Source of the DNA: Sphingomonas sp.
GTDB taxonomy: Bacteria > Pseudomonadota > Alphaproteobacteria > Sphingomonadales > Sphingomonadaceae
DNA: 64,000 bases
Assembly: GCF_017304635.1 (NCBI RefSeq)
Contig: NZ_JAFKMA010000004.1
Location: 124,001-188,000, forward strand
Reading direction: 5' to 3'
Position numbers and translations under genes: made by a program. This document shows, one piece after another, positions 1-64,000 of this stretch (its first letter is position 1; the number at the start of each line of letters is the position of its first letter). The notes below the pieces were generated by a model that saw nothing but the letters and a program-made list of their open reading frames with translations, ran no database searches and was not told where the DNA came from.

Positions 1-348
1 GCGGTCCCGGCGATCGGGATGCTGGCGATCGGACTGGCGCCGCTCTGGGCGCGCCTGCGTCAGCATTGGGCGCGTGCGGCGGCGGTCGCGCTGCTCGGTG
101 TATCGGTGGCGATCAACCTGGCGATCGCCGCCGCCAACGTGACCACGCCCGATACGTATCGCTTCCCGCTGTGGGACCCGATCCTCACGGTCGACTGGCC
201 GAACGGCGCCTTGCGCACGCTGCCGAGCGATTTCCTCGGGTGGAGCCCCGTCGCCGGGGTCGCGCTCTACCTCGCGCTCGCGCTGCCGCTCGGCATCCTG
301 CTCTTGGCGAACGAGCGGCGAGCGCATAGGGTCGCGCCCGCTACGTGA
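1..348 (+). CDS. C-terminal end of an integral membrane protein (5' truncated)
   Basis: The reading frame is open from the first base, so the start lies outside the window and only the last 115 residues are visible. They contain two clear hydrophobic helices, at about visible residues 25-45 and 82-103, and the tail of an earlier one at 2-16. Between the helices lies a roughly 35-residue polar stretch rich in Pro and Trp, followed by a short basic C-terminus (NERRAHR). This is a polytopic inner-membrane protein. No family motif can be recognised in the visible part, so no function is assigned. Confidence 0.6.
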   Translation, partial: AVPAIGMLAIGLAPLWARLRQHWARAAAVALLGVSVAINLAIAAANVTTPDTYRFPLWDPILTVDWPNGALRTLPSDFLGWSPVAGVALYLALALPLGILLLANERRAHRVAPAT

Positions 349-434
349 CTGGCGAGACCGTGGGCCACCACAAGGAAGCGTAGCCGCGAGACGCCGTTCG
401 CCTGGGCATTCTTTCGTCGAGAGGAGTCCCTGTC

Positions 435-1133
435 ATGGCCAGCCTGCCCCCCGTCAGCGTCGCGTTCCTGCTGTTCCCCAACGTCACGCAACTCGATCTG
501 ACCGGCCCGGCGCAAGTGCTGTCGCGGCTCGGCAACGTGACGCTCGATCTGGTGTGGCGGTCGCGCGATCCGGTGATGACCGACGCCGGCTTCGCGATCC
601 AGCCGACCGCGACCTTCGCCGAAGTGACGCGCGCCGACATCCTGTGCGTGCCGGGCGGGTTCGGGATCAACGACGTGATCGCCGACGACGCGGCGATGGA
701 CTGGATCCAGCGGATCGCGGCGGACGCGACCTGGATCACCAGCGTGTGCACGGGATCGCTGGTGCTGGGTGCGGCGGGGCTGCTGCGCGGCTATCGCGCC
801 GGGTGCCACTGGGGGCAGCGCGAGATGCTGAGCCTGTTCGGGGCCGAGCCGGTCGATCAGCGAATCGTGGTCGATCGCAACCGCGTGACCGGCGGCGGGG
901 TGACGGCGGGGATCGATTTCGCGCTGAAGCTGATGGCGCTGATCCGCGGCGAAACGTTTGCGAAGGCGGTGCAGCTCAGCCTGGAATACGACCCCGCGCC
1001 GCCGTTCGACGCCGGATCGCCGGCCAAAGCCGGGCCGGAGCTGGTCGAAACCTATCGCCGCCGCGTCGCGCAACTGGCGCCGACGCGCGACGACGACCTG
1101 CGCGCGCTGGCGATCAGGCGCGGGTTTTCCTGA
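435..1133 (+). CDS. DJ-1/PfpI family protein, isonitrile hydratase-like
   Basis: A 232-residue protein of the class I glutamine amidotransferase-like (DJ-1/PfpI) superfamily. The nucleophile elbow SVCTGSLVLGAAGLL places Cys105 followed by Thr106, and Asp21 lies in QLDLTGP. This Asp/Cys/Thr set matches the catalytic residues described for Pseudomonas isonitrile hydratase InhA (Asp17, Cys101, Thr102) with an offset of four. InhA hydrates isonitriles to N-substituted formamides; the physiological substrate here is unknown. There is no AraC-type C-terminal helix-turn-helix, so this is not a GlxA-type regulator. The start is fixed by GGAG about 8 nt upstream of the ATG. The 3' end overlaps the convergent dedA gene by 20 bp. 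Confidence 0.8.
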   Translation: MASLPPVSVAFLLFPNVTQLDLTGPAQVLSRLGNVTLDLVWRSRDPVMTDAGFAIQPTATFAEVTRADILCVPGGFGINDVIADDAAMDWIQRIAADATWITSVCTGSLVLGAAGLLRGYRAGCHWGQREMLSLFGAEPVDQRIVVDRNRVTGGGVTAGIDFALKLMALIRGETFAKAVQLSLEYDPAPPFDAGSPAKAGPELVETYRRRVAQLAPTRDDDLRALAIRRGFS

Positions 1134-1749
1134 GCCCGCGCACGCGGTGCCAGATGTAGAAGGCGACCGCGGCGACCAGCACCACCGCGATCACCACGTC
1201 GGCCGAATGGAACGCCGCCTTCAACCGCGGATCGTGGTCCCACGCCTTGCCCAGCTTCATGCCGACCCAGGCCAGCCCGAAACACCACGGCCACGATCCG
1301 ACGAAGGTGTAGACATGGAACGGCACCAGCCGCATCCGCGCGACCCCGGCCGGGAAGGCGATGAAGCTGCGGATCACCGGTAGCAACCGCCCGATCAGCA
1401 CCGCGATCGAGCCGTAGCGCGCGAAGAAGCGATCGGCCGCGTCGAGCTCGCCCGGCCCGATCAGCACGTAGCGTCCCCAGCGTTCGGCGACCGGCCGGCC
1501 GCCGCGCTTGCCGACCTCGTACCCGACGATCGACCCCAGATTGCAGCCGATCGCCCCGGCGGTCGCGACCAAGAGCAGGTTGAGCTGGCCGGTCGAGACG
1601 AGATAGCCGGAGAACGGCATGATGATCTCCGACGGCAGCGGGATGCACGCGCTCTCGATCGCCATTAGCAGCACGATGCCGAGATAGCCGCCGCTGGAAA
1701 TCACCGCGATGATGATGCCGGCGAGCCAGCCGAGAATGCGTTCGATCAT
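1114..1749 (-). CDS. DedA/SNARE-associated family inner-membrane protein
   Basis: A 211-residue polytopic membrane protein of the DedA (VTT domain) family, whose members act in undecaprenyl-phosphate or phospholipid flipping and in envelope homeostasis. Family hallmarks are the N-terminal ESACIPLPSEIIMPFSG segment, the G-x-x-x-G-Y-x-x-G block (GSIVGYEVGKRGG) and the central ARYGSIAVLIGRLLPVIRSF motif, with the conserved Arg of GRLLPVIR. The in-frame extension upstream of this ATG is Arg/Cys/Ser-rich and unlike a DedA N-terminus, so the start at MIERILGW was chosen. It lies 31 bp behind udgX and may be the last gene of that operon. The link is positional only. Confidence 0.88.
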   Translation of the reverse strand: MIERILGWLAGIIIAVISSGGYLGIVLLMAIESACIPLPSEIIMPFSGYLVSTGQLNLLLVATAGAIGCNLGSIVGYEVGKRGGRPVAERWGRYVLIGPGELDAADRFFARYGSIAVLIGRLLPVIRSFIAFPAGVARMRLVPFHVYTFVGSWPWCFGLAWVGMKLGKAWDHDPRLKAAFHSADVVIAVVLVAAVAFYIWHRVRGLRKTRA

Positions 1750-1780
1750 TCCCGCGCGATGGCCGATGCGACCGGACGGG

Positions 1781-3232
1781 TCAATCGACCCGCGCCGCCG
1801 CCATCCGCACGTCCTCGACGAACCGCGCATATTCCTCACGCCTGGCCGTTTCGTCGGGCAGGCGCAGCAGGTAGCTCGGGTGGACGGTGATCCACGCTTC
1901 GCCGGCACCATCGGGCAATTCCAGCGCGCGACCGCGCTCGCGGCTGATCGTCACCGTGCGGCCGAACAGCGATCGCGCGGCGGTCGCGCCCAGCGCCACG
2001 GTGACCTGCGGCTTGATGATCGCCTGTTCCTGCTCGATCCACCAGCGGCAGGCGGTGATCTCGCCGGCGTCCGGCTTGGCATGGATGCGGCGCTTGCCGC
2101 GCAGCTCGTACTTGAAGTGCTTGACCGCGTTGGTGACGTAGACGCGCGCACGGTCGACTCCCGCTTCGGCCAGCGCGCGGTCGAACATCTGGCCGGCGGG
2201 GCCGACGAACGGGTGTCCGGCCAGATCCTCCTGATCCCCCGGCTGCTCGCCGACGAACATCAGCCGCGCATCGACTGGCCCTTCGCCGAACACGGTCTGC
2301 GTCGCGTGGCGGTAGAGGTGGCAGCGGGTGCACGCCATCGCCTCGTCGCGCAGGGCCTCCCACGCCGCCGCGATATTGCCGCCGATCTTGGCCTTGGCGG
2401 TCGCCACCATCACACTCTCCCGCGCTTGCGCATTCGCGATCAGCTGCGGCACCAACGCGGTTTCCGGCATGTTTTTCCAATATTTACGCGGCATTTCCTT
2501 CAGCATCGCGCCGACCTTGACGCGCGCCGGGTTGAAGATCGACGCGTAATAGGTCTTCCACACCGCCTCGACCGGATCGCCGTCGGGCGCATCCGCCTTG
2601 GTCGCGCCCGGCCCTTCGCTGAGCCGCTTGCCGTCCCAGTGAATCGCGATCTCCGGCGTCAGGATCGACCAGCGCATCGTCGCGAAGCGGTTGACGAAGA
2701 ACGCGGCGTTGGCGCGGACGATGTGGTGCTCGGGCTCGAACCAGGCGACGTATTGGTTGGCGGCACCGGCCCGCTCTCCCACCCGACCTCCCACGGCAGC
2801 ATCATATGGGAGGTCGGGTGGGGGAGCGGGCTGGTGCGGCACTTCGCGAAAACGCACGAACGCGCGCATCTTGTGGATGTCGCGGCGGACTTCCTTGGCG
2901 AGTTTCTCGATCCGGCGGACGAGCGGATCGGCCTGGTCCTCGAGCAGCTTCGGCTGGTCGCGTAACCGCACCAGCAACGTGTGCAGCAACGCGAACCGCT
3001 CGCGATCGCGGTGGAGCAGGGCATTGCGCGCGAGGTCGATGAACGGTCGCGGCACCGAAAACGCGCCCGCCGCCGGCGTGGTCGACTCGGCTTGACCGGC
3101 GAAGAGGTCGCCGGCCACGTCGCCGACCTGCCACACGACCTGGTCGGGCGGGACATGATCGAGCACCAACCCGCGCACCGCATCGCGCCACCCGTCGAAA
3201 TCGTCCTCCGCGTCGAGCGTTACGACGCGCAA
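1781..3232 (-). CDS. UdgX-type uracil-DNA glycosylase fused to an N-terminal DUF4130 domain
   Basis: 483 residues in two domains. The N-terminal DUF4130 part (about 1-265) is the probable DNA-metabolism module typically paired with UdgX. The C-terminal part (about 266-483) is a family 4-like uracil-DNA glycosylase with GEQPGDQED (328-336), Fe-S cysteines at 301, 304 and 395, the diagnostic KRRIH loop (380-384) and HPSYL (451-455). In UdgX the KRRIH His forms a covalent bond with the abasic site made by uracil excision, producing a permanent DNA-protein adduct. The TTG start was chosen because it gives the usual DUF4130 N-terminus (RVVTLDAEDDFDGW); it sits 2 bp after the hemerythrin stop codon. 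Residues about 133-157 are encoded by an inserted 75-bp palindromic repeat (see separate entry), replacing the short turn normally between FREV and YVAWFEPEH. Confidence 0.92.
   Translation of the reverse strand: MRVVTLDAEDDFDGWRDAVRGLVLDHVPPDQVVWQVGDVAGDLFAGQAESTTPAAGAFSVPRPFIDLARNALLHRDRERFALLHTLLVRLRDQPKLLEDQADPLVRRIEKLAKEVRRDIHKMRAFVRFREVPHQPAPPPDLPYDAAVGGRVGERAGAANQYVAWFEPEHHIVRANAAFFVNRFATMRWSILTPEIAIHWDGKRLSEGPGATKADAPDGDPVEAVWKTYYASIFNPARVKVGAMLKEMPRKYWKNMPETALVPQLIANAQARESVMVATAKAKIGGNIAAAWEALRDEAMACTRCHLYRHATQTVFGEGPVDARLMFVGEQPGDQEDLAGHPFVGPAGQMFDRALAEAGVDRARVYVTNAVKHFKYELRGKRRIHAKPDAGEITACRWWIEQEQAIIKPQVTVALGATAARSLFGRTVTISRERGRALELPDGAGEAWITVHPSYLLRLPDETARREEYARFVEDVRMAAARVD
2763..2837. 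repeat. Palindromic element, copy A, inserted in frame inside udgX
   Basis: Inverted repeat with arms at 2764-2793 and 2807-2836 (28 of 30 positions pair) and a 13-nt loop; the closing G/C pair extends it to exactly 75 bp, or 25 codons. It belongs to the same family as copies at 20675, 36011 and 41409. On the coding (minus) strand it adds a Pro/Gly/Arg-rich peptide to the DUF4130 domain without shifting the frame. The two mismatches between arms may reflect decay or selection on the encoded peptide. Confidence 0.9.
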
Positions 3233-3234
3233 GC

Positions 3235-3720
3235 CTATTCCTTTTCCTCGGCTTCGGGCGGGTTTTCCCTGGCCAGTTCGAGTTCCTCCGGCTTGCGCTC
3301 GGCATAGACCTCGCCCAGCCGCTCCTCGGTCGCGGCGTCGAGCTCCTTCGCCGCGGCGGGGAACATCTCGTCCTCCTCCTCGTCGATATGGTGCTCGTAG
3401 CGGCGGCGCATGTGGTGGAAATTCTCCTCCCACTCGTCCGACGCGAAATCCATCGCCAGCATCTTGCCGATGACGTCGTCGACCTCCTTGTGCTCGCTGA
3501 CCGAATGCCGCGCGTCATCGCGCAGTTCGGGGTTGGCGAGCATCGTCGCGTAGAGCGATTCCTCCTCGGCGGCGGCATGGCTTTCCATTTCGAGCCGGAA
3601 CCTCTCGAACAACGCCTGCCGCTTCTTGGTGTCGCCGCGCAGCTCGCCGAGATCCTTCAGCATCGCGCGCTGCTTGTCGTGGTCGGCCTTCAGACGATCG
3701 TAGATGTCGGCGCTTGCCAT
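3235..3720 (-). CDS. Hemerythrin HHE domain protein
   Basis: A 161-residue all-helical protein with the ligand series of a hemerythrin cation-binding domain: LKADHDKQRAML, MESHAAAEEE, VSEHKEVDDV and YEHHIDEEEDEMFP. These His and Glu/Asp residues would bind a diiron centre that senses or binds O2, NO or peroxide. The C-terminal 25 residues are Glu-rich and acidic. The ATG at 3720 has GGAG 7 nt upstream; an earlier in-frame start would add eight residues before the ribosome-binding site and was rejected. The gene lies between the radical-SAM gene and udgX on the same strand, with only 2 bp between its stop and the udgX start, so translational coupling and a shared role are likely. Confidence 0.88.
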   Translation of the reverse strand: MASADIYDRLKADHDKQRAMLKDLGELRGDTKKRQALFERFRLEMESHAAAEEESLYATMLANPELRDDARHSVSEHKEVDDVIGKMLAMDFASDEWEENFHHMRRRYEHHIDEEEDEMFPAAAKELDAATEERLGEVYAERKPEELELARENPPEAEEKE

Positions 3721-3783
3721 CGCTGTCTCCTTCGCCCCGGCCAACCGGCGAGGACCGGGCCGGGTTTCACCTGCGAGTCGTTT

Positions 3784-5028
3784 TCACGCGAACAGCTCCA
3801 TCTGCTCGACCCTGGGCGCGACCAGCGGCTTGAGGTCGAGCGTGTCGGCGAGTGCGACCGGGCGCCAGTCGCTGGCGACGATGAACGGCCGCATCTTGGC
3901 GATCGACACGGTCAGCCGCCCGACATCGGCCAGCGCCAGCCGCCGCCACCGCCGCGCCGTCAGGATGCGCGCCACCGCCCGCGTGCCGAGCCCGGGCACC
4001 CGCAACAGCATCTCGCGCGGGGCGCGATTGACGTCGACCGGGAAGGTCGCGCGATGCTTGAGCGCCCAGGCGAGCTTGGGATCGATGTCGAGCGGCATCA
4101 TGCCGGTATCGTCGGCCGCCGCCGCCACTTCCTGCGGGCTGTAGTCGTAGAAGCGCATCAGCCAGTCGGACTGGTACAGCCGATGCTCGCGCATCAGCGG
4201 CGGACGCTTGAGCGGCAGGACGGCGCTGGCGTCGGGGATCGGCGAGAAGGCCGAATAATAGACCCGCCGCAGCCCGAACTTGCCGTACAGCCCCGCCGCG
4301 CGACCGACGATGTCGCGATCGGTCGCGGCGTCGGCGCCGACGATCATCTGGGTCGTTTGCCCGGCCGGCGCAAAGCGCGGCGCCGATTTGTAGCGCTTCT
4401 TCGCGTCGCGCGTGTCGAGGATATCGGCCTTGGTCGCGGCCATCGCGCCTTCGATCCGCGTCTCGGACTTTTCCGGTGCGAGCCGCTTCAGCCCCGTCGC
4501 GGTCGGCAGCTCGACATTGATCGACACGCGGTCGGCGTACAGCCCGGCCCGGTGGACCAGTTCGGGATCGGCGTCGGGGATCGTCTTGAGGTGGATATAA
4601 CCGCGGAAATCGTGATCCTCGCGCAAGCTGCGCGCGACCTCGACGATCTGCTCCATCGTGTAATTGGACGAGGCGATGATCCCCGACGAGAGGAACAGCC
4701 CCTCGATATAATTGCGCCGGTAGAAAGCGAGCGTCAGCTGGACGACTTCCTCGACCGTGAACCGCGCGCGACGAACGTTCGAGCTCTTGCGGTTGATGCA
4801 ATAATGGCAATCGAACACGCAGCTATTGGTCAGCAGGATCTTGAGCAGCGAGATGCAGCGGCCGTCGGGCGCATAGGCATGACAGATGCCCATCCCCTGA
4901 TCGGTCGAGCCGATTCCCTTGCCCCCGCGCGAATCGCGCTTGACCGATCCTGACGACGCGCACGACGCGTCGTACTTGGCGGCGTCGGCGAGGATTTCGA
5001 GCTTCTGGCGCGTATCGAGCTGGGCCAT
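3784..5028 (-). CDS. Putative DNA modification/repair radical SAM protein (UdgX-linked)
   Basis: 414 residues. The radical SAM cluster motif CVFDCHYC (CxxxCxxC) follows an N-terminal block (AKYDASCASSGS, GICHAYAPDGRCISLLKILLTN) that is characteristic of the radical-SAM family co-occurring with UdgX. The C-terminal third carries a helix-hairpin-helix-like segment (REMLLRVPGLGTRAVARIL), which suggests DNA binding. Its reaction is not established; the partnership with UdgX implies processing of damaged or modified DNA, or of the UdgX-DNA adduct. It is the first gene of a minus-strand cassette, and a perfect LexA box ends 2 bp upstream of its ATG. The start fits the usual family N-terminus. Confidence 0.9.
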   Translation of the reverse strand: MAQLDTRQKLEILADAAKYDASCASSGSVKRDSRGGKGIGSTDQGMGICHAYAPDGRCISLLKILLTNSCVFDCHYCINRKSSNVRRARFTVEEVVQLTLAFYRRNYIEGLFLSSGIIASSNYTMEQIVEVARSLREDHDFRGYIHLKTIPDADPELVHRAGLYADRVSINVELPTATGLKRLAPEKSETRIEGAMAATKADILDTRDAKKRYKSAPRFAPAGQTTQMIVGADAATDRDIVGRAAGLYGKFGLRRVYYSAFSPIPDASAVLPLKRPPLMREHRLYQSDWLMRFYDYSPQEVAAAADDTGMMPLDIDPKLAWALKHRATFPVDVNRAPREMLLRVPGLGTRAVARILTARRWRRLALADVGRLTVSIAKMRPFIVASDWRPVALADTLDLKPLVAPRVEQMELFA

Positions 5029-5030
5029 GC

Positions 5031-5045
5031 GTTCGATATATGTTC
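5031..5045. promoter_or_regulatory. LexA (SOS) box upstream of the radical-SAM/hemerythrin/udgX cassette
   Basis: GTTCGATATATGTTC is a perfect match to the alphaproteobacterial LexA operator GTTC-N7-GTTC. The spacer read on the minus strand contains ATATAT, a plausible -10 hexamer. LexA bound here would therefore cover the promoter, and the transcript would have almost no leader. It sits in the 44-bp gap between the POT transporter stop and the radical-SAM start. Confidence 0.85.
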
Positions 5046-5072
5046 CAACTCAATGAAAGTCACTGATGGAGA

Positions 5073-6416
5073 TCAAGTTGCCGGCGCGGCCAGCCGCCGC
5101 GTCACCGGCCGCGCGATCGCCAACACCGCGAGCCCGCCGACGATCGCGATCGCGGCATCGATGGTCCAGAACCGGACCGGGCTCATCTGGTCGTAGAAGC
5201 TGCCGACCCAGCCCATGATGACGCTGCCGAGGAAGAACGACAGGAACACGCCGCCCATCAAAGTCGCCTTGACCTGGCGCGGAGCGGCCTGGCTGACCAG
5301 CGCCAGCAGCACCGGCCAGTAATAGAGGAACGCGACGCCCATCCCGAAAAAGCCGGCCAGCGCCCAGCCGACATGGACCTCGCCCGGACCGGCGATCAGC
5401 GTGCCGGCGACGAACAGCAGCGCGGACAGGCCGGTCAGTACGCTGCCGATACCGATCTTGACGATATCCGACGGCTCGCGCCCGCGCCGGGCCTGCCACG
5501 CCCACAGCGCGACCAGCGGCGGCACCGCGACGATCGAGGCGAAGGCGTCGACCGAATTGAACCACGACGGCGGCACCGGCCCCAGCGCGACATGCTGGTC
5601 GATCCACAGCACGCCGATCCCCCAGATCATCGGATAGGCGATGTTGGGGAACAACGTCATCGCCGCGACCAGGATCAGCAGCACCGCGCGCCGCCGCTCG
5701 TCGCCGGTCATCGGCGGCAACGCCTCGGTCGCCTCGCGCACGCGGTCGTCCGGCAGGTGCCGCTGCCCGATCAGGTAGATGACGAGCGCGAGCAGCATCA
5801 GCCCGGCCGCCGCGCCGAACCCGACATGCCAGCCGTACAGCGCCGCCAGCCCGCCGCAGGTCAGCGGCCCCAGCACCGCGCCGACATTGATGCCCGCCGA
5901 AAAGATCGTGTAGCCCTGCGTCCGCCGCGATTCCGCCGCCGCCGGGTACAGGTCGCCGACCTGCGTGGAGATGTTGCCCTTCAGGCACCCCGACCCCGCG
6001 ATCAGCAGCAGCAGCGCGACCAGGAACGACGCGTCGAACGCCATCGCCAGATGCCCGCCGCACATCAGCAGCGCGCCGAGCACGACCGTCGCCTTCGTCC
6101 CCAGCCAGCGATCGGCGATCCACCCGCCCAGGATCGGGGTGAAATAGACCAGCCCGCCATACCAGCCGTAGATCAGCGAGGCGAAGGCGACGTCGCTGAT
6201 CGGCCCGTGCCACGCGAACAGCGACCGCAGCGCCGCCAGGCCCAGCACGTGCTCGACATGCCCGGACGTCAGCAATTGCTGCACCATGTACAGCGTCAGC
6301 AGCGAGGTCATGCCGTAATAGCTGAACCGCTCCCACGTCTCGGTGAAGGCCAGATAGGCGAGGCCGCGCGGGTGCCCGAAAAAGGCGGTGTCGGCGGCGG
6401 GGTTTGGCTCTGTCAT
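5073..6416 (-). CDS. Peptide MFS transporter (POT/PTR2 family)
   Basis: 447 residues with about 12-14 predicted transmembrane helices. The POT signature ETWERFSYYGM (ExxERFxxYG) in helix 1 marks proton coupling, and the PTR2 block follows (GGLVYFTPILGGWIADRWLG, then KGNISTQVGDLYP). The family imports di- and tripeptides driven by the proton gradient. The length is normal for a bacterial POT. A second, larger POT gene lies at 17764-19575. The start at MTEPNP is the only good candidate before helix 1. Downstream, 44 bp separate it from the SOS cassette, which has its own operator. Confidence 0.9.
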   Translation of the reverse strand: MTEPNPAADTAFFGHPRGLAYLAFTETWERFSYYGMTSLLTLYMVQQLLTSGHVEHVLGLAALRSLFAWHGPISDVAFASLIYGWYGGLVYFTPILGGWIADRWLGTKATVVLGALLMCGGHLAMAFDASFLVALLLLIAGSGCLKGNISTQVGDLYPAAAESRRTQGYTIFSAGINVGAVLGPLTCGGLAALYGWHVGFGAAAGLMLLALVIYLIGQRHLPDDRVREATEALPPMTGDERRRAVLLILVAAMTLFPNIAYPMIWGIGVLWIDQHVALGPVPPSWFNSVDAFASIVAVPPLVALWAWQARRGREPSDIVKIGIGSVLTGLSALLFVAGTLIAGPGEVHVGWALAGFFGMGVAFLYYWPVLLALVSQAAPRQVKATLMGGVFLSFFLGSVIMGWVGSFYDQMSPVRFWTIDAAIAIVGGLAVLAIARPVTRRLAAPAT

Positions 6417-6455
6417 CGCGTAACAGCGTGCCGCAAGGTTATCGACTGGACAAGC

Positions 6456-6482
6456 GCCGCGGCAAAGCCGCGTCGTCGGTCG
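6456..6482. repeat. 27-bp dispersed repeat, copy 1
   Basis: A 27-bp sequence starting GCCGCGGCAAAGCCGC is identical to 39991-40017. It contains the small hairpin GCGGC-AAA-GCCGC. It lies between the smc stop and the POT transporter start, both on the minus strand. It is probably part of a longer, decayed intergenic repeat. Confidence 0.6.
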
Positions 6483-6555
6483 GCGCGATGGCGCCGACGG
6501 CCGGGCGCGCCTCGACCTCCGATCCAGCTGGCGCCAGATCGTTCGGCGGCGCGCT

Positions 6556-9500
6556 TCACTCCGCCGCCAGCAGGCTCTCCGCGCCGCCGAGATCGACCGA
6601 CACCAGCCGGCTGACCCCGCGCTCGACCATCGTCACGCCGAACAGGCGGTGCATCCGGCTCATCGTGACGGCGTTGTGGGTGACGATCAGGTAGCGCGTC
6701 CGCGTCTCGCGCGTCATCGCGTCGAGCAGGTCGCAGAACCGTTCGATATTGGCGTCGTCGAGCGGCGCGTCGACTTCGTCCAGCACGCAGATCGGCGCGG
6801 GATTGGTCAGGAACAGCCCGAAAATCAAAGCGACCGCGGTCAGCGCCTGCTCCCCGCCCGACAGCAACGTCAGCGATTGCAGCTTCTTGCCCGGCGGCTG
6901 CGCCATGATCTCCAGCCCGGCCTCCAGCGGATCGTCCGAATCGATCAGCGCCAGATGCGCCTCGCCGCCGTTGAACAGGGTGGTGAACAATCGCCGGAAA
7001 TGCCCGTCGACCGCCTCGAACGCGGCGAGCAGCCGCTGCCGCCCCTCGCGGTTGAGCGTGCCGATCGACCCGCGCAGCTGCGCGACCGCCTGGCCGAGTT
7101 CGTCGCGCTCGGTCGCGGCATCGATCCGCGCGGCGTCGAGCTCGGCGAGTTCGGTTTCGGCGACCAGGTTGACCGGCCCCAGCCGCTCGCGATCGACCAG
7201 CAACTTGTCGTGTTGGACCGATTCGGCTTGCGGATCGCCGACCGTGTCGGTGGCGAAGCCGACGCGCTCGCCGAGCAGGGGCGGCGGGCACTGGAAGCGT
7301 TCGCCCGCCAGGCGGTTCATCTCGATCCGGCGAAGGTCCTGGTTCTCGGCACGCGCCGCCGCCCCGGCCCGCGCCTCGCGCGCGAGCGACAGCGCTTCGG
7401 CGGCGAGCCGGCCGGCCTCGTCCATTGTGCGGACGCGGGCGATGGCGGCGGCTTCGGCCTCGGCGGCGGCCTCGGCGGCGGCGCGGCGGTCGGCCTGGCC
7501 GGCCTCTCCCTCGGCGATCGCGGCGGCGAGTTCGGCGGGACGAGCGGCGGCGGCATCGACCTCGCCCGACAAGTGCGCCTCGCGCTTCGCCATGTCGGCG
7601 ATTCGCTTGGCGGCTTCCCCGGCGCGCGCGCGCCAGCCCTTGGCTTCGGCATCGGCGGCGGCGAGCCGTTCGCGGTCGGCGGCGATGGCGCGATCGACCG
7701 CCGCGCGATCGGCGCGTGCGGTGGCCGCGCCCGCGCGGCGCGCCTCCGCCTCGGCCTGGAGCCGGGCGACCACATCGCGCGTCGCGGCGCCATCGGGCAG
7801 CGCGGCGCGATTGGCCTCGGCACGGGCGAGTTCGGCCGCCGCTTCCTCGACCTCGGCGGTCACGCGGTGGCGGCGCGTGTCGAGATCGGCGCGCTGCGCC
7901 GCGATCCGTTCGAGCTGGGCGGCCGCGCGATCCTCGGCCCGGCTCGCGTCGCGCGCGGCGGTGTCGGCCCGGTCGAGCGCGGTCCGTGCCGCCTGCGCCT
8001 GCGCTCGCGCGGCGGCGATCCGCGCCTCCGCCTCGCCCAGTTCGCCGGCGGCGCGATCGACCGCCGCCTGCGCCGCCGGGCGCGCGTCGTTCAGCTCCGC
8101 GAGGCGATTGATCCGTTCCAGCCGCTCCGCCGCCGCCGCGCCGCTCGCCTTGGCGACATACCCGTCCCAGCGCCGCAGCACGCCGGCGCGGGTCACCAGC
8201 CGCTGCCCGACTGCCAGCGCGCGCCCGTCGTCGCTGTCCGCCACCAGCACCTGCGCCAGCCGCCGCGCCAGCGCCGCCGGCGCCGCGACATGGTCGCCGA
8301 GCCGGTCGAGTCCGCCCGCCGTCGGGTCGTCCGGCAGCGGCTCGGCCCCCGCCCAACAGCGATCGGCCGCGGCGTCCAGCCCGGTTTCGAGATCGTCGCC
8401 CAGCGCCGCCGCCAGCGCGCGCTCATAGCCCGGCGCCGCGCGGACATGGTCGAGCAGGCGGTCGCGCGATGCCGGCCGCGTCGCCTTCTCCAGCGCGGCC
8501 AGTTCGCTGTCGATCGCGACCAGTTCCGCGCGGGCCGCCGCCCGCGCCGCCTCCGCCGTGTCGCGGACCTCCTGCGCCGCGCGCTCGTCGGCATCGGCGG
8601 CGGTGCGCGCCGTCCGCGCCGCCTCGGCCGCGGCCAGCGCGTCGGCGCGTGCCTGCACCGCCGCCGCCCGCTCCACCTGCAACGGCGCGGCGTCGCCGAT
8701 CCGCGCGACCTCCGCCGCCAGCGCCGCCTGGTCGCGCAAGGCGCGCTCGTGCCGCGTCCGCGCCGCCGCCGCCGCCGCTTCCGCCACGCGGACATCGGCG
8801 AGTTCGGCCGCCTGCCGGCTCATCGCCTGCGCCAGCGCGACGTCGGCATCGCGCGCGGCCCGTTCCGCCTCGGCCAGCGTCGCGTCGAGCGCGGGGAGCC
8901 GCGCCGCGCCCGCCGCCGCCCGCCCGCGCAACGCCGTCGCCTCGGCCTCCAGCCGCGCCAGCGCTTCGGCGGCATCGACCGCGAGCGCGCCCTCCCGCGC
9001 GCGATCCTCGCCGATCCGCGCCAGTTGCTGGGCCAGTTCGCCGATCCGCCGTTCCGCCGCCTGATGCTCGGCGCGCAGCCCCGCGAGCCGGTGCGCCGCC
9101 TCCGACGCCGCCTCGCGCGCCGCCATCGCGCTGCTCCGCGCATCGCCGAGCACGTCGGCCGCCGCCGTCTGATGCGCCGCCGCCGCGCGCTGCACCTCGG
9201 CCGCCTCGGCGACCTTCGCTTCGCACGCCGCCGCCTCGGCCTTCGCCACCTCGGCCGCGGCCGACGCGTCGCGCCAGCGGGCGAAGATCATCCGCCCCTC
9301 GGCGATGCGGATCTGCTCGCTCAGCGTGCGGTAGCGTTCGGCCTGCCGCGCCTGCCGCCGCAATGCGTTGGCGCGCGTTTCCTGATCGGCTATGATCTCG
9401 TCGAGCCGCGCGAGATTGGCCTCGGTCGCGCGCAGTTTCTGCTCGGCGTCCTTGCGGCGGACGTGCAGCCCGGCGATCCCGGCCGCTTCCTCCAGCATGG

Positions 9501-9954
9501 CGCGGCGCTCGGCCGGCTTAGCGGAGATGACCGCAGCGATCTTGCCCTGGCTGACCAGCGCGGGCGAGTGCGCGCCGGTCGCGGCGTCGGCGAACAGCAG
9601 GGCGACATCCTTCGCACGCACGTCGCGCCCGTCGATGCGATACGCGCTGCCGGCGCCGCGCTCGATCCGGCGCACCACTTCGGTTTCGGTCCCGTCGATC
9701 TCGGCGAGGATCGACACTTCGGCGAAGTCGCGCGCGGGCCGGCGGTCGGAGCCGGCGAAGATGACGTCGTCCATCCCGGCGCCGCGCAGCGACCGCGCGC
9801 TGGTTTCGCCCATCGTCCAGCGCAGCGCCTCGAGCAGGTTCGACTTGCCGCAGCCGTTGGGGCCGACGACCCCGGTCAGCCCGGGCTCGATGCGCAGGTC
9901 GGCCGGGTCGACGAAGCTCTTGAACCCCGACAGCCGCAGCCGCTTGATCTGCAT
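6556..9954 (-). CDS. smc: Chromosome segregation protein SMC
   Basis: 1132 residues with the canonical SMC layout. The N-terminal ATPase half has Walker A GPNGCGKSNLLEALRW at about residues 30-45. Two long Ala/Arg/Glu-rich coiled coils flank a hinge at about 480-620. The C-terminal half has the ABC signature LLSGGEQALTAVALIF and Walker B PICVLDEVDAPLDD. SMC compacts and aligns newly replicated origins, loading at ParB-parS complexes; parABS lies 37 kb away in this window. The very high Ala content of the coiled coils produces long spurious open frames on the opposite strand. The next gene downstream in transcription is the POT transporter, 139 bp away. Confidence 0.97.
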   Translation of the reverse strand: MQIKRLRLSGFKSFVDPADLRIEPGLTGVVGPNGCGKSNLLEALRWTMGETSARSLRGAGMDDVIFAGSDRRPARDFAEVSILAEIDGTETEVVRRIERGAGSAYRIDGRDVRAKDVALLFADAATGAHSPALVSQGKIAAVISAKPAERRAMLEEAAGIAGLHVRRKDAEQKLRATEANLARLDEIIADQETRANALRRQARQAERYRTLSEQIRIAEGRMIFARWRDASAAAEVAKAEAAACEAKVAEAAEVQRAAAAHQTAAADVLGDARSSAMAAREAASEAAHRLAGLRAEHQAAERRIGELAQQLARIGEDRAREGALAVDAAEALARLEAEATALRGRAAAGAARLPALDATLAEAERAARDADVALAQAMSRQAAELADVRVAEAAAAAARTRHERALRDQAALAAEVARIGDAAPLQVERAAAVQARADALAAAEAARTARTAADADERAAQEVRDTAEAARAAARAELVAIDSELAALEKATRPASRDRLLDHVRAAPGYERALAAALGDDLETGLDAAADRCWAGAEPLPDDPTAGGLDRLGDHVAAPAALARRLAQVLVADSDDGRALAVGQRLVTRAGVLRRWDGYVAKASGAAAAERLERINRLAELNDARPAAQAAVDRAAGELGEAEARIAAARAQAQAARTALDRADTAARDASRAEDRAAAQLERIAAQRADLDTRRHRVTAEVEEAAAELARAEANRAALPDGAATRDVVARLQAEAEARRAGAATARADRAAVDRAIAADRERLAAADAEAKGWRARAGEAAKRIADMAKREAHLSGEVDAAAARPAELAAAIAEGEAGQADRRAAAEAAAEAEAAAIARVRTMDEAGRLAAEALSLAREARAGAAARAENQDLRRIEMNRLAGERFQCPPPLLGERVGFATDTVGDPQAESVQHDKLLVDRERLGPVNLVAETELAELDAARIDAATERDELGQAVAQLRGSIGTLNREGRQRLLAAFEAVDGHFRRLFTTLFNGGEAHLALIDSDDPLEAGLEIMAQPPGKKLQSLTLLSGGEQALTAVALIFGLFLTNPAPICVLDEVDAPLDDANIERFCDLLDAMTRETRTRYLIVTHNAVTMSRMHRLFGVTMVERGVSRLVSVDLGGAESLLAAE

Positions 9955-9990
9955 CGCCGCGCCCCGGCGCCCCCGCTCAGGCGTCCGGCC

Positions 9991-10737
9991 TCACGCGCCG
10001 CGTGCCTTCAGCACCGCTTCGAGCTGCGGCCAGGTGATCGCGTCGACCTTCTCGTCGTCGATGAAGAAGGACGGCGTGCCGGTCACGCCCTTGGCGTTGG
10101 CGGCGTTCATGCCGTCCATGATCTGCTTGACCTTTCCGGCATCGGCCAGGCAGGCGCGCGCCTTATCCTCGGGCAGGCCGCGCTGCTTGAAGAAATCGAC
10201 ATAGCCGAGCAGCGCCGCCCATTCGGTCGCGACCTGCTGCGGCGGTGCCGATTGCAGCTTCTGGAACAGCGCCTGACCTTCGGGGCCGCCCATCTTGTCC
10301 TCGACCGGACCCTGGTTGATGTACATCTGCTCCAGGATCGGGAAGAAGGTCGCCGCCGGGACGCAGGTGCCGAGCAGGGCGGCCGGAATGTCGGGCTGGC
10401 CGTGGACCAGATATTCGCGGAATTCCCAGCTGACCTTGCCGGTCGCGACATAGTTCTTCTCGAGCGGCTGCGTCCCCTCGCGGCCGAACGCGCCGCACAC
10501 CGGGCACGTGCGCGAGCCGTATTCGATCAGCTTGATCGGCGCGTCGGGATTGCCCATCCGCATGCCGCCCTCCGGCGTCTTCACCACCGTCGTCAGCCAG
10601 TCGGTGCCGGCCGGCGCCTTGGCGACGGGCACGCTGCCCGCCGGCGCGCTGGCATTGCCGGAGCCGCCGCTGCCGCCACCGCTACAGGCGGCGGCGAGGA
10701 TCAGCGGGACGGCGGCGAGAAAGCTGCGAAACTGCAT
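9991..10737 (-). CDS. DsbA-like thioredoxin-fold lipoprotein
   Basis: 248 residues. A signal peptide (MQFRSFLAAVPLILAAAC) ends in a lipobox-like LAAAC, so the protein is probably lipidated and periplasmic, with a Gly/Ser/Ala/Pro linker after the Cys. The thioredoxin-fold active site is TCPVC (CxxC) in a YGSRTCPVCGAFG context, followed by a helical insertion and a cis-Pro region (GTPSFFIDDEKV). DsbA/DsbG-like proteins of this type oxidise or isomerise periplasmic thiols. The ATG at 10737 has GGAG 6 nt upstream; the upstream in-frame ATG overlaps that ribosome-binding site. It lies 25 bp after dciA and 36 bp before smc, forming a dciA-dsb-smc run. Confidence 0.88.
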   Translation of the reverse strand: MQFRSFLAAVPLILAAACSGGGSGGSGNASAPAGSVPVAKAPAGTDWLTTVVKTPEGGMRMGNPDAPIKLIEYGSRTCPVCGAFGREGTQPLEKNYVATGKVSWEFREYLVHGQPDIPAALLGTCVPAATFFPILEQMYINQGPVEDKMGGPEGQALFQKLQSAPPQQVATEWAALLGYVDFFKQRGLPEDKARACLADAGKVKQIMDGMNAANAKGVTGTPSFFIDDEKVDAITWPQLEAVLKARGA

Positions 10738-10762
10738 AGGAAACTCCATCGAGAAAAGCGGA

Positions 10763-11326
10763 TCAGCGGACCTTGCCCGCGACGACCAGATTGGTAAGCT
10801 CGTCGCCGACGATCGGCGGTCCGTGCGTCGCGGCGACCCCGGCGGCCAGCGCGCCGAGCACCGCGCGCAGTTCGGGATCGGCGATCGCGCGCAGGCCCTC
10901 GCCGATCCGCGCCGGCGGGGCGATCGCGCGCAGGCTGGGCGGCGCGACCCGCGACGGGCGCGGCGCGACCTGGCCCTGCTTGAGCGTCAGCCGCGCGACC
11001 GCGGCATAGCCGAAGAAACGGTTGACGCGCTCGACGATCTCCGGCGCGATGTGCTGCATCATCGCGGCGTGCGCACCCTTCACGGTCACGGTCAGCACGC
11101 CCTCCGCCTTGCGGCCGGGCGGGAAACGGATCGATTCGGGGGTCGAGACGTCGGCGTAGCGCGGCCCGACGATCTCCGCCCAGCGGGTGACGATGCCCGC
11201 CTGGACGAAGCCGTAGCGCTTGAACGCCGCCCCGCCGACCTGCGGCAGCAGATCGGCGACCGCGCGCGCCGGCCCGCCGCGGGGGCGTTCCTGCTGAGGT
11301 TGCCGGGGGGTCGCGCGCTTGCTCAT
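10763..11326 (-). CDS. dciA: DciA-type replicative helicase loader (DUF721)
   Basis: 187 residues. The N-terminal half carries the DUF721 fold (FKRYGFVQAGIVTRWAEIVGPRYADVS ... LTVTVKGAHAAMMQHIAPEIVERVNRFFGY), the domain that recruits and loads DnaB helicase in bacteria lacking DnaC/DnaI. The C-terminal part is Pro/Ala/Arg-rich and probably disordered. The start at MSKRATP was chosen; an upstream extension would run into the divergent mutY gene, whose GTG lies 27 bp away. The neighbouring genes are smc, dsbA-like and mutY. The gene was recognised from the DUF721 core, and the symbol is inferred. Confidence 0.82.
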   Translation of the reverse strand: MSKRATPRQPQQERPRGGPARAVADLLPQVGGAAFKRYGFVQAGIVTRWAEIVGPRYADVSTPESIRFPPGRKAEGVLTVTVKGAHAAMMQHIAPEIVERVNRFFGYAAVARLTLKQGQVAPRPSRVAPPSLRAIAPPARIGEGLRAIADPELRAVLGALAAGVAATHGPPIVGDELTNLVVAGKVR

Positions 11327-11352
11327 CCGTCCATCCATGCCATAGCCGATGG

Positions 11353-12393
11353 GTGACCGCCAAGCATTCTCCGACACCTGCACCGTCGATCGCCGCCGAC
11401 CTGCTGGTGTGGTACGATGTGCATCGCCGCACGTTGCCGTGGCGGGCATTGCCGGGCGAGACGCCCGACCCGTACCGCGTCTGGCTGTCCGAAGTGATGC
11501 TGCAACAGACCAGCGTGGCGACGGTGACGCCGCGCTTCGCCGCCTGGGTCGCGCGCTGGCCCGATTTCGCGAGCCTGGCGCAAGCGGCCGACGACGACGT
11601 CATGGCGGCATGGGCGGGGCTGGGTTACTATGCCCGCGCGCGCAACCTCGTCGCCTGCGCCAAGGCGGTGGTGGCCGAGCATGCCGGCGCTTTCCCGACG
11701 ACCGAGGCGGCGTTGCGCCGTCTGCCGGGGATCGGCGACTATACCGCCGCCGCCATCGCGGCGATCGCGTTCGACGAAGCGGCGACGGTGGTCGACGCCA
11801 ATGTCGAGCGAGTCGTCGCCCGGCTGTTCCGCGCAGCCGGGAAGCCCGCTGTCCGTGCCGCCGCCGAGACGATCACGCCGTCGGTGCGCGCCGGCGACTT
11901 CGCGCAGGCGATGATGGACCTGGGCTCGGCGATCTGCACCCCGCGCAACCCCCGTTGCCTGCTGTGCCCGCTGAGCAGCCATTGTGCGGCGCGCGGGGCC
12001 GGCGATCAGGAGGCGTACCCGGTCAAGCCGAAGAAGGCCGCGCGCCCGCAACGCTACGGCACGATCTTCTGGGCGCAGGCGGGGGACGCGGTGCTGCTGG
12101 TGCGGCGCCCGCCCAAGGGATTGCTCGGCGGGATGCGCGCGCTGCCGACCGGGCCGTGGGTCGATACCCCGCCGATCCTCGCCGACGCGCCGGTCGCAGC
12201 CGACTGGACGCTGCACAACGCCCACGTTTCGCACGGTTTTACCCATTTCGATCTGCAGCTGGCGCTTGCGAGTGCGCGCGTTGAACGGCATCGTGCACCG
12301 GCGGACGCCATCTGGTGGCCGCTGGAGTCGCTGGGGGAGGCGGGACTGCCGACGGTCTTCGCCAAGGCGGCGGCCATAGTGGGGAGGGGATAG
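11353..12393 (+). CDS. mutY: A/G-specific adenine glycosylase MutY
   Basis: 346 residues. Removes adenine mispaired with 8-oxoguanine. Evidence: the SEVMLQQT motif with catalytic Glu, the helix-hairpin-helix LPGIGDYTAAAI, catalytic Asp in VVDANVERV, and a 4Fe-4S site with the exact spacing C-x6-C-x2-C-x5-C in ICTPRNPRCLLCPLSSHC. The C-terminal NUDIX-like 8-oxoG recognition domain follows (about 225-346). The start is GTG. It is divergent from dciA and is followed immediately, without a gap, by the serine hydrolase gene at 12394. Confidence 0.96.
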   Translation: MTAKHSPTPAPSIAADLLVWYDVHRRTLPWRALPGETPDPYRVWLSEVMLQQTSVATVTPRFAAWVARWPDFASLAQAADDDVMAAWAGLGYYARARNLVACAKAVVAEHAGAFPTTEAALRRLPGIGDYTAAAIAAIAFDEAATVVDANVERVVARLFRAAGKPAVRAAAETITPSVRAGDFAQAMMDLGSAICTPRNPRCLLCPLSSHCAARGAGDQEAYPVKPKKAARPQRYGTIFWAQAGDAVLLVRRPPKGLLGGMRALPTGPWVDTPPILADAPVAADWTLHNAHVSHGFTHFDLQLALASARVERHRAPADAIWWPLESLGEAGLPTVFAKAAAIVGRG

Positions 12394-13731
12394 ATGGTCA
12401 GACTGACGCCGATGGTGGCCGGTTTCACGCTCGCCGCGCTGCTGGCGGGCGGCGCGTTCGCGCAACAGGCGATGGTGACGCCCGCGCCGCAGACGCTGGC
12501 GCCGCCGACGCTCGCCGACCCGCTGCCCGCGACCAAGGCGCTGTTCGACAGCTATGTCGCGACCGGCAAGACGCCCGGCATCGTCGGCGCGTTCGGAGCG
12601 GGCGATCGCCCGACCGTGTTCCTGGCGGCCGGCCGCGTCGCTACCGACCAGGGTGCCGCCCCGGCCGGCCCCGACAGCCTGTGGCGCGTCTATTCGATGA
12701 CCAAGCCGATCACCGCGATGGCGGCGATGATCCTGATCGAGGACGGCAAGCTCAGCCTCGACGAGCCGGTGTCGGACATCCTGCCCGCGTTCAAGACCAT
12801 GCGCGTCCAGCTCAACGAGAACACGATCGAGAGCCGCCCGGCGGTGCGCCCGATCACGATCCGCAACCTGCTGACGCATACCGCCGGGCTCGGCTACACC
12901 ATTATCACCAAGGGGCCGCTGCTCGACTATTACAACCAGAAGGGGATCAACCCGGCGCAGGTTAACGCCGCGCTGGAGGCGGTGTCGCGCAAGACGCGGC
13001 CGGCGACGCTCCAGGAGTTCGCCAACGTCGTGGCGAGTGCGCCGCTGATCGCCGATCCGGGGACCAAGTGGAGCTATTCGATCGGGCTCGACGTGATGGG
13101 CGCGGTGATCGAGAAGGCGAGCGGCATGTCGTTCGACGCGTTCGTCCAGACGCGGATCTTCGACCCGCTCAAGATGCGGTCGAGCTTCTGGACGGTGCCG
13201 CAGAGCGAGATCGGGCGGTTCGCGACCAACTATGCCTTCGCCCCCTCCGGCACGATGATCGCGCTCGATCCCGCGGCGAGCTCGGTCTACCTCTCACCGC
13301 CCAGCTTCCCCTATGGCGGCGCCGGGCTCGTGATGTCGGCGCGCGATTACGACCGCTTCCTGCACATGCTCCAGAATTACGGCGAGCTGGACGGCGTGCG
13401 GATCATGAAGACGGAGACGGCGAAGCTCGCCATGTCCAACCTGTTGCCGCCGGGCGTCGTGTTCGGTGGGCTGGGCGCGGGCACCGGCGGCACGATGAGC
13501 CAGCAGACCGGGTTCGGCGCGGGCGGATCGGTCACGTTGCTCGACATGCCCAATTCGATGGGCGTCGGCACCTATAGCTGGGGCGGGGCGGCGGGCACGA
13601 TCGCCTGGGTCAACCCGGTCCGGCGGATGCGCGGGACGGTGATGGTCAATTACTTCCCCGGCGAGCGCTGGCCGCTGCGCGCCGATACGGCGAAGGCATT
13701 GCAGAGCGACATGGCGTCCTACGCGCGCTAA
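12394..13731 (+). CDS. Serine hydrolase of the beta-lactamase (class C/esterase) family
   Basis: 445 residues with a Sec signal peptide (MVRLTPMVAGFTLAALLAGGAFA). The SxxK nucleophile motif is YSMTKPITAMAAM, and the second motif is KWSYSIGLDVMG (Tyr-x-x/Ser). Near the C-terminus, FGAGGSVT and GWGGAAGT-like segments stand where the KTG box lies in class C enzymes. Such proteins are periplasmic or secreted esterases, D-aminopeptidases or lactone hydrolases rather than true beta-lactamases. The substrate cannot be told. A strong purine-rich ribosome site (GGGGAGGGGA) precedes the ATG, which directly abuts the mutY stop codon. Confidence 0.85.
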   Translation: MVRLTPMVAGFTLAALLAGGAFAQQAMVTPAPQTLAPPTLADPLPATKALFDSYVATGKTPGIVGAFGAGDRPTVFLAAGRVATDQGAAPAGPDSLWRVYSMTKPITAMAAMILIEDGKLSLDEPVSDILPAFKTMRVQLNENTIESRPAVRPITIRNLLTHTAGLGYTIITKGPLLDYYNQKGINPAQVNAALEAVSRKTRPATLQEFANVVASAPLIADPGTKWSYSIGLDVMGAVIEKASGMSFDAFVQTRIFDPLKMRSSFWTVPQSEIGRFATNYAFAPSGTMIALDPAASSVYLSPPSFPYGGAGLVMSARDYDRFLHMLQNYGELDGVRIMKTETAKLAMSNLLPPGVVFGGLGAGTGGTMSQQTGFGAGGSVTLLDMPNSMGVGTYSWGGAAGTIAWVNPVRRMRGTVMVNYFPGERWPLRADTAKALQSDMASYAR

Positions 13732-13741
13732 CAGCGCGGCC

Positions 13742-14626
13742 ATGACCAGCGCGACTCCGCGACCCGGCTTCACCGGCAGCCCGCTCGATCGCGCCGACGC
13801 GATCCGCCACGATCCCGACGCGCTGGCGGCGGCGATGGGCGACTGGCGCGCGCGGCTGCTCGTGCTGAACGATTTCGAGCCCGCCGTCGGCGCCGACGGC
13901 ACGCTCGGCTGGACCAGCCTGGCCGACGCGCCGCTCGATGCCGAACTCGTGCTGCTCGGGCTGATCGACGGCAAGCCGCACTTCGCCGCCTATATCGACG
14001 GGATGCGCGCGCCACCGGGGCGGTCGCCCAATCTGTTCCGCGCGCTCGACCTGCTCCGGCCGGGCGAGGCCGGCACCTATGCCGCCGCGCGCAGCATCCT
14101 CGACTGGCACAGCCGGCACCGTTTCTGCGCCAATTGCGGGCAACCGACCGCGATGATCCGCGCCGGCTGGGCACGGCTATGCAACGCCTGCGGGACCGAG
14201 CATTTCCCGCGCACCGACCCCGTCGTCATCATGATCGCCGACCATGCCGGGCGCGCTCTGGTCGGGCGCGGGCCGCAATGGCCGGCCGGCCGCTACTCGG
14301 CGCTGGCCGGGTTCATGGAGCCGGGCGAATCGATCGAGGAAGCGGTCGCGCGCGAGATCTGGGAGGAAGCGGGAATACGCGTCCATACCGTCCGCTACGT
14401 CGTCAGCCAGCCCTGGCCGTTCCCCTCGCAACTGATGATGGCCTGCATCGCGCAAGCCGAGGACGACGCGCTGACGATCGACCCGAAGGAATTGCAGGAC
14501 GCGATCTGGGTATCGCGCGACGACGTCAAGAAGGCACTGGCCGGCGACCCGTCCGCGCCGTTCCTCTCGCCGCCGCACTACGCGATCGCGCATACCCTGC
14601 TGACGGTATGGGCGAACGAGGAATAA
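13742..14626 (+). CDS. nudC: NAD(+) diphosphatase NudC
   Basis: 294 residues. An N-terminal NUDIX-like domain is followed by a zinc ribbon (FCANCGQP ... LCNACG) and the Nudix box GFMEPGESIEEAVAREIWEEAG, then the SQPWPFPSQLM motif that identifies NADH pyrophosphatases. It hydrolyses NAD(H) to NMN(H) and AMP and can remove NAD caps from RNA. It lies 10 bp after the serine hydrolase, probably in the same transcript as mutY. A large inverted repeat follows 5 bp after the stop codon. Confidence 0.95.
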   Translation: MTSATPRPGFTGSPLDRADAIRHDPDALAAAMGDWRARLLVLNDFEPAVGADGTLGWTSLADAPLDAELVLLGLIDGKPHFAAYIDGMRAPPGRSPNLFRALDLLRPGEAGTYAAARSILDWHSRHRFCANCGQPTAMIRAGWARLCNACGTEHFPRTDPVVIMIADHAGRALVGRGPQWPAGRYSALAGFMEPGESIEEAVAREIWEEAGIRVHTVRYVVSQPWPFPSQLMMACIAQAEDDALTIDPKELQDAIWVSRDDVKKALAGDPSAPFLSPPHYAIAHTLLTVWANEE

Positions 14627-14631
14627 TCCCC

Positions 14632-14737
14632 CGTCATCCTCGCGAAAGCGGGGACCCATCTCCCGGACTATCCACCATCGCGCCGGTGCGTCTGCCGCTC
14701 GCTCAGAAGATGGGTCCCCGCTTTCGCGGGGATGACG
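14632..14737. repeat. Inverted repeat with 30-bp arms and 46-bp spacer
   Basis: Arms at 14632-14661 and 14708-14737 are complementary at 29 of 30 positions. The arms start CGTCATCCTCGCGAAAGCGG, and the mirrored arm ends in GGGGATGACG. Placed directly after the nudC stop, it could act as a transcription terminator, but there is no T-tract and the ends look like those of a small non-autonomous mobile repeat. The element at 24346-24453 has similar CGTCA... ends and may be a related family. Confidence 0.85.
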
Positions 14738-14794
14738 ACTCAGGGTCTGAACCCAACTAGACCACAGCGAGGGCCTTCACTCCGCCGCCGACTT

Positions 14795-14938
14795 GTCATG
14801 TAGGATTTCGCCCGACAGGCTGGACAACGCTCTTTGACATCGCCGTGCCTTTCCTGTGCCAGCCCGAACCCGCGCGCGGATCGGCGTCGGCCCGTATCCG
14901 CGCGGAACACGCTACCCTCGTCAAGTTCGTCAACTTTG
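14795..14938 (+). repeat. Composite repeat R2, copy 1
   Basis: Bounded on the left by a TCATGTAGGATTTCG-type end with CGACAGGCT and GCTCTTTGACATCGCC blocks, and on the right by CTACCCTCGTCAAGTTCGTCAACTTTG. The same blocks occur in the same order, in reverse orientation, at 54123-54259. Related elements are at 31376-31471 and 38014-38123. The middle ~70 bp is not conserved. It lies in the 421-bp gene-free gap between nudC and glmM. Confidence 0.75.
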
Positions 14939-14954
14939 CATCGGCCGGCCGTCA

Positions 14955-15008
14955 ACCGCGACCGCGACCGCGACCGCGACCGCGACCGCGACCGCGACCG
15001 CGACCGCG
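14955..15008. repeat. 6-bp minisatellite, about nine units
   Basis: An uninterrupted run of the hexamer ACCGCG/CGACCG, about nine units over 54 bp. It separates the end of R2 copy 1 from a second copy of its right end. No open frame in this region looks like a protein. Length is likely to vary between strains by slippage. Confidence 0.9.
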
Positions 15009-15017
15009 TCGAAGCGC

Positions 15018-15045
15018 GCTACCCTCGTCAAGTTCGTCAAGTTTG
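15018..15045 (+). repeat. R2 right-end fragment, duplicated
   Basis: GCTACCCTCGTCAAGTTCGT followed by CAAGTTTG repeats the right end of R2 copy 1 (14911-14938) almost exactly. It abuts the glmM stop codon (15048-15050), so the repeat reaches within 2 bp of the gene. Confidence 0.75.
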
Positions 15046-15047
15046 GA

Positions 15048-16388
15048 TCACCCCGCCGCGGTCTTCACCGCGTCGCAGATGCGGTCGACCACGGCCTCGA
15101 CCTGGCCGGCATCCTCGCCCTCGGCCATCACGCGGATCACCGGCTCGGTGCCGGACGGGCGGATCACCAGCCGGCCCCTGCCCGCCAGCTCGCGCTCGGC
15201 ATCGGCGATCGCGGCCTGGACGCTGGCGTCGTCGAGCGGCTTGCCGCCCTTGAACCGCACGTTCTTGAGCAATTGCGGCAGCGGATCGAAGCGATGGAGC
15301 AACTGGCTCGCCGGCAGGCCCGAGCGGACCAGCTCGGCCAGGATCTGCAACGCCGCGACCAGCCCGTCGCCGGTCGTCGCATAGTCCGACAGGATGATAT
15401 GCCCCGATTGCTCGCCGCCGACATTGTAGCCCTGCCCGCGCATCGCCTCGAGCACGTAGCGGTCGCCGACCGCGGTGCGGATCAGCCTGATCCCCTGCGC
15501 CGACAGATGCCGCTCCAGCCCCAGGTTCGACATGACCGTCGCGACCAGCCCGCCGCCCTTCAGCGTGCCGCTGCGCGCCCAGCCGGTCGCGATCACCGCC
15601 ATCAACTGGTCGCCGTCGATCACCCGCCCGGTCTCGTCGACCACGATCAGCCGGTCGGCGTCGCCGTCGAGCGCGATACCGATATGCGCGCCCGACGCCA
15701 CCACCGTCTCGCACAGCACTTGCGGCGCGGTCGAGCCGACCTGGTCGTTGATGTTCTTGCCGTTGGGCGACACGCCGATCGCGACGACTTCGGCACCGAG
15801 TTCCCACAGAGCGGCGGGCGCGACCTGGTACGCGGCGCCGTTCGCGCAATCGACCACGATCTTCAGCCCGTCGAGCGTCAGCGCGTCGGGGAACGTCGCC
15901 TTGGCGAAGTGGATGTAGCGCCCGCGCGCATCCTCGACCCGGCGCGCGCGACCGATATCGGCGGCGTCGGCGGGGGCGACGTCGCCGTCGATCAGCGCCT
16001 CGATCGCCAGTTCGTCCCGGTCGCTGAGCTTGTAGCCGTCCGGCCCGAACAGCTTGATGCCGTTATCGGCATAGGGGTTGTGGCTGGCCGAGATCATCAC
16101 GCCCAGGTCGGCGCGCATCGACTTGGTCAGCATGCCGATCGCCGGGGTCGGCAACGGCCCGAACAGCGTCACGTCCATCCCCACGCTGGTGAAGCCCGCG
16201 ACCAGCGCGTTCTCGATCATGTAGCCCGACAGCCGCGTGTCCTTGCCGATCACGACGCGATGCTTGTGATCGCCGCGGACGAAGTGCGCGCCCGCCGCCA
16301 TGCCGACCTTCATCGCCATCGCCGCAGTCATCGGCTGGGTATTGGTGCGCCCGCGGATTCCATCGGTGCCGAAATATTTCCTTGCCAT
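15048..16388 (-). CDS. glmM: Phosphoglucosamine mutase
   Basis: 446 residues. Converts glucosamine-6-phosphate to glucosamine-1-phosphate for UDP-GlcNAc, peptidoglycan and LPS. Evidence: the phosphoserine loop [17 protein letters not shown] (Ser at about 102), the metal loop [13 protein letters not shown], the sugar-specificity loop GGEQSGHII and the phosphate-binding loop [15 protein letters not shown]. The N-terminus [13 protein letters not shown] is typical. The length is normal. It is transcribed towards the repeat island at 14.6-15.05 kb. Confidence 0.97.
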
Positions 16389-16455
16389 GTCGCGTTTTTC
16401 CGTCCGCTATCGCCGTTCGTCCGCCTGATAGCGCGGCAATCGGGGAAGAGCGAGC

Positions 16456-17730
16456 ATGAGCCAGGCGTTTCGAATCTTGACCGCGCTGGTCGCGGGGCTG
16501 GTGCTCGGCATCGTGCTGGCGAAATATGCGCCCGACGCGGGGCTGACGCTGCTGTCGGTGACGAAGCGGATCGGCGGGGCGTGGCTGCACGGGTTGCAGA
16601 TGGTGATCGTGCCGCTGGTGGTGGCGTTGCTGGTGATCGGCATCGCCGCGTCGGCGGAAGCCGCGCGCGCCGGGCGGATCGCGGCGCGCGCGCTGATCGC
16701 GTTCGTCGTCATCCTGTGGTTCAACACCATCCTGTCGGCGTTCCTGACGCCGCTGCTGCTCCGCCTGTTCCCGCTGCCGACCGAGTGGGCGACGGCGCTC
16801 CGGGCCTCGCTGTCGAAGGCGGGCACCGCGGGCCAGGTGCCGAGCCTGGGCGATTTCTTCGACAAGATCGTGCCGACCAACATCGTCGATGCCGCTGCGA
16901 GCGACGCGTTCCTGCCGCTGACCGCGTTCGCGATGGTGTTCGCCTTCGCGATCACGCGGCTGGCGCCGGCTCCACGCAAGACCCTGCTCGATTTCTTCCA
17001 GGCGGTGGCCGACGCGATGGTCGTCATCATCGGCTGGGTGCTGGTGCTCGCGCCGGTCGGGGTGTTCTGCCTGGCGTTCGGGGTGGGGACGGAGACCGGC
17101 GCGGCGGCGTTCGGCGCGCTGGCGCATTACATCGCGATCGTCTCGACGCTGGGCGTCCTGGTTCTGCTGTCGGCCTATCCGATCGCGGCGATCGGCGCGC
17201 GCGTCGGGATCGGGCGGTTCGCGCGCGCGGTGCTGCCGAGCCAGGTCGTCGCCGTCTCGACCTCCTCGTCGCTCGCCACGCTGCCGACGATGCTGCGGTC
17301 GAGCGAGGCGCTCGGCGCGCCGGCCAGCGTGTCGGGCATCGTCCTGCCGATCGCGGTCGCGGTGTTCCGCGCGACCAGCCCGGCGATGAACCTCGCCGTC
17401 GCGCTCTACGTCGCGCACCTGACCGGCACGCCGATCGGGCCGGGCCAGCTCGCCGCCGGGGTCGCGACCGCCGCGATCACGACGATGGGTTCGGTCAGCC
17501 TGCCCGGCACCGTCAGCTTCTTCGCCTCGGTCGCGCCGGTGTCGGTGGCGATGGGGGTGCCGATCGAGGCGCTCGGGCTGCTGGTCGCGGTCGAGACCGT
17601 GCCCGACCTGTTCCGCACGCTGGGCAACGTAACGATGGACGTGGCGGTCACCGCCACCATCGCCGCCCGCGACCGCGGCGACGCGCCGGCCCAGCCGACC
17701 GACACGGAGATCGACGCCCTGCCGGGCTGA
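16456..17730 (+). CDS. Dicarboxylate/amino acid:cation symporter (DAACS family)
   Basis: 424 residues, 8 transmembrane helices plus re-entrant loops. The Ser-rich re-entrant motif VVAVSTSSSLATLPTM and the substrate/cation helix VFRATSPAMNLAVALYVAHL identify the GltP/GltT/DctA superfamily, which imports glutamate, aspartate or C4-dicarboxylates with H+ or Na+. The usual NMDG-type motif appears as PAMNLA, so the exact substrate is uncertain. GAAGAGCGAGC precedes the ATG. Divergent from glmM, with a 67-bp shared promoter region; convergent with the POT gene. Confidence 0.88.
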   Translation: MSQAFRILTALVAGLVLGIVLAKYAPDAGLTLLSVTKRIGGAWLHGLQMVIVPLVVALLVIGIAASAEAARAGRIAARALIAFVVILWFNTILSAFLTPLLLRLFPLPTEWATALRASLSKAGTAGQVPSLGDFFDKIVPTNIVDAAASDAFLPLTAFAMVFAFAITRLAPAPRKTLLDFFQAVADAMVVIIGWVLVLAPVGVFCLAFGVGTETGAAAFGALAHYIAIVSTLGVLVLLSAYPIAAIGARVGIGRFARAVLPSQVVAVSTSSSLATLPTMLRSSEALGAPASVSGIVLPIAVAVFRATSPAMNLAVALYVAHLTGTPIGPGQLAAGVATAAITTMGSVSLPGTVSFFASVAPVSVAMGVPIEALGLLVAVETVPDLFRTLGNVTMDVAVTATIAARDRGDAPAQPTDTEIDALPG

Positions 17731-17763
17731 GCGACGCGCCGCCGCGTCAGCCCGGGGTGGGGG

Positions 17764-19575
17764 TCACTTGACCCCGTGCATCCACTTCTTGAGCGGCCAG
17801 GACAGCAGCAACAGCACCACGCCCAGCACGATCGCCACTTCCGCGATCACCGTGAAGGTGTGGGTATAGGTGTCGAGACTGACCTTCAGGTTGGTAACCT
17901 GGCCGCCGACCGTCTCGACGCTGGCGAACTGCGCGACGACCCCGGCGACGTATTGCGCGCAGCTGATCGACAGGAACCACACGCCCATCATCAATCCGAC
18001 GATCCGCGCGATCGACAGCTTGGTAATCATGCTCAGCCCGACCGGCGAGATGCACAGTTCCGCCACCGAATGAATCAGGTAGAGCCCGGCGAGCCACCAC
18101 ACCCCGACCTGGTAATCGGCGCCGACATAGCTCGACCCCCAGACCAGGAACAGGAAGCCGGCACCGACACCCATCAATGCGAGACCGAACTTGACCGGGA
18201 TCGACGGTTCCAGCCCGCGTTTGGCGAGACCGGTCCACAACACGCTCATCACCGGCGCCAGCGCGACGATGAAGAAGGCGTTGAAGAATTGCGTCTGCGG
18301 CGCGGTGATCGCGAAATTGCCGAACACGGTCAGGTTGGTGTTGCGGTCGGCGAACAGCGTCAGGCTCGACCCCGCCTGCTCGAACAGGGTCCAGAACACG
18401 ACGTTGAACACGATCAGCACCATCGCCGCCAGCATCATCTGGAACTCGGTGCGGCTGCCCTTCACGAACGACCAGATCAGGATGCCGGGGATCGAGACCA
18501 GGAACGTCCCGAACAGCAGCTTGCCCATCAGCGACAGCGACGCGAGATAGCCGATGAAGCCCGACCCCGGCACCGGCTTGGGCGAGTTCATCAGGTTGAC
18601 GAACAGGAAATAGACCACCGGCACCGCGATCAGCGCGCCGATATAGATGAGTAGCGATCGGTCGGGACCGCTCCGCACCGGCGGCTCGCCGACCGCCGAC
18701 AACCGCCCGCCGTCGAACTGGATCAGCGAATAGGAGATCAGCATGCCGACCGCGGCAAGCCCGAAGCCCGCCCACCAGCCGACCGTATCGGCCAGGATCG
18801 GACACAATATCTGCGACCCCAGCGAGCCGAGGTTGATACCCATGTAGAAGATGGTGAAGCCGGCGTCGCGGCGGCGGTCGCCCGTCGCATAGAGCTCGCC
18901 GACCATCGTCGAGATGTTCGGTTTGAAGAAACCGTTGCCGACCGACACGATGCTGAGCGCGAGCAGCATGATCGCCTGGAGCAGCCAACTGCGGTCGCCC
19001 TTCGCCTCGAACCCGCCCTTGGCGACCGTCTTCGCGACCGAGCCGTCGGCGTTGAGCAGCGACACGCTGCCGTCGTCGTTGCCCTTGATCTCGAACCGTT
19101 TTCCCTGATCGACCAAGAAGCGCTTCTCGTCCTTGGCGGAGGTCGGCGCGTCCTTGAAATTGTCGACCTGCACTTCGTAGCGCTGGCCGTCGACCACCGC
19201 ATAGGGCTTGGCCGTCGTGCCGCCGAAGCACAGGGTGAAATAGCCGATCGCCATCATGATCGCGCCGAACTTCACCGACCGCTTCGAGCCGAGATACTGG
19301 TCGGCGATATACCCGCCGACCAGCGGCGTCAGATAGACCAATGCGGTGAACCCGCCGTAGAGCCCCGTCGCCTCGCGATCGCCGAAGATGAAATGCTTGG
19401 TCAGGTACAGCGTCAACAGCGCGCGCATGCCGTAATAGCCGAACCGCTCCCACATTTCGGTGGTGAACAGCCGCGCGAGCTGGCGCGGGTGGCCGAACCA
19501 TGTCGCCTCGGCCGCCGGATTAATATGGGTGATGTCCGGCTCTCGCGGGCTATCCGCGGTCGGGGTGTCCACCAT
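17764..19575 (-). CDS. Large peptide MFS transporter (POT family) with an extra hydrophilic domain
   Basis: 603 residues. The POT signature EMWERFGYYGM is followed by the YIADQYLG and KPNISTMVGELY blocks. Unlike the 447-residue paralogue at 5073-6416, a polar segment of about 80 residues (roughly 118-198; contains VDGQRYEVQVDNFKD and KGNDDGSVSLLNADGS) is inserted between helices 3 and 4. It has no hydrophobic helix and looks beta-rich. The start at MVDTPTADS is taken because upstream frame sequence is Arg-rich and overlaps the divergent nitroreductase gene. Predicted role: proton-driven oligopeptide uptake. The function of the extra domain is unknown. Confidence 0.9.
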   Translation of the reverse strand: MVDTPTADSPREPDITHINPAAEATWFGHPRQLARLFTTEMWERFGYYGMRALLTLYLTKHFIFGDREATGLYGGFTALVYLTPLVGGYIADQYLGSKRSVKFGAIMMAIGYFTLCFGGTTAKPYAVVDGQRYEVQVDNFKDAPTSAKDEKRFLVDQGKRFEIKGNDDGSVSLLNADGSVAKTVAKGGFEAKGDRSWLLQAIMLLALSIVSVGNGFFKPNISTMVGELYATGDRRRDAGFTIFYMGINLGSLGSQILCPILADTVGWWAGFGLAAVGMLISYSLIQFDGGRLSAVGEPPVRSGPDRSLLIYIGALIAVPVVYFLFVNLMNSPKPVPGSGFIGYLASLSLMGKLLFGTFLVSIPGILIWSFVKGSRTEFQMMLAAMVLIVFNVVFWTLFEQAGSSLTLFADRNTNLTVFGNFAITAPQTQFFNAFFIVALAPVMSVLWTGLAKRGLEPSIPVKFGLALMGVGAGFLFLVWGSSYVGADYQVGVWWLAGLYLIHSVAELCISPVGLSMITKLSIARIVGLMMGVWFLSISCAQYVAGVVAQFASVETVGGQVTNLKVSLDTYTHTFTVIAEVAIVLGVVLLLLSWPLKKWMHGVK

Positions 19576-19695
19576 GCATCTGCTCCCTGAAACTCGTCTG
19601 CTCCGCCGTCGAACGCCGCGGCGGATGGTTGGCGGCGAGACTAGCGGCAAAGCCTTGGGTGTAAATAGCGGCGCGGCCGCACTAGAGGGGACGCG

Positions 19696-20274
19696 ATGTT
19701 CAACGACTCGACGACCCCGCTCTCGCTGCTCGCCACGCGCCGGTCGGGCAAGCCGCGCGATCTCGTCGCGCCGGGACCCGATGCGGACCAGCTCGACCGC
19801 ATCCTGACGATCGCGGCACGCACTCCCGATCACGGCAAGCTCGCGCCGTGGCGGTTCGTCGTGGTGCCGGCGGGCGCGCGCGCGGCGCTGGGCCGAGTCA
19901 TCACCGATGCCTATCGCATCGAACGCCCGCAAGCGGCGGCGGCAGAGATCGCGGCACTCGAACAATTCGCGAGCCAGGCGCCGGCGTTGGTCGTCGTGCT
20001 GTCCTCGCCAAAGACCGAAAGCCATATCCCGTTGTGGGAGCAGGAATTGTCGGCTGGGGCGGCGTGCATGAACCTGCTCCACGCCGCGCATGCGCTGGGG
20101 TTCGCCGGCGGGTGGCTGACCGGGTGGGCGGCATTTTCCGATACGGTGCGCGATGCGTTCGGCGCGGCGCCGGAACGGATCGCCGGCTTTATCTTCCTCG
20201 GCACGCCGGCCAAGCAACTTGAGGAAAGACCGCGGCCGGATATGAGCAAGATCGTTTCAACCTGGCACGGTTGA
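19696..20274 (+). CDS. Nitroreductase family protein (YdjA-like)
   Basis: 192 residues of the FMN-dependent nitroreductase fold. Short YdjA-type member: RRSGKPRDLVAPGPD at the N-terminus, AARTPDHGKLAPWRFVVV (FMN-binding), then AGAACMNLLHAAHALGFAGGWLTGW and a C-terminal GTPAKQLEERPRPD. These enzymes are small flavoproteins with NAD(P)H-dependent reductase activity; the physiological substrate is generally unknown. GAGGGGAC lies upstream of the ATG. The gene is divergent from the POT transporter and 39 bp upstream of a GntR regulator on the same strand. Confidence 0.9.
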   Translation: MFNDSTTPLSLLATRRSGKPRDLVAPGPDADQLDRILTIAARTPDHGKLAPWRFVVVPAGARAALGRVITDAYRIERPQAAAAEIAALEQFASQAPALVVVLSSPKTESHIPLWEQELSAGAACMNLLHAAHALGFAGGWLTGWAAFSDTVRDAFGAAPERIAGFIFLGTPAKQLEERPRPDMSKIVSTWHG

Positions 20275-20313
20275 CGGTCTGGACTCGATCGCCCTTTGCT
20301 GTATTATGGCAGC

Positions 20314-20667
20314 ATGGCACTCAGCAACGACGACAGCCCGGTCTATATTCGCCTGCGCGGAACGATCGCGGCGGGCATCCTGCGCGGCGAATATCGCACG
20401 GGCGACCAGCTTCCCTCGGTTCGCGCGCTCGCCGCCGAGCACGGCGCGAACCCGCTGACCGTCGCCAAGGCGTATCAGAGCTTTCAGGACGACGGCTATG
20501 TCGAGGTCCGGCGCGGAGTCGGCATGTTCGTCCTGCCCGGCGCGGCCGACCGCCTGCGCGTCGCCGAGCGTACCCGCTTCGTCAACGAACACTGGCCGCG
20601 GATCGCGGAGTATATCGACCTGCTCGGCCTCGACGTCGGCGACCTGATGGAGCGCGAGCGGGCGTAG
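20314..20667 (+). CDS. GntR family transcriptional regulator (YtrA-like, short)
   Basis: 117 residues from the ATG at 20314. An N-terminal winged helix (about 10-75) contains VYIRLRGTIAAGILRGEYRTGDQLPSVRALAAEHGANPLTVAKAYQSFQDDGYVEVRRGVGMFV split over the recognised GntR pattern. The C-terminal helix is only about 35 residues, as in the YtrA subfamily. YtrA regulators usually sit before ABC transporter genes; here none follows, so the target is unknown. An in-frame TTG six codons upstream was rejected. TGCTG-N8-CAGCA at 20297-20314 overlaps the start and could be an autoregulatory operator. Confidence 0.85.
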   Translation: MALSNDDSPVYIRLRGTIAAGILRGEYRTGDQLPSVRALAAEHGANPLTVAKAYQSFQDDGYVEVRRGVGMFVLPGAADRLRVAERTRFVNEHWPRIAEYIDLLGLDVGDLMERERA

Positions 20668-20674
20668 CGTCTAA

Positions 20675-20755
20675 CGGTGCCGGCCCGCTCCCCCCACCCG
20701 ACCTCCCAACGGCAGTATCATATGGGAGGTCGGGTGGGGGAGCAGGCCGGCACCG
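20675..20755. repeat. Palindromic element, copy B
   Basis: 81-bp inverted repeat starting CGGTGCCGGCCCGCTCC, ending in its complement, with a 14-nt loop (ACGGCAGTATCATA) nearly the same as in copy A inside udgX. It lies between the convergent gntR and nat genes. It could terminate both transcripts as a hairpin but has no T-tract. Confidence 0.92.
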
Positions 20756-20778
20756 TCGCGTTTCAGCTCGGCTGAACG

Positions 20779-21597
20779 TCAAAAGAGCCCCAGCGCCGCC
20801 ACCTCGTCCGCGCTCAGGTCGATCCCGAACATCATGCTGAGCCGCAGGCGATAGACGCGCGGGTCGTCGATCACCGCCTCGCTGTCCTCGCCGCCGACAT
20901 GCCGCTTGTAGGCGCGGTCGGTCAGGCTGGCGAAGCCGCGCGGCAAAGCGATGCTGACGACGATCAGGTCGACGAAGCGCGTCCCCGGCGCGGTCGCGGT
21001 CCAGTGATTGGCCATCGCCAGGTCGGCCGGCGCGACCGGGGCCAACGTGAAGCTGTATTGATCGACCCAGCCTTCCTGCGCGCCCCGCCCGTCGGTGGCA
21101 CCCGGATGGCCGTTGCGCGCCAGCACCCAGCCGCGCTGGTCCTCATATAGCCGGAACCGCGCACCATCGGGCGCCTCGACCTCGGCGCCGGCGACCAGCG
21201 GCATCGGCGGCCCGTAGCTACCGCCGAACCCGGCATCTGCGATCCACGGCGCGCCGTCGATCGTCACCAGCAGCAGCATGTGCGTCTGCCCCGGCGTGTC
21301 GCTCGCGCCGAGCCAGACGCGCGCGAGCAGCGGCCGCGCGTCGAACCCGACAGCCGTCAGTGCGTCGAGGAACAAGCGGTTCTGTTCGAAGCAATAGCCG
21401 CCGCGCTTCGCCGTCACCAGCTTGGCGAACACGCTGTCCGAATCGATCCGGATGCCGCGCCCGAGCCGGATGTCGAGATTCTCGAACGGGATCGCCAGCC
21501 GGTGCGCGCGCTGAACCGCCGCCAGGCCATGGTGGTCGAGCGTCGGTCGAGCGGGCAGGCGAATCCGCGCGAAATAGGCGTCGAGGTCGAAGCTCAT
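20779..21597 (-). CDS. Arylamine N-acetyltransferase
   Basis: 272 residues. Transfers acetyl (or longer acyl) groups from CoA to arylamines and hydrazines. The Cys-His-Asp triad is visible as Cys69 in RGGYCFEQN, His106 in GQTHMLLL and Asp121 in WIADAGFGG, matching the canonical spacing. Length is normal for bacterial NAT. The start at MSFDLDAYFARI overlaps the stop of the acyl-CoA dehydrogenase gene in an ATGA, so the two are translationally coupled. A longer in-frame version would lie wholly inside the dehydrogenase gene and was rejected. Confidence 0.95.
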   Translation of the reverse strand: MSFDLDAYFARIRLPARPTLDHHGLAAVQRAHRLAIPFENLDIRLGRGIRIDSDSVFAKLVTAKRGGYCFEQNRLFLDALTAVGFDARPLLARVWLGASDTPGQTHMLLLVTIDGAPWIADAGFGGSYGPPMPLVAGAEVEAPDGARFRLYEDQRGWVLARNGHPGATDGRGAQEGWVDQYSFTLAPVAPADLAMANHWTATAPGTRFVDLIVVSIALPRGFASLTDRAYKRHVGGEDSEAVIDDPRVYRLRLSMMFGIDLSADEVAALGLF

Positions 21598-23282
21598 GCC
21601 GCGAACAGGTCGGCCGACAGGGTGTAGAGCGGCGCGGCCGGCGCCGACGCCGCAGCCTCCAGCCCCAGCGCCTCGGGCACGATCTGCGCGACGTAGAAGG
21701 TGGCGACCGCGCGCTTCATCCGCGCGAAGTCGTCGTCGCCGGTCGCCGCGCGCGCCTGCCGCTCCATCAGCCACCCGCATGCTGCGACCGACAGCATGGT
21801 CAGGAACGGATAGCTCGCCGCCAGCCGGTCGTCGGCGTCGCTCGTCGCCAGCCGCCGACCGATGCCCTCGCACCGGTCGATCAGGATGCGCAGCGTCGCG
21901 CCCTGCGCGTCGCCGCGCATGTCATCGATCAGGCCGGCGAACGCCGCGCCGTTCGACAGCGCCAGCTTGCGACCGACCAGATCGGCGGCCTGGATGCCGT
22001 TGGTACCCTCGTAGATCGGGAAGATGCGCGCATCGCGGAAGAACTGCGCCGCGCCGGTTTCCTCGATATAGCCCATCCCGCCATGCACCTGCACGCCCAG
22101 GCTGGCGACTTCGTTGCCGAGGTCGGTCGCGTGCGCCTTCGCCAGCGGGGTCAGCAGTTCGAGCCGGTCCCTGGCCGCGGCGTCGCCCAGATTGGCGCGA
22201 TCGACCTGGCCGGCGGCGAGATAGACCAAGGCGCGCGCGGCCTGGGTCTGCGCCTTCATGCGGAACAGCATGCGGCGGACGTCGGGATGCTCGACGATCG
22301 CGACGGGGGCGCCCTCGCGGCTGCCCTGGATGCGGTCGCGGGCGTACTCGACCGCTTTCTGCGTCGCGGCTTCGGCGACCTGCACACCCTGCAGCCCGAC
22401 GTTGAGCCGCGCATTGTTCATCATCGTGAACATCGCGCGCATGCCGCCACCCTCGCCGCCGATCATCTCGCCCAGGCAATCGCCATGATCGCCGAACGAC
22501 AGCACGCAGGTCGGGGAGGCATGCAGGCCCATCTTGTGCTCGATCGACACCGTGCGAACGTCGTTCGGGGTGCCGTCGGCGCGAACCTTGGGCACCAGGA
22601 ATAGCGAGATGCCGCGCGTGCCCTTCGGCGCGTCCGGCGTGCGCGCCAGCACCAAGTGGACGATATTGTCGGTCAGATCGTGGTCGCCGAACGAGATGAA
22701 AATCTTGGTGCCGGCGATCTTCCACTGGCCGTCGCCGGCGGGCTCGGCGCGGGTGCGCAGCGCACCGACGTCGGAGCCGGCCTGCGGCTCGGTCAGGTTC
22801 ATCGTACCGGTCCACTCGCCGGTCGCGAGCCTGGGCAGGTACGCCGCCTGCTGCTCCGGGGTGCCGTGGTGGAGCAACGCCTCGATCGCGCCGACCGTCA
22901 GCGTCGGCGCCAGCGCGAAGCCGGCATTGGCGCTGCCCAAAGTCTCGAGCACGGCGCTCGCCAGCACGAACGGCAGGCCCTGCCCGCCGAAATCGGCCGG
23001 CGCGCCGATCGTGCCCCAGCCGCCCTCGACATACGCCTGGTACGCCGCGCGATAGCCCGGCGGCATCGTCACGCCCGCCTCGCTCCATTTGGGCCCGTTC
23101 ACGTCGCCTTCGCGCGCGAGCGGCGCCCATTCGCCGACCGCGAACTGGCCGACGCCTTCGAGCACCGCGTCGACCACGTCGGGCGTCGCGGCGGCGAACG
23201 GCCCGGTCGCGGCGAGCTCGCCGATCTTCGCGATCTCATCCAGCACGAAACGCTGTTCGGCGACGGGGGGTACGTACGGCAT
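21594..23282 (-). CDS. Acyl-CoA dehydrogenase (DmdC/long FadE-like subfamily)
   Basis: 562 residues, longer than classical 380-residue acyl-CoA dehydrogenases. FAD/substrate-binding motifs are MNLTEPQAGSDVGALRT and WKIAGTKIFISFGDHDLTDN. The catalytic-base region is AQFFRDARIFPIYEGTNGIQA. A C-terminal four-helix extension (about 430-562) is typical of the subfamily that includes 3-methylmercaptopropionyl-CoA dehydrogenase DmdC. The real substrate cannot be told from sequence. GAGG lies 7 nt before the ATG. The gene is coupled to nat by a 4-bp overlap and diverges from the Sua5 gene. Confidence 0.92.
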   Translation of the reverse strand: MPYVPPVAEQRFVLDEIAKIGELAATGPFAAATPDVVDAVLEGVGQFAVGEWAPLAREGDVNGPKWSEAGVTMPPGYRAAYQAYVEGGWGTIGAPADFGGQGLPFVLASAVLETLGSANAGFALAPTLTVGAIEALLHHGTPEQQAAYLPRLATGEWTGTMNLTEPQAGSDVGALRTRAEPAGDGQWKIAGTKIFISFGDHDLTDNIVHLVLARTPDAPKGTRGISLFLVPKVRADGTPNDVRTVSIEHKMGLHASPTCVLSFGDHGDCLGEMIGGEGGGMRAMFTMMNNARLNVGLQGVQVAEAATQKAVEYARDRIQGSREGAPVAIVEHPDVRRMLFRMKAQTQAARALVYLAAGQVDRANLGDAAARDRLELLTPLAKAHATDLGNEVASLGVQVHGGMGYIEETGAAQFFRDARIFPIYEGTNGIQAADLVGRKLALSNGAAFAGLIDDMRGDAQGATLRILIDRCEGIGRRLATSDADDRLAASYPFLTMLSVAACGWLMERQARAATGDDDFARMKRAVATFYVAQIVPEALGLEAAASAPAAPLYTLSADLFAA

Positions 23283-23322
23283 CGGGTTCCTCTCTCGGTC
23301 CGCCGCGCTATAGCCACGTCCG

Positions 23323-24321
23323 ATGGACGCGCCAAATACCCGTATCCTGCCGTATAATGCCTATACCGTGGCGGAGGCCGCGGCGCTGATCGCGGCGGGC
23401 GAATGCGTCGCGGTACCGACCGAGACGGTCTACGGCCTGGCCGCCGACGCGACCAACGGCGCGGCGGTGGCGCGAGTCTATGCCGCAAAAGGGCGACCGA
23501 GCTTCAACCCGCTGATCGTCCACGTGCTCGACCTGGCGGCGGCGAAGCGGCTGGCGGCGTTCGATGCACGCGCCGAGGCGCTGGCGGCGGCGTTCTGGCC
23601 GGGACCGCTGACATTGGTGCTGCCGCTCAAGCCATCGGCAGGGATCGCGTCGCTGGTGACGGCGGGACTGGAGACGATCGCGTTGCGCGTGCCCGACCAT
23701 CGCGCGATGCGCGGGCTGCTCAAGGCGACGGGCAAGCCGCTCGCCGCGCCGTCCGCCAATGCCAGCGGCGGGATCAGCCCGACCCGGGTCGAGCATGTCG
23801 CGCGCAGCCTCGACGGGCGCATCCCGCTGATCCTCGACGACGGGCCGACCGGGCGCGGGATCGAATCGACCATCGTGCGCGAAGTGTTCGGCAGCACGCG
23901 GATCCTGCGCCACGGGCCGATCCCGAAACAGGCGGTGCTGGCCGCGCTGTCGGCGCGGGGGCAGCGGGTCGACCGCTTCGACGAGGGCATGGATGCGCCG
24001 ACCGCGATCGAGGCGCCTGGGCAGCTGTCGTCACACTACGCGCCGTCGAAACCGCTCCGGATCGACGCGCGCGCACCCGCCGACGACGAGTGGATGATCG
24101 GCTTCGGCGCGATCGGCGGCGACGCGACGCTGTCGGCGAGCGGCGACCTGACCGAGGCGGCGGCGAACCTGTTCGACCAGCTCCACCGCGCCGATGTCGC
24201 GCCCCGCCCCCGCATCGCGGTCGCGCCGGTGCCCACGGACGGGATCGGTGAAGCGATCAACGACCGCCTCCGCCGCGCCGCCTTCCGCGACGGGTCGCTG
24301 TCGATGGGGACGGCGGGGTAG
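23323..24321 (+). CDS. L-threonylcarbamoyladenylate synthase (Sua5-type)
   Basis: 332 residues. Makes threonylcarbamoyl-AMP for the universal t6A modification at position 37 of ANN-decoding tRNAs. N-terminal YrdC domain: PTETVYGLAADATN, the KGRPSFNPLIVHV motif and LAAPSANASGGISPT. After about residue 200 comes the extra Sua5 domain (SSHYAPSKPLRI...). The two-domain length distinguishes Sua5 from the short TsaC. It is divergent from the acyl-CoA dehydrogenase with a 40-bp gap. An inverted repeat follows the stop codon. Confidence 0.95.
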   Translation: MDAPNTRILPYNAYTVAEAAALIAAGECVAVPTETVYGLAADATNGAAVARVYAAKGRPSFNPLIVHVLDLAAAKRLAAFDARAEALAAAFWPGPLTLVLPLKPSAGIASLVTAGLETIALRVPDHRAMRGLLKATGKPLAAPSANASGGISPTRVEHVARSLDGRIPLILDDGPTGRGIESTIVREVFGSTRILRHGPIPKQAVLAALSARGQRVDRFDEGMDAPTAIEAPGQLSSHYAPSKPLRIDARAPADDEWMIGFGAIGGDATLSASGDLTEAAANLFDQLHRADVAPRPRIAVAPVPTDGIGEAINDRLRRAAFRDGSLSMGTAG

Positions 24322-24345
24322 GACGCAGCGACGCCTATATTCACG

Positions 24346-24453
24346 CGTCATCCCGGCCTCGTGCCGGGATCCACGGCGCCGCGAGCGCATCGCTCCAGTC
24401 CCCGAGAGACGAGCAAGCGGCCCGGTGGACCCCGACACCAGGCCGGGGTGACG
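24346..24453. repeat. Inverted repeat with 29-bp imperfect arms
   Basis: Arms at 24346-24374 and 24425-24453 are mirror images with several mismatches, around a 50-bp spacer. The ends are CGTCATCCCGGCCT... and ...GGCCGGGGTGACG. The architecture and outer CGTCA match the element at 14632-14737, although the arm interiors differ. It lies between the convergent Sua5 and msrA genes. Confidence 0.75.
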
Positions 24454-24462
24454 GACTCCGGT

Positions 24463-25011
24463 TCACGCCGTCTCGCTGACCGCCTTCGATCGCGCGGCGA
24501 AGCTCTTGCGCAGCTTTTGCAGCTTGGGCGGGATGACGGCGAGGCAGTATGGATTCCGCTGGCCTTCGCCTTCCCAATATTCCTGGTGGTAGTCCTCCGC
24601 CGGATACCAGTCGCTCGCTTCCTCGATCGTCGTCACGATCGGCGCCGGCCAGCCGCTCGCGTTGCGCGCGATCGCCGCCTTCGCCTCGGCGGCCTGTGCC
24701 GCGTTCAGCGGGAAGATCGCCGAGCGGTATTGCGTGCCGACATCGTTGCCCTGGCGGTTGAGCGTCGTCGGGTCGTGCGTCGCGAAGAAGATGTCGAGCA
24801 GGTCGGCATAGCTCACCTGGTCGCCGTCGAACGTCACCCGGATCGCCTCGGCATGGCCGGTATCGCCGCCGCACACCTGCTTGTAGGTCGGGTTCGCGAC
24901 GTGCCCGCCGATATAGCCGCTTTTGACGCCCTCGACGCCGATCACATCCTTGTACACCGCCTCGGTGCACCAGAAACAGCCGCCGGCCAGGATCGCGGTC
25001 TCGGTCGCCAT
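24463..25011 (-). CDS. msrA: Peptide-methionine (S)-S-oxide reductase
   Basis: 182 residues. Repairs methionine-S-sulfoxide in proteins. The active-site motif [14 protein letters not shown] puts the catalytic Cys at 12 in the usual MsrA context, followed by [28 protein letters not shown] and the QYRSAIF motif. A good ribosome site (AAGGAG) lies upstream of the ATG. The length is standard for a single-domain MsrA with no MsrB fusion. It shares a short divergent promoter region with galE. Confidence 0.97.
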
Positions 25012-25079
25012 GTCATCAACTCCTTTTCAATTGACGCTCAACATAGGTACGGGCGAGCGCGACACAAAGAGGATGCGGC

Positions 25080-26075
25080 ATGAGCAAGGGAACGGTGCTG
25101 GTCACGGGCGGCGCGGGCTATATCGGCAGCCATGCGGTGCTGGCGCTGCTCGATGCGGGCTGGGACGTGGTGGTGGTCGACAACCTGACCACCGGGTTCG
25201 CCTGGGCGATCGATCCCCGCGCGACCCTGGTCCGGGCGAACATCGAGGACAATGCGGCGGTACGCGGCGCGATGCACGATCACGATGTCGTCGCGGTGAT
25301 GCACTTCGCCGGATCGATCGTCGTGCCCGAATCGGTCACCGACCCGCTCAAATATTATCGCAACAACACCGTCGCCAGCCGCGCGCTGCTGGAAAGCGCG
25401 GTCGTGTGCGGCGTGAAGCATTTCATCTTCAGTTCGACCGCCGCGACCTACGGCAATCCCGAGCGCGTACCGGTGGCCGAGGGCGACCCGACCATCCCGA
25501 TCAACCCCTATGGCACGTCGAAGCTGATGACCGAGGCGATGCTGCGCGACGTCGCGGCGGCGCACCAGATCAATTATTGCGCGCTGCGTTACTTCAACGT
25601 GGCGGGCGCCGACCCGGAAGGGCGCACCGGCCAGTCGACCGCGGGCGCCACGCACCTCATCAAGGTCGCGGTCGAGGCGGCGACGGGGAAGCGCGACCGT
25701 GTCGGCGTGTTCGGCACCGATTTTCCGACCCCCGACGGCACCGGGGTGCGCGACTATATCCATGTCAGCGACCTCGCCGCGGCGCACGTCCACGCGCTCG
25801 ACAAGCTGATCGCCGAACCCGCCGAGAGCCTGACGATGAACGCCGGCTATGGTCACGGCTATTCGGTGATGCAGGTGCTCGACGCGGTCGATCGCGTGAC
25901 CAACCATGAAATCAAGCGCGAGATCGGACCGCGCCGGCTGGGCGATTCGGCCGAACTGATCTCCGACAATCGCCGCATCCTCGCGACGTTGCCGTGGCGG
26001 CCGCAGTATGACGATCTCGACACGATCGTCCGCCACGCGCTGGCGTGGGAGCGCAAGCTCGCCGAGCGCGACTGA
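25080..26075 (+). CDS. galE: UDP-glucose 4-epimerase
   Basis: 331 residues of the extended short-chain dehydrogenase fold. The NAD-binding GxxGxxG is GGAGYIGSHAVLALL, the catalytic Tyr-x-x-x-Lys is NPYGTSKLMTE, and the Ser/Thr is in FIFSSTAATYGNP. The GalE-typical FNVAGADPEGRTGQ segment follows. It interconverts UDP-glucose and UDP-galactose for surface polysaccharide. It is not in a sugar operon here. A double hairpin terminator starts at its stop codon. Confidence 0.94.
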   Translation: MSKGTVLVTGGAGYIGSHAVLALLDAGWDVVVVDNLTTGFAWAIDPRATLVRANIEDNAAVRGAMHDHDVVAVMHFAGSIVVPESVTDPLKYYRNNTVASRALLESAVVCGVKHFIFSSTAATYGNPERVPVAEGDPTIPINPYGTSKLMTEAMLRDVAAAHQINYCALRYFNVAGADPEGRTGQSTAGATHLIKVAVEAATGKRDRVGVFGTDFPTPDGTGVRDYIHVSDLAAAHVHALDKLIAEPAESLTMNAGYGHGYSVMQVLDAVDRVTNHEIKREIGPRRLGDSAELISDNRRILATLPWRPQYDDLDTIVRHALAWERKLAERD

Positions 26076-26134
26076 CGAATCCCGCAAGGGTGGGCGCCGG
26101 CCCAGAAGGATGAGCCGGCGCCCGGCGGGATTCG
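26076..26134. terminator. Bidirectional nested hairpin terminator between galE and the TonB receptor gene
   Basis: Two nested perfect stems: an outer 10-bp stem CGAATCCCGC (26076-26085) with 26125-26134, and an inner 10-bp stem GGGCGCCGGC (26092-26101) with 26114-26123, around a 12-nt loop. It fills the gap between two convergent genes and begins 1 bp after the galE stop. No T-tract is present, so it may work with Rho or as a 3' end stabiliser. Confidence 0.75.
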
Positions 26135-26163
26135 GGGGCTGCCCCAATCCCGCCAACCGAGCG

Positions 26164-28314
26164 CTAGAACGTCTTGCTGACCCCGACGAAGAACGACCGC
26201 CGCTGGCCGAATTGCGGCGCGCCGACGCCTACGCCGGATCCGTCGCGGATTTCGTAGACGTGGTCGCCGACGTTGAAGACGTCGAACCGCACCTCGATCC
26301 CCGGCCCGCGGAAGGTGTGGCTCGCGGTCAGGTTGAACACCGCATAGGGCGTCAGCTTGCCGCCGTTGGGAACGGCGCCGTCCTTGCGGAGGCCCGACCC
26401 GTACAGCATGCTGCCGCCGAGCTTGGTGCCGCCGGCGAACCGGTACGACAGGCCGCCCGACCCGGTCCAGGTCTGGTCGTGGTCGAGATAGATGTAATGG
26501 TTCGAAATATAGGCCAGATCGCCCGGATCGAAGTTGAACTGCGACGAGACGATGTCGGTTCCCTGCGCCTTCGACCAGGCGAGGTTGGCATAGGCCAGGA
26601 AACGTCCGCGCTGATAGTTGATGTTGCCTTCGATCCCGTCGATCCGCCCGCGCGCATAGTTGAACGGCGTCAGGATGATCGGCGCGCCGAACTGGCCTTC
26701 GTCGACCAGATTCTGGGACCGGCGATGATAGGCGTCGAGGCCGATCGTGAAATAGCCCGCCTTCTGCTGGATGCCGATGTCGAAATAGTCCTGGCGCTCG
26801 GCGAACGGCACCGTCGCGAGCGGGGTCGTCACGCCGTCGTCGCCCGGCGCCTGCGCGCTGGTCCCGCGGAACTTGAGCACGCTGGTCCCCGCCACGTTGG
26901 CGAACGGCGCCGGCGAGAAATAGCGCGCATAGCCGGCATGCAGCGTCAGCCCGTTGCCCGGCGTCAGCACCGCGTTGATCCGCGGCGAGAACTGCGATTC
27001 GGAGCGGAAGCCATCATAATGGTCGAACCGCCCGCCGAAATTGACCGTCAGCGCCGGCGACAGCTTCCATTCGTCCTGCAGATAGGCCGAATAGGTCATC
27101 TCGGTCTTGGCGTAGTTGTCGACGATCGTGATCGGCTGGCCGGACTGGACGAATTCGCCGTCATCGTCGGCGGCGCCGGGGAACACCTGGCTCGACGTCT
27201 GGCTGTTGCTGCGATCGCGCGAGATGACGATGCCGCCGCGCAGGGTATGCGCGCTGCCGATCCGGTACGCGCCCTCGATCTGGCCGCCGACCGTGAAATC
27301 CTGCTTGAACGCCTTTTGCGCGATACCGTTGAACAGCAGTTCGCCGACCGTGTCGGGGGTGTAGCGCAGCCCCGAATAGCGCGCGAACAGCGATGCCTGC
27401 AGCGTCACCGGCCCGGCGTCGTGGAGCAGGCTGAGGATGCCGAACGCGGTGCGCTCGTGCTGGCGCTCGTCGAGGTCATCGCTCAGGAAATCGGTCCGCC
27501 CGCCGACATTGTAGCCGTTCTCGGGGTGCAGGCCACGCGGGTTGGGGATCTGGAACGTCTGGTCGGCATAGCCGCCGATCAGCGACACGCGGTTGTGCGC
27601 GTCGAACGTGTGGTCGAGATAGACGAAGCCCTGATACTGGTCGGTATCGTCGTGCAGCGGTGTGCGCCCGGCATCGACCGCCTCGATCCCGCGATTGCTG
27701 TGGCGATAGCTGCCGGTGACGAAGTAATTGGTCCCGCCGCTCGACCCGCCATATTCGATGCTCGGCTCGATCGTGTCGTTGCTGCCGCCATAGATCGACG
27801 CTTCGCCGCCGTTCTTGAACCCGCTCTTGGTGGTGATGTCGACGATGCCGGCGGTGCGGAGACCATATTGCGCGGGCAGCGCGCCGGTGCGCAGGTCGAA
27901 CTGCTCGACCAGGCGGGGCGACAGCGTCTGGCCGAACACGGCGACGCCTTCGGGCAGGATGGTGCCGTTGATGCGATATTGCAGGTTGTTGTGGTCGGCC
28001 CGGACGTGGAACTGGCCGAACCCGTCCTGCACCACGCCGGGCAGTTGCAGCAGGATCTGGTTCATCTGCTGATTGTCGCCGCCGGGCAGTTCCTGGATCG
28101 TCTCGTTGGAGATCGTGTAGGTCGTCGCGCCCAGGCTCGGCTGGATCGAGGCGCGGGCGGCGTCGAGGTGGCCGGTGACGACGATGTCGCCGTTCGCGGC
28201 GGTCGGGGCGGGCGTCGGCGCGGGGGCGGGCGTCGCGGCCGGCGCGTCCTGCGCCTGGGCCAGAGCGGGCGCCAGCGCCACGAACGCGGCGCCGATCAAC
28301 AGGGTATGTCGCAT
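26164..28314 (-). CDS. TonB-dependent outer-membrane receptor
   Basis: 716 residues with a signal peptide (MRHTLLIGAAFVALAPALAQA) and an Ala/Pro/Thr spacer. A plug domain follows, with TonB box-like GDIVVTGHLD, LPGGDNQQMNQILLQLPGV and YGLRTAGIVDITTKSG. A 22-stranded barrel ends in a C-terminal Phe (RRSFFVGVSKTF). It takes up a metal chelate or other large substrate powered by TonB/ExbBD. The substrate cannot be read from sequence. A small DUF2946-like gene lies 89 bp upstream, a pairing that suggests copper or another transition metal. The ATG at 28314 has GGAA upstream; an in-frame TTG four codons earlier was rejected. Confidence 0.93.
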   Translation of the reverse strand: MRHTLLIGAAFVALAPALAQAQDAPAATPAPAPTPAPTAANGDIVVTGHLDAARASIQPSLGATTYTISNETIQELPGGDNQQMNQILLQLPGVVQDGFGQFHVRADHNNLQYRINGTILPEGVAVFGQTLSPRLVEQFDLRTGALPAQYGLRTAGIVDITTKSGFKNGGEASIYGGSNDTIEPSIEYGGSSGGTNYFVTGSYRHSNRGIEAVDAGRTPLHDDTDQYQGFVYLDHTFDAHNRVSLIGGYADQTFQIPNPRGLHPENGYNVGGRTDFLSDDLDERQHERTAFGILSLLHDAGPVTLQASLFARYSGLRYTPDTVGELLFNGIAQKAFKQDFTVGGQIEGAYRIGSAHTLRGGIVISRDRSNSQTSSQVFPGAADDDGEFVQSGQPITIVDNYAKTEMTYSAYLQDEWKLSPALTVNFGGRFDHYDGFRSESQFSPRINAVLTPGNGLTLHAGYARYFSPAPFANVAGTSVLKFRGTSAQAPGDDGVTTPLATVPFAERQDYFDIGIQQKAGYFTIGLDAYHRRSQNLVDEGQFGAPIILTPFNYARGRIDGIEGNINYQRGRFLAYANLAWSKAQGTDIVSSQFNFDPGDLAYISNHYIYLDHDQTWTGSGGLSYRFAGGTKLGGSMLYGSGLRKDGAVPNGGKLTPYAVFNLTASHTFRGPGIEVRFDVFNVGDHVYEIRDGSGVGVGAPQFGQRRSFFVGVSKTF

Positions 28315-28403
28315 CAAAAGTTCCAATCTTCACGAAGCTGAGGCGGGCCGGCGGCAACGCCACCGGTCCCGCGGCGGACGCATCCGCCGGACGAGGATGT
28401 CGG

Positions 28404-28808
28404 TCAGGCCGTGAAGACAGGCGGCGCGCGGCTGCGCCAGCCGTGCGAGGTCGCGCCGAGCGCGAGTCGCGCCAGCGAGGTCGTCGTGAACGTCGCCGCG
28501 ACCGCCGCCGGGGGCACCAGCGTGACCGACCCGCCGAGCAGATACGCGCCGAACAGCGCCTTTTCCTCGCACAGCGGACAGGCCGGCGCCACGGGCGTAT
28601 TCTTCTTCGCATCCGGCGACGCGTCGAGCGTGCGCCTGACCGCCGCCGCATAGCGTTCGCCACCGAAATGGGTGTGCGTCTGGACCGCGAAACCCTGGAC
28701 CAGTAGCGCGAGCGTCAACCACAGCAACGCCAGTCGCGACGACACGCGAGCGATGATCGACTGGGAGGCGGCCTTGGCGGGCATCAGACGGCGGGCGTTA
28801 TGATACAT
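28404..28808 (-). CDS. Small DUF2946-like secreted/periplasmic protein
   Basis: 134 residues. After a basic N-terminus there is one hydrophobic helix (LALLWLTLALLVQGFAVQTHTH), with an HxH at its end. A CPLCEEK (CxxC) motif and a second hydrophobic stretch with a Gly/Ala/Pro-rich tail follow. This arrangement resembles DUF2946 proteins, small metal-related proteins often encoded beside copper-linked TonB receptors. The His and Cys residues could bind a metal ion, but that is inference. GGAG lies just before the chosen ATG (28808). It is transcribed in the same direction as, and just upstream of, the TonB receptor gene. Confidence 0.65.
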   Translation of the reverse strand: MYHNARRLMPAKAASQSIIARVSSRLALLWLTLALLVQGFAVQTHTHFGGERYAAAVRRTLDASPDAKKNTPVAPACPLCEEKALFGAYLLGGSVTLVPPAAVAATFTTTSLARLALGATSHGWRSRAPPVFTA

Positions 28809-28854
28809 TGTCTCCGACAACAACCCCCAACCGTAGCCGCAGCACGCCGGGCGC

Positions 28855-28930
28855 TGGTGGGTCCGCCGGGATTCGAACCCGGGACCTCTCGATTAAAAGT
28901 CGCTTGCTCTACCGACTGAGCTACGGACCC
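28855..28930 (-). tRNA. tRNA-Lys (anticodon UUU), CCA encoded
   Basis: 76-nt cloverleaf on the minus strand. The 7-bp acceptor stem is GGGTCCG (28930-28924) paired with CGGACCC. The anticodon loop is CTTTTAA with anticodon TTT. The T-loop is GTTCGAATC, and the encoded tail is A-CCA (28858-28855). Its first ten nucleotides overlap the 3' end of folK: the folK TAG stop codon is formed by tRNA nucleotides 8-10. Confidence 0.97.
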
Positions 28931-29433
28931 CGACCAGCGTCGCGCGGCCTAGGCCCGCCCGTGCGCCGGGTCAACCGCGCGGCCAGCTGGCGCACCGTCC
29001 GCCCGGTCACGGGATCGCGCCAGCCGGGCGCCACCGCCAGCAACGGATCGAGCACGAAGCGCCGCGCCCGGAACGCCGGATGCGGGATCGTCAGGCGATC
29101 GTCGCGCCAGCACCCGCCCGACCACAACAGGATGTCGAGGTCGATCACGCGGTCGCGCCAGCGCTGCCCTGGGCGGCGGCCGAACGCCGCCTCGATCGCC
29201 TTCAGCCGCGCGAGCAGCGCTCGCGGCGGCTCGTCGCTCGCGATCACCGCCGCCGCGTTGACGAAGCGACGCGTCGCCGGCCCGAGCGGCGCGGTCGCGA
29301 TCAGCGGCGACACCGCAATCACCCCGCCGACCGCCGCCAGCGCCGCGCGCAGCTCGTCCGCCGGCCCGCCGTGGCGCCCGCGCCGGTTCGATCCGAGCGC
29401 GATGACGTAGCGATAGGGTGGGCTGGACGGCAT
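28921..29433 (-). CDS. folK: 6-hydroxymethyl-7,8-dihydropterin pyrophosphokinase
   Basis: 170 residues. Transfers pyrophosphate from ATP to 6-hydroxymethyl-dihydropterin in folate synthesis. Evidence: N-terminal YVIALGSNRRGR, ATAPLGPATRRFVNAA, the GQRWRDRVIDLDILLW motif with the Mg-binding DxD, and LTIPHPAFRARRFVLDPL. The start at MPSSPPYRYV was chosen because the family begins just before the first beta strand. The 3' end overlaps the 5' end of tRNA-Lys by 10 bp on the same strand, so the tRNA precursor and folK mRNA are probably one transcript cut by RNase P. Divergent from the UDG gene. Confidence 0.92.
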   Translation of the reverse strand: MPSSPPYRYVIALGSNRRGRHGGPADELRAALAAVGGVIAVSPLIATAPLGPATRRFVNAAAVIASDEPPRALLARLKAIEAAFGRRPGQRWRDRVIDLDILLWSGGCWRDDRLTIPHPAFRARRFVLDPLLAVAPGWRDPVTGRTVRQLAARLTRRTGGPRPRDAGRGP

Positions 29434-29459
29434 GGCGTCACCGCGCCTACGCGACCGGC

Positions 29460-30131
29460 GTGAACTTTGCACCCAGCCCGATCCCTACGACCGAGCCGCC
29501 GCGCGATTGCCCGCGCTGTCCCCGGCTGGTTGGCTTGCGCGAGGAGCTGCGCCGCGAGCATCCCGATTGGTGGAACGCGCCGGTCCCCGCGCTCGGCGAT
29601 CCGCGGGCGTGGTTGTGCATCGTCGGCCTCGCGCCCGGCAAGCACGGCGCCAATCGCACCGGGCGGCCGTTCACCGGCGACTATGCCGGCGACCTGCTGT
29701 TCGCGACGCTGGCGAAGTTCGGTTTCACGCGCGGCACCTACGAGGCGCGGCCCGACGACGGGCTGGCGCTCGACGGGGTCATCATCTGCAATTCGGTCAA
29801 GTGCCTTCCGCCCGAGAACAAGCCGACGCCGGAGGAGGTCCGCACCTGCCGCCCGTTCCTGCAAGGCCAGGTCGACATATTGCCGAACGCCCGCGTGTTT
29901 GTCGCGCTCGGCCAGATCGCGCACCAGTCAGCGGTCAAGGTGCTGGGCGGGCGCCTGCCCAAGGCGAAGTTCGGCCATCTGGCGGAACATCGCCTGCCCG
30001 ATGGACGGATGCTGATCGATAGCTATCACTGCTCGCGCTACAACACGAACACCGGGCGGCTGACCGCGGCGATGTTCGAGGCGGTGTTCGCGCGGGCGCT
30101 GGAACTGCGCGAGGCGGGGCCGAGCGATTGA
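29460..30131 (+). CDS. Uracil-DNA glycosylase, type 5 (UdgB-like)
   Basis: 223 residues from a GTG start. N-terminal Fe-S ligands CPRCPRL are followed by the active-site motif GLAPGKHGANRTGRPF, NSVKCLPPENKP and the C-terminal SYHCSRYNTNTG motif, all characteristic of family 5 uracil-DNA glycosylases, which remove uracil and some other deaminated bases. It is a second, distinct UDG in addition to UdgX at 1781. An earlier in-frame GTG at 29418 lies inside the divergent folK start and adds residues unlike the family, so 29460 is preferred; no strong ribosome site is visible. Confidence 0.88.
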   Translation: MNFAPSPIPTTEPPRDCPRCPRLVGLREELRREHPDWWNAPVPALGDPRAWLCIVGLAPGKHGANRTGRPFTGDYAGDLLFATLAKFGFTRGTYEARPDDGLALDGVIICNSVKCLPPENKPTPEEVRTCRPFLQGQVDILPNARVFVALGQIAHQSAVKVLGGRLPKAKFGHLAEHRLPDGRMLIDSYHCSRYNTNTGRLTAAMFEAVFARALELREAGPSD

Positions 30132-30177
30132 ACTTCGGGCGATTGAACCTTGGCGGGTCCGCAACGGTTGATGCGGC

Positions 30178-30405
30178 ATGAGCCACGAACCGCCCGTCCC
30201 GCCCGACAACCAGTCGCCCTATCCCATCCCCGAGCCGGCGCACGACCACCCCGGCCCGCTGCCGCCGGTGACGGAGCCAGAACCGAGCGGATCGCGCCTG
30301 CCGCTGATCGCCAGCGCGATCGCGGCGGTGGGTTTGGCGGCCGGCGGCGCCATCGCCTTTGTCCTGACGCTCGGCAAACCGAAGCCGGGACGGCGGAAGA
30401 AGTAA
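30178..30405 (+). CDS. Small proline-rich single-pass membrane protein
   Basis: 75 residues. Residues 1-40 are Pro-rich and acidic (PVPPDNQSPYPIPEPAHDHP). One clear transmembrane helix follows (LIASAIAAVGLAAGGAIAFVLTL), and the protein ends in the basic tail KPKPGRRKK, so the C-terminus should face the cytoplasm. No family is recognised. The gene lies 46 bp after the UDG gene on the same strand; the intervening bases include a near-duplicate of the UDG gene 3' end (GCGATTGAAC twice). Small size and lack of a clear ribosome site lower confidence. Confidence 0.6.
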   Translation: MSHEPPVPPDNQSPYPIPEPAHDHPGPLPPVTEPEPSGSRLPLIASAIAAVGLAAGGAIAFVLTLGKPKPGRRKK

Positions 30406-30451
30406 TCAGCCACATCCTTGCTACGCCGGGCGTGACCCGGGTTGACGAAGG

Positions 30452-31303
<852 letters not shown>

Positions 31304-31375
31304 GCGGGCGCCATAGCGGCGAACGGGGCCGAGGGGCACCCCGAACGAACGCCGGCCCGGGCGACGGCGGCGCTG

Positions 31376-31471
31376 GCAATGTAGGATTTGCCGTGTCAGG
31401 CTGGCGGTCGCCCCGCGGCATCGGCCCTGCGGTGGTCAGAGGGCCGGCCGCGTCACCTTCGCCAACTTCCG
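31376..31471 (+). repeat. Composite repeat R2, copy 2 (diverged)
   Basis: Begins GCAATGTAGGATTTGCC with GTGTCAGGCT, like copies 1 and 4. It ends near GTCACCTTCGCCAACTTCCG, a decayed form of the doubled AACTTGAC end. It lacks the CTCTTTGACAT block. It lies between the ubiH stop (31480) and the aguB start. Confidence 0.6.
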
Positions 31472-31479
31472 CGCGCGAA

Positions 31480-32697
31480 TCAGACCGTCAGGCCGGCGAG
31501 CAGCTTGGGCAACGCCCCCGATTCGCCCCGCGCCTCGGTGATGAAGCGGTGCTTGAGCGCCGGGCTGCGCTGCACCGCCGACAGACCGAGCCGACGGACA
31601 CGATTCGCGGTCCTGCCCGGCACGCCGAACAGCCGCGTCAGCCCATCGGTCGCCGCCGCCACCATGAACGTGTCGAGGCTCCGCCACCGCTCGTACCGCT
31701 GGAGCAGCGCCGGATCGCCCGGGTCGAGCCCGATCCGCTTGCCCTCGACCAGCACCTCGACCAGCGCCGCCACGTCGCGAAACCCCACGTTGACCCCCTG
31801 CCCCGCGATCGGGTGGATGCCGTGCGCGGCGTCGCCGACCAGCGCCAGCCGGTCGCTCACGATCCGCGCGGCGTGGTGGAACCCGAGCGGGTGCGCGAAG
31901 CGCGGGCCGAGCCAGGTCAGCTCGCCCAGGAACCCGCCCATCTTGCGGCTCAGTTCCGCCAGATAGCCGCGCTCGCCGAGCTTCTGCATCCCCGGCGCCT
32001 GCCCACTCCGCACCGACCATACGATCGCCGAGCGATGCCCGCGATCGTCGTCGTTCAGCGGCAGGATGGCGAACGGCCCCTCGGGGTAGAAGATCTCGTA
32101 CGCGACGTTCTCGTGAGGATGCTCGTGGCCGATCGACGTCACCAGCGCGACATGGTCGTAGCTCCACCGCGCGACGTTGAGCCCGGCCGCGGCGCGCGTC
32201 GGCGAATTGCGCCCCTCCGCCCCGATCAGCAGCGACGCGCGTACTTCGCTGCCGTCACTCAACGTGACGTGGACCCCGTGGGCATCGCGCCGCACCGCCA
32301 GCGCGCTGGTCGTCATCCGCAGATCGACGCCCGCCGCCGCCCCCGCCGCATCGAGCAGCGCGGTGCGCAGGTCGCGGTTCTCGACCATCGTGCCGAGCGC
32401 GTCCTCATCGTCGCCAGGGACGAAATCGAGCGCCCCCGGTTCGAGCCCGTCGGACACGCGGATGCCCTCAATCGGACATCCCTTGCCCGCCAGCCGCTCG
32501 GCCACGCCGATCGCCTCCAGCATCCGCATCGGCGCGCTGGCGATGGCCGACGCGCGGCCGTCGAACCCGGCGGCGGTGGTCACTGCCGGATCGGCGGGAT
32601 CGACCACCACGCTGGTCAGCCCGTGCGCCGCAGCGGCGACCGCGAGCGCGCTGCCGACGAGGCCGCCGCCCAGGATGAGGAGATCGGTCTGGCTCAT
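31480..32697 (-). CDS. UbiH/UbiF family FAD-dependent hydroxylase
   Basis: 405 residues. An aromatic-ring monooxygenase of ubiquinone synthesis. The FAD-binding motif is LLILGGGLVGSALAVAAAAHG, and the second motif set is FDGRASAIASAPMRMLEAIG and ALVGDAAHGIHPIAGQGVNVGFRDVAAL, typical of UbiH/UbiF/COQ6. Which ring position it hydroxylates cannot be decided from sequence, because alphaproteobacterial members have varied regiospecificity, so no symbol is given. It is divergent from ftsK, with about 115 bp between the starts. Confidence 0.92.
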   Translation of the reverse strand: MSQTDLLILGGGLVGSALAVAAAAHGLTSVVVDPADPAVTTAAGFDGRASAIASAPMRMLEAIGVAERLAGKGCPIEGIRVSDGLEPGALDFVPGDDEDALGTMVENRDLRTALLDAAGAAAGVDLRMTTSALAVRRDAHGVHVTLSDGSEVRASLLIGAEGRNSPTRAAAGLNVARWSYDHVALVTSIGHEHPHENVAYEIFYPEGPFAILPLNDDDRGHRSAIVWSVRSGQAPGMQKLGERGYLAELSRKMGGFLGELTWLGPRFAHPLGFHHAARIVSDRLALVGDAAHGIHPIAGQGVNVGFRDVAALVEVLVEGKRIGLDPGDPALLQRYERWRSLDTFMVAAATDGLTRLFGVPGRTANRVRRLGLSAVQRSPALKHRFITEARGESGALPKLLAGLTV

Positions 32698-32811
32698 GCT
32701 CTCGCCCTAGCGTGCCGCCAGGACCGCGACAATCGTGCCGCTTGACGCCGGACTCACGAAAGCCGAGAATCCAACGGGAACGAACAGCGCACATTTCGGG
32801 GGATTTGGATC

Positions 32812-35097
32812 ATGGCGAGCCGCGCGCAGCCGCTCTGGCGCGAGACCGTGCATGCCGGTGCCGCACGCGGCTGGGCCTTGGTGCGCGCGATCGCGGTGTT
32901 CGTGGTGACGGTCGCGCTGGGCGCGGCGCTGGTTACCTATCATTCGGGCGATCCGTCGCTCAGCACGGCGGCCGGCGGCCCGGCGGAGAATCTGCTCGGC
33001 AATCCGGGCGCTTTCGTCGCCGACCTCGCCTTCGCCGTGTTCGGCCTGCCGGTCGCGGCGTTGCTGGGGGTCGGGTTCGTCGTCGCGTGGCGGATGTGGT
33101 GCGACGAGCCGGTCGGGCATTGGCTGCGCATGCTGGCGACCGCGACGATCGGCGTCGCGCTGATGGCGACCGCGCTGACCTTCTATGCGAGCGCGGCGTC
33201 GCTCACCTGGCCGGCGGGGCTCGGTGGATTGGTCGGAATGCTGGTGCACGGCGCGCTCGACTGGGTGATCGCGCTGATCGGCAATCCGAGCGGCGTGCTG
33301 TGGACGGAGCGGCTGGTCGCGGTCGCGCTCGGCTGCGCCGGGTTCGTGCTGTGGTTCATGAGCCTGGAGCTCGACCTGCCGCGCATGCCGCGGTTCAGGG
33401 CCTCGACCGCGACGCCGGTACGCCTGCCCGATCGGCGCGAGGCCGAGCAGGCGTCCGATCAGACGATCCGCCAGCCGCGCGCGGTGGCGCTGCCCGACGA
33501 TCGCCCCGCGCCGGTCATCGCCGACCGGACGCAGCCTGCCAGCCAGGCCAAGCCCGCCCGCGGGCCGAAACAGGCGAGCCTCGACCTGCGCGACAATTAC
33601 CGCCTGCCGACGCTCGACCTGCTGAAAGCCCCGCCGCCGTCCGCAAACGGCCCGATCGACAAGGCGGCACTGGAGCGCAACGCGCGCCTGCTCGAGACCG
33701 TCCTCGACGACTTCCACGTCAAGGGCGCGATCACCGAGGTGCGGCCGGGCCCAGTCGTGACGATGTACGAGCTCGAACCCGCCGCCGGGATCAAGGCGAG
33801 CCGCGTCATCCAGCTGGCCGACGACATCGCCCGCAACATGTCCGCCATCTCGGCGCGCGTCGCGACGGTGCCCGGGCGGACCGTGATCGGCATCGAGCTG
33901 CCCAACGCCAAGCGCGAGATGGTGGCCTTGCACGAACTCGTCGCCGACGACGCGTTCGAGGATCAGAATGCCTCGCTACCGCTGATCCTCGGCAAGAACA
34001 TCGCCGGCGATCCCGTCATCGTCGACCTGGCGCCGATGCCCCACCTGCTCGTCGCCGGCACGACCGGATCGGGCAAGTCGGTCGGGCTCAACTGCATGAT
34101 CCTGTCGCTGCTCTACAAACTGACGCCCGATCAGTGCCGGCTCATCATGATCGACCCGAAGATGCTCGAACTGAGTATGTATGAGGACATTCCGCATCTG
34201 CTCGCGCCGGTCGTGACCGATCCGGCCAAGGCCGTCCGTGCACTGAAATGGGCGGTCGAGCAGATGGAGGAACGCTACCGCCAGATGTCGTCTGTCGGCG
34301 TCCGCAGCCTCGCCAGCTTCAACGACAAGGTCCGTGCCGCCAAGGCCAAGGGCCAGCCGCTCGGCCGCAAGGTCCAGATCGGCTACGAGGACGGCAAGCC
34401 CGTGTACGAGGAGGAGCAGCTCGACTTCCAGCCGCTGCCGCAGATCGTCATCGTGGTGGACGAACTCGCCGACCTGATGATGACCGCCGGCAAGGAAGTC
34501 GAATTCCTGATCCAGCGGCTGGCGCAGAAGGCGCGTGCGGCCGGCATCCATCTCATCATGGCGACGCAACGTCCCTCGGTTGACGTCATCACCGGCGTCA
34601 TCAAGGCGAACCTGCCGACGCGAATCAGCTTCAACGTCACCAGCAAGATCGATTCGCGCACCATCCTGGGCGAGCAGGGTGCGGAGCAGCTGCTGGGCAA
34701 GGGCGACATGCTCTATATGGCGTACGGCAAGCAGATCAGCCGCGTGCATGGCCCGTTCGTCAGCGACGACGAAGTCCACGCCGTCGCCGACCATTGGCGC
34801 GCGCAGGGCCAGCCCGACTACGTCCAGTCGGTCACCGAGGAGAGCGACGACGGCTTCGCGCTCGACGGCGCGCCGCTCGGCGAGGATTCGGCGGAGGACC
34901 AGCAATATCGCGGGGCGATCCAGCTGGTGGTGGAGAGCCAGAAGGCGTCGACGTCGTGGCTCCAGCGCCAGATGCGGATCGGCTACAACTCCGCCGCGCG
35001 CCTGATCGAACGGATGGAAAAGGACGGCATCGTCGGACGCCCCGATCACGTCGGGCGCCGCGAAGTGCTTCGCGACCGCGACGGCAATCCGATTTGA
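32812..35097 (+). CDS. ftsK: DNA translocase FtsK
   Basis: 761 residues. Four N-terminal transmembrane helices (about 20-185) are followed by a Pro/Gln/Arg linker of modest length and the RecA-like motor: Walker A GTTGSGKSVG (from residue 416), Walker B IVIVVDELADLMM, and ATQRPSVDVITGVIKANLPTRISF. The C-terminal gamma winged helix (about 690-761, STSWLQRQMRIGYNSAARLIERMEKDGIVG) reads KOPS sequences. FtsK pumps the terminus region through the septum and activates XerCD. It is shorter than E. coli FtsK because the linker is short. A solo arm of the palindromic repeat lies just downstream. Confidence 0.97.
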   Translation: MASRAQPLWRETVHAGAARGWALVRAIAVFVVTVALGAALVTYHSGDPSLSTAAGGPAENLLGNPGAFVADLAFAVFGLPVAALLGVGFVVAWRMWCDEPVGHWLRMLATATIGVALMATALTFYASAASLTWPAGLGGLVGMLVHGALDWVIALIGNPSGVLWTERLVAVALGCAGFVLWFMSLELDLPRMPRFRASTATPVRLPDRREAEQASDQTIRQPRAVALPDDRPAPVIADRTQPASQAKPARGPKQASLDLRDNYRLPTLDLLKAPPPSANGPIDKAALERNARLLETVLDDFHVKGAITEVRPGPVVTMYELEPAAGIKASRVIQLADDIARNMSAISARVATVPGRTVIGIELPNAKREMVALHELVADDAFEDQNASLPLILGKNIAGDPVIVDLAPMPHLLVAGTTGSGKSVGLNCMILSLLYKLTPDQCRLIMIDPKMLELSMYEDIPHLLAPVVTDPAKAVRALKWAVEQMEERYRQMSSVGVRSLASFNDKVRAAKAKGQPLGRKVQIGYEDGKPVYEEEQLDFQPLPQIVIVVDELADLMMTAGKEVEFLIQRLAQKARAAGIHLIMATQRPSVDVITGVIKANLPTRISFNVTSKIDSRTILGEQGAEQLLGKGDMLYMAYGKQISRVHGPFVSDDEVHAVADHWRAQGQPDYVQSVTEESDDGFALDGAPLGEDSAEDQQYRGAIQLVVESQKASTSWLQRQMRIGYNSAARLIERMEKDGIVGRPDHVGRREVLRDRDGNPI

Positions 35098-35103
35098 CGT
35101 TCA

Positions 35104-35118
35104 CGGTGCCGGCCCGCT
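35104..35118 (+). repeat. Solo arm of the palindromic element (remnant)
   Basis: CGGTGCCGGCCCGCT matches the first 15 bases of copy B, but no second arm follows. It is a likely deletion remnant, 7 bp after the ftsK stop codon. Confidence 0.5.
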
Positions 35119-35210
35119 TGTTTCTGCATGGCTGAAACGCACGTAGCGCGTTCAGAACGGGTTCAAGGCGGCCGCGTCAGGCTATGCCATCCCCCTTTAG
35201 GAGAATATCC

Positions 35211-35819
35211 GTGACGTTTCGCGCCCTCGCGCTGTTGCCCCTGCCCGCGCTGATCGCCGTCGCGCCGGCCGCTTCCTCCGAGTTGAGCCAGGTCCAGGCG
35301 CATCTGTCGGCGGTCGAGTCGATGACCGCGACGTTCACCCAGACCGACCGCAACGGCAAGGTGCTGACCGGCACGCTGTCGCTCAAGCGTCCGGGCAAGG
35401 TCCGCTTCCAGTACGAAAAGGGCGTGCCGATCCTGATCGTCGCCGACGGCAAGTCGCTCTGGTTCCTCGATTACTCGGTCGGACAGAAGCAGCGGTGGCC
35501 GATCGGTGGCTCGCCGCTCGGCGTGCTGCTCGATCCGTCGAAGGACATCGGCCGCTATGCCAAGGTCGTGCCGACCGCCGATCCGGCGATCGTGTCGGTC
35601 GAGGCGAACGATCCCAAGCATCCCGAATATGGTCGCATCACGTTGATCTTCGAGAAAATGGCATCGGCTCCTGCCGGGTTGCAACTGCGTGGCTGGGTCG
35701 CGCTCGATGCGCAGAACAACCGCACCACGATCCGGCTATCTGGGCAGCGATTCAACGTGCCGATTTCCGATGGAACGTTCCGCTTCAACGACCCGGTGAG
35801 GGCGACGACGCGAAAATGA
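35211..35819 (+). CDS. LolA-like outer-membrane lipoprotein carrier protein
   Basis: 202 residues from a GTG start with GGAG 7 nt upstream. An upstream in-frame ATG lies before the ribosome site and was rejected. The signal peptide TFRALALLPLPALIAVAPAAS is followed by the LolA fold: VESMTATFTQTDRNGKVLTGTLSL, KRPGKVRFQYEKGVPILIVADGKSLWFLDY. LolA carries lipoproteins across the periplasm from LolCDE to the outer membrane. It follows ftsK by 113 bp, a usual alphaproteobacterial order. Confidence 0.9.
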   Translation: MTFRALALLPLPALIAVAPAASSELSQVQAHLSAVESMTATFTQTDRNGKVLTGTLSLKRPGKVRFQYEKGVPILIVADGKSLWFLDYSVGQKQRWPIGGSPLGVLLDPSKDIGRYAKVVPTADPAIVSVEANDPKHPEYGRITLIFEKMASAPAGLQLRGWVALDAQNNRTTIRLSGQRFNVPISDGTFRFNDPVRATTRK

Positions 35820-35850
35820 CAGAATCGTTCATCTGCCGGACAGCTAGTCT

Positions 35851-35947
35851 GGCCTAGAAGCGGTCTTGCGGATGTGGGGCGGCCTGGGATTTTCCCCCTG
35901 TTGCCCCGGACGACCCCACTTCCCGCCTGCGTGACGAACGCTAGGTC
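35851..35947 (+). ncRNA. Candidate structured RNA between lolA and xth
   Basis: A nested rod can be drawn by eye. The closing stem is GGCCTAG (35851-35857) with CTAGGTC (35941-35947), inside it GCGG (35868-35871) with CCGC (35923-35926), and then GTGGGG (35874-35879) with CCCCAC (35914-35919), with internal loops between. A GC hairpin plus T-rich tract follows at 35963-35990. No protein-like open frame covers the region. A long rod with internal bubbles is reminiscent of 6S RNA, but sequence identity to that family cannot be shown here. The strand is inferred from the terminator. Confidence 0.4.
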
Positions 35948-35962
35948 GGCCCTCGCTCCATT

Positions 35963-35990
35963 GCCCCCGGAGCGGGGGCCTTTCTCTTTT
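35963..35990 (+). terminator. Intrinsic terminator downstream of lolA / candidate RNA
   Basis: The stem GCCCCC (35963-35968) pairs with GGGGGC (35974-35979) around GGAGC, followed by CTTTCTCTTTTT. This is the only classical GC-hairpin plus T-tract on the plus strand in the lolA-xth gap. Confidence 0.75.
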
Positions 35991-36010
35991 TGATCGCCTC
36001 TCGGCGATTA

Positions 36011-36092
36011 GCGGTGCCAGCCCGCTCCCCCGCCCGACCACCCATAGCATATCCTGGCTGGGTGGTCGGGCGGGGGAGCGGGCTGGCACCGC
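36011..36092. repeat. Palindromic element, copy C
   Basis: Perfect 34-bp inverted repeat (36011-36044 and 36059-36092) around a 14-nt loop, TAGCATATCCTGGC. The arms differ from copies A and B at several places, but each change is mirrored in the other arm. It lies between the candidate RNA/terminator and xth. Confidence 0.93.
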
Positions 36093-36167
36093 ATCCGCGC
36101 GTGAGCGCGGCAAACAACGCCGCGGCGGGCAGGTGACGAAACCTTCCCGACCTCCTAAGTCCCCCCC

Positions 36168-36950
36168 GTGAAGATCGTCTCCTGGAACATCAATTCGGTC
36201 CGCTTTCGCATCGAGATCGTCGCGCGGTTCCTGCGCGAGGCGGCGCCCGACATCCTCTGCCTCCAGGAAACCAAAGTCGTCGATCAGGACTTCCCGCGGG
36301 AGGCGTTCCGCCGGCTCGGCTACAAGACGATCATCCTGCACGGGCAGAAGATGCACCACGGCGTCGCGATCCTGAGCCGCGTGCCTCTGGCCGAGGACGA
36401 TCGCTTCGACTGGCAGGCGAATCGCGAGGCGCGCCATATCGGCGTGCGGCTGGCGAACGGCGTGCGGCTGGAAAACGTCTACGTTCCCGCCGGCGGCGAC
36501 GTGCCCGACCGCGACGTGAATCCGAAGTTCGGGCAGAAGCTCGATTTCGTCGAGCGGATGACGGCGTGGTCGGCGACGCTCGCCTGCCCGACGATCCTGG
36601 TCGGCGACTTCAACATCGCCCCGCTCGAGTCGGACGTCTGGAGCCACAAGCAGTTGCTCAACGTCGTCAGCCATACGCCGGTCGAGGTGGATGCGCTCAA
36701 CCGGCTGAAGGCGTCCAATTCGTGGGTCGATCTCGGCCGGCACTTCTACCCGGCGCCGGCGCGGCTGCACACGTGGTGGAGCTATCGCTCGCCCGACTGG
36801 ACGGTCAACGATCGCGGGCGGCGGCTCGATCATATGTGGGCGACCGCCGATGTCGCCGCGACGGCGCGCGCGCATCATGTGTTCGAGGAGTGCCGGAGCT
36901 GGCTCAAACCCTCCGACCACGTCCCGATCCTGACCGAGTTCGCCCTGTGA
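36168..36950 (+). CDS. xth: Exodeoxyribonuclease III
   Basis: 260 residues from a GTG start. An AP endonuclease and 3'-5' exonuclease of base excision repair, the step after the UDG and MutY glycosylases encoded in this window. Motifs: [57 protein letters not shown] and the catalytic [10 protein letters not shown]. Length and order are typical of Xth. The stop overlaps the ribA start as GTGA. Confidence 0.96.
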
Positions 36951-38005
36951 GCGGCGCGACCCGAGAGGTAGCGCGGGCGATCGACGCGCTGCGCCGCGGC
37001 TGGCCGATCGCGATTCGTGGCGGCGGTGCGCCGATCGGGCTGCTCGCGGTCGAGACGGCCGACGCCGGGCGTTTGGCCGCGTTCGACCCCGATGCCGCAG
37101 CGCCGGTGCTGCTATCGGCCGGTCGCGCGGCGACGCTGAAGCTCGCCAACCAGATCGCTGCCGCCACCCCCGACGCGCCGGTGCTGGTCGAGCGGGCGCC
37201 GTGGCTCGATTTCGACACGGCGGTGGCGCTGGCCGACCCGCAGTTCGACATGGCGACCCCGCTGAAGGGGCCGTTCCGTGCGCTGCCGGTCAACGATGCC
37301 GACGTCATGACGACGGCGCTGGCGCTGGCGCGGACCGCCGGGGTGTTGCCCGCTTTCTTCGTCGGGGACGCCAGCGAACGGGCGATCTCGACCGCGGACA
37401 TCGCGGCCTTCGAGGATCCGATCCGCCTCGCCATCGCGGCGCGCGCCAGGCTGCCGGTCGCCGACAGCGAGCAGGCCGAGATCGTCGCTTTCCGCACCCC
37501 CGATTCGCCCGGCGAGCATGTCGCGCTGATCGTCGGCCATCCCGACGGCCGCCCGCCGCTCGTCCGCCTCCACAGCGAATGCCTGACCGGCGACGTGCTC
37601 GGCAGCCTGAAGTGCGATTGCGGGCCGCAGCTCCACGCCGCCGTGCACGCGATGGCCGACACCGGCTGGGGTATCCTGCTCTATCTGCGGCAGGAGGGGC
37701 GCGGGATCGGGCTGGTCAACAAGCTGCGCGCCTACGCGTTGCAGGACCAGGGGTTCGACACGGTCGACGCCAACACGCGGCTGGGCTTCGCGATCGACGC
37801 GCGAGATTTCCGGATCGCGGCGCGGATGCTCGATCTGCTCGGGCAGACCACGATCCGCCTGCTGACCAACAATCCGGAGAAGGTGCGCGTGCTCGAATCC
37901 GCCGGCATCACCGTTACCGAGCGCGTGCCGATCGCGCTGCCGGCCAATCGGTTCAACGAAAAATACCTCGCGACCAAACGCGATCGTACGGGGCACCAGC
38001 TTTAG
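36947..38005 (+). CDS. ribA: GTP cyclohydrolase II with a long N-terminal extension
   Basis: 352 residues, against about 200 for a minimal RibA. The C-terminal 200 residues hold the enzyme: zinc site [48 protein letters not shown], and [18 protein letters not shown]. It opens GTP to the first riboflavin precursor. The N-terminal ~150 residues do not show the acidic catalytic loop of the RibB DHBP synthase and look like a degenerate or unrelated module. The GTG start overlaps the xth stop (GTGA), so translation is coupled. An R2 repeat begins 8 bp after the stop. Confidence 0.93.
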
Positions 38006-38013
38006 GCCACCGC

Positions 38014-38123
38014 CAAATTTGACAAAATTGACGGGGGTACGGCGTGCCCCGCGACGTCGATTGGGCGGTGGCGGACGGGGTAGTGGTCATGCCCCCGCCC
38101 TGCCCGGCCAAATCCTACATTGC
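38014..38123 (-). repeat. Composite repeat R2, copy 3
   Basis: Left end CAAATTTGACAAAATTGACG with GGGGTACG; right end CCAAATCCTACATTGC, inverted relative to copies 1 and 2. It lies between ribA and the HAD hydrolase gene and overlaps the latter: the last codons and the TAG stop of that gene (38115-38123) are inside the GCAATGTAGGATTT end. Confidence 0.75.
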
Positions 38124-38780
38124 CAGCAGCGCTCGTACCGCCGCGAAGTCGGTCGCGATCGCATCGACCCCGACCGCGCGCAACCGATCGCCATGATCGG
38201 CCGCGCAATGCGTGCCCGCGCACAGCCCGATGACGTAACCGCCCGACGCCACCGCGCCCGTCGCGCCGACGATCGAATCCTCCAAGATCGCGCAATCGCC
38301 GATCGCGACGCCCAACTGATCCGCTGCGAACAGATAGAGGTCGGGCGCCGGCTTGCCCCGCGTGACATGCTCGCGCCCCGAATAGATATGATCGCCGAAC
38401 ACGTCGCCGAGCCCGATATGGTCGAGGTGCCGACGGATCCAGCGCGTCGCGCTCGATGACACCACCGCCTTGGGCAGGTCGGCCGGCAGCGATTCGACGA
38501 AGTCGACCGCCCCGGCCACCGCGTCGATCCCCGCCGCCATCGCGCGCGCGTCCTCGGCGGCGCGGGCGGTATGGAAATCGGGCGGCAGCGGGCGGCCGAT
38601 CCAGCCTTCGACCTTCGCCAAGAAATCGACGCCCGAATAGCCCATGAAATTGGCCATCGACTGTTCGGGCGTGGTCGGATGGCCGATCGAGGTCAGATAG
38701 TCGGCAAGCTGCCGGTTGCCGACATATTCGCTTTCGATCAGCACGCCGTCGAAGTCGAACAGCAGCGCCTGGAACCTCAT
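38115..38780 (-). CDS. HAD family hydrolase (phosphatase, beta-phosphoglucomutase-like subfamily)
   Basis: 221 residues. HAD motifs: I, LLFDFDGVLIESE with the nucleophile Asp; II, VVSSSATRWIRRHL; III, GKPAPDLYLFAADQLG; IV, CAILEDSIVGATGAVASGG. A helical cap lies between motifs I and II (about 20-90), so it acts on small phosphorylated metabolites; the substrate is not known. The start overlaps the stop of the YggS gene by 4 bp (ATGA). The last residues (LAM) and stop codon are encoded by the R2 repeat end. Confidence 0.9.
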   Translation of the reverse strand: MRFQALLFDFDGVLIESEYVGNRQLADYLTSIGHPTTPEQSMANFMGYSGVDFLAKVEGWIGRPLPPDFHTARAAEDARAMAAGIDAVAGAVDFVESLPADLPKAVVSSSATRWIRRHLDHIGLGDVFGDHIYSGREHVTRGKPAPDLYLFAADQLGVAIGDCAILEDSIVGATGAVASGGYVIGLCAGTHCAADHGDRLRAVGVDAIATDFAAVRALLAM

Positions 38781-39442
38781 GTCCGGTCTCCGAACAGCGC
38801 CGATCCGACGCGCACATGCGTCGCGCCGAGCGTGACCGCGGTCGCGAAGTCGCTCGACATCCCCATGCTGAGCCCGGCAAGGCCATGGTCGCGCGCCAGC
38901 TTCGCCAGCAGCGCGAAATAGGGTGCCGGCTCGACGTCGAGCGGCGGGACCGCCATCAGCCCGACCACCGGCAGGTCGGCGTGGCGCGCCTCGGCCAGCA
39001 GCATCGGCAGCTCGGCCACAGCGCAGCCGCCCTTTTGCGGCTCGTCGCCGATATTGACCTGGACGAAGCAGTCCGGCCGCCGATCGGCTGCGTCCATCGC
39101 CTTGGCGAGTGCCGCGACCAGCGACGGGCGATCGACCGCGTGGATCGCATCGAACAGCGCCACGGCATCGGCCGCCTTGTTCGATTGCAATTGCCCGATC
39201 AGCGCGAGGTGGAGGTCGGGCTGCGCCTCGCGCAGCGTCGGCCATTTCGCCTGCGCTTCCTGTACGCGATTCTCTCCGAACACGCGCTGTCCGGCGGCGA
39301 TCAGCGGCGTGATCGCTTCGATCGGATGAGTCTTGGATACGGCGATCAGGGTGACGGCGTCCTGCCGCCCCGCAAGCTTGCGAGCGGCATCGATCTGGGC
39401 GCGGACGCCGGCGAGCCGCGCGGCGGGGTCGTCGGTCGTCAT
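38777..39442 (-). CDS. YggS family pyridoxal phosphate homeostasis protein
   Basis: 221 residues, a PLP-binding TIM barrel related to the alanine racemase N-domain. The PLP lysine is in LIAVSKTHP, followed by FGENRVQEAQAKWP, HLALIGQLQSNKAADAV and the C-terminal LSMGMSSDFATAVTLGATHVRVGSALFG. It buffers PLP and influences amino/keto acid balance. The chosen ATG (39442) overlaps on the opposite strand with the ATG of the ThiE-like gene: both share the CATG at 39440-39443. Forms a 4-bp-overlap pair with the HAD hydrolase. Confidence 0.93.
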   Translation of the reverse strand: MTTDDPAARLAGVRAQIDAARKLAGRQDAVTLIAVSKTHPIEAITPLIAAGQRVFGENRVQEAQAKWPTLREAQPDLHLALIGQLQSNKAADAVALFDAIHAVDRPSLVAALAKAMDAADRRPDCFVQVNIGDEPQKGGCAVAELPMLLAEARHADLPVVGLMAVPPLDVEPAPYFALLAKLARDHGLAGLSMGMSSDFATAVTLGATHVRVGSALFGDRT

Positions 39443-39983
39443 GCGGCGCGCTATAGGCGTGGCCGTGCCGCGCCGCCAAGCCCCTGCCGCCATTCCGCAC
39501 GTCTGGCTGATGACCGACGAGCGGATGGGCGAGGATTTGTGGCGCGCGCTACGTCGGTTGCCGCGCGGGGGCGGGGTGGTGTTCCGGCATTATGCGACAC
39601 CCCCCGCCGAACGGCGCACGCTGTTCGCGCGCGTCGTGCGCGTCGCGCGAGCGCGGGGACTGATCGTGGTGCGGGCCGGCGCGTGGTGCGGGCCGGGGGC
39701 TGACGGCGTACACAATCAGCGCGGGATCGGGTTGCGGACGGCGGCGGCACATTCGCGAGGCGAGGCGGTGCGTGCGGTGCGACGTGGGGCAGTGGTGGTA
39801 TTCGTATCGCCGGTGTTCGCGACTCGATCGCATCCTGGAGGGGCCGGGCTGGGGCCGCAGGACGCACGGCGAATAATGCAAGGTTTGCCGGTCGTGGCGA
39901 TCGCGCTTGGCGGGATGGATGCGCGGCGGTTCCGCGCACTCACCGGCTTCGATGGGTGGGCGGGGATCGACGCCTGGCTTTGA
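39441..39983 (+). CDS. Thiamine phosphate synthase-like (ThiE/TenI family) protein
   Basis: 180 residues, shorter than ThiE (about 210). A TIM-barrel fragment: VWLMTDERMG at the first strand, then LIVVRAGAWCGPGADGVHNQRG and VVVFVSPVFATRSHPGGAGLG, corresponding to the pyrophosphate-binding SPVFxTxSHPG motif of ThiE/TenI. The Arg-rich N-terminus and missing HLGQxD-type motif make full ThiE activity doubtful; TenI-like or degenerate alternatives are possible. The ATG shares a CATG with the divergent YggS start. If a GTG 27 bp later is used instead, the overlap disappears. Confidence 0.72.
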   Translation: MRRAIGVAVPRRQAPAAIPHVWLMTDERMGEDLWRALRRLPRGGGVVFRHYATPPAERRTLFARVVRVARARGLIVVRAGAWCGPGADGVHNQRGIGLRTAAAHSRGEAVRAVRRGAVVVFVSPVFATRSHPGGAGLGPQDARRIMQGLPVVAIALGGMDARRFRALTGFDGWAGIDAWL

Positions 39984-39990
39984 GAGGCGC

Positions 39991-40017
39991 GCCGCGGCAA
40001 AGCCGCGTCGTCGGTCG
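39991..40017. repeat. 27-bp dispersed repeat, copy 2
   Basis: Identical to 6456-6482. It lies just after the ThiE-like gene stop and is followed by GCTACGCTACGCCGGCCGGG and the terminator below. Confidence 0.6.
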
Positions 40018-40038
40018 TCGCTACGCTACGCCGGCCGG

Positions 40039-40086
40039 GCTTTTTGCTGAAACCTGACTTAGCCCTGCTAAGTCAGGGCAAAAAGC
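40039..40086. terminator. Bidirectional double-hairpin terminator
   Basis: The outer stem GCTTTTTGC (40039-40047) pairs with GCAAAAAGC (40078-40086). The inner stem CCTGACTTAGC (40053-40063) pairs with GCTAAGTCAGG (40067-40077), loop CCT. The A/T tracts give a U-run on both strands, so it should stop transcription from both convergent genes. The right end touches the stop codon at 40087. Confidence 0.88.
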
Positions 40087-40770
40087 TCAGAACCGGAACG
40101 CGGTCCCGACATAGACGGCCTGGCTCTCGCGCCGGTCATCCGGCAACGGCGCGAGGCGGTCGCGATCCTGCGACTTGTAGCGGACACCCGCCGTCACATC
40201 GAGGTTGCGGCTGAGCGAATAGGACCCGCCGATATCGATCATGTTCGACGGACCGCTCGTCAACCGCGCATCGTCGCGGCTCGGCTCGGGATTGCCCTTG
40301 AGCGGCGAGCGGCGCCCGCTCGCCATGCTGGCACCGATATCGACCACGCGGCGCGGTGCCGGCGAACTGCCGATGTCGACCTTCAGGTCGGGCATCACGA
40401 CTCGCGCCGTGACCGGGTTGCCCAGCGAATAGTGGATCGGCGCGATTCCGACCGGCGGCATCGCGGGCTGGTTGCGCAGGCCGATCTCGCCGGCGCGCGC
40501 GGTCACCACCGGCACCGCGATCGACGCGACGCGACGCTCACCGCGCGATTCGGCGGGCGTGAAGCGGAACGGCGTGCCGCCGAGCCCGCTGCGCGCGACC
40601 AGAGCGGCCAGCTTGGGATCGGCCGCCGCGGGCGTGAAGAAGATCTGGCTCGAGCGACCGGCGCTGGCGTTCCGCGCGGCGCTGGCGACGGTCGGCGCGG
40701 GCATGGCATAAGCGGCGGCGACGCCAAGCGTCCCCATCAACGAAGCCATGATCCAGCGCGAAGCAGACAC
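40087..40770 (-). CDS. Exported protein of unknown function, probably outer-membrane associated
   Basis: 227 residues from a GTG start. A signal peptide (WIMASLMGTLGVAAAYA) is followed by a Ser/Ala/Pro-rich region of about 130 residues and then beta-strand-like stretches (NMIDIGGSYSLSRNLDVTAGVRYKS). It ends in a C-terminal outer-membrane signal (AVYVGTAFRF, terminal Phe). This looks like a short beta-barrel or beta-strand anchor, but no named family is recognised. Upstream on its strand is a GGAAC-N16-CGTA sequence that resembles an EcfG-type stress promoter. Confidence 0.7.
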   Translation of the reverse strand: MSASRWIMASLMGTLGVAAAYAMPAPTVASAARNASAGRSSQIFFTPAAADPKLAALVARSGLGGTPFRFTPAESRGERRVASIAVPVVTARAGEIGLRNQPAMPPVGIAPIHYSLGNPVTARVVMPDLKVDIGSSPAPRRVVDIGASMASGRRSPLKGNPEPSRDDARLTSGPSNMIDIGGSYSLSRNLDVTAGVRYKSQDRDRLAPLPDDRRESQAVYVGTAFRF

Positions 40771-40801
40771 CCTGTTGCAGTCCCGTGCGAGTCTCGAACG
40801 A

Positions 40802-40826
40802 TACGGCCCCTACCATGGAAAGTTCC
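40802..40826 (-). promoter_or_regulatory. Possible EcfG-type (general stress) promoter
   Basis: On the minus strand GGAAC (40826-40822), a 16-bp spacer, then CGTA (40805-40802). The alphaproteobacterial EcfG consensus is GGAAC-N16/17-CGTT, so this differs at one -10 base. It would start transcription about 25-30 bp before the 40770 gene. Confidence 0.35.
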
Positions 40827-40900
40827 GACTCCGCCACAGTTCCGACGTCTTTTTTAACGAGTGTTGCATCCAGCCCACAATGAGGCCGAACGGTCGCCGC

Positions 40901-40928
40901 TTGCGGCTGGCCCGCCAGCTTCTATAGA
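40901..40928 (+). promoter_or_regulatory. Possible sigma-70 promoter of the DUF3576-leuS-lptE-holA operon
   Basis: TTGCGG (40901-40906), 16-bp spacer, TATAGA (40923-40928). This is the best -35/-10 pair in the divergent gap and lies about 30 bp upstream of the DUF3576 start. Confidence 0.4.
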
Positions 40929-40966
40929 TGGCCGCCGTCATAGCTTTAAGTGTCAGGATTACCCGA

Positions 40967-41401
40967 ATGACCCGTCTGCGCCATGCCGCGTTTCTGGCTG
41001 TCCTGCTGCCGTTGGCGGCGTGCTCGCATGGTGGCAACCGGCGGCCCGTCGCCGATATCGCCGCATCGAAGGTGACGACGATCGGCGTCAACGCCTATCT
41101 GTGGCGCGCGACGCTCGACACGCTGAGCTTCATGCCGCTCCTCCAGACCGACTCCAACGGCGGCGTGATCGTCACCGACTGGTACGCCAATCCGCAGCTG
41201 CCGACCGAGCGGATGAAGGTCACCGTGACCATCCTCGACCAGGATCTGCGCGCCGATGCCGTGCGCGTCGCGGCGCTGCGCCAGGTCAATCAGGGCGGCC
41301 AGTGGGTGGCGGCCCCGGTGCAGGCGGCGACCGTGCAGAAGCTGGAGGACATCATCCTTACCCGCGCCCGCGACCTGCGCCGCGCGGCCGTCGCGCAATA
41401 G
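40967..41401 (+). CDS. DUF3576 lipoprotein
   Basis: 144 residues. The signal peptide MTRLRHAAFLAVLLPLAAC ends in a lipobox (LAAC), so it is probably lipidated. The body has the DUF3576 pattern: GVNAYLWRATLDTLSFMPLLQTDSNGGVIVTDWY, then MKVTVTILDQDLRADAVRVAALRQV. The molecular role is unknown. It is encoded immediately before leuS and lptE in many alphaproteobacteria, which suggests an envelope function. The ATG after the signal-peptide Arg was preferred to an upstream in-frame one. Confidence 0.88.
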   Translation: MTRLRHAAFLAVLLPLAACSHGGNRRPVADIAASKVTTIGVNAYLWRATLDTLSFMPLLQTDSNGGVIVTDWYANPQLPTERMKVTVTILDQDLRADAVRVAALRQVNQGGQWVAAPVQAATVQKLEDIILTRARDLRRAAVAQ

Positions 41402-41408
41402 TTTTATC

Positions 41409-41490
41409 GCGGCGCCGGCCCGCTCCCCCACCCGGCCGCCCATACGATATCCTGATTGGGCGGCCGGGTGGGGGAGCGGGCCGGCGCCGC
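41409..41490. repeat. Palindromic element, copy D
   Basis: Perfect 34-bp inverted repeat (41409-41442 and 41457-41490) with loop TACGATATCCTGAT, most like copy C. It lies within the DUF3576-leuS intergenic gap of a co-directional operon, so it would form a hairpin inside the transcript, 22 bp before the leuS start codon. Confidence 0.93.
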
Positions 41491-41512
41491 TATCAACGGA
41501 AGTTGGCCAGAA

Positions 41513-44005
41513 ATGTCACGCTTCAATCCACTGAAGGCCGATGCCCAGTGGCAGCGCGTGTGGGACGAGCGTCAGACGTTCGCCGCGAAGGACGACAGTC
41601 CCAAGCCCAAGAGCTATGTCCTTGAAATGTTTCCGTACCCGTCGGGGCGGATCCATATGGGGCACGTCCGCAACTACACGATGGGCGACGTGCTCGCGCG
41701 CTATCGGCGGATGAAGGGGATGGAAGTGCTCCACCCGATGGGGTGGGACGCGTTCGGCATGCCGGCCGAGAACGCCGCGATGGAAAAGGGCGTCCATCCC
41801 GGCGGCTGGACCCGCGACAACATCGCGACGATGAAGGCGCAGCTGAAACGACTGGGCTTCGCGCTCGACTGGAGCCGCGAACTGGCGACGTGCGAGCCGG
41901 ACTATTACGGCCACGAACAGGCGCTGTTCCTCGACATGCTGGCGGCGGGCCTCGTCTATCGCAAGGAATCGTCGGTCAATTGGGACCCGGTCGACATGAC
42001 CGTGCTGGCCAACGAGCAGGTCATCGACGGTCGCGGCTGGCGGTCGGGCGCGCTGGTCGAGAAGCGCAAGCTGAACCAGTGGTTCCTAAGGATCACGCAA
42101 TTCGCCGACGAACTGCTCGAGGGCTTGCAGGGGCTCGATCACTGGCCCGACAAGGTCAAGCTGATGCAGGAGAACTGGATCGGCAAGAGCCAGGGGCTGC
42201 AATTCCGCTGGCGCGTATCGGACGGTGCCGAGGTCGAGGTCTTCACCACGCGCCCCGACACGATCTTCGGCGCCAGCTTCGTCGCGGTCGCGGCCGATCA
42301 TCCGATCGCGCAAAGCGTCGCCGTGGCCAATCCCGACGCGGCAGCCTTCGTCGAGCTGTGCAAGCAGGGCGGCACCACCGCCGCCGAACTGGAAACGCAG
42401 GAAAAGCTCGGCTTCGACACCGGGCTGACGGTCACACATCCGTTCGATCCGGCGTGGCAGCTGCCGGTCTACATCGCCAACTTCGTGCTGATGGAATACG
42501 GCACCGGCGCGGTATTCGGCGTCCCGGCGCACGACCAGCGCGACTTCGAATTCGCCAGCAAATACGGCCTGCCGATCCGGCGCGTCGTGTCGGACGGCGA
42601 CCGCACCGACCCCACCTTCACCGATGCCGAAGCCTATTCGGGGCCGGGCACACTGGTGAACTCGCATTTCCTCGACGGCATGGACGTCGAGGATGCCAAG
42701 CGCGAAGTGATCCGCCGCGCCGAGGATGGCGGCTGGGGCCACGGCACCACCGTGTTCCGCCTGCGCGACTGGGGCGTCAGCCGCCAGCGATATTGGGGCA
42801 CGCCGATCCCGATCATCCATTGCGATACGTGTGGCGTGGTGCCGGTGCCGCGCGACCAGTTGCCGGTGGTGTTGCCGGAGGACGTGTCGTTCGACGTGCC
42901 GGGCAACCCGCTCGATCGCCACCCGACTTGGAAGCACGTCGCCTGTCCGAGCTGCGGCGGGAACGCGGTGCGCGAGACCGACACGCTCGACACCTTCGCC
43001 GATTCCTCCTGGTATTTCATCCGCTTCGCCAGCCAGCCCAAGGACAAGCCGTTCGATCGCGCGATCGCCGAACAATGGCTGCCGGTCGGGCAATATATCG
43101 GCGGGGTCGAGCATGCGATCCTCCATTTGCTCTACGCGCGGTTCTGGACGCGCGCGCTCAAGCACATGGACCTGCTCGACGTGGCCGAGCCGTTCGCCGG
43201 GCTGTTCACGCAAGGCATGGTGACGCACGAGACGTACAAGTCGGTCGAGGGCAAGTGGCTGTCCCCGAACGACGTGCGCGATGGCATCGAAATCGAGACC
43301 GGGCTGCCGATCACGGTCGGCCGCACCGAGAAGATGTCGAAGTCGAAGAAGAACACGATCGATCCCGAACCAATCGTCGACCAGTACGGCGCCGACGCGA
43401 CGCGGTGGTTCATGCTGTCCGATTCGCCGCCCGAGCGTGACCTCGCCTGGTCGGAAAGCGGGATCGAGGGATCGTGGCGCTTCGTCCAGCGGCTGTGGCG
43501 CCTGGTCGATGGCGTGAGTGACGCGAATGGCGAGGACAAAGCGCTCGACCGCAAGCTGGCGCAGACCATCGCCGGGGTCGCGACCGATATCGAGGCGTTG
43601 CAGTTCAACAAGGCGGTCGCCAAGCTCTACGAACTGGTCAACGCGATCGAAAAAGCCGCGCCTTCCGCCTCGCGCAGCACCGCGATCCACACGTTCGTCC
43701 GCCTGGTCGCGCCGATGACGCCGCATCTGGCCGAAGAGGCGTGGGCGGCGATGGGCAAGGATGGCCTGATCGCCGACGCCGCCTGGCCCGACCACGATCC
43801 CGCTCTGCTGGTCGAGGACGAAGTGACGATCGCGATTCAGGTTAACGGCAAGCTGCGCGACACGCTGACGATGCCCAAGGGCAGCGACAAGGCCACGATC
43901 GAGGCCGCGGCGCGCGCCAATCCGGCCGTGCTGCGCATCCTCGATGGCGCCGAGCCGAAGAAGGTGATTGTCGTTCCCGATCGGCTGGTCAATCTGGTCG
44001 CATGA
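41513..44005 (+). CDS. leuS: Leucyl-tRNA synthetase
   Basis: 830 residues. Class I signature: HIGH-type [18 protein letters not shown] and KMSKS-type [13 protein letters not shown]. The editing domain (about 220-415) contains [19 protein letters not shown] and the [15 protein letters not shown] motif. The start at [14 protein letters not shown] matches the family; an in-frame upstream ATG lies inside palindrome copy D and was rejected. The stop overlaps the lptE start in ATGA. Confidence 0.98.
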
Positions 44006-44493
44006 AACGACTCGTCCTCGCTCTCGCCCTCGCGCTGCCGGCGTGTGGGCTGCATCCGCTCTATCAGGGCGGTGGATCGGGGCCGGTCGCGCGCGGGCTC
44101 GCCAGCGTCGCGGTCGCGCCGATCGAAGGCAAATCGGGCTATCTGGTCAGCAACGCGCTGCGCGACCGCTTGCCCGATTCGGCTGGCGCCGCGGCACGCT
44201 ATCGGTTGCAGGTGCGGCTCGACGACAACATCATCGGGCTCGGCATCACGCGCGACAATCGCGTGACGCGCGAACGGCGCACGTTGCGTGCGCGCTTCCA
44301 ACTGGTCGATGCGCAGACCGGTGAGACGGTGCTCGATGCTACCGCCGGGTCGGATACCGGGATCGACGTGGTCGATTCGGAATATGCGACGATTTCCGCC
44401 GAGAATGCCGCCCTCGAACGCTTGTCCGATATCGTCGCCGATCAGATCGTGACGCGCGTCGCCTTGTTCATGCGGCGCAACCCCGCCCAGTGA
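44002..44493 (+). CDS. lptE: LPS-assembly lipoprotein LptE
   Basis: 163 residues. The signal peptide [15 protein letters not shown] ends in a lipobox Cys followed by GLHPLYQGG, the typical alphaproteobacterial LptE start. The rest shows the two-strand/helix pattern ([37 protein letters not shown] and a C-terminal helix). LptE plugs the LptD barrel and helps insert LPS into the outer leaflet. Coupled by 4-bp overlaps to leuS upstream and holA downstream. Confidence 0.9.
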
Positions 44494-45509
44494 AAGCGTC
44501 GGAAAACCAGCTGATCGCTGCGCTCGATGCGGCGTCGCCGTCGATCCGACTTTACCTGTTCCACGGTCCCGACGAAGCCGGGGCGGCCGACCACGCCGCC
44601 CGGCTCGGTCGAGCGTTGGGCACCGATGCCGAGCGCGTTGCGGTCGAAGGCAACACGCTCAAGAGCAATCCCGGCCGCGTGCTCGACGAAGCGCGGTCGC
44701 TGGCGCTGTTCGGCGGGCGTCGGTGGATCCTGGTCAGCAATGTCGGCGATGACGCCCTGGAGACGGCGCAGCTGTTGCTCGCCGAGGCGCAGGTCGAGCA
44801 TCCGGTGGTGATGATCGGACCTGGGTTGCGCAGCAGCTCCAAGCTGCTCCAGTTCGCGGTCGCCCAGCCGGCGGCGATGACCTTCGCGTGCTACATCCCC
44901 GACGGTGCGGCGGCCGACCGGATGGTGGCGGGGATCGCTCGCGAGCACGGCCTGCGTCCGACCCCGAGTGCCGCCCGCCGGCTGATGGCCGCCGCCAACG
45001 GCGATCGCGCGGTGATCGCGCGCGAAGTGGAAAAGCTGGCGCTCTACCTCGATGCCGCTACCGATCGCCCGCGCGAGCTCGACGACGATACGCTCGATAT
45101 GTTGGGTGCCGAGCTCGGCGATGCGCAAATGTCGGAAATCGTCGATACCGTCCTCGAGGGGCGAGTTCAGGACGTCGCGGTCGAACTGGCGCAATTCGCC
45201 GGATCGGGTGCGGCCGCGATCCCGCTCCTGCGCCAGGTCGTCCGCAAGCTGATGACGCTGGCCGCGACGCGCGCCGAGGTCGATGACGGCAAGCCCGTCG
45301 CCGCCGCGGTCAAGGCGCGGCGCGTGCATTGGCGGGAGGAGGCGGGGATGATCCGGCTCGTCCAACGCTGGCGAGCGCCGGACATCGCCGCCGCGATCGA
45401 CCGCCTGCGCCGTACTGAACGTGCGCTGATGGCACCGGGCGGGGCAGGGGACGTGCTTGCCGAGTTCGCCTTGGCGGAAACGACGCGCCGCGCGGCACGG
45501 TTGCGCTAG
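44490..45509 (+). CDS. holA: DNA polymerase III subunit delta
   Basis: 339 residues from a GTG that overlaps the lptE stop (GTGA). AAA+-like clamp-loader subunit: the N-terminal FHGPDEAGAADHAARLGRALG, then ALFGGRRWILVSNVG, and the C-terminal collar domain (IPLLRQVVRKLMTLAATRAEV, HWREEAGMIRLVQRW). It opens the beta clamp in the clamp loader. Ends 1 bp from the convergent parB stop, with no terminator between them. Confidence 0.93.
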   Translation: MKASENQLIAALDAASPSIRLYLFHGPDEAGAADHAARLGRALGTDAERVAVEGNTLKSNPGRVLDEARSLALFGGRRWILVSNVGDDALETAQLLLAEAQVEHPVVMIGPGLRSSSKLLQFAVAQPAAMTFACYIPDGAAADRMVAGIAREHGLRPTPSAARRLMAAANGDRAVIAREVEKLALYLDAATDRPRELDDDTLDMLGAELGDAQMSEIVDTVLEGRVQDVAVELAQFAGSGAAAIPLLRQVVRKLMTLAATRAEVDDGKPVAAAVKARRVHWREEAGMIRLVQRWRAPDIAAAIDRLRRTERALMAPGGAGDVLAEFALAETTRRAARLR

Positions 45510-45510
45510 A

Positions 45511-46389
45511 CTAGAGCGGTTCTCCGGTCAGCCGCTGACACACCATGTCGAGCTGGTCGAGCGTCGAATAGCTGACGGTCAGGGTGCCGCCCTTGGCGCT
45601 ATATGTGATCCGCACACCCAGGCCGATCACGTCGGTCAGTTGGCGTTCGAGCGCGGCGATATCGGCGTTGCGATCACCACCGCCACCGCTTGATCCGCTC
45701 CGCTCGCTCTTCGCGGCCTTTGCCAGCCGCTCGGTGTCGCGAACCGACAGTCCCTTGGCGACGACTTCGCCGGCCAGCCGCTCGATATCGGGCGCGCCGA
45801 GCAATGCGCGCGCGTGCCCCATGTCGATCCGACCGTCGACCAGCAACGCCCGCACGCTTTCAGGAAGGTCTAACAATCTCAATAGGTTAGCGATATGGCT
45901 TCGCGACTTGTGAACGAGCTTCGCCAGCGCTTCCTGGGTATGCCCGAACTCGCCGATCAGCCGATGATATGCGTCCGCTTCCTCGATCGCGTTGAGATCA
46001 CGCCGCTGGATGTTTTCGAGCAGCGCGATCTCGAACGTGTCGGCGTCGTCGAAATCGCGGACGATCACTGGCACTTCGTGCAAGCGCGCGCGCTGCGCGG
46101 CTCGCCAGCGGCGTTCGCCGGCGATGATCTGGTAATTATGACCATGCGGGCGGACGAGGATCGGCTGAAGAACACCGCGTGTCGCGATCGACTGCGACAA
46201 TTCGTCGAGCGCCTGGTCATCGAACACCCGGCGAGGCTGTCCGGGTTGAGGGCTCAGGGCACCCACCGGCATCATTCGTACGCCGTTGGGCAGTTCACCA
46301 CCTGCTACCACCGGTTCGGCCGCGATGTCGCCGAGCAGCGCATTCAGGCCACGGCCCAGACCGGATCGGGTACGGCGGACTTCGCTCAT
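45511..46389 (-). CDS. parB: Chromosome partitioning protein ParB
   Basis: 292 residues. N-terminal RRTRSGLGRGLNALL, the CTP-binding box GERRWRAAQ with NIQRRDLN, a helix-turn-helix (KLVHKSRSHIANLLRLLDLP), and a C-terminal dimerisation domain after a Gly/Ser linker. ParB binds parS, clamps and spreads along DNA as a CTP switch, and recruits SMC. Last gene of mnmE-mnmG-rsmG-parA-parB; its start overlaps the parA stop by 4 bp. Two parS sites lie at 47223 and 49620. Confidence 0.97.
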   Translation of the reverse strand: MSEVRRTRSGLGRGLNALLGDIAAEPVVAGGELPNGVRMMPVGALSPQPGQPRRVFDDQALDELSQSIATRGVLQPILVRPHGHNYQIIAGERRWRAAQRARLHEVPVIVRDFDDADTFEIALLENIQRRDLNAIEEADAYHRLIGEFGHTQEALAKLVHKSRSHIANLLRLLDLPESVRALLVDGRIDMGHARALLGAPDIERLAGEVVAKGLSVRDTERLAKAAKSERSGSSGGGGDRNADIAALERQLTDVIGLGVRITYSAKGGTLTVSYSTLDQLDMVCQRLTGEPL

Positions 46390-47168
46390 GCCGCCAACGC
46401 CGACTTTGGTTTCAATCGACCGATCAATTCGCTCGCCAACGCCATATAGGCTTCGGATCCCGAACAGCGATGATCGTAGATCAGGGCCGGCACACCATGG
46501 CTCGGCGCTTCGGACAGCCGAACGTTACGAGGAATGACGGTGTCGAACACGACCTTGCCCAGCACCGCGCGAACGTCCGACGATACTTGTTCGGTCAAGC
46601 GGTTGCGGCGATCGTACATCGTCAACGCCACGCCGATGATCGCCAACCCGGGATTGAATCGTGAACGGATGCGTTCGACCGTCGTCAGTAGCTGGCTGAG
46701 CCCTTCGAGAGCGAAAAACTCGCATTGCAGAGGCACGAGCAGCGAATCTGACGCCACCATCGCGTTGATCGTCAGCAAACCGAGCGACGGTGGGCAATCG
46801 ATCAACACCACATCCCAGCGATCGCTAGACGACTCAAGTGCGCGATCGAGCCGGTGCGTTCGCTCCTCATATTCGACTAGTTCGATCTCCGCCCCTGACA
46901 GGTCGACCGTGGCTGGAACGATATCGAGTTTCGGCACCTGCGTCGGCATAGCCGCATCGTTGATCGATGCGTTACCGATCAGGACTTCATAGCTCGAAAC
47001 CGCACGTGCGGCGCGATGGATGCCGAGACCTGTCGACGCATTTCCTTGTGGATCGAGGTCGACGATCAGCACGCGTATACCGGTCGCGGCCAATGCCGTG
47101 CCGAGATTGATCGCGGTCGTGGTCTTGCCGACACCACCCTTTTGGTTGGCCACAGCGATGACCGTCAT
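46386..47168 (-). CDS. parA: Chromosome partitioning ATPase ParA
   Basis: 260 residues. The deviant Walker A is NQKGGVGKTTTAINLGTAL, followed by LIVDLDPQGNASTGLG and VLIDCPPSLGLLTINA. ParA-ATP binds nucleoid DNA and moves the ParB-parS complex toward the new pole. Overlaps rsmG upstream and parB downstream by 4 bp each. Codon use in this and the neighbouring mnm genes looks less GC-biased than most of the window. Confidence 0.97.
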   Translation of the reverse strand: MTVIAVANQKGGVGKTTTAINLGTALAATGIRVLIVDLDPQGNASTGLGIHRAARAVSSYEVLIGNASINDAAMPTQVPKLDIVPATVDLSGAEIELVEYEERTHRLDRALESSSDRWDVVLIDCPPSLGLLTINAMVASDSLLVPLQCEFFALEGLSQLLTTVERIRSRFNPGLAIIGVALTMYDRRNRLTEQVSSDVRAVLGKVVFDTVIPRNVRLSEAPSHGVPALIYDHRCSGSEAYMALASELIGRLKPKSALAA

Positions 47169-47773
47169 CGCGCTTTCACCTCGCGCGCGACGATGATGCT
47201 TGAATCAGGACTCGTGATGCTCTGTTCCACGTGAAACACGCCATGCCATTTTCGCCTGGCTTCCGCCAGTTCGCTTTCGGCATTGCGGCCCTTTGGCAGC
47301 AACCAGGCCGTGGATAAATCGGCACAACCCTTTGCCATGCCGAACACCGAGGCCAATGTTGCAACGGCTCGTGCAGAAATCACGGCGCTGATGATTGACT
47401 GGGTATCGGCCTTACCGTGGATGACCGAAGCGACTCGCAAATCCAAAACCTCAGAACACTGTCGCAGATGGTCAACTCGTAGCCGCCGCGGCTCGATCAT
47501 CACTACTTCGCGATCAGGCTCGGCCGCAGCAATCACCAGTCCCGGGAAGCCCGCCCCCGTCCCGACGTCCAGCCATCTACCCGGCTGCGCGAGATGCAGG
47601 AGTTGGAGGGAGTCAACGATGTGACGCGACCAGATTTGATCTACCGTCGAGGGCGCAATCAAATTCTGTTGCGCATTGGCGGCTACGACCAAGTCGGCCA
47701 ACGCGGCGAGCCGGCGCACCGTGGCGGGATCGAAATGGTTGGCGACCCAGTCGCGAGCTTCTTCTTCAGTCAC
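47165..47773 (-). CDS. rsmG: 16S rRNA (guanine(527)-N(7))-methyltransferase
   Basis: 202 residues. SAM-binding motif WLDVGTGAGFPGLVIAAAEP, then VVMIEPRRLRVDHLRQ and SARAVATLASVFGMAK. It methylates G527 (streptomycin region) of 16S rRNA; loss gives low-level streptomycin resistance. Near the C-terminus the residues VFHVEQ are encoded by a parS site. Overlaps mnmG upstream and parA downstream by 4 bp. Confidence 0.95.
   Translation of the reverse strand: MTEEEARDWVANHFDPATVRRLAALADLVVAANAQQNLIAPSTVDQIWSRHIVDSLQLLHLAQPGRWLDVGTGAGFPGLVIAAAEPDREVVMIEPRRLRVDHLRQCSEVLDLRVASVIHGKADTQSIISAVISARAVATLASVFGMAKGCADLSTAWLLPKGRNAESELAEARRKWHGVFHVEQSITSPDSSIIVAREVKAR
47223..47238. promoter_or_regulatory. 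parS centromere site 1 (inside rsmG)
   Basis: TGTTCCACGTGAAACA, a 15-of-16 match to the perfect palindrome TGTTTCACGTGAAACA recognised by ParB. It lies within the rsmG coding sequence, 54 bp upstream of the parA start, which places the centromere in the par operon itself. Confidence 0.93.
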
Positions 47774-49602
47774 GCCGCTTTTCGAGTCGCTTGCAACAGG
47801 ATCGCGGTCAGTGCCGCTGGGGTTATCCCCCGAATACGCCCGGCCGCCGCCAGCGTCGTCGGTCTCGCGGCCGTCAACCTTTCGATCATCTCTACTGACA
47901 GCCCAGGGATCGCCGCGAAGTCGAGGTCGGGGGTGATGTCGATCTTCTCGCTCGCTCGCAATTGCGCGACTTCCTCATTCTGGCGTTCGACATACGGCGC
48001 GTATCGGGCATCCTCTACCGCTTCCAGCAAAACGTCAGATAAGGGCAAGTCCGGCGCGACATGATGAACTTGCACTGCCGGAAATCGAAGCCATTCCGCC
48101 GCCGTGCGCCGCGACCCGTCTTGCGAGACATCGACACCCATCTCGGCAAGACGGTTCGAGGTAAACGACACCGACAGTGCCGCATCGACCGCATCCCGAC
48201 GGGCGCGGCGCGAGTCCAAATGCCGCTGCCTGACTTCCCCGAGCAACCCGGCCGCCTCCGCACAAGTGCCCAACCGCGTTTCCGTATTATCGGCGCGCAA
48301 CCTGAGTCTGAACTCTGCGCGCGCTGTCAGCATGCGATAGGGTTCGGTTACGCCTTGCAGAACCAGATCGTCGATCAACACGCCGATATAACTGTCGGCC
48401 CGATCTGGCAAAAAGGGCTCCAGTTCCAGCGCCGTACCTGCGGCGTTGGCGCCGGCCACCAGCCCCTGCGCCGCCGCTTCCTCATATCCGGTCGTCCCGT
48501 TGATCTGTCCGGCACAAAAAAGCCCGGGAACGGTCGATACTTCCAGGCGATGGTCGAGGATTCGGGGATCGATATGATCGTATTCGACGGCGTAACCATA
48601 GGCCGTGATCCGCGCGTCCTCCAAGCCGGGAATCGACCTGATGATCGCCTGTTGCGTATCAGTCGGCAGCGATGTGGAAATGCCGTTGGGATAGATGGTC
48701 GGATCGTCAAGGCCCTCCGGCTCCAGGAAAACCTGGTGTCCGTCACGATCGCCGAACCGGGCGACCTTATCTTCGATCGAGGGGCAATAACGCGGCCCGG
48801 CGCCCGCAATCGCGCCACCGAATAAGGGAGATCGATCGAGCGATGACCGGATAATGTCGTGGGTCTGCTCGGTCGTCCGCGTGACCGCACACGCCAGCTG
48901 AGGTAAGGCGCGGCCGTTGGATAGCGGCGACATCGTCCAGGGATCGTCGTCCGACGGTTGCGGCTCAAGACGCGCCCAATCGATCGTACGTCCGTCGAGG
49001 CGCGGAGGTGTGCCAGTCTTGAGCCTGGCTATGGGAAGCCCCGACACTCGCAGTTGATCGGCCATCGATGTCGCGGCACGCTCGCCCAAACGACCGCCAG
49101 CTTCGCGTTCGTCGCCTCTGAACATGCGAGCACCGAGAAAGGTGCCCGTTGCCAATATCACGGCCCTTGCGCCGAGCTGTGAGCCGTCCGCAAGGACGAC
49201 ACCTGCGATCGAACCGCCGACTATCCGCAGGCCACTTACTTCGCCCGCTGCGATCGAGATATTGCCACACCGTTCCAGCAAGTTGCGAACGGCATCGGCG
49301 AACCGTCGACGATCGGCTTGAACCCGCGGCCCTCGTACCGCTGCTCCCTTACTCCGATTGAGCATGCGATAATGGATCGCCGCCGCATCTGCGGCTCTAG
49401 CCATGATGCCGTCACATGCGTCGATTTCACGCACCAGATGGCCTTTGCCCAGCCCCCCGATGCTGGGGTTGCACGACATCACGCCGATATTTGAAGGCGC
49501 GAACGTGACGATCGCGACGGTTGCGCCGCGCCGCGCCGCCGCTGCGGCCGCCTCCACGCCGGCATGGCCGCCGCCGATCACGATAACATCAAAGCGTTGC
49601 AT
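47770..49602 (-). CDS. mnmG: tRNA uridine-5-carboxymethylaminomethyl modification protein MnmG
   Basis: 610 residues. The FAD motif VIVIGGGHAGVEAAAAAARRGA begins at residue 5, followed by MSCNPSIGGLGKGHLVREIDA and LKTGTPPRLDGRTIDW. With MnmE it modifies U34 of tRNAs reading split codon boxes. An in-frame start 31 codons upstream would cross the second parS site and is unlike the family. Coupled to rsmG by a 4-bp overlap. Confidence 0.97.
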   Translation of the reverse strand: MQRFDVIVIGGGHAGVEAAAAAARRGATVAIVTFAPSNIGVMSCNPSIGGLGKGHLVREIDACDGIMARAADAAAIHYRMLNRSKGAAVRGPRVQADRRRFADAVRNLLERCGNISIAAGEVSGLRIVGGSIAGVVLADGSQLGARAVILATGTFLGARMFRGDEREAGGRLGERAATSMADQLRVSGLPIARLKTGTPPRLDGRTIDWARLEPQPSDDDPWTMSPLSNGRALPQLACAVTRTTEQTHDIIRSSLDRSPLFGGAIAGAGPRYCPSIEDKVARFGDRDGHQVFLEPEGLDDPTIYPNGISTSLPTDTQQAIIRSIPGLEDARITAYGYAVEYDHIDPRILDHRLEVSTVPGLFCAGQINGTTGYEEAAAQGLVAGANAAGTALELEPFLPDRADSYIGVLIDDLVLQGVTEPYRMLTARAEFRLRLRADNTETRLGTCAEAAGLLGEVRQRHLDSRRARRDAVDAALSVSFTSNRLAEMGVDVSQDGSRRTAAEWLRFPAVQVHHVAPDLPLSDVLLEAVEDARYAPYVERQNEEVAQLRASEKIDITPDLDFAAIPGLSVEMIERLTAARPTTLAAAGRIRGITPAALTAILLQATRKAA

Positions 49603-49619
49603 GTCGCTTGTTAGCCACT

Positions 49620-49635
49620 TGTTCCACGTGGAACA
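49620..49635. promoter_or_regulatory. parS centromere site 2 (mnmE-mnmG gap)
   Basis: TGTTCCACGTGGAACA, a perfect 16-bp palindrome. It fills most of the 34-bp gap between the mnmE stop and the mnmG start. 2.4 kb from parS site 1. Confidence 0.93.
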
Positions 49636-49636
49636 C

Positions 49637-50917
49637 TCACTTTCCGATGCAGAAATTTCGAAATAGCGCGTCGAGCATCGCTTCGACACCCACATGCCCG
49701 GTCACTGCGCCGAGCGCATTATGTGCCGCCCTCAATGCCTCGGCGAGGACAAGTTCATCGGTTACGTCGCCAATGTTCAGTGCCTCAAGCGCGCGACGAC
49801 AGTGCTGGGCTTGGCGGTGATTTAGCGCGATCTCATTGACGACCGGCAAAAGGGTTCGACAGCGGTCAACGATGACGCGCCAAAGATTCTCAATGGTCGT
49901 CGCATCCATCGCTGACACTGCCGCTACCGCTCCAGCCGGCCTCACTTGCCGATCCGGTAGGTCACTTCGCGCATGCACCCACAGCATGCTGGTGTCCGGT
50001 GGCTCGCTGTCGCCCAGCCATAGAACGGCGTCTGCCGTGGCGATTGCCGTCTTCGCACGATCGATACCGGTCTTTTCGATGATATCGTCTGTGTCAGCGC
50101 GAAGGCCGGCGGTGTCGGTCATCACGAACGGAATGCCTTGTCGCGCGATGGCCACTTCGATTCGGTCACGCGTGGTGCCGGCGATCGGCGAAACGATTGC
50201 CGCCTCTCTTCGAACCAGAGCATTCAACAGCGTCGACTTTCCGCTGTTCGGCGGCCCGGCAATGACCACGTGGATTCCGTCGCGTAGCCGTTCGACGGTC
50301 GGCGCCGACAACGTTGCAGCGATCTCACGCGCAATCTCCGCCGCATCGCCGCGAACACGATCGATCAACAGCTGCGGCACATCGGCTTCGTCGGCGAAGT
50401 CCAATGCCGCTTCGACCTGAGCGGCAAGCTGGACCAGACGATCGCGCCATGCGGCGATTTGCCGCGACAACGTTCCGTCAGCCTGGCGGATCGCCGCCCG
50501 CCGCTGCAATTCGGTTTCCGCGGTCAACAGGTCGCCGAGCCCCTCGGCTTCCGCCAGATCGATGCGTCCGTTGGCGAGCGCGCGCCGGGTAAACTCACCC
50601 GCTTCCGCGCGTCGCACATCGGGGAGGTTCGCAAGCGCCGACTCGACCGCCGCCACGACCGCGCGACCGCCATGAAGATGCAGTTCGACCAGATCCTCTC
50701 CCGTTGCCGTCGCCGGTCCACGAAAGGTCAGCACCATCGCACGATCGAGCAAGTCGCCGGTATTCGGATCGCGAAGCGCCCGTACTCGCGCCTCGCGCGA
50801 TGGAGGCAAGGTACCCGCAAGCGTTCGAGCGGCCGCGAAGGCGGCTGGCCCGCTGATCCGCACGATCGCGATGGCGGCGGGAGGCAAGCCGGTCGACGGG
50901 GCGAAAATCGTCGTCAT
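49637..50917 (-). CDS. mnmE: tRNA modification GTPase MnmE
   Basis: 426 residues. N-terminal tetrahydrofolate-binding domain (EDLVELHLHGGRAVV, AEAGEFTRRALANGRIDL). The inserted G domain has P-loop AGPPNSGKSTLLNAL, IAGTTRDRIEV and DTAGL. The C-terminal catalytic Cys is present as FRNFCIGK. Forms the cmnm5U34 enzyme with MnmG encoded just downstream. Between the two genes is a parS site. Confidence 0.97.
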   Translation of the reverse strand: MTTIFAPSTGLPPAAIAIVRISGPAAFAAARTLAGTLPPSREARVRALRDPNTGDLLDRAMVLTFRGPATATGEDLVELHLHGGRAVVAAVESALANLPDVRRAEAGEFTRRALANGRIDLAEAEGLGDLLTAETELQRRAAIRQADGTLSRQIAAWRDRLVQLAAQVEAALDFADEADVPQLLIDRVRGDAAEIAREIAATLSAPTVERLRDGIHVVIAGPPNSGKSTLLNALVRREAAIVSPIAGTTRDRIEVAIARQGIPFVMTDTAGLRADTDDIIEKTGIDRAKTAIATADAVLWLGDSEPPDTSMLWVHARSDLPDRQVRPAGAVAAVSAMDATTIENLWRVIVDRCRTLLPVVNEIALNHRQAQHCRRALEALNIGDVTDELVLAEALRAAHNALGAVTGHVGVEAMLDALFRNFCIGK

Positions 50918-50940
50918 CGCAATCGCTCGGGAGGCTCGAT

Positions 50941-51177
50941 CTAGTCCTTCTTGCCGATCGAATTCTCGAACAGGCCGCGCCAGAACGCGATCCCGGCATC
51001 TCCCAACGGATTCCAGCTTTTCATCATGTTTTCAATGAGTTCCGGCTTGATCGCCGTGCCGTCCATCGCGCCCAGCATCGCCTGGATATACTTATCGTGG
51101 ATCGGCGTCAGGTCGGGCAAGCCCACCGCGCGGCGCGCCTCTTCGGGGGTGCAATCGACCTCGAGATTGATCTTCAT
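50941..51177 (-). CDS. DUF6489-type small conserved protein
   Basis: 78 residues, no signal peptide. Sequence features: KINLEVDCTPEEARRAVGLPDL, then HDKYIQAMLGAMDG and FWRGLFENSIGKKD. This pattern is a small conserved sphingomonad/alphaproteobacterial family found upstream of mnmE. A role in PHA granules or the envelope has been suggested for similar small proteins, but nothing here proves it. GAAGGTTCGCG precedes the ATG, and the mnmE start follows 23 bp after the stop. Confidence 0.75.
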   Translation of the reverse strand: MKINLEVDCTPEEARRAVGLPDLTPIHDKYIQAMLGAMDGTAIKPELIENMMKSWNPLGDAGIAFWRGLFENSIGKKD

Positions 51178-51276
51178 CCGCGAACCTTCCGCTTGAGCAG
51201 GCCGACTGCGCTGCTACCGTCGCCCTTATGACCACGATGCGGCAGCGTCCGCAACGGGCGAGGACGGAGCGACCGC

Positions 51277-51975
51277 ATGACCGACACGATCCAGATCACG
51301 ACGCTCGCCGGCGACGCGACGTTCGACGCCTACATCGCCGAGCCCAACGGCGGAGGCGCTCGTGCGGCGATCATCGTCATCCAGGAGATTTTCGGGGTCA
51401 ATCCGGGCATCCGCCGCAAGTGCGATCAACTCGCGGCGGCTGGCTATCTGGCGATCGCGCCCGATCTGTTCTGGCGACTGGAGCCCGGCATTGAACTCGA
51501 TCCCGATATCCCGGACCAGATGCAGCAGGCACTCGACTGGATGGGCAAGTTCGACCAGGACCTCGGTATCCGCGATATCGAAGCGACGATCCATGCCGCC
51601 CGTGCGCGCGCCGATGGCGGCAAGGTCGGCGCGGTGGGGTACTGTCTCGGCGGGCGGCTGGCCTACATGACGGCGGCGCGCACCGATATCGACGCCAGCG
51701 TCGGCTATTACGCGGTCGGCATCGACGGTCTGCTCGGCGAAAAGCACGCAATCGCGCATTCGCTGATGCTCCACATCGCCGGCAACGACCATTTCGTCAC
51801 GGCCGACGTCCGCGCCAAGATGCACGCCGGGCTCGACGACCATCCGAAAGTCACGCTGCACGACTATCCGGGCGTCGATCACGGCTTCGCGACCGAGATC
51901 GGCCAGCGCCGGGTCGAGGACGCCGCCCGCCTGGCCGACGAGCGCACGATGGCCTTCTTCGCGGCGAACCTCTGA
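51277..51975 (+). CDS. Dienelactone hydrolase family protein
   Basis: 232 residues, alpha/beta hydrolase. The nucleophile is a Cys in VGAVGYCLGGRLAYM, with the family Glu in IVIQEIFGVNPGIRRKCDQLAAAGY and the Asp/His in HDYPGVDHGFA. These are the four signature residues of dienelactone hydrolase, which opens chlorinated or plain dienelactones in aromatic degradation. Isolated copies like this one often have broader esterase roles. No catechol genes are nearby. It diverges from the DUF6489 gene. Confidence 0.92.
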   Translation: MTDTIQITTLAGDATFDAYIAEPNGGGARAAIIVIQEIFGVNPGIRRKCDQLAAAGYLAIAPDLFWRLEPGIELDPDIPDQMQQALDWMGKFDQDLGIRDIEATIHAARARADGGKVGAVGYCLGGRLAYMTAARTDIDASVGYYAVGIDGLLGEKHAIAHSLMLHIAGNDHFVTADVRAKMHAGLDDHPKVTLHDYPGVDHGFATEIGQRRVEDAARLADERTMAFFAANL

Positions 51976-51979
51976 CGCG

Positions 51980-52621
51980 TCAGGTGACGTTCTGGACCGC
52001 GGGGATCACGCCGACGGCTTGATCGGTCAGGCCGTGATAGATCATGTTGCCGGCAACGTAGCAGAGCACGACCACGCCGATATAGGCGATCCAGCGATAC
52101 CGTTCGATCACGCGGGCCATGAAGTTGGCGGCGACCGCCATCAGCGTGACCGACAGCGCGAGACCGAACAGCAATACCGCTGGGTGATTGCGCGCGGTGC
52201 CGGCGACCGCGAGTACGTTGTCGAGGCTCATCGACAAGTCGGCCGCGGCGATCTGGAGCGCGGCGCGGCCGAACGTCTTGGCCGGCTTGACGGTATCGGC
52301 TGCCTCGGCGTGGCGATGCGACGACCATAGTTCGAGCGCGAGCTTGAACGCGACCCAGGCGAGCAGCAGCCCGCCGGCGAACAACAACCCGACCAATTGG
52401 AGCAACTGCGTCGCGATCAGCGCGAACCCGACCAGGAATACCAGCGCGACGCCGACCCCGATCATCAGCACCCGCTTGCGCTGGTCGGCGGGCAGACCGG
52501 AGGCGAGCGTGCCGAGCACCAGCACGTTGTCGCTCGCCAGCGTCAGGTCGATCAGGATGACCTGGCCGAGCGCGGCGAGACCGCCCGCGGTGAAGACGTC
52601 GGCAAAACTAAAGTCGGCCAT
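51980..52621 (-). CDS. TerC/YjbE family integral membrane protein
   Basis: 213 residues with about seven transmembrane helices. Conserved acidic/Asn motifs are LIDLTLASDNVLVLGTLASGLP in helix 1-2 and AADLSMSLDNVLAVAG in helix 4-5; this Asp-Asn repeat marks the TerC family, implicated in Mn2+ export or metal insertion into exported proteins. A yybP-ykoY-like riboswitch was looked for in the 84-bp gap upstream; none is visible. Convergent with the dienelactone hydrolase gene. Downstream of rho on the same strand but separated by a strong terminator. Confidence 0.88.
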   Translation of the reverse strand: MADFSFADVFTAGGLAALGQVILIDLTLASDNVLVLGTLASGLPADQRKRVLMIGVGVALVFLVGFALIATQLLQLVGLLFAGGLLLAWVAFKLALELWSSHRHAEAADTVKPAKTFGRAALQIAAADLSMSLDNVLAVAGTARNHPAVLLFGLALSVTLMAVAANFMARVIERYRWIAYIGVVVLCYVAGNMIYHGLTDQAVGVIPAVQNVT

Positions 52622-52664
52622 AGGCGAGGCGGTAGCAGGGGGAGAGGATGGGGCAAACGAAAAG

Positions 52665-52701
52665 GCGCGGACGGGATCAGCGACGCTGATCCCGTCCGCG
52701 C
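52665..52701 (-). terminator. Intrinsic terminator of rho
   Basis: A perfect 17-bp stem (52665-52681 with 52685-52701) around a GAC/GTC triloop, followed on the minus strand by CTTTTCGTTTG. It begins 5 bp after the rho stop codon and separates rho from the terC gene. Confidence 0.92.
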
Positions 52702-52705
52702 TCGA

Positions 52706-53962
52706 TCACTGATTCATACTATCGAAGAAGTCCTCGTTGGTCTTCGAGTTCTTCATCTTGTCGAGCAGGAATTCCATCGCATCGACGGTACCCATCTGCA
52801 TCAGGATGCGGCGCAGCACCCACATCTTCGACAGCTTGCCCTGGTCGACCAGCAGCTCTTCCTTGCGGGTGCCCGACTTGCCGACGTCCATCGCCGGGAA
52901 GATGCGCTTGTCGGCGACCTTGCGGTCGAGCACGATTTCGGAGTTGCCGGTGCCCTTGAACTCTTCGAAGATCACTTCGTCCATGCGGCTGCCGGTATCG
53001 ATCAGCGCGGTGGCGATGATCGACAGCGAGCCGCCTTCCTCGATATTACGCGCGGCGCCGAAGAAACGCTTCGGCCGCTGCAACGCATTGGCGTCGACAC
53101 CGCCGGTCAACACCTTGCCCGACGACGGCACGACGGTGTTGTAGGCGCGGCCGAGGCGCGTAATCGAGTCGAGCAGGATCACCACGTCCTTCTTGTGCTC
53201 GACCAGGCGCTTCGCTTTTTCGATCACCATCTCGGCGACCTGGACGTGACGCGTCGCCGGTTCGTCGAAGGTCGAGGAGACGACCTCGCCCTTGACCGAA
53301 CGCTGCATGTCGGTGACTTCTTCCGGGCGCTCGTCGATCAGCAGAACGATCAGGAAGACTTCGGGATGGTTGTCGGTGATCGCCTTGGCGATGTTCTGCA
53401 ACATCACCGTCTTGCCGACGCGCGGCGGGGCGACGATCAGCGTGCGCTGGCCCTTGCCCTGCGGGCTGACGATGTCGATGACGCGCGCGCTCTTGTCCTT
53501 CTGGGTCGGATCGAGCTGGTCGAGCGTCAGCTTCTGCTCGGGATAGAGCGGCGTCAAATTGTCGAAATTAACGCGATGGCGGACGACATCGGGATCGTCG
53601 AAATTGACGCTGGTGAGCCGTGTCAGCGCGAAATAGCGCTCGCCGTCCTTCGGCGCGCGGATCTCGCCCTCGACCGTGTCGCCGGTGCGCAGGCCGAACT
53701 TCCGGACCTGGTTGGGCGAGATGTAGATGTCGTCGGGGCCGGCGAGGTAATTGGCCTGGGCACTCCGCAGGAAACCGAAGCCGTCGGGCAGCACTTCGAT
53801 CGTACCTTCGCCCATGATCTGGTCGCCCTGTTCCGCCTGCTCCTTCAGGATGGCGAACAACAGGTCCTGCTTGCGCAGGGTCGACGCGCCTTCGACGCCG
53901 AGCTCCTCCGCCATCGCGACCAGGTCGGCGGGGGCTTTCTTCTTGAGGTCCTTGAGATGCAT
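52706..53962 (-). CDS. rho: Transcription termination factor Rho
   Basis: 418 residues. An RNA-binding OSB/cold-shock domain ([40 protein letters not shown]), Walker [20 protein letters not shown], Walker [17 protein letters not shown], and the Q-loop/R-loop region ([21 protein letters not shown]). Normal length with no inserted N-terminal domain. Rho is a hexameric RNA translocase that ends untranslated transcripts and regulates its own leader. The long leader upstream contains an R2 repeat. Confidence 0.98.
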
Positions 53963-54077
53963 TTCGGGTGTATTCCGGGAAAAGGTGGGGGAGGTTTTCG
54001 AGCGTCTGTCTGCGAAGGGACCGCGACGATGCTGGAGAGGAGGGAAGGCGCCGCGGACGCGACTGCCTTGCCGATGC

Positions 54078-54105
54078 GATTTATGGATGCGGATGATTCA
54101 AGTCA
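54078..54105 (-). promoter_or_regulatory. Candidate rho promoter
   Basis: On the minus strand TTGACT (54105-54100), a 16-bp spacer and ATAAAT (54083-54078). Predicted start about 54070, giving a leader of about 105-110 nt before the rho ATG. The 53963-54266 gap otherwise holds only this leader and R2 copy 4. Confidence 0.5.
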
Positions 54106-54122
54106 AGGCGATCCATCGCGGT

Positions 54123-54259
54123 CAAACTTGACAAACTTGACGGGGGTACGACCCGCCGCGCCGCCTGGTCCGGCGTTCGCCGGGCCGGTCATCCAGGGAT
54201 GGTGATATCGCCATGTCAAAGAGCGTCGGTCACAGGCTGACGACGCAAATCCGACATTG
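54123..54259 (-). repeat. Composite repeat R2, copy 4
   Basis: Same blocks as copy 1 in reverse: CAAACTTGACAAACTTGACG at the left, ATGTCAAAGAGC and CAGGCTGACGACG in the middle, and CAAATCCGACATTGC at the right. It lies between the hemJ stop and the rho promoter. Confidence 0.8.
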
Positions 54260-54266
54260 CAAGCGA

Positions 54267-54704
54267 TCAGAACGGTTTGACGACCACCAGGATCACGATC
54301 AGCGCGACGAACAAGGCGGGTAGCTCGTTGACCATCCGCAGTTGCTTGGAGGTCAGCGTCGCCGTCCCCGCCGCCAGTTTCCTCGCATAGCCGACCATCC
54401 AGCCGTGATAGCCCGTCAGCAGCAGCACCAGCAGCAACTTGGCGTGCAGCCAGCCCTCCTGCCAATGCTGGCCCACCGTCGCGATCGCGAGGCCGAACAC
54501 CCACACCAATACCAGCGACGGCGTCAGGATGATCCGGCGCAGCTTGCCCTCGCGCTCGACCCACTTCGCCGCCTCGGGCGTGCCCAGCGCCTCCTGATGA
54601 TGGACGAGGTAGCGCGGCAGGATGAACAGTCCCGCCATCCAGAAGATCACGAAGATGACGTGCGCCGCCTTCAGCCACAGATAGATCGACGCGAGGAATT
54701 CCAT
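54267..54704 (-). CDS. hemJ: Protoporphyrinogen oxidase HemJ
   Basis: 145 residues with four transmembrane helices. HemJ (UPF0093) signature: YLWLKAAHVIFVIFWMAGLFILPRYLVHH, with the conserved His and Arg, and GWLHAKLLLVLLLTGYHGWM. It oxidises protoporphyrinogen IX in the membrane. The start codon overlaps the hemE stop (GTGATGG), so hemE-hemJ are coupled. Gene order rho-hemJ-hemE is typical of alphaproteobacterial origin regions. Confidence 0.93.
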   Translation of the reverse strand: MEFLASIYLWLKAAHVIFVIFWMAGLFILPRYLVHHQEALGTPEAAKWVEREGKLRRIILTPSLVLVWVFGLAIATVGQHWQEGWLHAKLLLVLLLTGYHGWMVGYARKLAAGTATLTSKQLRMVNELPALFVALIVILVVVKPF

Positions 54705-55747
54705 CACCGCCCTCGTATCATGGAAATCAGCGCCTCGACATGGGCGATCGGCGTGTCGGGCAGGATGCCGTGGCCGAGGTTGAAGACATGCGGGCGACCG
54801 GCGAAGGCGGCGAGGATGCGGTCGACCGCGCCGCGCATCGCTGCGCCGCCGGTAATCAACGCCAGCGGATCGAGGTTGCCCTGGACCGGCATGCCGACGG
54901 GCAGCGCGTCGTTCGCCCAGGCCGGATCGATCGTCTCGTCGACGCCGACCGCAGTGATACCGGTTTCGCGCGCATAGCCGGCGAGCTTGGCCCCTGCACC
55001 CTTGGGAAAGCCGATCACCGGCGTGTCGAGGTGCCGTTCGCGCAACGCCGCGACGATCCGGGCGGTGGGGGCTATCACCCAGCGCTCGAACTCGGCCGGC
55101 GCCAGACTGCCCGACCAGCTATCGAACAATTGCACAGCTTCGACCCCGGCTGCGATCTGGCCCGAGAGGTAATCGACCGTCATCGCCTCGATTGCCGTGA
55201 CGATCGCCTGGAAGGCGGCAGGATCGCGATAGGCCATGCGCCGGGTCGCGCCCTGGTCGCGGCTACCTTGGCCAGCGACCATGTAGGTGGCGACGGTCCA
55301 CGGGCTGCCGGCGAACCCCAGCATCGTCGTTGCAGGCGGCAAGTCCGCGACCACGCGCCGCACGGTGTCGTACACCGGATCGAGCCGCTCCGGCGCCGGT
55401 TGCAGCGCCGCCAGCGCGGCATCGACCAGCGGCGGGGCGAGACGCGGACCTTCGCCGGTTTCGAACCACAGATGCTGGCCGAGCGCCCAGGGCACCATCA
55501 GGATGTCGGAGAACAGGATCGCCCCGTCGAACCCGAACCGCCGGATCGGCTGGAGCGTGACCTCCGCCGCCGTTCCGCTGTCGGTCGCCAGATCGAGGAA
55601 GCCGCCCTTCGCCGCGCGCAGCTCACGATACTCGGGCAGGTAGCGCCCCGCCTGCCGCATCAGCCACATCGGCGGCACGGCGCGACGCTCGCCACGGAGC
55701 GTCGCGAGGAGGGGTTTTTCCACCGGTTCGTCGATCCCAAGAGTCAT
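54704..55747 (-). CDS. hemE: Uroporphyrinogen decarboxylase
   Basis: 347 residues. Decarboxylates uroporphyrinogen III to coproporphyrinogen. Motifs: PPMWLMRQAGRYLPEYRELR, FSDILMVPWALG, GFAGSPWTVATYMV, and GVDETIDPAWA with VFNLGHGILPDTP. The start at MTLGIDEPVEKP was chosen; an in-frame extension of 63 codons runs into the origin region and is unlike the family. Its 5' end borders oriC. Confidence 0.97.
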   Translation of the reverse strand: MTLGIDEPVEKPLLATLRGERRAVPPMWLMRQAGRYLPEYRELRAAKGGFLDLATDSGTAAEVTLQPIRRFGFDGAILFSDILMVPWALGQHLWFETGEGPRLAPPLVDAALAALQPAPERLDPVYDTVRRVVADLPPATTMLGFAGSPWTVATYMVAGQGSRDQGATRRMAYRDPAAFQAIVTAIEAMTVDYLSGQIAAGVEAVQLFDSWSGSLAPAEFERWVIAPTARIVAALRERHLDTPVIGFPKGAGAKLAGYARETGITAVGVDETIDPAWANDALPVGMPVQGNLDPLALITGGAAMRGAVDRILAAFAGRPHVFNLGHGILPDTPIAHVEALISMIRGR

Positions 55748-56033
55748 AGAAGAATATAGAAGAAGGTTGTTGTAGTGGTTGGCACGTGGATGCCGGGGCT
55801 TATGCGCCCGTCCCGCAAATGCCAACAGCTTGACGTGGCCGGGGCCGTGGATTCCCGACGATTCCGGTATCGCCATTCTCGCTTTCCACAGGCTGTGCGG
55901 GGAATCGAGGGGTGTTGGCGGCGCTGTGGACGACACGCACGTTTATCCACGGCCGCGTGTCGCTTGGCCGGGCTCGCGAGTTGCGCTAGCGGTTTTGCCG
56001 ATGTTGCCCACAGGCTTTCCGGATCGCTGAAAA
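55748..56033. other. Predicted chromosomal replication origin (oriC)
   Basis: Non-coding region between hemE and ppsR, the same flanks as the Caulobacter and Rickettsia origins (hemE and the RP001 homologue). Four DnaA-box-like 9-mers cluster in its ppsR-proximal half: CTTTCCACA (55882-55890), TGTGGACGA in reverse (55925-55933), TTATCCACG (55943-55951, 8 of 9 to TTATCCACA) and TTGCCCACA (56004-56012). The hemE end has a purine/AT-rich tract (about 55741-55782, partly within hemE) that could be the unwinding element. Four GANTC methylation sites (55741, 55850, 55860, 55902) lie in or at the edge of the region. Confidence 0.78.
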
Positions 56034-56846
56034 ATGCGGCTTCATCTGCATCTCCTTTCGGATTCCACCGGCGAGACGCTGGAGAACATCGCCAAGGCGG
56101 CGCTCGCGCAATATGACGATGTCGAGACGATCCGCCATTTCTGGCCGATGGTGCGGAGCGAACCGCATCTCGAGCGGATCCTGCAGGAGATCGCGCACAA
56201 TCCCGGGCTGGTGCTGTTCACGCTCGTCTCGACCGAGATGCGCGATGCGCTGGAGGCACGGTGCCGTGCGCTCGGTTTGCCCGCGGTGGCGCCGCTCGAT
56301 CCGGTCAACGACGCGCTGTCGGGGTTGCTCGGCCAGCAGGCGAAGGCGCGGCCCGGCCGCCAGCATATGCTCGACGCCGCCTATTTTGCCCGGGTCGATG
56401 CGATCCAGTTCACCATCGCGCACGACGACGGGGTCAATTGGGAGAATTGGGAGGAGGCGGACATCGTCCTGGCGGGCGTGTCGCGCACCTCGAAGACGCC
56501 GACCTCGATCTATCTCGCCAATCGCGGGTACAAGACCGCCAACATCCCGATCGTCCCCGAAAGCCCGCCGCCGCAGAAGCTGTTCGAGCTCAAGCATCCG
56601 CTGGTGGTCGGCCTCACGACCAGCGCCGACCGGCTGATCCAGGTGCGCCGCAACCGCCTGCTGTCGCTCAACCAGTCGGCGGAGACCGCCTATGTCGAGC
56701 AGGATGCGGTCGCGCGTGAGGTCGCCTATGCCCGCCGGATGTTCGCCGACAATGACTGGCCGGTGATCGACGTGACGCGGCGGTCGATCGAGGAGACGGC
56801 GGCGGCGATCGTCGCGCTCATCAGCGAACAGGCGAGCGACGAATGA
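56034..56846 (+). CDS. ppsR: Pyruvate phosphate dikinase/PEP synthase regulatory protein (DUF299)
   Basis: 270 residues. N-terminal LHLLSDSTGETLENIAKAALAQ and the P-loop-like GVSRTSKTPTSIYLANRGYKTANIP identify the bifunctional kinase/pyrophosphorylase that switches PPDK or PEP synthase off and on. This is the RP001-type gene that flanks the origin in alphaproteobacteria. The ribosome site is weak; the ATG at 56034 is the natural family start. The stop overlaps maf by 4 bp. Confidence 0.93.
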   Translation: MRLHLHLLSDSTGETLENIAKAALAQYDDVETIRHFWPMVRSEPHLERILQEIAHNPGLVLFTLVSTEMRDALEARCRALGLPAVAPLDPVNDALSGLLGQQAKARPGRQHMLDAAYFARVDAIQFTIAHDDGVNWENWEEADIVLAGVSRTSKTPTSIYLANRGYKTANIPIVPESPPPQKLFELKHPLVVGLTTSADRLIQVRRNRLLSLNQSAETAYVEQDAVAREVAYARRMFADNDWPVIDVTRRSIEETAAAIVALISEQASDE

Positions 56847-57433
56847 CGCTGGTCCTGGCCTCGCAAAGCGCGTCGCGGCGGGCGATGCTCGACGCCGCGG
56901 GAGTCGCGTACGTCGCGGAACCGGCGCATGTCGACGAGGATGGCGTCAAGGCGGCGATGGCCGGCCAGCCGGCGCGCGACGTCGCCGACGCGCTCGCCGA
57001 GCTGAAGGCGTTGAAGGTGTCGCAGGCGCATCCGACCGCGCTGGTGCTGGGCAGCGATTCGATCGTCGCGCTGGCGGACGGGACGTTGCTCGACAAGCCG
57101 GTCAGTCGGGAGGAGGCGACCGCGCATCTGCGCGCGATGTCGAGCGGAACGCACGATCTGTGGAGCGCGGCGGTGATCGTCGAGGGTGGGCACCCCGTAT
57201 GGCGGCACGTCGAGCGCGCGCGGTTGCACGTTCGGCCATTGTCGGATGATTTCATCGCCGCCTATCTCGATGCCGAATGGCCGGCGATCGCGGGGTGTGT
57301 CGGCTGTTTCCGGATCGAGGGGATCGGCGTGCAACTGTTCTCGCGGCTCGACGGGAGCCAGTTCACCATCCTCGGCATGCCGCTGCTGCCGGTGCTCGAC
57401 TATCTGCGCGTGCGCGGAGAGATGATGGCATGA
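56843..57433 (+). CDS. Maf-like nucleoside triphosphate pyrophosphatase
   Basis: 196 residues. Begins LVLASQSASRRAMLDAAGV, with the conserved SxSxxRRxxL, then VLGSDSIVAL and GFRIEG-type CFRIEGIGVQLFSRLDG. Maf proteins hydrolyse dTTP/UTP or modified nucleotides, removing non-canonical NTPs. Second gene of ppsR-maf-aroE-coaE-dnaQ; overlaps both neighbours by 4 bp. Confidence 0.93.
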   Translation: MTLVLASQSASRRAMLDAAGVAYVAEPAHVDEDGVKAAMAGQPARDVADALAELKALKVSQAHPTALVLGSDSIVALADGTLLDKPVSREEATAHLRAMSSGTHDLWSAAVIVEGGHPVWRHVERARLHVRPLSDDFIAAYLDAEWPAIAGCVGCFRIEGIGVQLFSRLDGSQFTILGMPLLPVLDYLRVRGEMMA

Positions 57434-58239
57434 CGCGTCCCTATGCCGAGGTGATCGGCGATCCGATCGCGCATTCGAAATCGCCGGCGATCCACAATTT
57501 CTGGCTGGATGCGCTCGGCATCGACGCGGAATATCGCAAGACCCAGGTGAGCACCGAGGGCCTGGGCGACTATTTCGCCGCTCGTGGCGCGGATCCCGCC
57601 TGGCGCGGGTGCAACATCACGATCCCGCACAAGGAGAGCGCACTCGCCTTCGTCGAGGATCGCGGCGACGTGCGCAGTTCGATCGGCGCGATCAACACCG
57701 TCTTTCGCGATGGCGATGCGACGATCGGGACCAACACCGACGCCGCCGGCTTCTACGCGCCGATCGCCGATCTCGATCTGGACGGGCAGCCGGTCGTGGT
57801 GGTCGGCGCGGGCGGGGCGGCGCGTGCCGTGCTGTTCGCGCTGTCGCGGGTGGGGGCGGGGCGCGTGACCCTGCTCAATCGCAGCCCGCTCAAAGGCGCG
57901 GCGTTGCTCGCGAAGTTCGGTCTCAGGGGCGATGCCCTGCCGCTCGACGCCGCGCTCCCGCCGGCCGCGCTGTTGGTCAATACCAGTCCGCTCGGGATGG
58001 CGGGGCAGCCGCCGCTCGACCTCGATCTGTCGGCCTTGCCCGACGACGCGGTGGTCTACGACATCGTCTACGCGCCGCTGGAGACCGGATTGCTGAAGGC
58101 GGCGCGCGCGCGCGATCTGGCGACGGTCGACGGGCTGGAGATGCTGATCGGCCAGGCGGCGGCGGCGTTCGAACTGTTCTTCGACGCCGCACCCCCGCGC
58201 GAGCGCGACGACGCGTTGCGCGCGCTGCTCACGGCATGA
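57430..58239 (+). CDS. aroE: Shikimate dehydrogenase
   Basis: 269 residues. Reduces 3-dehydroshikimate with NADPH in aromatic amino-acid synthesis. Motifs: IGDPIAHSKSPAIHN at the N-terminus, NITIPHKESAL with the catalytic Lys, GTNTDAAGF, and the nucleotide loop VVVGAGGAARAVL. The start ATG overlaps the maf stop. A longer in-frame version reaching back into maf was rejected. Confidence 0.96.
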   Translation: MTRPYAEVIGDPIAHSKSPAIHNFWLDALGIDAEYRKTQVSTEGLGDYFAARGADPAWRGCNITIPHKESALAFVEDRGDVRSSIGAINTVFRDGDATIGTNTDAAGFYAPIADLDLDGQPVVVVGAGGAARAVLFALSRVGAGRVTLLNRSPLKGAALLAKFGLRGDALPLDAALPPAALLVNTSPLGMAGQPPLDLDLSALPDDAVVYDIVYAPLETGLLKAARARDLATVDGLEMLIGQAAAAFELFFDAAPPRERDDALRALLTA

Positions 58240-58829
58240 GGACGATCGGCCTGACCGGCTCGATCGGGATGGGCAAGTCGACCGTCGCCGCGATGTTCGC
58301 CGACGAGGGCGTGCCCGTGTTCGACGCCGATGCCGCGGTGCGAGCGCTGCAAGGGCCGGGCGGGCGGTTGTTGCCGGCGATCGAGGCGGCGTTTCCGGGG
58401 ACGACCGGGCCGGCGGGGGTCGATCGCGCGACGCTGGGTGCGCAGGTGTTCGGCGATCCGGCGGCGCTCAAGCGGCTCGAGGCGATCGTCCATCCCGCGG
58501 TGGGCGAAGAGCGCGCCGCCTTCCTCGCGCGCCATGCCGATACCGACATGGTCGTGTTCGACGTGCCACTGCTGTTCGAGACCGGGGGCGACCGCAACGT
58601 CGATACGACCGTCGTCGTGTCCGCCGACGCCGCGACGCAGGCGGCGCGCGTGCTCGCTCGCCCCGGCATGACTCGCGAACGCCTCGCCGACATCCTCGCG
58701 CGCCAGATGCCCGATGCCGACAAGCGGGCGCGGGCCGATTATGTCGTCCCGACCGACATTCCCCTGGAGCAAACCCGCGCCGCCGTGCGTAGGGTGATTG
58801 CTTGCGTCCGCGCGAGCCAAGACCGATAA
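58236..58829 (+). CDS. coaE: Dephospho-CoA kinase
   Basis: 197 residues. Last step of CoA synthesis. The P-loop GLTGSIGMGKSTVAAMFAD begins at residue 5, followed by VFDADAAVRAL, LEAIVHPAV and FDVPLLFETG. Overlaps aroE by 4 bp. Normal length, with no fused domain. Confidence 0.96.
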   Translation: MRTIGLTGSIGMGKSTVAAMFADEGVPVFDADAAVRALQGPGGRLLPAIEAAFPGTTGPAGVDRATLGAQVFGDPAALKRLEAIVHPAVGEERAAFLARHADTDMVVFDVPLLFETGGDRNVDTTVVVSADAATQAARVLARPGMTRERLADILARQMPDADKRARADYVVPTDIPLEQTRAAVRRVIACVRASQDR

Positions 58830-58838
58830 TAGGACCCG

Positions 58839-59531
58839 ATGCGCGAGATCATCTTCGATACCGAAACCACCGGCCTGTCCTTTTCGAACGGGGACCGCCT
58901 GGTCGAGATCGGCTGCGTCGAGATGGTCAATCGAGTCGAGACCGGGCGCACCTATCACGCCTATTTCCATCCCGAGCGGTCGATGCCGGCGGAGGCGCAG
59001 CGCATCCACGGCCTGTCGGACGCGTTCCTGTCGGACAAGCCCAAATTCCACGAGAAGGTCGAGGAGCTGCTCGCCTTCATCGGCGACGCCAAGCTGGTGG
59101 CGCACAATGCGACGTTCGACTTCGGCTTCCTGAACGGCGAGCTCAACCGGCTGGGGCGGGAGATCATCTCGCTCGAGCGGATGATCGATACGGTGGCGAT
59201 GGCGCGCCAGCGGCATCCGGGGGCCAAGCATTCGCTCGACGCCCTGTGCGGCCGCTACGGGATCGATCGCAGCCACCGCGTGCTGCACGGCGCGTTGCTC
59301 GACGCGCAACTGCTGTGCCAGGTCTATGTCGAACTGACCGGCGGGCGCCAGATCGGGCTGACCCTGGTGAGCGACGACGTCGAGGTCGCCGCATCGGTCG
59401 AGATCGTTCGCCATGCGGCGCCAGCTCGCCCGATGCGCGTCTTCGCCGTTCCCGAAGCCGAACTCGCGCGCCACGCCGCGTTCGTCGCGAAACTCAAGAA
59501 CCCGTTATGGGGGGCCGACGCGTCCGGTTGA
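58839..59531 (+). CDS. dnaQ: DNA polymerase III epsilon subunit (proofreading exonuclease)
   Basis: 230 residues. DEDDh exonuclease motifs: I, IIFDTETTGLSF; II, LVAHNATFDFGFLN; III, HRVLHGALLDAQLLCQVY. Ends with a short C-terminal tail that should bind the polymerase alpha subunit. Last gene of the origin-proximal ppsR-dnaQ run. Confidence 0.95.
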   Translation: MREIIFDTETTGLSFSNGDRLVEIGCVEMVNRVETGRTYHAYFHPERSMPAEAQRIHGLSDAFLSDKPKFHEKVEELLAFIGDAKLVAHNATFDFGFLNGELNRLGREIISLERMIDTVAMARQRHPGAKHSLDALCGRYGIDRSHRVLHGALLDAQLLCQVYVELTGGRQIGLTLVSDDVEVAASVEIVRHAAPARPMRVFAVPEAELARHAAFVAKLKNPLWGADASG

Positions 59532-59587
59532 CGCGTGTCCCGGGGCGAGCGTAGCAGCGCCACCCCGATCAAAGTTGGAGAAGAATG

Positions 59588-60172
59588 ATGGATATCCGTG
59601 TCTCTGGACATCAGGTCGAAACCGGCGACGCCCTGCAGGGGCAGGTGCAGGATCGTCTCCAGGGGATTGCGGACAAGTATTTCGCGCGCGCGATCTCGGC
59701 GCAGGTCACCTTCGGCAAGGGGCCGCACGATGCCGGCTTCACCTGCGACGTCGTCGCGCACGTGATGCGCGGGCTGGTGCTGAAGGCGCGCAACGACGGC
59801 TATGACGCGCCGGGCGCGTTCGTCGGCGCGGCGGACAAGATCGAGAAGCAGCTGCGCCGCTACATGCGCCGGCTGAACGATCGCAAGGCGTCGGGCGAGG
59901 GTGCCGATGGCGGTGAGGCCAACGGCTACGACAATGCCGGCTACACCCTGTTCCAGGAATCGACCGAGGAGGATGTCGGCGACGCCCCGCTCATCATCGC
60001 CGAGACGCGAGTCGACGTGCCCGACGCATCGGTGTCGGACGCGGTGATGATGCTCGACCTGCGCAACACCCAGGCGCTGATGTTCCGCAATTCGGGCACG
60101 GGCGCGTACAACATGGTCTATCGTCGCGGCGACGGGACGATTGGCTGGGTCGAACCGCAGCGCGCGGGCTGA
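59588..60172 (+). CDS. hpf: Ribosome hibernation promoting factor, long form
   Basis: 194 residues. N-terminal HPF/RaiA domain (about 1-105, DIRVSGHQVETGDALQGQVQDRL ... KQLRRYMRRLNDR), an acidic/Gly linker, and a C-terminal dimerisation domain (about 135-194, ETRVDVPDASVSDAVMMLDLRNTQALMFRNSGTGAYNMVYRR). The long form makes 100S ribosome dimers in stationary phase. Two consecutive ATGs are possible; the second gives 7-nt spacing from GGAG and was preferred. ptsN follows 12 bp later. Confidence 0.94.
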   Translation: MDIRVSGHQVETGDALQGQVQDRLQGIADKYFARAISAQVTFGKGPHDAGFTCDVVAHVMRGLVLKARNDGYDAPGAFVGAADKIEKQLRRYMRRLNDRKASGEGADGGEANGYDNAGYTLFQESTEEDVGDAPLIIAETRVDVPDASVSDAVMMLDLRNTQALMFRNSGTGAYNMVYRRGDGTIGWVEPQRAG

Positions 60173-60184
60173 CCGACACCGACG

Positions 60185-60652
60185 ATGGACGACCTGTCGG
60201 ACCTGATCCGGCCCGCGGCGACGGGTCATCGGTTGAGCGCTGCGAGCCGCAAGGCGCTGTTCCATCAGCTCGCCGCGCTCGCCGCCGATACCTACGGGCT
60301 GGACGCCAAGGTCGCGGAGAATGCGCTGGCCGAGCGCGAGAAGATCGGCTCGACCGCATTCGGCGCCGGCATCGCGATTCCGCATGCGCGGATCGACGGG
60401 CTCGACGCGATCCACGGCGTGATCGCGACGCTCGCCAAGCCGCTTGATCTGGCCGCGGTCGACGACCTCCCGGTCGACCTGGTCGTCGCCTTGTTCTCGC
60501 CGAGCGATGCGGGGCAGGATCATCTGAAGGCGCTGGCCCGCGTGTCGCGCGCGCTGCGCGATTCCGCGCTGGTCGCGAAGCTGCGCGGTGCCGCGTCGCG
60601 CGATGCGATGTACGTGCTGATCGCCGGCCAGTCGGTCAACGATGCCGGCTGA
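60185..60652 (+). CDS. ptsN: Nitrogen-PTS regulatory protein EIIA(Ntr)
   Basis: 155 residues. A PTS EIIA type-2 (fructose/mannitol-like) domain with the phosphorylatable His in AIPHARIDGL. In alphaproteobacteria PTS-Ntr relays phosphate from EI-Ntr and NPr to control nitrogen, potassium and stationary-phase responses rather than sugar uptake. hpf-ptsN adjacency is typical. Overlaps the thioesterase gene by 11 bp. Confidence 0.94.
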   Translation: MDDLSDLIRPAATGHRLSAASRKALFHQLAALAADTYGLDAKVAENALAEREKIGSTAFGAGIAIPHARIDGLDAIHGVIATLAKPLDLAAVDDLPVDLVVALFSPSDAGQDHLKALARVSRALRDSALVAKLRGAASRDAMYVLIAGQSVNDAG

Positions 60653-61112
60653 CACACATGTCGTGTCGGGCGGCGGCGCGGCGGCGCATTTCCGCGCGCT
60701 CGAATCGCTCTACGCCGCCGCGCCGATCAACCGGTTGTTCGATTCGACGCTCGAGATCGTCGACAGCGGCGTCGCGCGAATCCGGTTCGCGGTGGACGAG
60801 CGGCATTACCATGCCGGCGGCGCGGTTCACGGCACGGCCTATTTCAAGATGCTCGACGATGCCGCTTTCTATGCGTGCAACAGCCTGGTCACCGACCGCT
60901 TCCTGCTGACCACCGCGTTCAACCTGCTGTTCACGCGGCCGCTCAAGGCCGGGCCGGTCGTGGCCGAAGGGCGCTGGATCAGCGGGCAGCGGCGCGTGTT
61001 CGTCGGCGAGGCGCGGCTGATCGACGCGGATGGCGAGGAAGCGGCGCGGGGGACCGGCACCTTCATGCGCTCCGGCATCGCGCTGGCCGGACTGCCGGGA
61101 TATTCGGCCTGA
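60642..61112 (+). CDS. PaaI-family hotdog-fold thioesterase
   Basis: 156 residues. Hotdog fold with VDERHYHAGGAVHGTAYFKMLDDAAFYA, which is the PaaI-type HxxGxxHGxxxxxxxDxA catalytic pattern. Probably hydrolyses acyl- or hydroxybenzoyl-CoA thioesters; the substrate is not identifiable. The start lies inside the ptsN 3' end and is weakly supported; later in-frame starts are possible. The DUF1491 gene follows. Confidence 0.85.
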   Translation: MPADTHVVSGGGAAAHFRALESLYAAAPINRLFDSTLEIVDSGVARIRFAVDERHYHAGGAVHGTAYFKMLDDAAFYACNSLVTDRFLLTTAFNLLFTRPLKAGPVVAEGRWISGQRRVFVGEARLIDADGEEAARGTGTFMRSGIALAGLPGYSA

Positions 61113-61132
61113 GTGCGCGGCTGACGAGTGCG

Positions 61133-61444
61133 ATGCTGGTCACGGCGCTCGTCCGGCGGGTCGGCGCGGCGGGCGGGTTCGCCGCGGTGCTGGCGCGCGG
61201 CGACGACAGCGCGGGGGCGATCCTGGTGGTGACGCAGGATCGGGGGCTCGGCGCACAGATATTCGAGCGCGGCATCGGCCCCGACGGACGCACCGACCTG
61301 ATCGCGGTCGGCCCGGCCGACGATCCCCTGGCGGTCGGCGACTATTGGGCGAAGCGGCGGCGATCCGACCCCGATCTCTGGGTGATCGAACTGGACGTCG
61401 CGGATGCCCAACGACTCGCCGCTGAAACCCTGCTCGGCGATTGA
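61133..61444 (+). CDS. DUF1491 small conserved protein
   Basis: 103 residues from the ATG at 61133. Residues VTALVRRVGAAGGFAAVLARGDDSAGAILVV, PDGRTDLIAVG and YWAKRRRSDPDLWVIELD (in order) match the DUF1491 pattern of alphaproteobacteria, whose role is unknown. The frame is open upstream, and its residues SARLTSA before this ATG resemble the usual family N-terminus. No ATG or GTG is available there: only a CTG at 61109, overlapping the thioesterase stop. See finding. Confidence 0.8.
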   Translation: MLVTALVRRVGAAGGFAAVLARGDDSAGAILVVTQDRGLGAQIFERGIGPDGRTDLIAVGPADDPLAVGDYWAKRRRSDPDLWVIELDVADAQRLAAETLLGD

Positions 61445-61600
61445 CTCCCCACGACCCAAAATCCAGCAGCAATATCGGTATAGGGGCGTTGGGCCGTGGC
61501 GGCGATCGAGCATCGCGCGCGGTGACGCAGTCGGGGGGACAGCTTGGCAACGGGGCTTCGGTCGCCGCGGCCACGCACCAACCGCACAGAATAGTGGTCG

Positions 61601-62179
61601 ATGCATTCTCTGGTCCGCGCCGTGGCGTCCGCGATCCTCTCGCTCGTCGCGATTTTCGGTCTTGCCGCGCCCGCCGCGGCGTCCGATCTGCCGATCCACG
61701 CCGTACCGGCGCTCGGTGCCACGACTCAGATGACGCTGGCCGGCGGACCGGCCGCTTCCACCCTCGTTTTCTCCAGCCTCGCCGCGGCCGTGTCGGCGCA
61801 GGTCATTCCCGACGCCAGCGACAAGGACCTCGCGTGCCTGGCCGGCGCGGTGTATTTCGAATCGCATGGCGAGCCGCTGCTCGGCCAGCTGGCGGTGGCG
61901 AAGGTCATCCTCAACCGCACCCGGTCGGGCCGCTACCCGACGTCGATCTGCGGCGTCGTCACGCAGCGGAGCCAGTTCTCGTTCGTCCATGGCGGGGCGA
62001 TGCCGACCGCGCCCGCCAACGCGCATTACCGCACGGCGCTGGCGATCGCGCAGGTCGCGCTGACCAATATCTGGGAAGATCCGAGCGAGGGCGCGTTGTC
62101 GTTCCATGCGCGCCGCGTATCGCCGGGCTGGGCGATGAAGCGCGTCAAGACGATCGGCAACCACATCTTCTATCGCTGA
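61601..62179 (+). CDS. SleB-like cell wall hydrolase
   Basis: 192 residues. Signal peptide MHSLVRAVASAILSLVAIFG ... AAAASA. The C-terminal Hydrolase_2 (SleB/CwlJ) domain starts at about 85: DLACLAGAVYFESHGEPLLGQLAVAKVILNR, then SQFSFVHGG, with the catalytic Glu in YFESHGE. A peptidoglycan-lytic transglycosylase or amidase of the periplasm, not linked to sporulation here. The 156-bp gap upstream holds nothing else identifiable. Confidence 0.88.
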   Translation: MHSLVRAVASAILSLVAIFGLAAPAAASDLPIHAVPALGATTQMTLAGGPAASTLVFSSLAAAVSAQVIPDASDKDLACLAGAVYFESHGEPLLGQLAVAKVILNRTRSGRYPTSICGVVTQRSQFSFVHGGAMPTAPANAHYRTALAIAQVALTNIWEDPSEGALSFHARRVSPGWAMKRVKTIGNHIFYR

Positions 62180-62242
62180 GCCGGTTTCCGGGCTCAGGCT
62201 GCGGGCCAGTGCCGCGACAAAACGACCGCCAGCCTTGGCGAC

Positions 62243-62257
62243 GTTCGCTTAATGTTC
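62243..62257. promoter_or_regulatory. LexA (SOS) box of mmcB
   Basis: GTTCGCTTAATGTTC, a perfect GTTC-N7-GTTC box, ending 12 bp before the mmcB start. It shares GTTCG-N4-ATGTTC with the box at 5031-5045. SOS control of mmcB is established in Caulobacter. Confidence 0.88.
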
Positions 62258-62269
62258 TAGACGGGGCGG

Positions 62270-62770
62270 ATGCTCGATACCGCTCCCCGCTGCCCGCCCG
62301 TCGGTGACGAAGCGCTGTGCGCCCGCGACGTTGCGCGCGGCGTGATCCGGATGCTGGCGCGGCACGATCTGGCGGCGATGACCGAAGTGCCGCTCGACGG
62401 CGGGCGCCGCGCCGACATCATGGCGATCGACGGCCGCGGCCAGATCGTCATCGTCGAGATCAAGGTGTCGCGCGCCGACCTGCTCGGCGACGGCAAGTGG
62501 TTCGACTATCTCGATCATTGCGACCGCTTCTTCTGGGCGGTGCCGGCGGGGTTCGATCACGGTCCGCTGGCCGGCGAGGCGTTCCTGCCGGCGCGGTCGG
62601 GCATCATCATCGCCGATCGCTACGACGCCGCGATCCTGCGCGAGGCGGCGACGCATCCGCTGAGCGCGCCGGGGCGGAAGAAGTGCACGCTGGCGTTTGC
62701 CCGACGCGCGGCCCGCCGGGCGAGCGGGCTGGCGGATCCGGAACTGGGGTTTCTGTTGCAGGGGGCGTAG
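62270..62770 (+). CDS. mmcB: MmcB family DNA repair protein
   Basis: 166 residues. PD-(D/E)XK-like core: [48 protein letters not shown], with the metal-binding Asp and the ExK pair. MmcB is a damage-inducible protein needed for mitomycin resistance in Caulobacter, where it belongs to the LexA regulon. Here a perfect LexA box lies just upstream. It is convergent with purH. Confidence 0.92.
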
Positions 62771-62827
62771 GGCGCCACGCCGTCAGACGGGACGAGCTGC
62801 GCTCGCCCGCTGCCCGCCGTGGCGTCT

Positions 62828-62851
62828 CGCGGATTGCTCTCGCAATCCGCG
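62828..62851. terminator. Hairpin between mmcB and purH
   Basis: The stem CGCGGATTGC (62828-62837) pairs with GCAATCCGCG (62842-62851), loop TCTC, in the 90-bp gap between convergent genes. No T-tract, so terminator activity is uncertain. Confidence 0.55.
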
Positions 62852-62860
62852 TGCGCCCGC

Positions 62861-64000
62861 TCAGTGCCTGAAATGCCGCATCCCGGTGAAGATCATCGCC
62901 AGCCCGGCCGCGTCGGCGGCGGCGATCACTTCGTCGTCGCGGATCGAGCCGCCCGGCTGGATCACCGCGGTCGCGCCGGCCTCGACCGCCGCGAGCAAGC
63001 CGTCTGCGAACGGGAAGAACGCGTCCGACGCGACCGCCGACCCGATCGTGCGCGGCTGCGGCCAGCCGGCCTTGTCCGCCGCGTCCTTCGCCTTCCATGC
63101 CGCGATCCGCGCCGATTCGAGCCGGTTCATCTGGCCCGCGCCGATCCCGGCGGTGGCGCCGTCCCTGGCATAGACGATCGCGTTCGACTTGACGTGCTTG
63201 GCGACGGTCCAGGCGAAGCGGCAATCGGCGAATTCCTGCGGCGTCGGCTGGCGTTTCGTCACGATCTGCAATGCGCTTTCGTCGATCGAGCCGTTGTCGC
63301 GGCTCTGCACCAGCCAGCCGCCGACGATCGACTTGGCGGTAAGGCCGGCGCGGCGCGGATCGGGCAGTTCGCCGGTCAGCAGCAGGCGCAGGTTCTTCTT
63401 GGCAGCGAACAGCGCCACCGCTTCGGCATCGGCGTCGGGGGCGATCACGACCTCGGTGAAGATGCCGGTGATCGCGGCGGCGGTCGCGGCGTCGAGCGGG
63501 CGGTTGACCGCGATGATCCCGCCGAACGCCGACACCGTATCGCACGCAAACGCCGCGCCGTACGCCTCGGCCAGCGTCGACGCGCTGGCGACGCCGCACG
63601 GATTGGCGTGCTTGACAATGACGCAGGTCGGCGGGCCCGAGCGGAACTCCGACACCAGTTCGAGCGCCGCGTCGGCGTCGTTGTAATTGTTGTAGCTCAG
63701 CGCCTTGCCCTGCACCTGCCGCGCCTGGCCGATGCCGCGCGCCGCCGGGCCGGTGGCGGCGTAGAAGGCGGCGGCCTGGTGCGGATTCTCGCCGTAGCGC
63801 AGATCCTCGCCCGCGCGTTGCAGCACCAGCGGCAGCGTCTGCGGGAAACGCTCGCCCTGATCGGCGAAGGCGAACCAGCTGGCGATCATCGAATCGTAGG
63901 TCGCGGTCGCGGCGAATGCCTTGGCGGCGAAGGTCCGGCGCTCGTCGAGCGTCGTCTCGCCGCGCGCGACGCGCGGATAGTCGGCCGGATCGGTGACGAT
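62861..64000 (-). CDS. purH: Bifunctional AICAR transformylase/IMP cyclohydrolase (5' end outside window)
   Basis: 379 residues visible; the N-terminal part lies beyond the window. The AICAR transformylase domain is complete at the 3' end: [44 protein letters not shown], and [16 protein letters not shown]. The visible end nearest the window edge ([18 protein letters not shown]) is the junction with the MGS-like IMP cyclohydrolase domain. Final two steps of purine synthesis. Convergent with mmcB. Confidence 0.96.

Follow-up and report, generated by a model that had tools for sequence, protein, structure and literature searches.

Rickettsia palindromic elements (RPEs) are palindromic repeats of 105-146 bp (PMC2229807) which, according to the available parts of two articles, lie both between genes and in frame within protein genes, where they are tolerated (PMC2229807, PMC10969869). 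For R. conorii, one of the two gives 44 RPE insertions in metabolic genes (PMC10969869). REPs, as presented in the available sections of a 2013 survey, occur mostly 3′ of genes, between unidirectional or convergent genes, with some in repair genes (Di Nocera 2013, PMC3733652). Two Xanthomonas recB genes carry a REP at about the same site, and the GTAG and CGTC units consist of a stem of 5-13 bp (8-9 bp for CGTC), a loop of 2-20 nt and a tag. The same sections deal with RAYTs and list intragenic REPs for a number of bacteria, 'S. alaskensis' and 'E. lithoralis' among them, with many of these REPs in DNA-repair genes (PMC3733652). Perfect inverted repeats have also been described inside coding genes of Nematomorpha mitochondria, in the part of that article available (PMC6649704).

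In-frame palindromic insertions tend to be presented as single accidents that the protein tolerates. Both 'S. alaskensis' and 'E. lithoralis' are free-living members of the Sphingomonadales. An earlier note on the present DNA had called coding insertions of this kind rarely reported in free-living sphingomonads, which is too strong a statement given the intragenic REPs listed in the 2013 survey (PMC3733652). Here we analyse a palindrome in the udgX gene of a Sphingomonas sp. In the literature on sphingomonad palindromes that we covered, which included few subscription papers, no description of this element was found.

The palindrome within udgX

The window, by which we mean the whole stretch of 64,000 nucleotides analysed, belongs to a 3.18-Mb genome (G000), which is of Sphingomonas type judging by the named relatives that its UdgX has. 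Features are collected in Table 1. The palindrome reported earlier inside udgX is real, but it extends over 81 bp (2760-2840) and not over 75 bp at 2763-2837. Its 34-bp arms are 91% complementary and enclose a 13-nt loop. The RNA fold of the palindrome has an energy of -70.5 kcal/mol, compared with a mean of -36.4 for shuffled sequences (z = -9.9), and none of 200 shuffles equalled it. No Rfam family reached its gathering score over the element. A permissive Rfam scan returned 27 sub-threshold matches, mostly to microRNA hairpin models, and these we take to be chance resemblances of a long hairpin.

Table 1. Positions in the window of the udgX gene, the palindrome copies and the adjoining small hairpins
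Feature	Position	Strand	Description and basis
udgX	1781..3232	-	TIGR03915/DUF4130 domain and UdgX-type uracil-DNA glycosylase domain, 483 aa, palindrome-bearing; ORF, family matches, orthologues
Codons of residues 132-160	2753..2839	-	29 residues, compared with a 7-residue loop in G145; AF2 model
PAPPPDLPYDAAVGGR			predicted peptide stretch of the palindrome-derived loop in UdgX
Palindromic element	2760..2840	.	arms 2760-2793 and 2807-2840, loop 2794-2806; repeat finding, RNA fold
TTCGCGAA	2843..2850	.	native mini-palindrome in the FRE codons, separated by 2 bp from the palindromic element; by analogy with the flanking small hairpins a candidate target hairpin
Second copy	20672..20755	.	between convergent genes; G145 without element at the same place
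Small hairpin TTCAGC-TCG-GCTGAA	20762..20776	.	beside the second copy; hairpin scan
Small hairpin ATCGCC-TCTC-GGCGAT	35993..36008	.	immediately left of the third copy; in G145 too
Third copy	36009..36092	.	common to G145, flanking small hairpins too
Small hairpin CCGCGC-GTGA-GCGCGG	36095..36110	.	right of the third copy; similar one in G145
Fourth copy	41403..41496	.	40-nt arms, 95% complementary; G145 without element at the same place

The start codon of udgX, TTG, was set by eye and by orthologue alignment. The frame is open across the entire product, palindrome included, in agreement with the earlier description of an insertion without a frameshift. The product matches TIGR03915 at residues 7-258 and TIGR03914 (UdgX) at residues 260-477, and the Pfam families DUF4130 and UDG. 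It also contains the words GEQPG, KRRIH and HPS, which are UdgX motifs in the available text of PMC10359453. The motifs of the downstream UdgX domain are present, as had been claimed. The 25 codons said to be added have to be corrected, since the spacing from FREV to YVAW is 29 residues (132-160) in G000 versus 7 in the syntenic relative G145, a net gain of 22 residues.

In an AlphaFold2 model of UdgX (45 sequences, mean pLDDT 85.8, pTM 0.50), residues 132-159 lie between strands 129-131 and 160-164, and the block means of pLDDT over residues 131-160 are 67, 47 and 59. The model puts the palindrome site at a turn, itself of low confidence, in a beta-hairpin predicted for the DUF4130 domain. 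Across UdgX orthologues the length of this turn without an insert varies from 3 to 20 residues and is mostly 7 or 8 (106 out of 168 loops, a total that includes duplicates and carriers). We infer that the palindrome-encoded stretch probably forms a tolerated loop.

Elsewhere in the window, a gene of the DJ-1/PfpI family at 435-1133 (+) is immediately preceded by a ZMP/ZTP riboswitch (RF01750, 62 bits) at 335-414 (+).

A dispersed repeat and its neighbouring hairpins

A search of G000 with the udgX palindrome gave 80 alignments corresponding to at least 40 distinct places; this may be a low count because 40 of 65 candidate matches were scored. The best other match has an E value of 2.4e-31 at 96% identity, and the repetition of the palindrome is not due to chance. 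Using gene calls from a simple codon-usage caller (our own script), 37 of the 40 copies fell between called genes, the udgX copy was intragenic and two overlapped ORFs, by 46 and 20 bp, each of them questionable as a whole or in its start. The genome-wide count that the earlier note had suggested as a check thus yields at least 40 copies with one clearly inside a gene. The accompanying claim that the palindrome is found elsewhere only between genes is true of 37 among the 39 remaining copies, the exceptions being the two at doubtful ORFs. Among the 37 intergenic copies, 32 are at most 40 bp from the 3′ end of a gene and 4 lie between divergent genes.

The two arms of a copy resemble each other more than they resemble the arms of other copies (95% within a copy versus 81% across copies; as high in none of 5000 permutations). 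This comparison used the 34 of 40 G000 copies with arms of at least 28 bp, six being dropped. At most of the variable stem positions the same change is found in both arms, a pattern of co-variation. Arm-to-arm length keeps the reading frame in only 1 of the 30 scorable copies among the 39 others in G000. This one copy, L027, is also the nearest to the udgX copy, at 96%.

We also compared the places of the G000 copies with the orthologous sites of two other genomes. The element was present at 1 of 31 sites mapped in G145 (absent from 30) and at 3 of 24 mapped in G028 (absent from 21); these counts exclude the unmapped copies (9 of 40 for G145, 16 of 40 for G028), and the two copies lying in one interval at L016 were counted twice. 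Presence/absence polymorphism at orthologous sites, a trait of MITEs, is thus found, and with most sites lacking the element the earlier proposal that the palindrome spreads as DNA was borne out. The 51 length differences between occupied and empty sites have a median of 111 bp, with 33 between 90 and 131 bp and two negative. Since this median exceeds the 82 bp of the palindrome, flanking DNA came along or was replaced. No target-site duplication could be read in the comparison with G145 and G028, whose flanks are too diverged.

On a wider scale, matches to the element turned up in 86 out of 151 genus genomes sampled, with the largest numbers of first-look candidates in G075, G110 and G030, and on three plasmid records (NZ_CP017076.1, NZ_CP079204.1 and NZ_AP017899.1), the element-bearing plasmids being typed as mobilizable or conjugative. 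Phage records gave no match to the element. The plasmid places number six in Novosphingobium resinovorum, four in Sphingomonas sanguinis and two in Sphingopyxis sp. FD7. The search for a mobilising enzyme was directed at Y1 transposases and found none for the element: Y1_Tnp (PF01797) has 0 matches in G000, and a Y1 transposase is present in 16 of the 151 genus genomes. A RAYT was rejected as mobiliser on the ground that G000 has no Y1 gene.

Small hairpins often adjoin the element. A stem of at least 6 bp was found within the adjoining 35 bp at 29 of 80 flanks in G000 and at 44 of 96 flanks in other genomes, or about 40% overall, in a scan of 88 copies of which those from other genomes were mostly the best match per genome. 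When the rate was followed over eight offsets from 0 to 400 bp, it was high only at 0 and 2.5-11% at the rest (20-400 bp); a less favourable control, made of 619 overlapping windows taken 3′ of other genes, had small hairpins in 12%. Frequent stems are GTTTCAGC/GCTGAAAC, AAACTCGC/GCGAGTTT and ATCGGC/GCCGAT. In a composite form of the palindrome, at L360-L365 in genomes G194, G090, G132 and G040, one arm is enlarged by a further conserved segment of about 54 bp, and several of these copies stand beside hairpins of the GTTTCAGC/GCTGAAAC type. The palindrome together with adjoining small hairpins 3′ of genes seems to be a repeat that is widespread among sphingomonads. Inspection by eye, without a count, showed no small hairpins in empty sites of G145 and G028; the hairpins may therefore travel with the element instead. 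At udgX, the scan for stems of at least 6 bp found none beside the G000 copy, the 8-bp TTCGCGAA with its stem of only 3-4 bp being too short for the scan. Just after the udgX insert of genome G633 a small hairpin, CCGGC-GAA-GCCGG, can be seen by eye.

Carriers at one udgX base and their possible origins

The udgX segment was matched in 251 of 295 genus genomes, and among the matches listed at least five carry the palindrome: G000, G132, G291, G174 and G194. A family search, made with a blend of carrier sequences, gave 56 matches among 397 sampled family genomes and a sixth carrier, G633, from another genus. This comparison with orthologues, which had also been suggested earlier, shows that most species are without the insert. 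The picture of a one-off insertion has to be given up, since the same udgX base bears a palindrome in no fewer than six species, belonging to two genera. All six inserts are open and in frame, and in all six CCGCACC directly follows the V/L codon of FRE[V/L]. Arm-to-arm length keeps the frame in the five udgX copies measured (5/5), the G633 insert being open as well. The 19-bp CCGCACCAGCCCGCTCCCC is found in G000 only at udgX; it occurs in 30 of 295 genus genomes and is mostly intergenic among the loci examined. A left end private to udgX was ruled out, as the CCGCACCAG end occurs elsewhere too.

The cores of the inserts differ between carriers. The udgX copy of G291 is 94% identical to a copy at C20 in its own genome versus at most 87% in the four other carrier genomes searched, and the G633 copy has no close counterpart in its own genome, the best other match being 88%. 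For the G174 copy there is no close own-genome copy among the matches listed. G132 (L044) and G194 (L107) have an identical 63-bp core in opposite orientation and so most likely share one insertion; if this copy is common by descent, a loss or two gains are needed beside the non-carriers G040 and G090. The L044/L107 core looks as if the hairpin had been flipped in place. The G194 copy also contains the extra segment of about 54 bp, which matches five further places in its own genome and some in relatives. In G026 (G026:C1:2463175, L329) a copy starts 39 bp from the end of the udgX match, on the 5′ side of the gene, with a loop that hardly differs from the one in the udgX insert of G291.

A UdgX tree was made from 100 of 166 loci, with insert columns removed and a midpoint root; the other 66 loci were dropped either as duplicates or for want of the I[HR]KM.AF motif by which rows were chosen, a criterion that also took out the Bradyrhizobium outgroup. 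Carriers are scattered on this tree, and the five genus carriers are likewise scattered on an rpoB tree of 30 chosen genomes, so that monophyly of the carriers finds no support on either. The UdgX neighbour of G000 is the non-carrier G145 and that of G132 and G194 the non-carrier G040; G291 groups with L255, G174 with L246 and L249 (support 0.13) and G633 with L333. With equal costs and a root without the element, 6 steps suffice.

We favour recurrent insertion by a non-autonomous mobile palindrome at a preferred, tolerated, in-frame site of udgX, a reading that we judge to have an even chance of being correct. The mobile unit would be a GC-rich sphingomonad palindrome of about 82 bp, retained as a rule immediately 3′ of genes, and a trans-acting enzyme other than a resident RAYT would place it beside short hairpins. 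The RFRE[V/L] codons can form a very short hairpin, TTYCGYGAA, and we propose that udgX may for this reason have been hit, or its copy renewed, repeatedly at the same base. Selection would keep only those copies that have a frame-preserving loop length and fall at the tip of the beta-hairpin in DUF4130, a place where a gain of 22 residues or more may do little harm. Several points count against this reading: the CCGCACC end common to the six copies, the single copy shared by G132 and G194, the G174 and G633 copies with no close own-genome match, the searches for a target-site duplication in the diverged flanks and for a mobilising Y1 enzyme that found none, the stem of only 3-4 bp in the candidate hairpin at udgX, and the empty sites in which no small hairpins were seen. 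A bolder statement, namely that this is a new class of mobile palindrome which a putative enzyme places at short hairpins, usually terminator-like ones and at udgX accidentally the hairpin of the RFREV codons, with one codon of this repair gene reinvaded across genera and selection keeping the frame, is offered tentatively and seems to us rather doubtful.

A single ancient in-frame insertion, whose core was later overwritten or flipped by ectopic gene conversion and which was cleanly lost from most lineages, is a little more doubtful still. One ancestor is the simpler account of the CCGCACC end common to the six copies and of the restriction of CCGCACCAGCCCGCTCCCC to udgX in G000. The left junction is also identical in the six carriers, the inverted core of G132 and G194 can be read in the same way, and the composite-subfamily segment of G194, with its five further own-genome places, is what conversion would give. 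The cost lies in the losses, of which one gain demands 13 or more on the 100-row UdgX tree and a root already carrying the element demands 17; these are low counts because the tree left out many non-carriers. Moreover, non-carriers have ordinary loops of 3 to 20 residues, so every loss would need a clean, in-frame excision. Spread of an insertion-bearing udgX allele between species by short-tract homologous recombination would explain the patchy distribution on gene and species trees, and the presence of the element on mobilizable or conjugative plasmids is in keeping with it. We consider it unlikely. Third-codon positions in the flanks are not consistently more alike between two carriers than between a carrier and a non-carrier, and no clear signal of recent transfer of the segment was seen in 25-codon windows, a weak comparison of low power with about 25 sites each; just before the insert, the likeness of G000 to G291 and G174 is slightly higher than to G145. 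The cores of G000 and G291, besides, resemble copies in their own genomes.

Retention of the hairpin for a function, either regulation of mRNA or translation or a new protein contact made by the loop, would account for the stem pairing retained in coding copies, which is perfect in G291, and for the G132 and G194 cores being identical over 63 bp when their neighbouring windows of 25 codons show differences of 12 and 15%. However, intergenic copies pair equally well, and the cause may therefore lie in mutation (arm correction) or in conversion. In G174 and G633 the stem shows decay, most species have no palindrome in udgX, and the loop is of low confidence in the AF2 model; we regard a function as quite improbable. 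An artefact, whether a misassembly or a pseudogene taken for a gene, is hardly credible: we found no point in its support, and the full open frame, the UdgX motifs and in-frame inserts in six separate assemblies speak against it. Palindromes with different cores and orientations at the same udgX base in six or more species from two genera make up a test system of natural replicates for comparing how targets are chosen, how the reading frame filters insertions and how palindromes are renewed.

Relation to described palindromes

Unlike the coding palindromes of Nematomorpha, which are found in animal mitochondria, the udgX element is bacterial. It resembles the GTAG/CGTC REPs in lying mostly 3′ of genes, between unidirectional or convergent ones, with one copy in a repair gene, and the two Xanthomonas recB genes with a REP at about one site are a further parallel. 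In contrast to their short stems, its stem is about 34 bp long, and an inner hairpin of at least 6 bp occurs in 0 of 80 arms. A tag-type word stands at the outer ends of the element in 1 of 80 cases for GTAG and in 5 of 80 for the CGTC type; of the 28 flanks with a small hairpin, one has a CGTC-type tag directly before it and none has GTAG. Assignment to the GTAG/CGTC-tagged REPs was rejected on both tag and stem. REPINs are dispersed, non-autonomous palindromes, and so is the sphingomonad element, which differs from the REPIN/RAYT system in that G000 has no Y1_Tnp. The palindrome differs from RPEs in its length of about 82 bp, in being GC-rich and in being clearly intragenic in only 1 of 40 G000 copies. 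By description it is nevertheless like an RPE such as RPE-1, because it stands in frame in a protein gene, and the RPE-like behaviour suggested earlier, a dispersed palindrome read as an in-frame peptide in a low-confidence predicted turn, is upheld.
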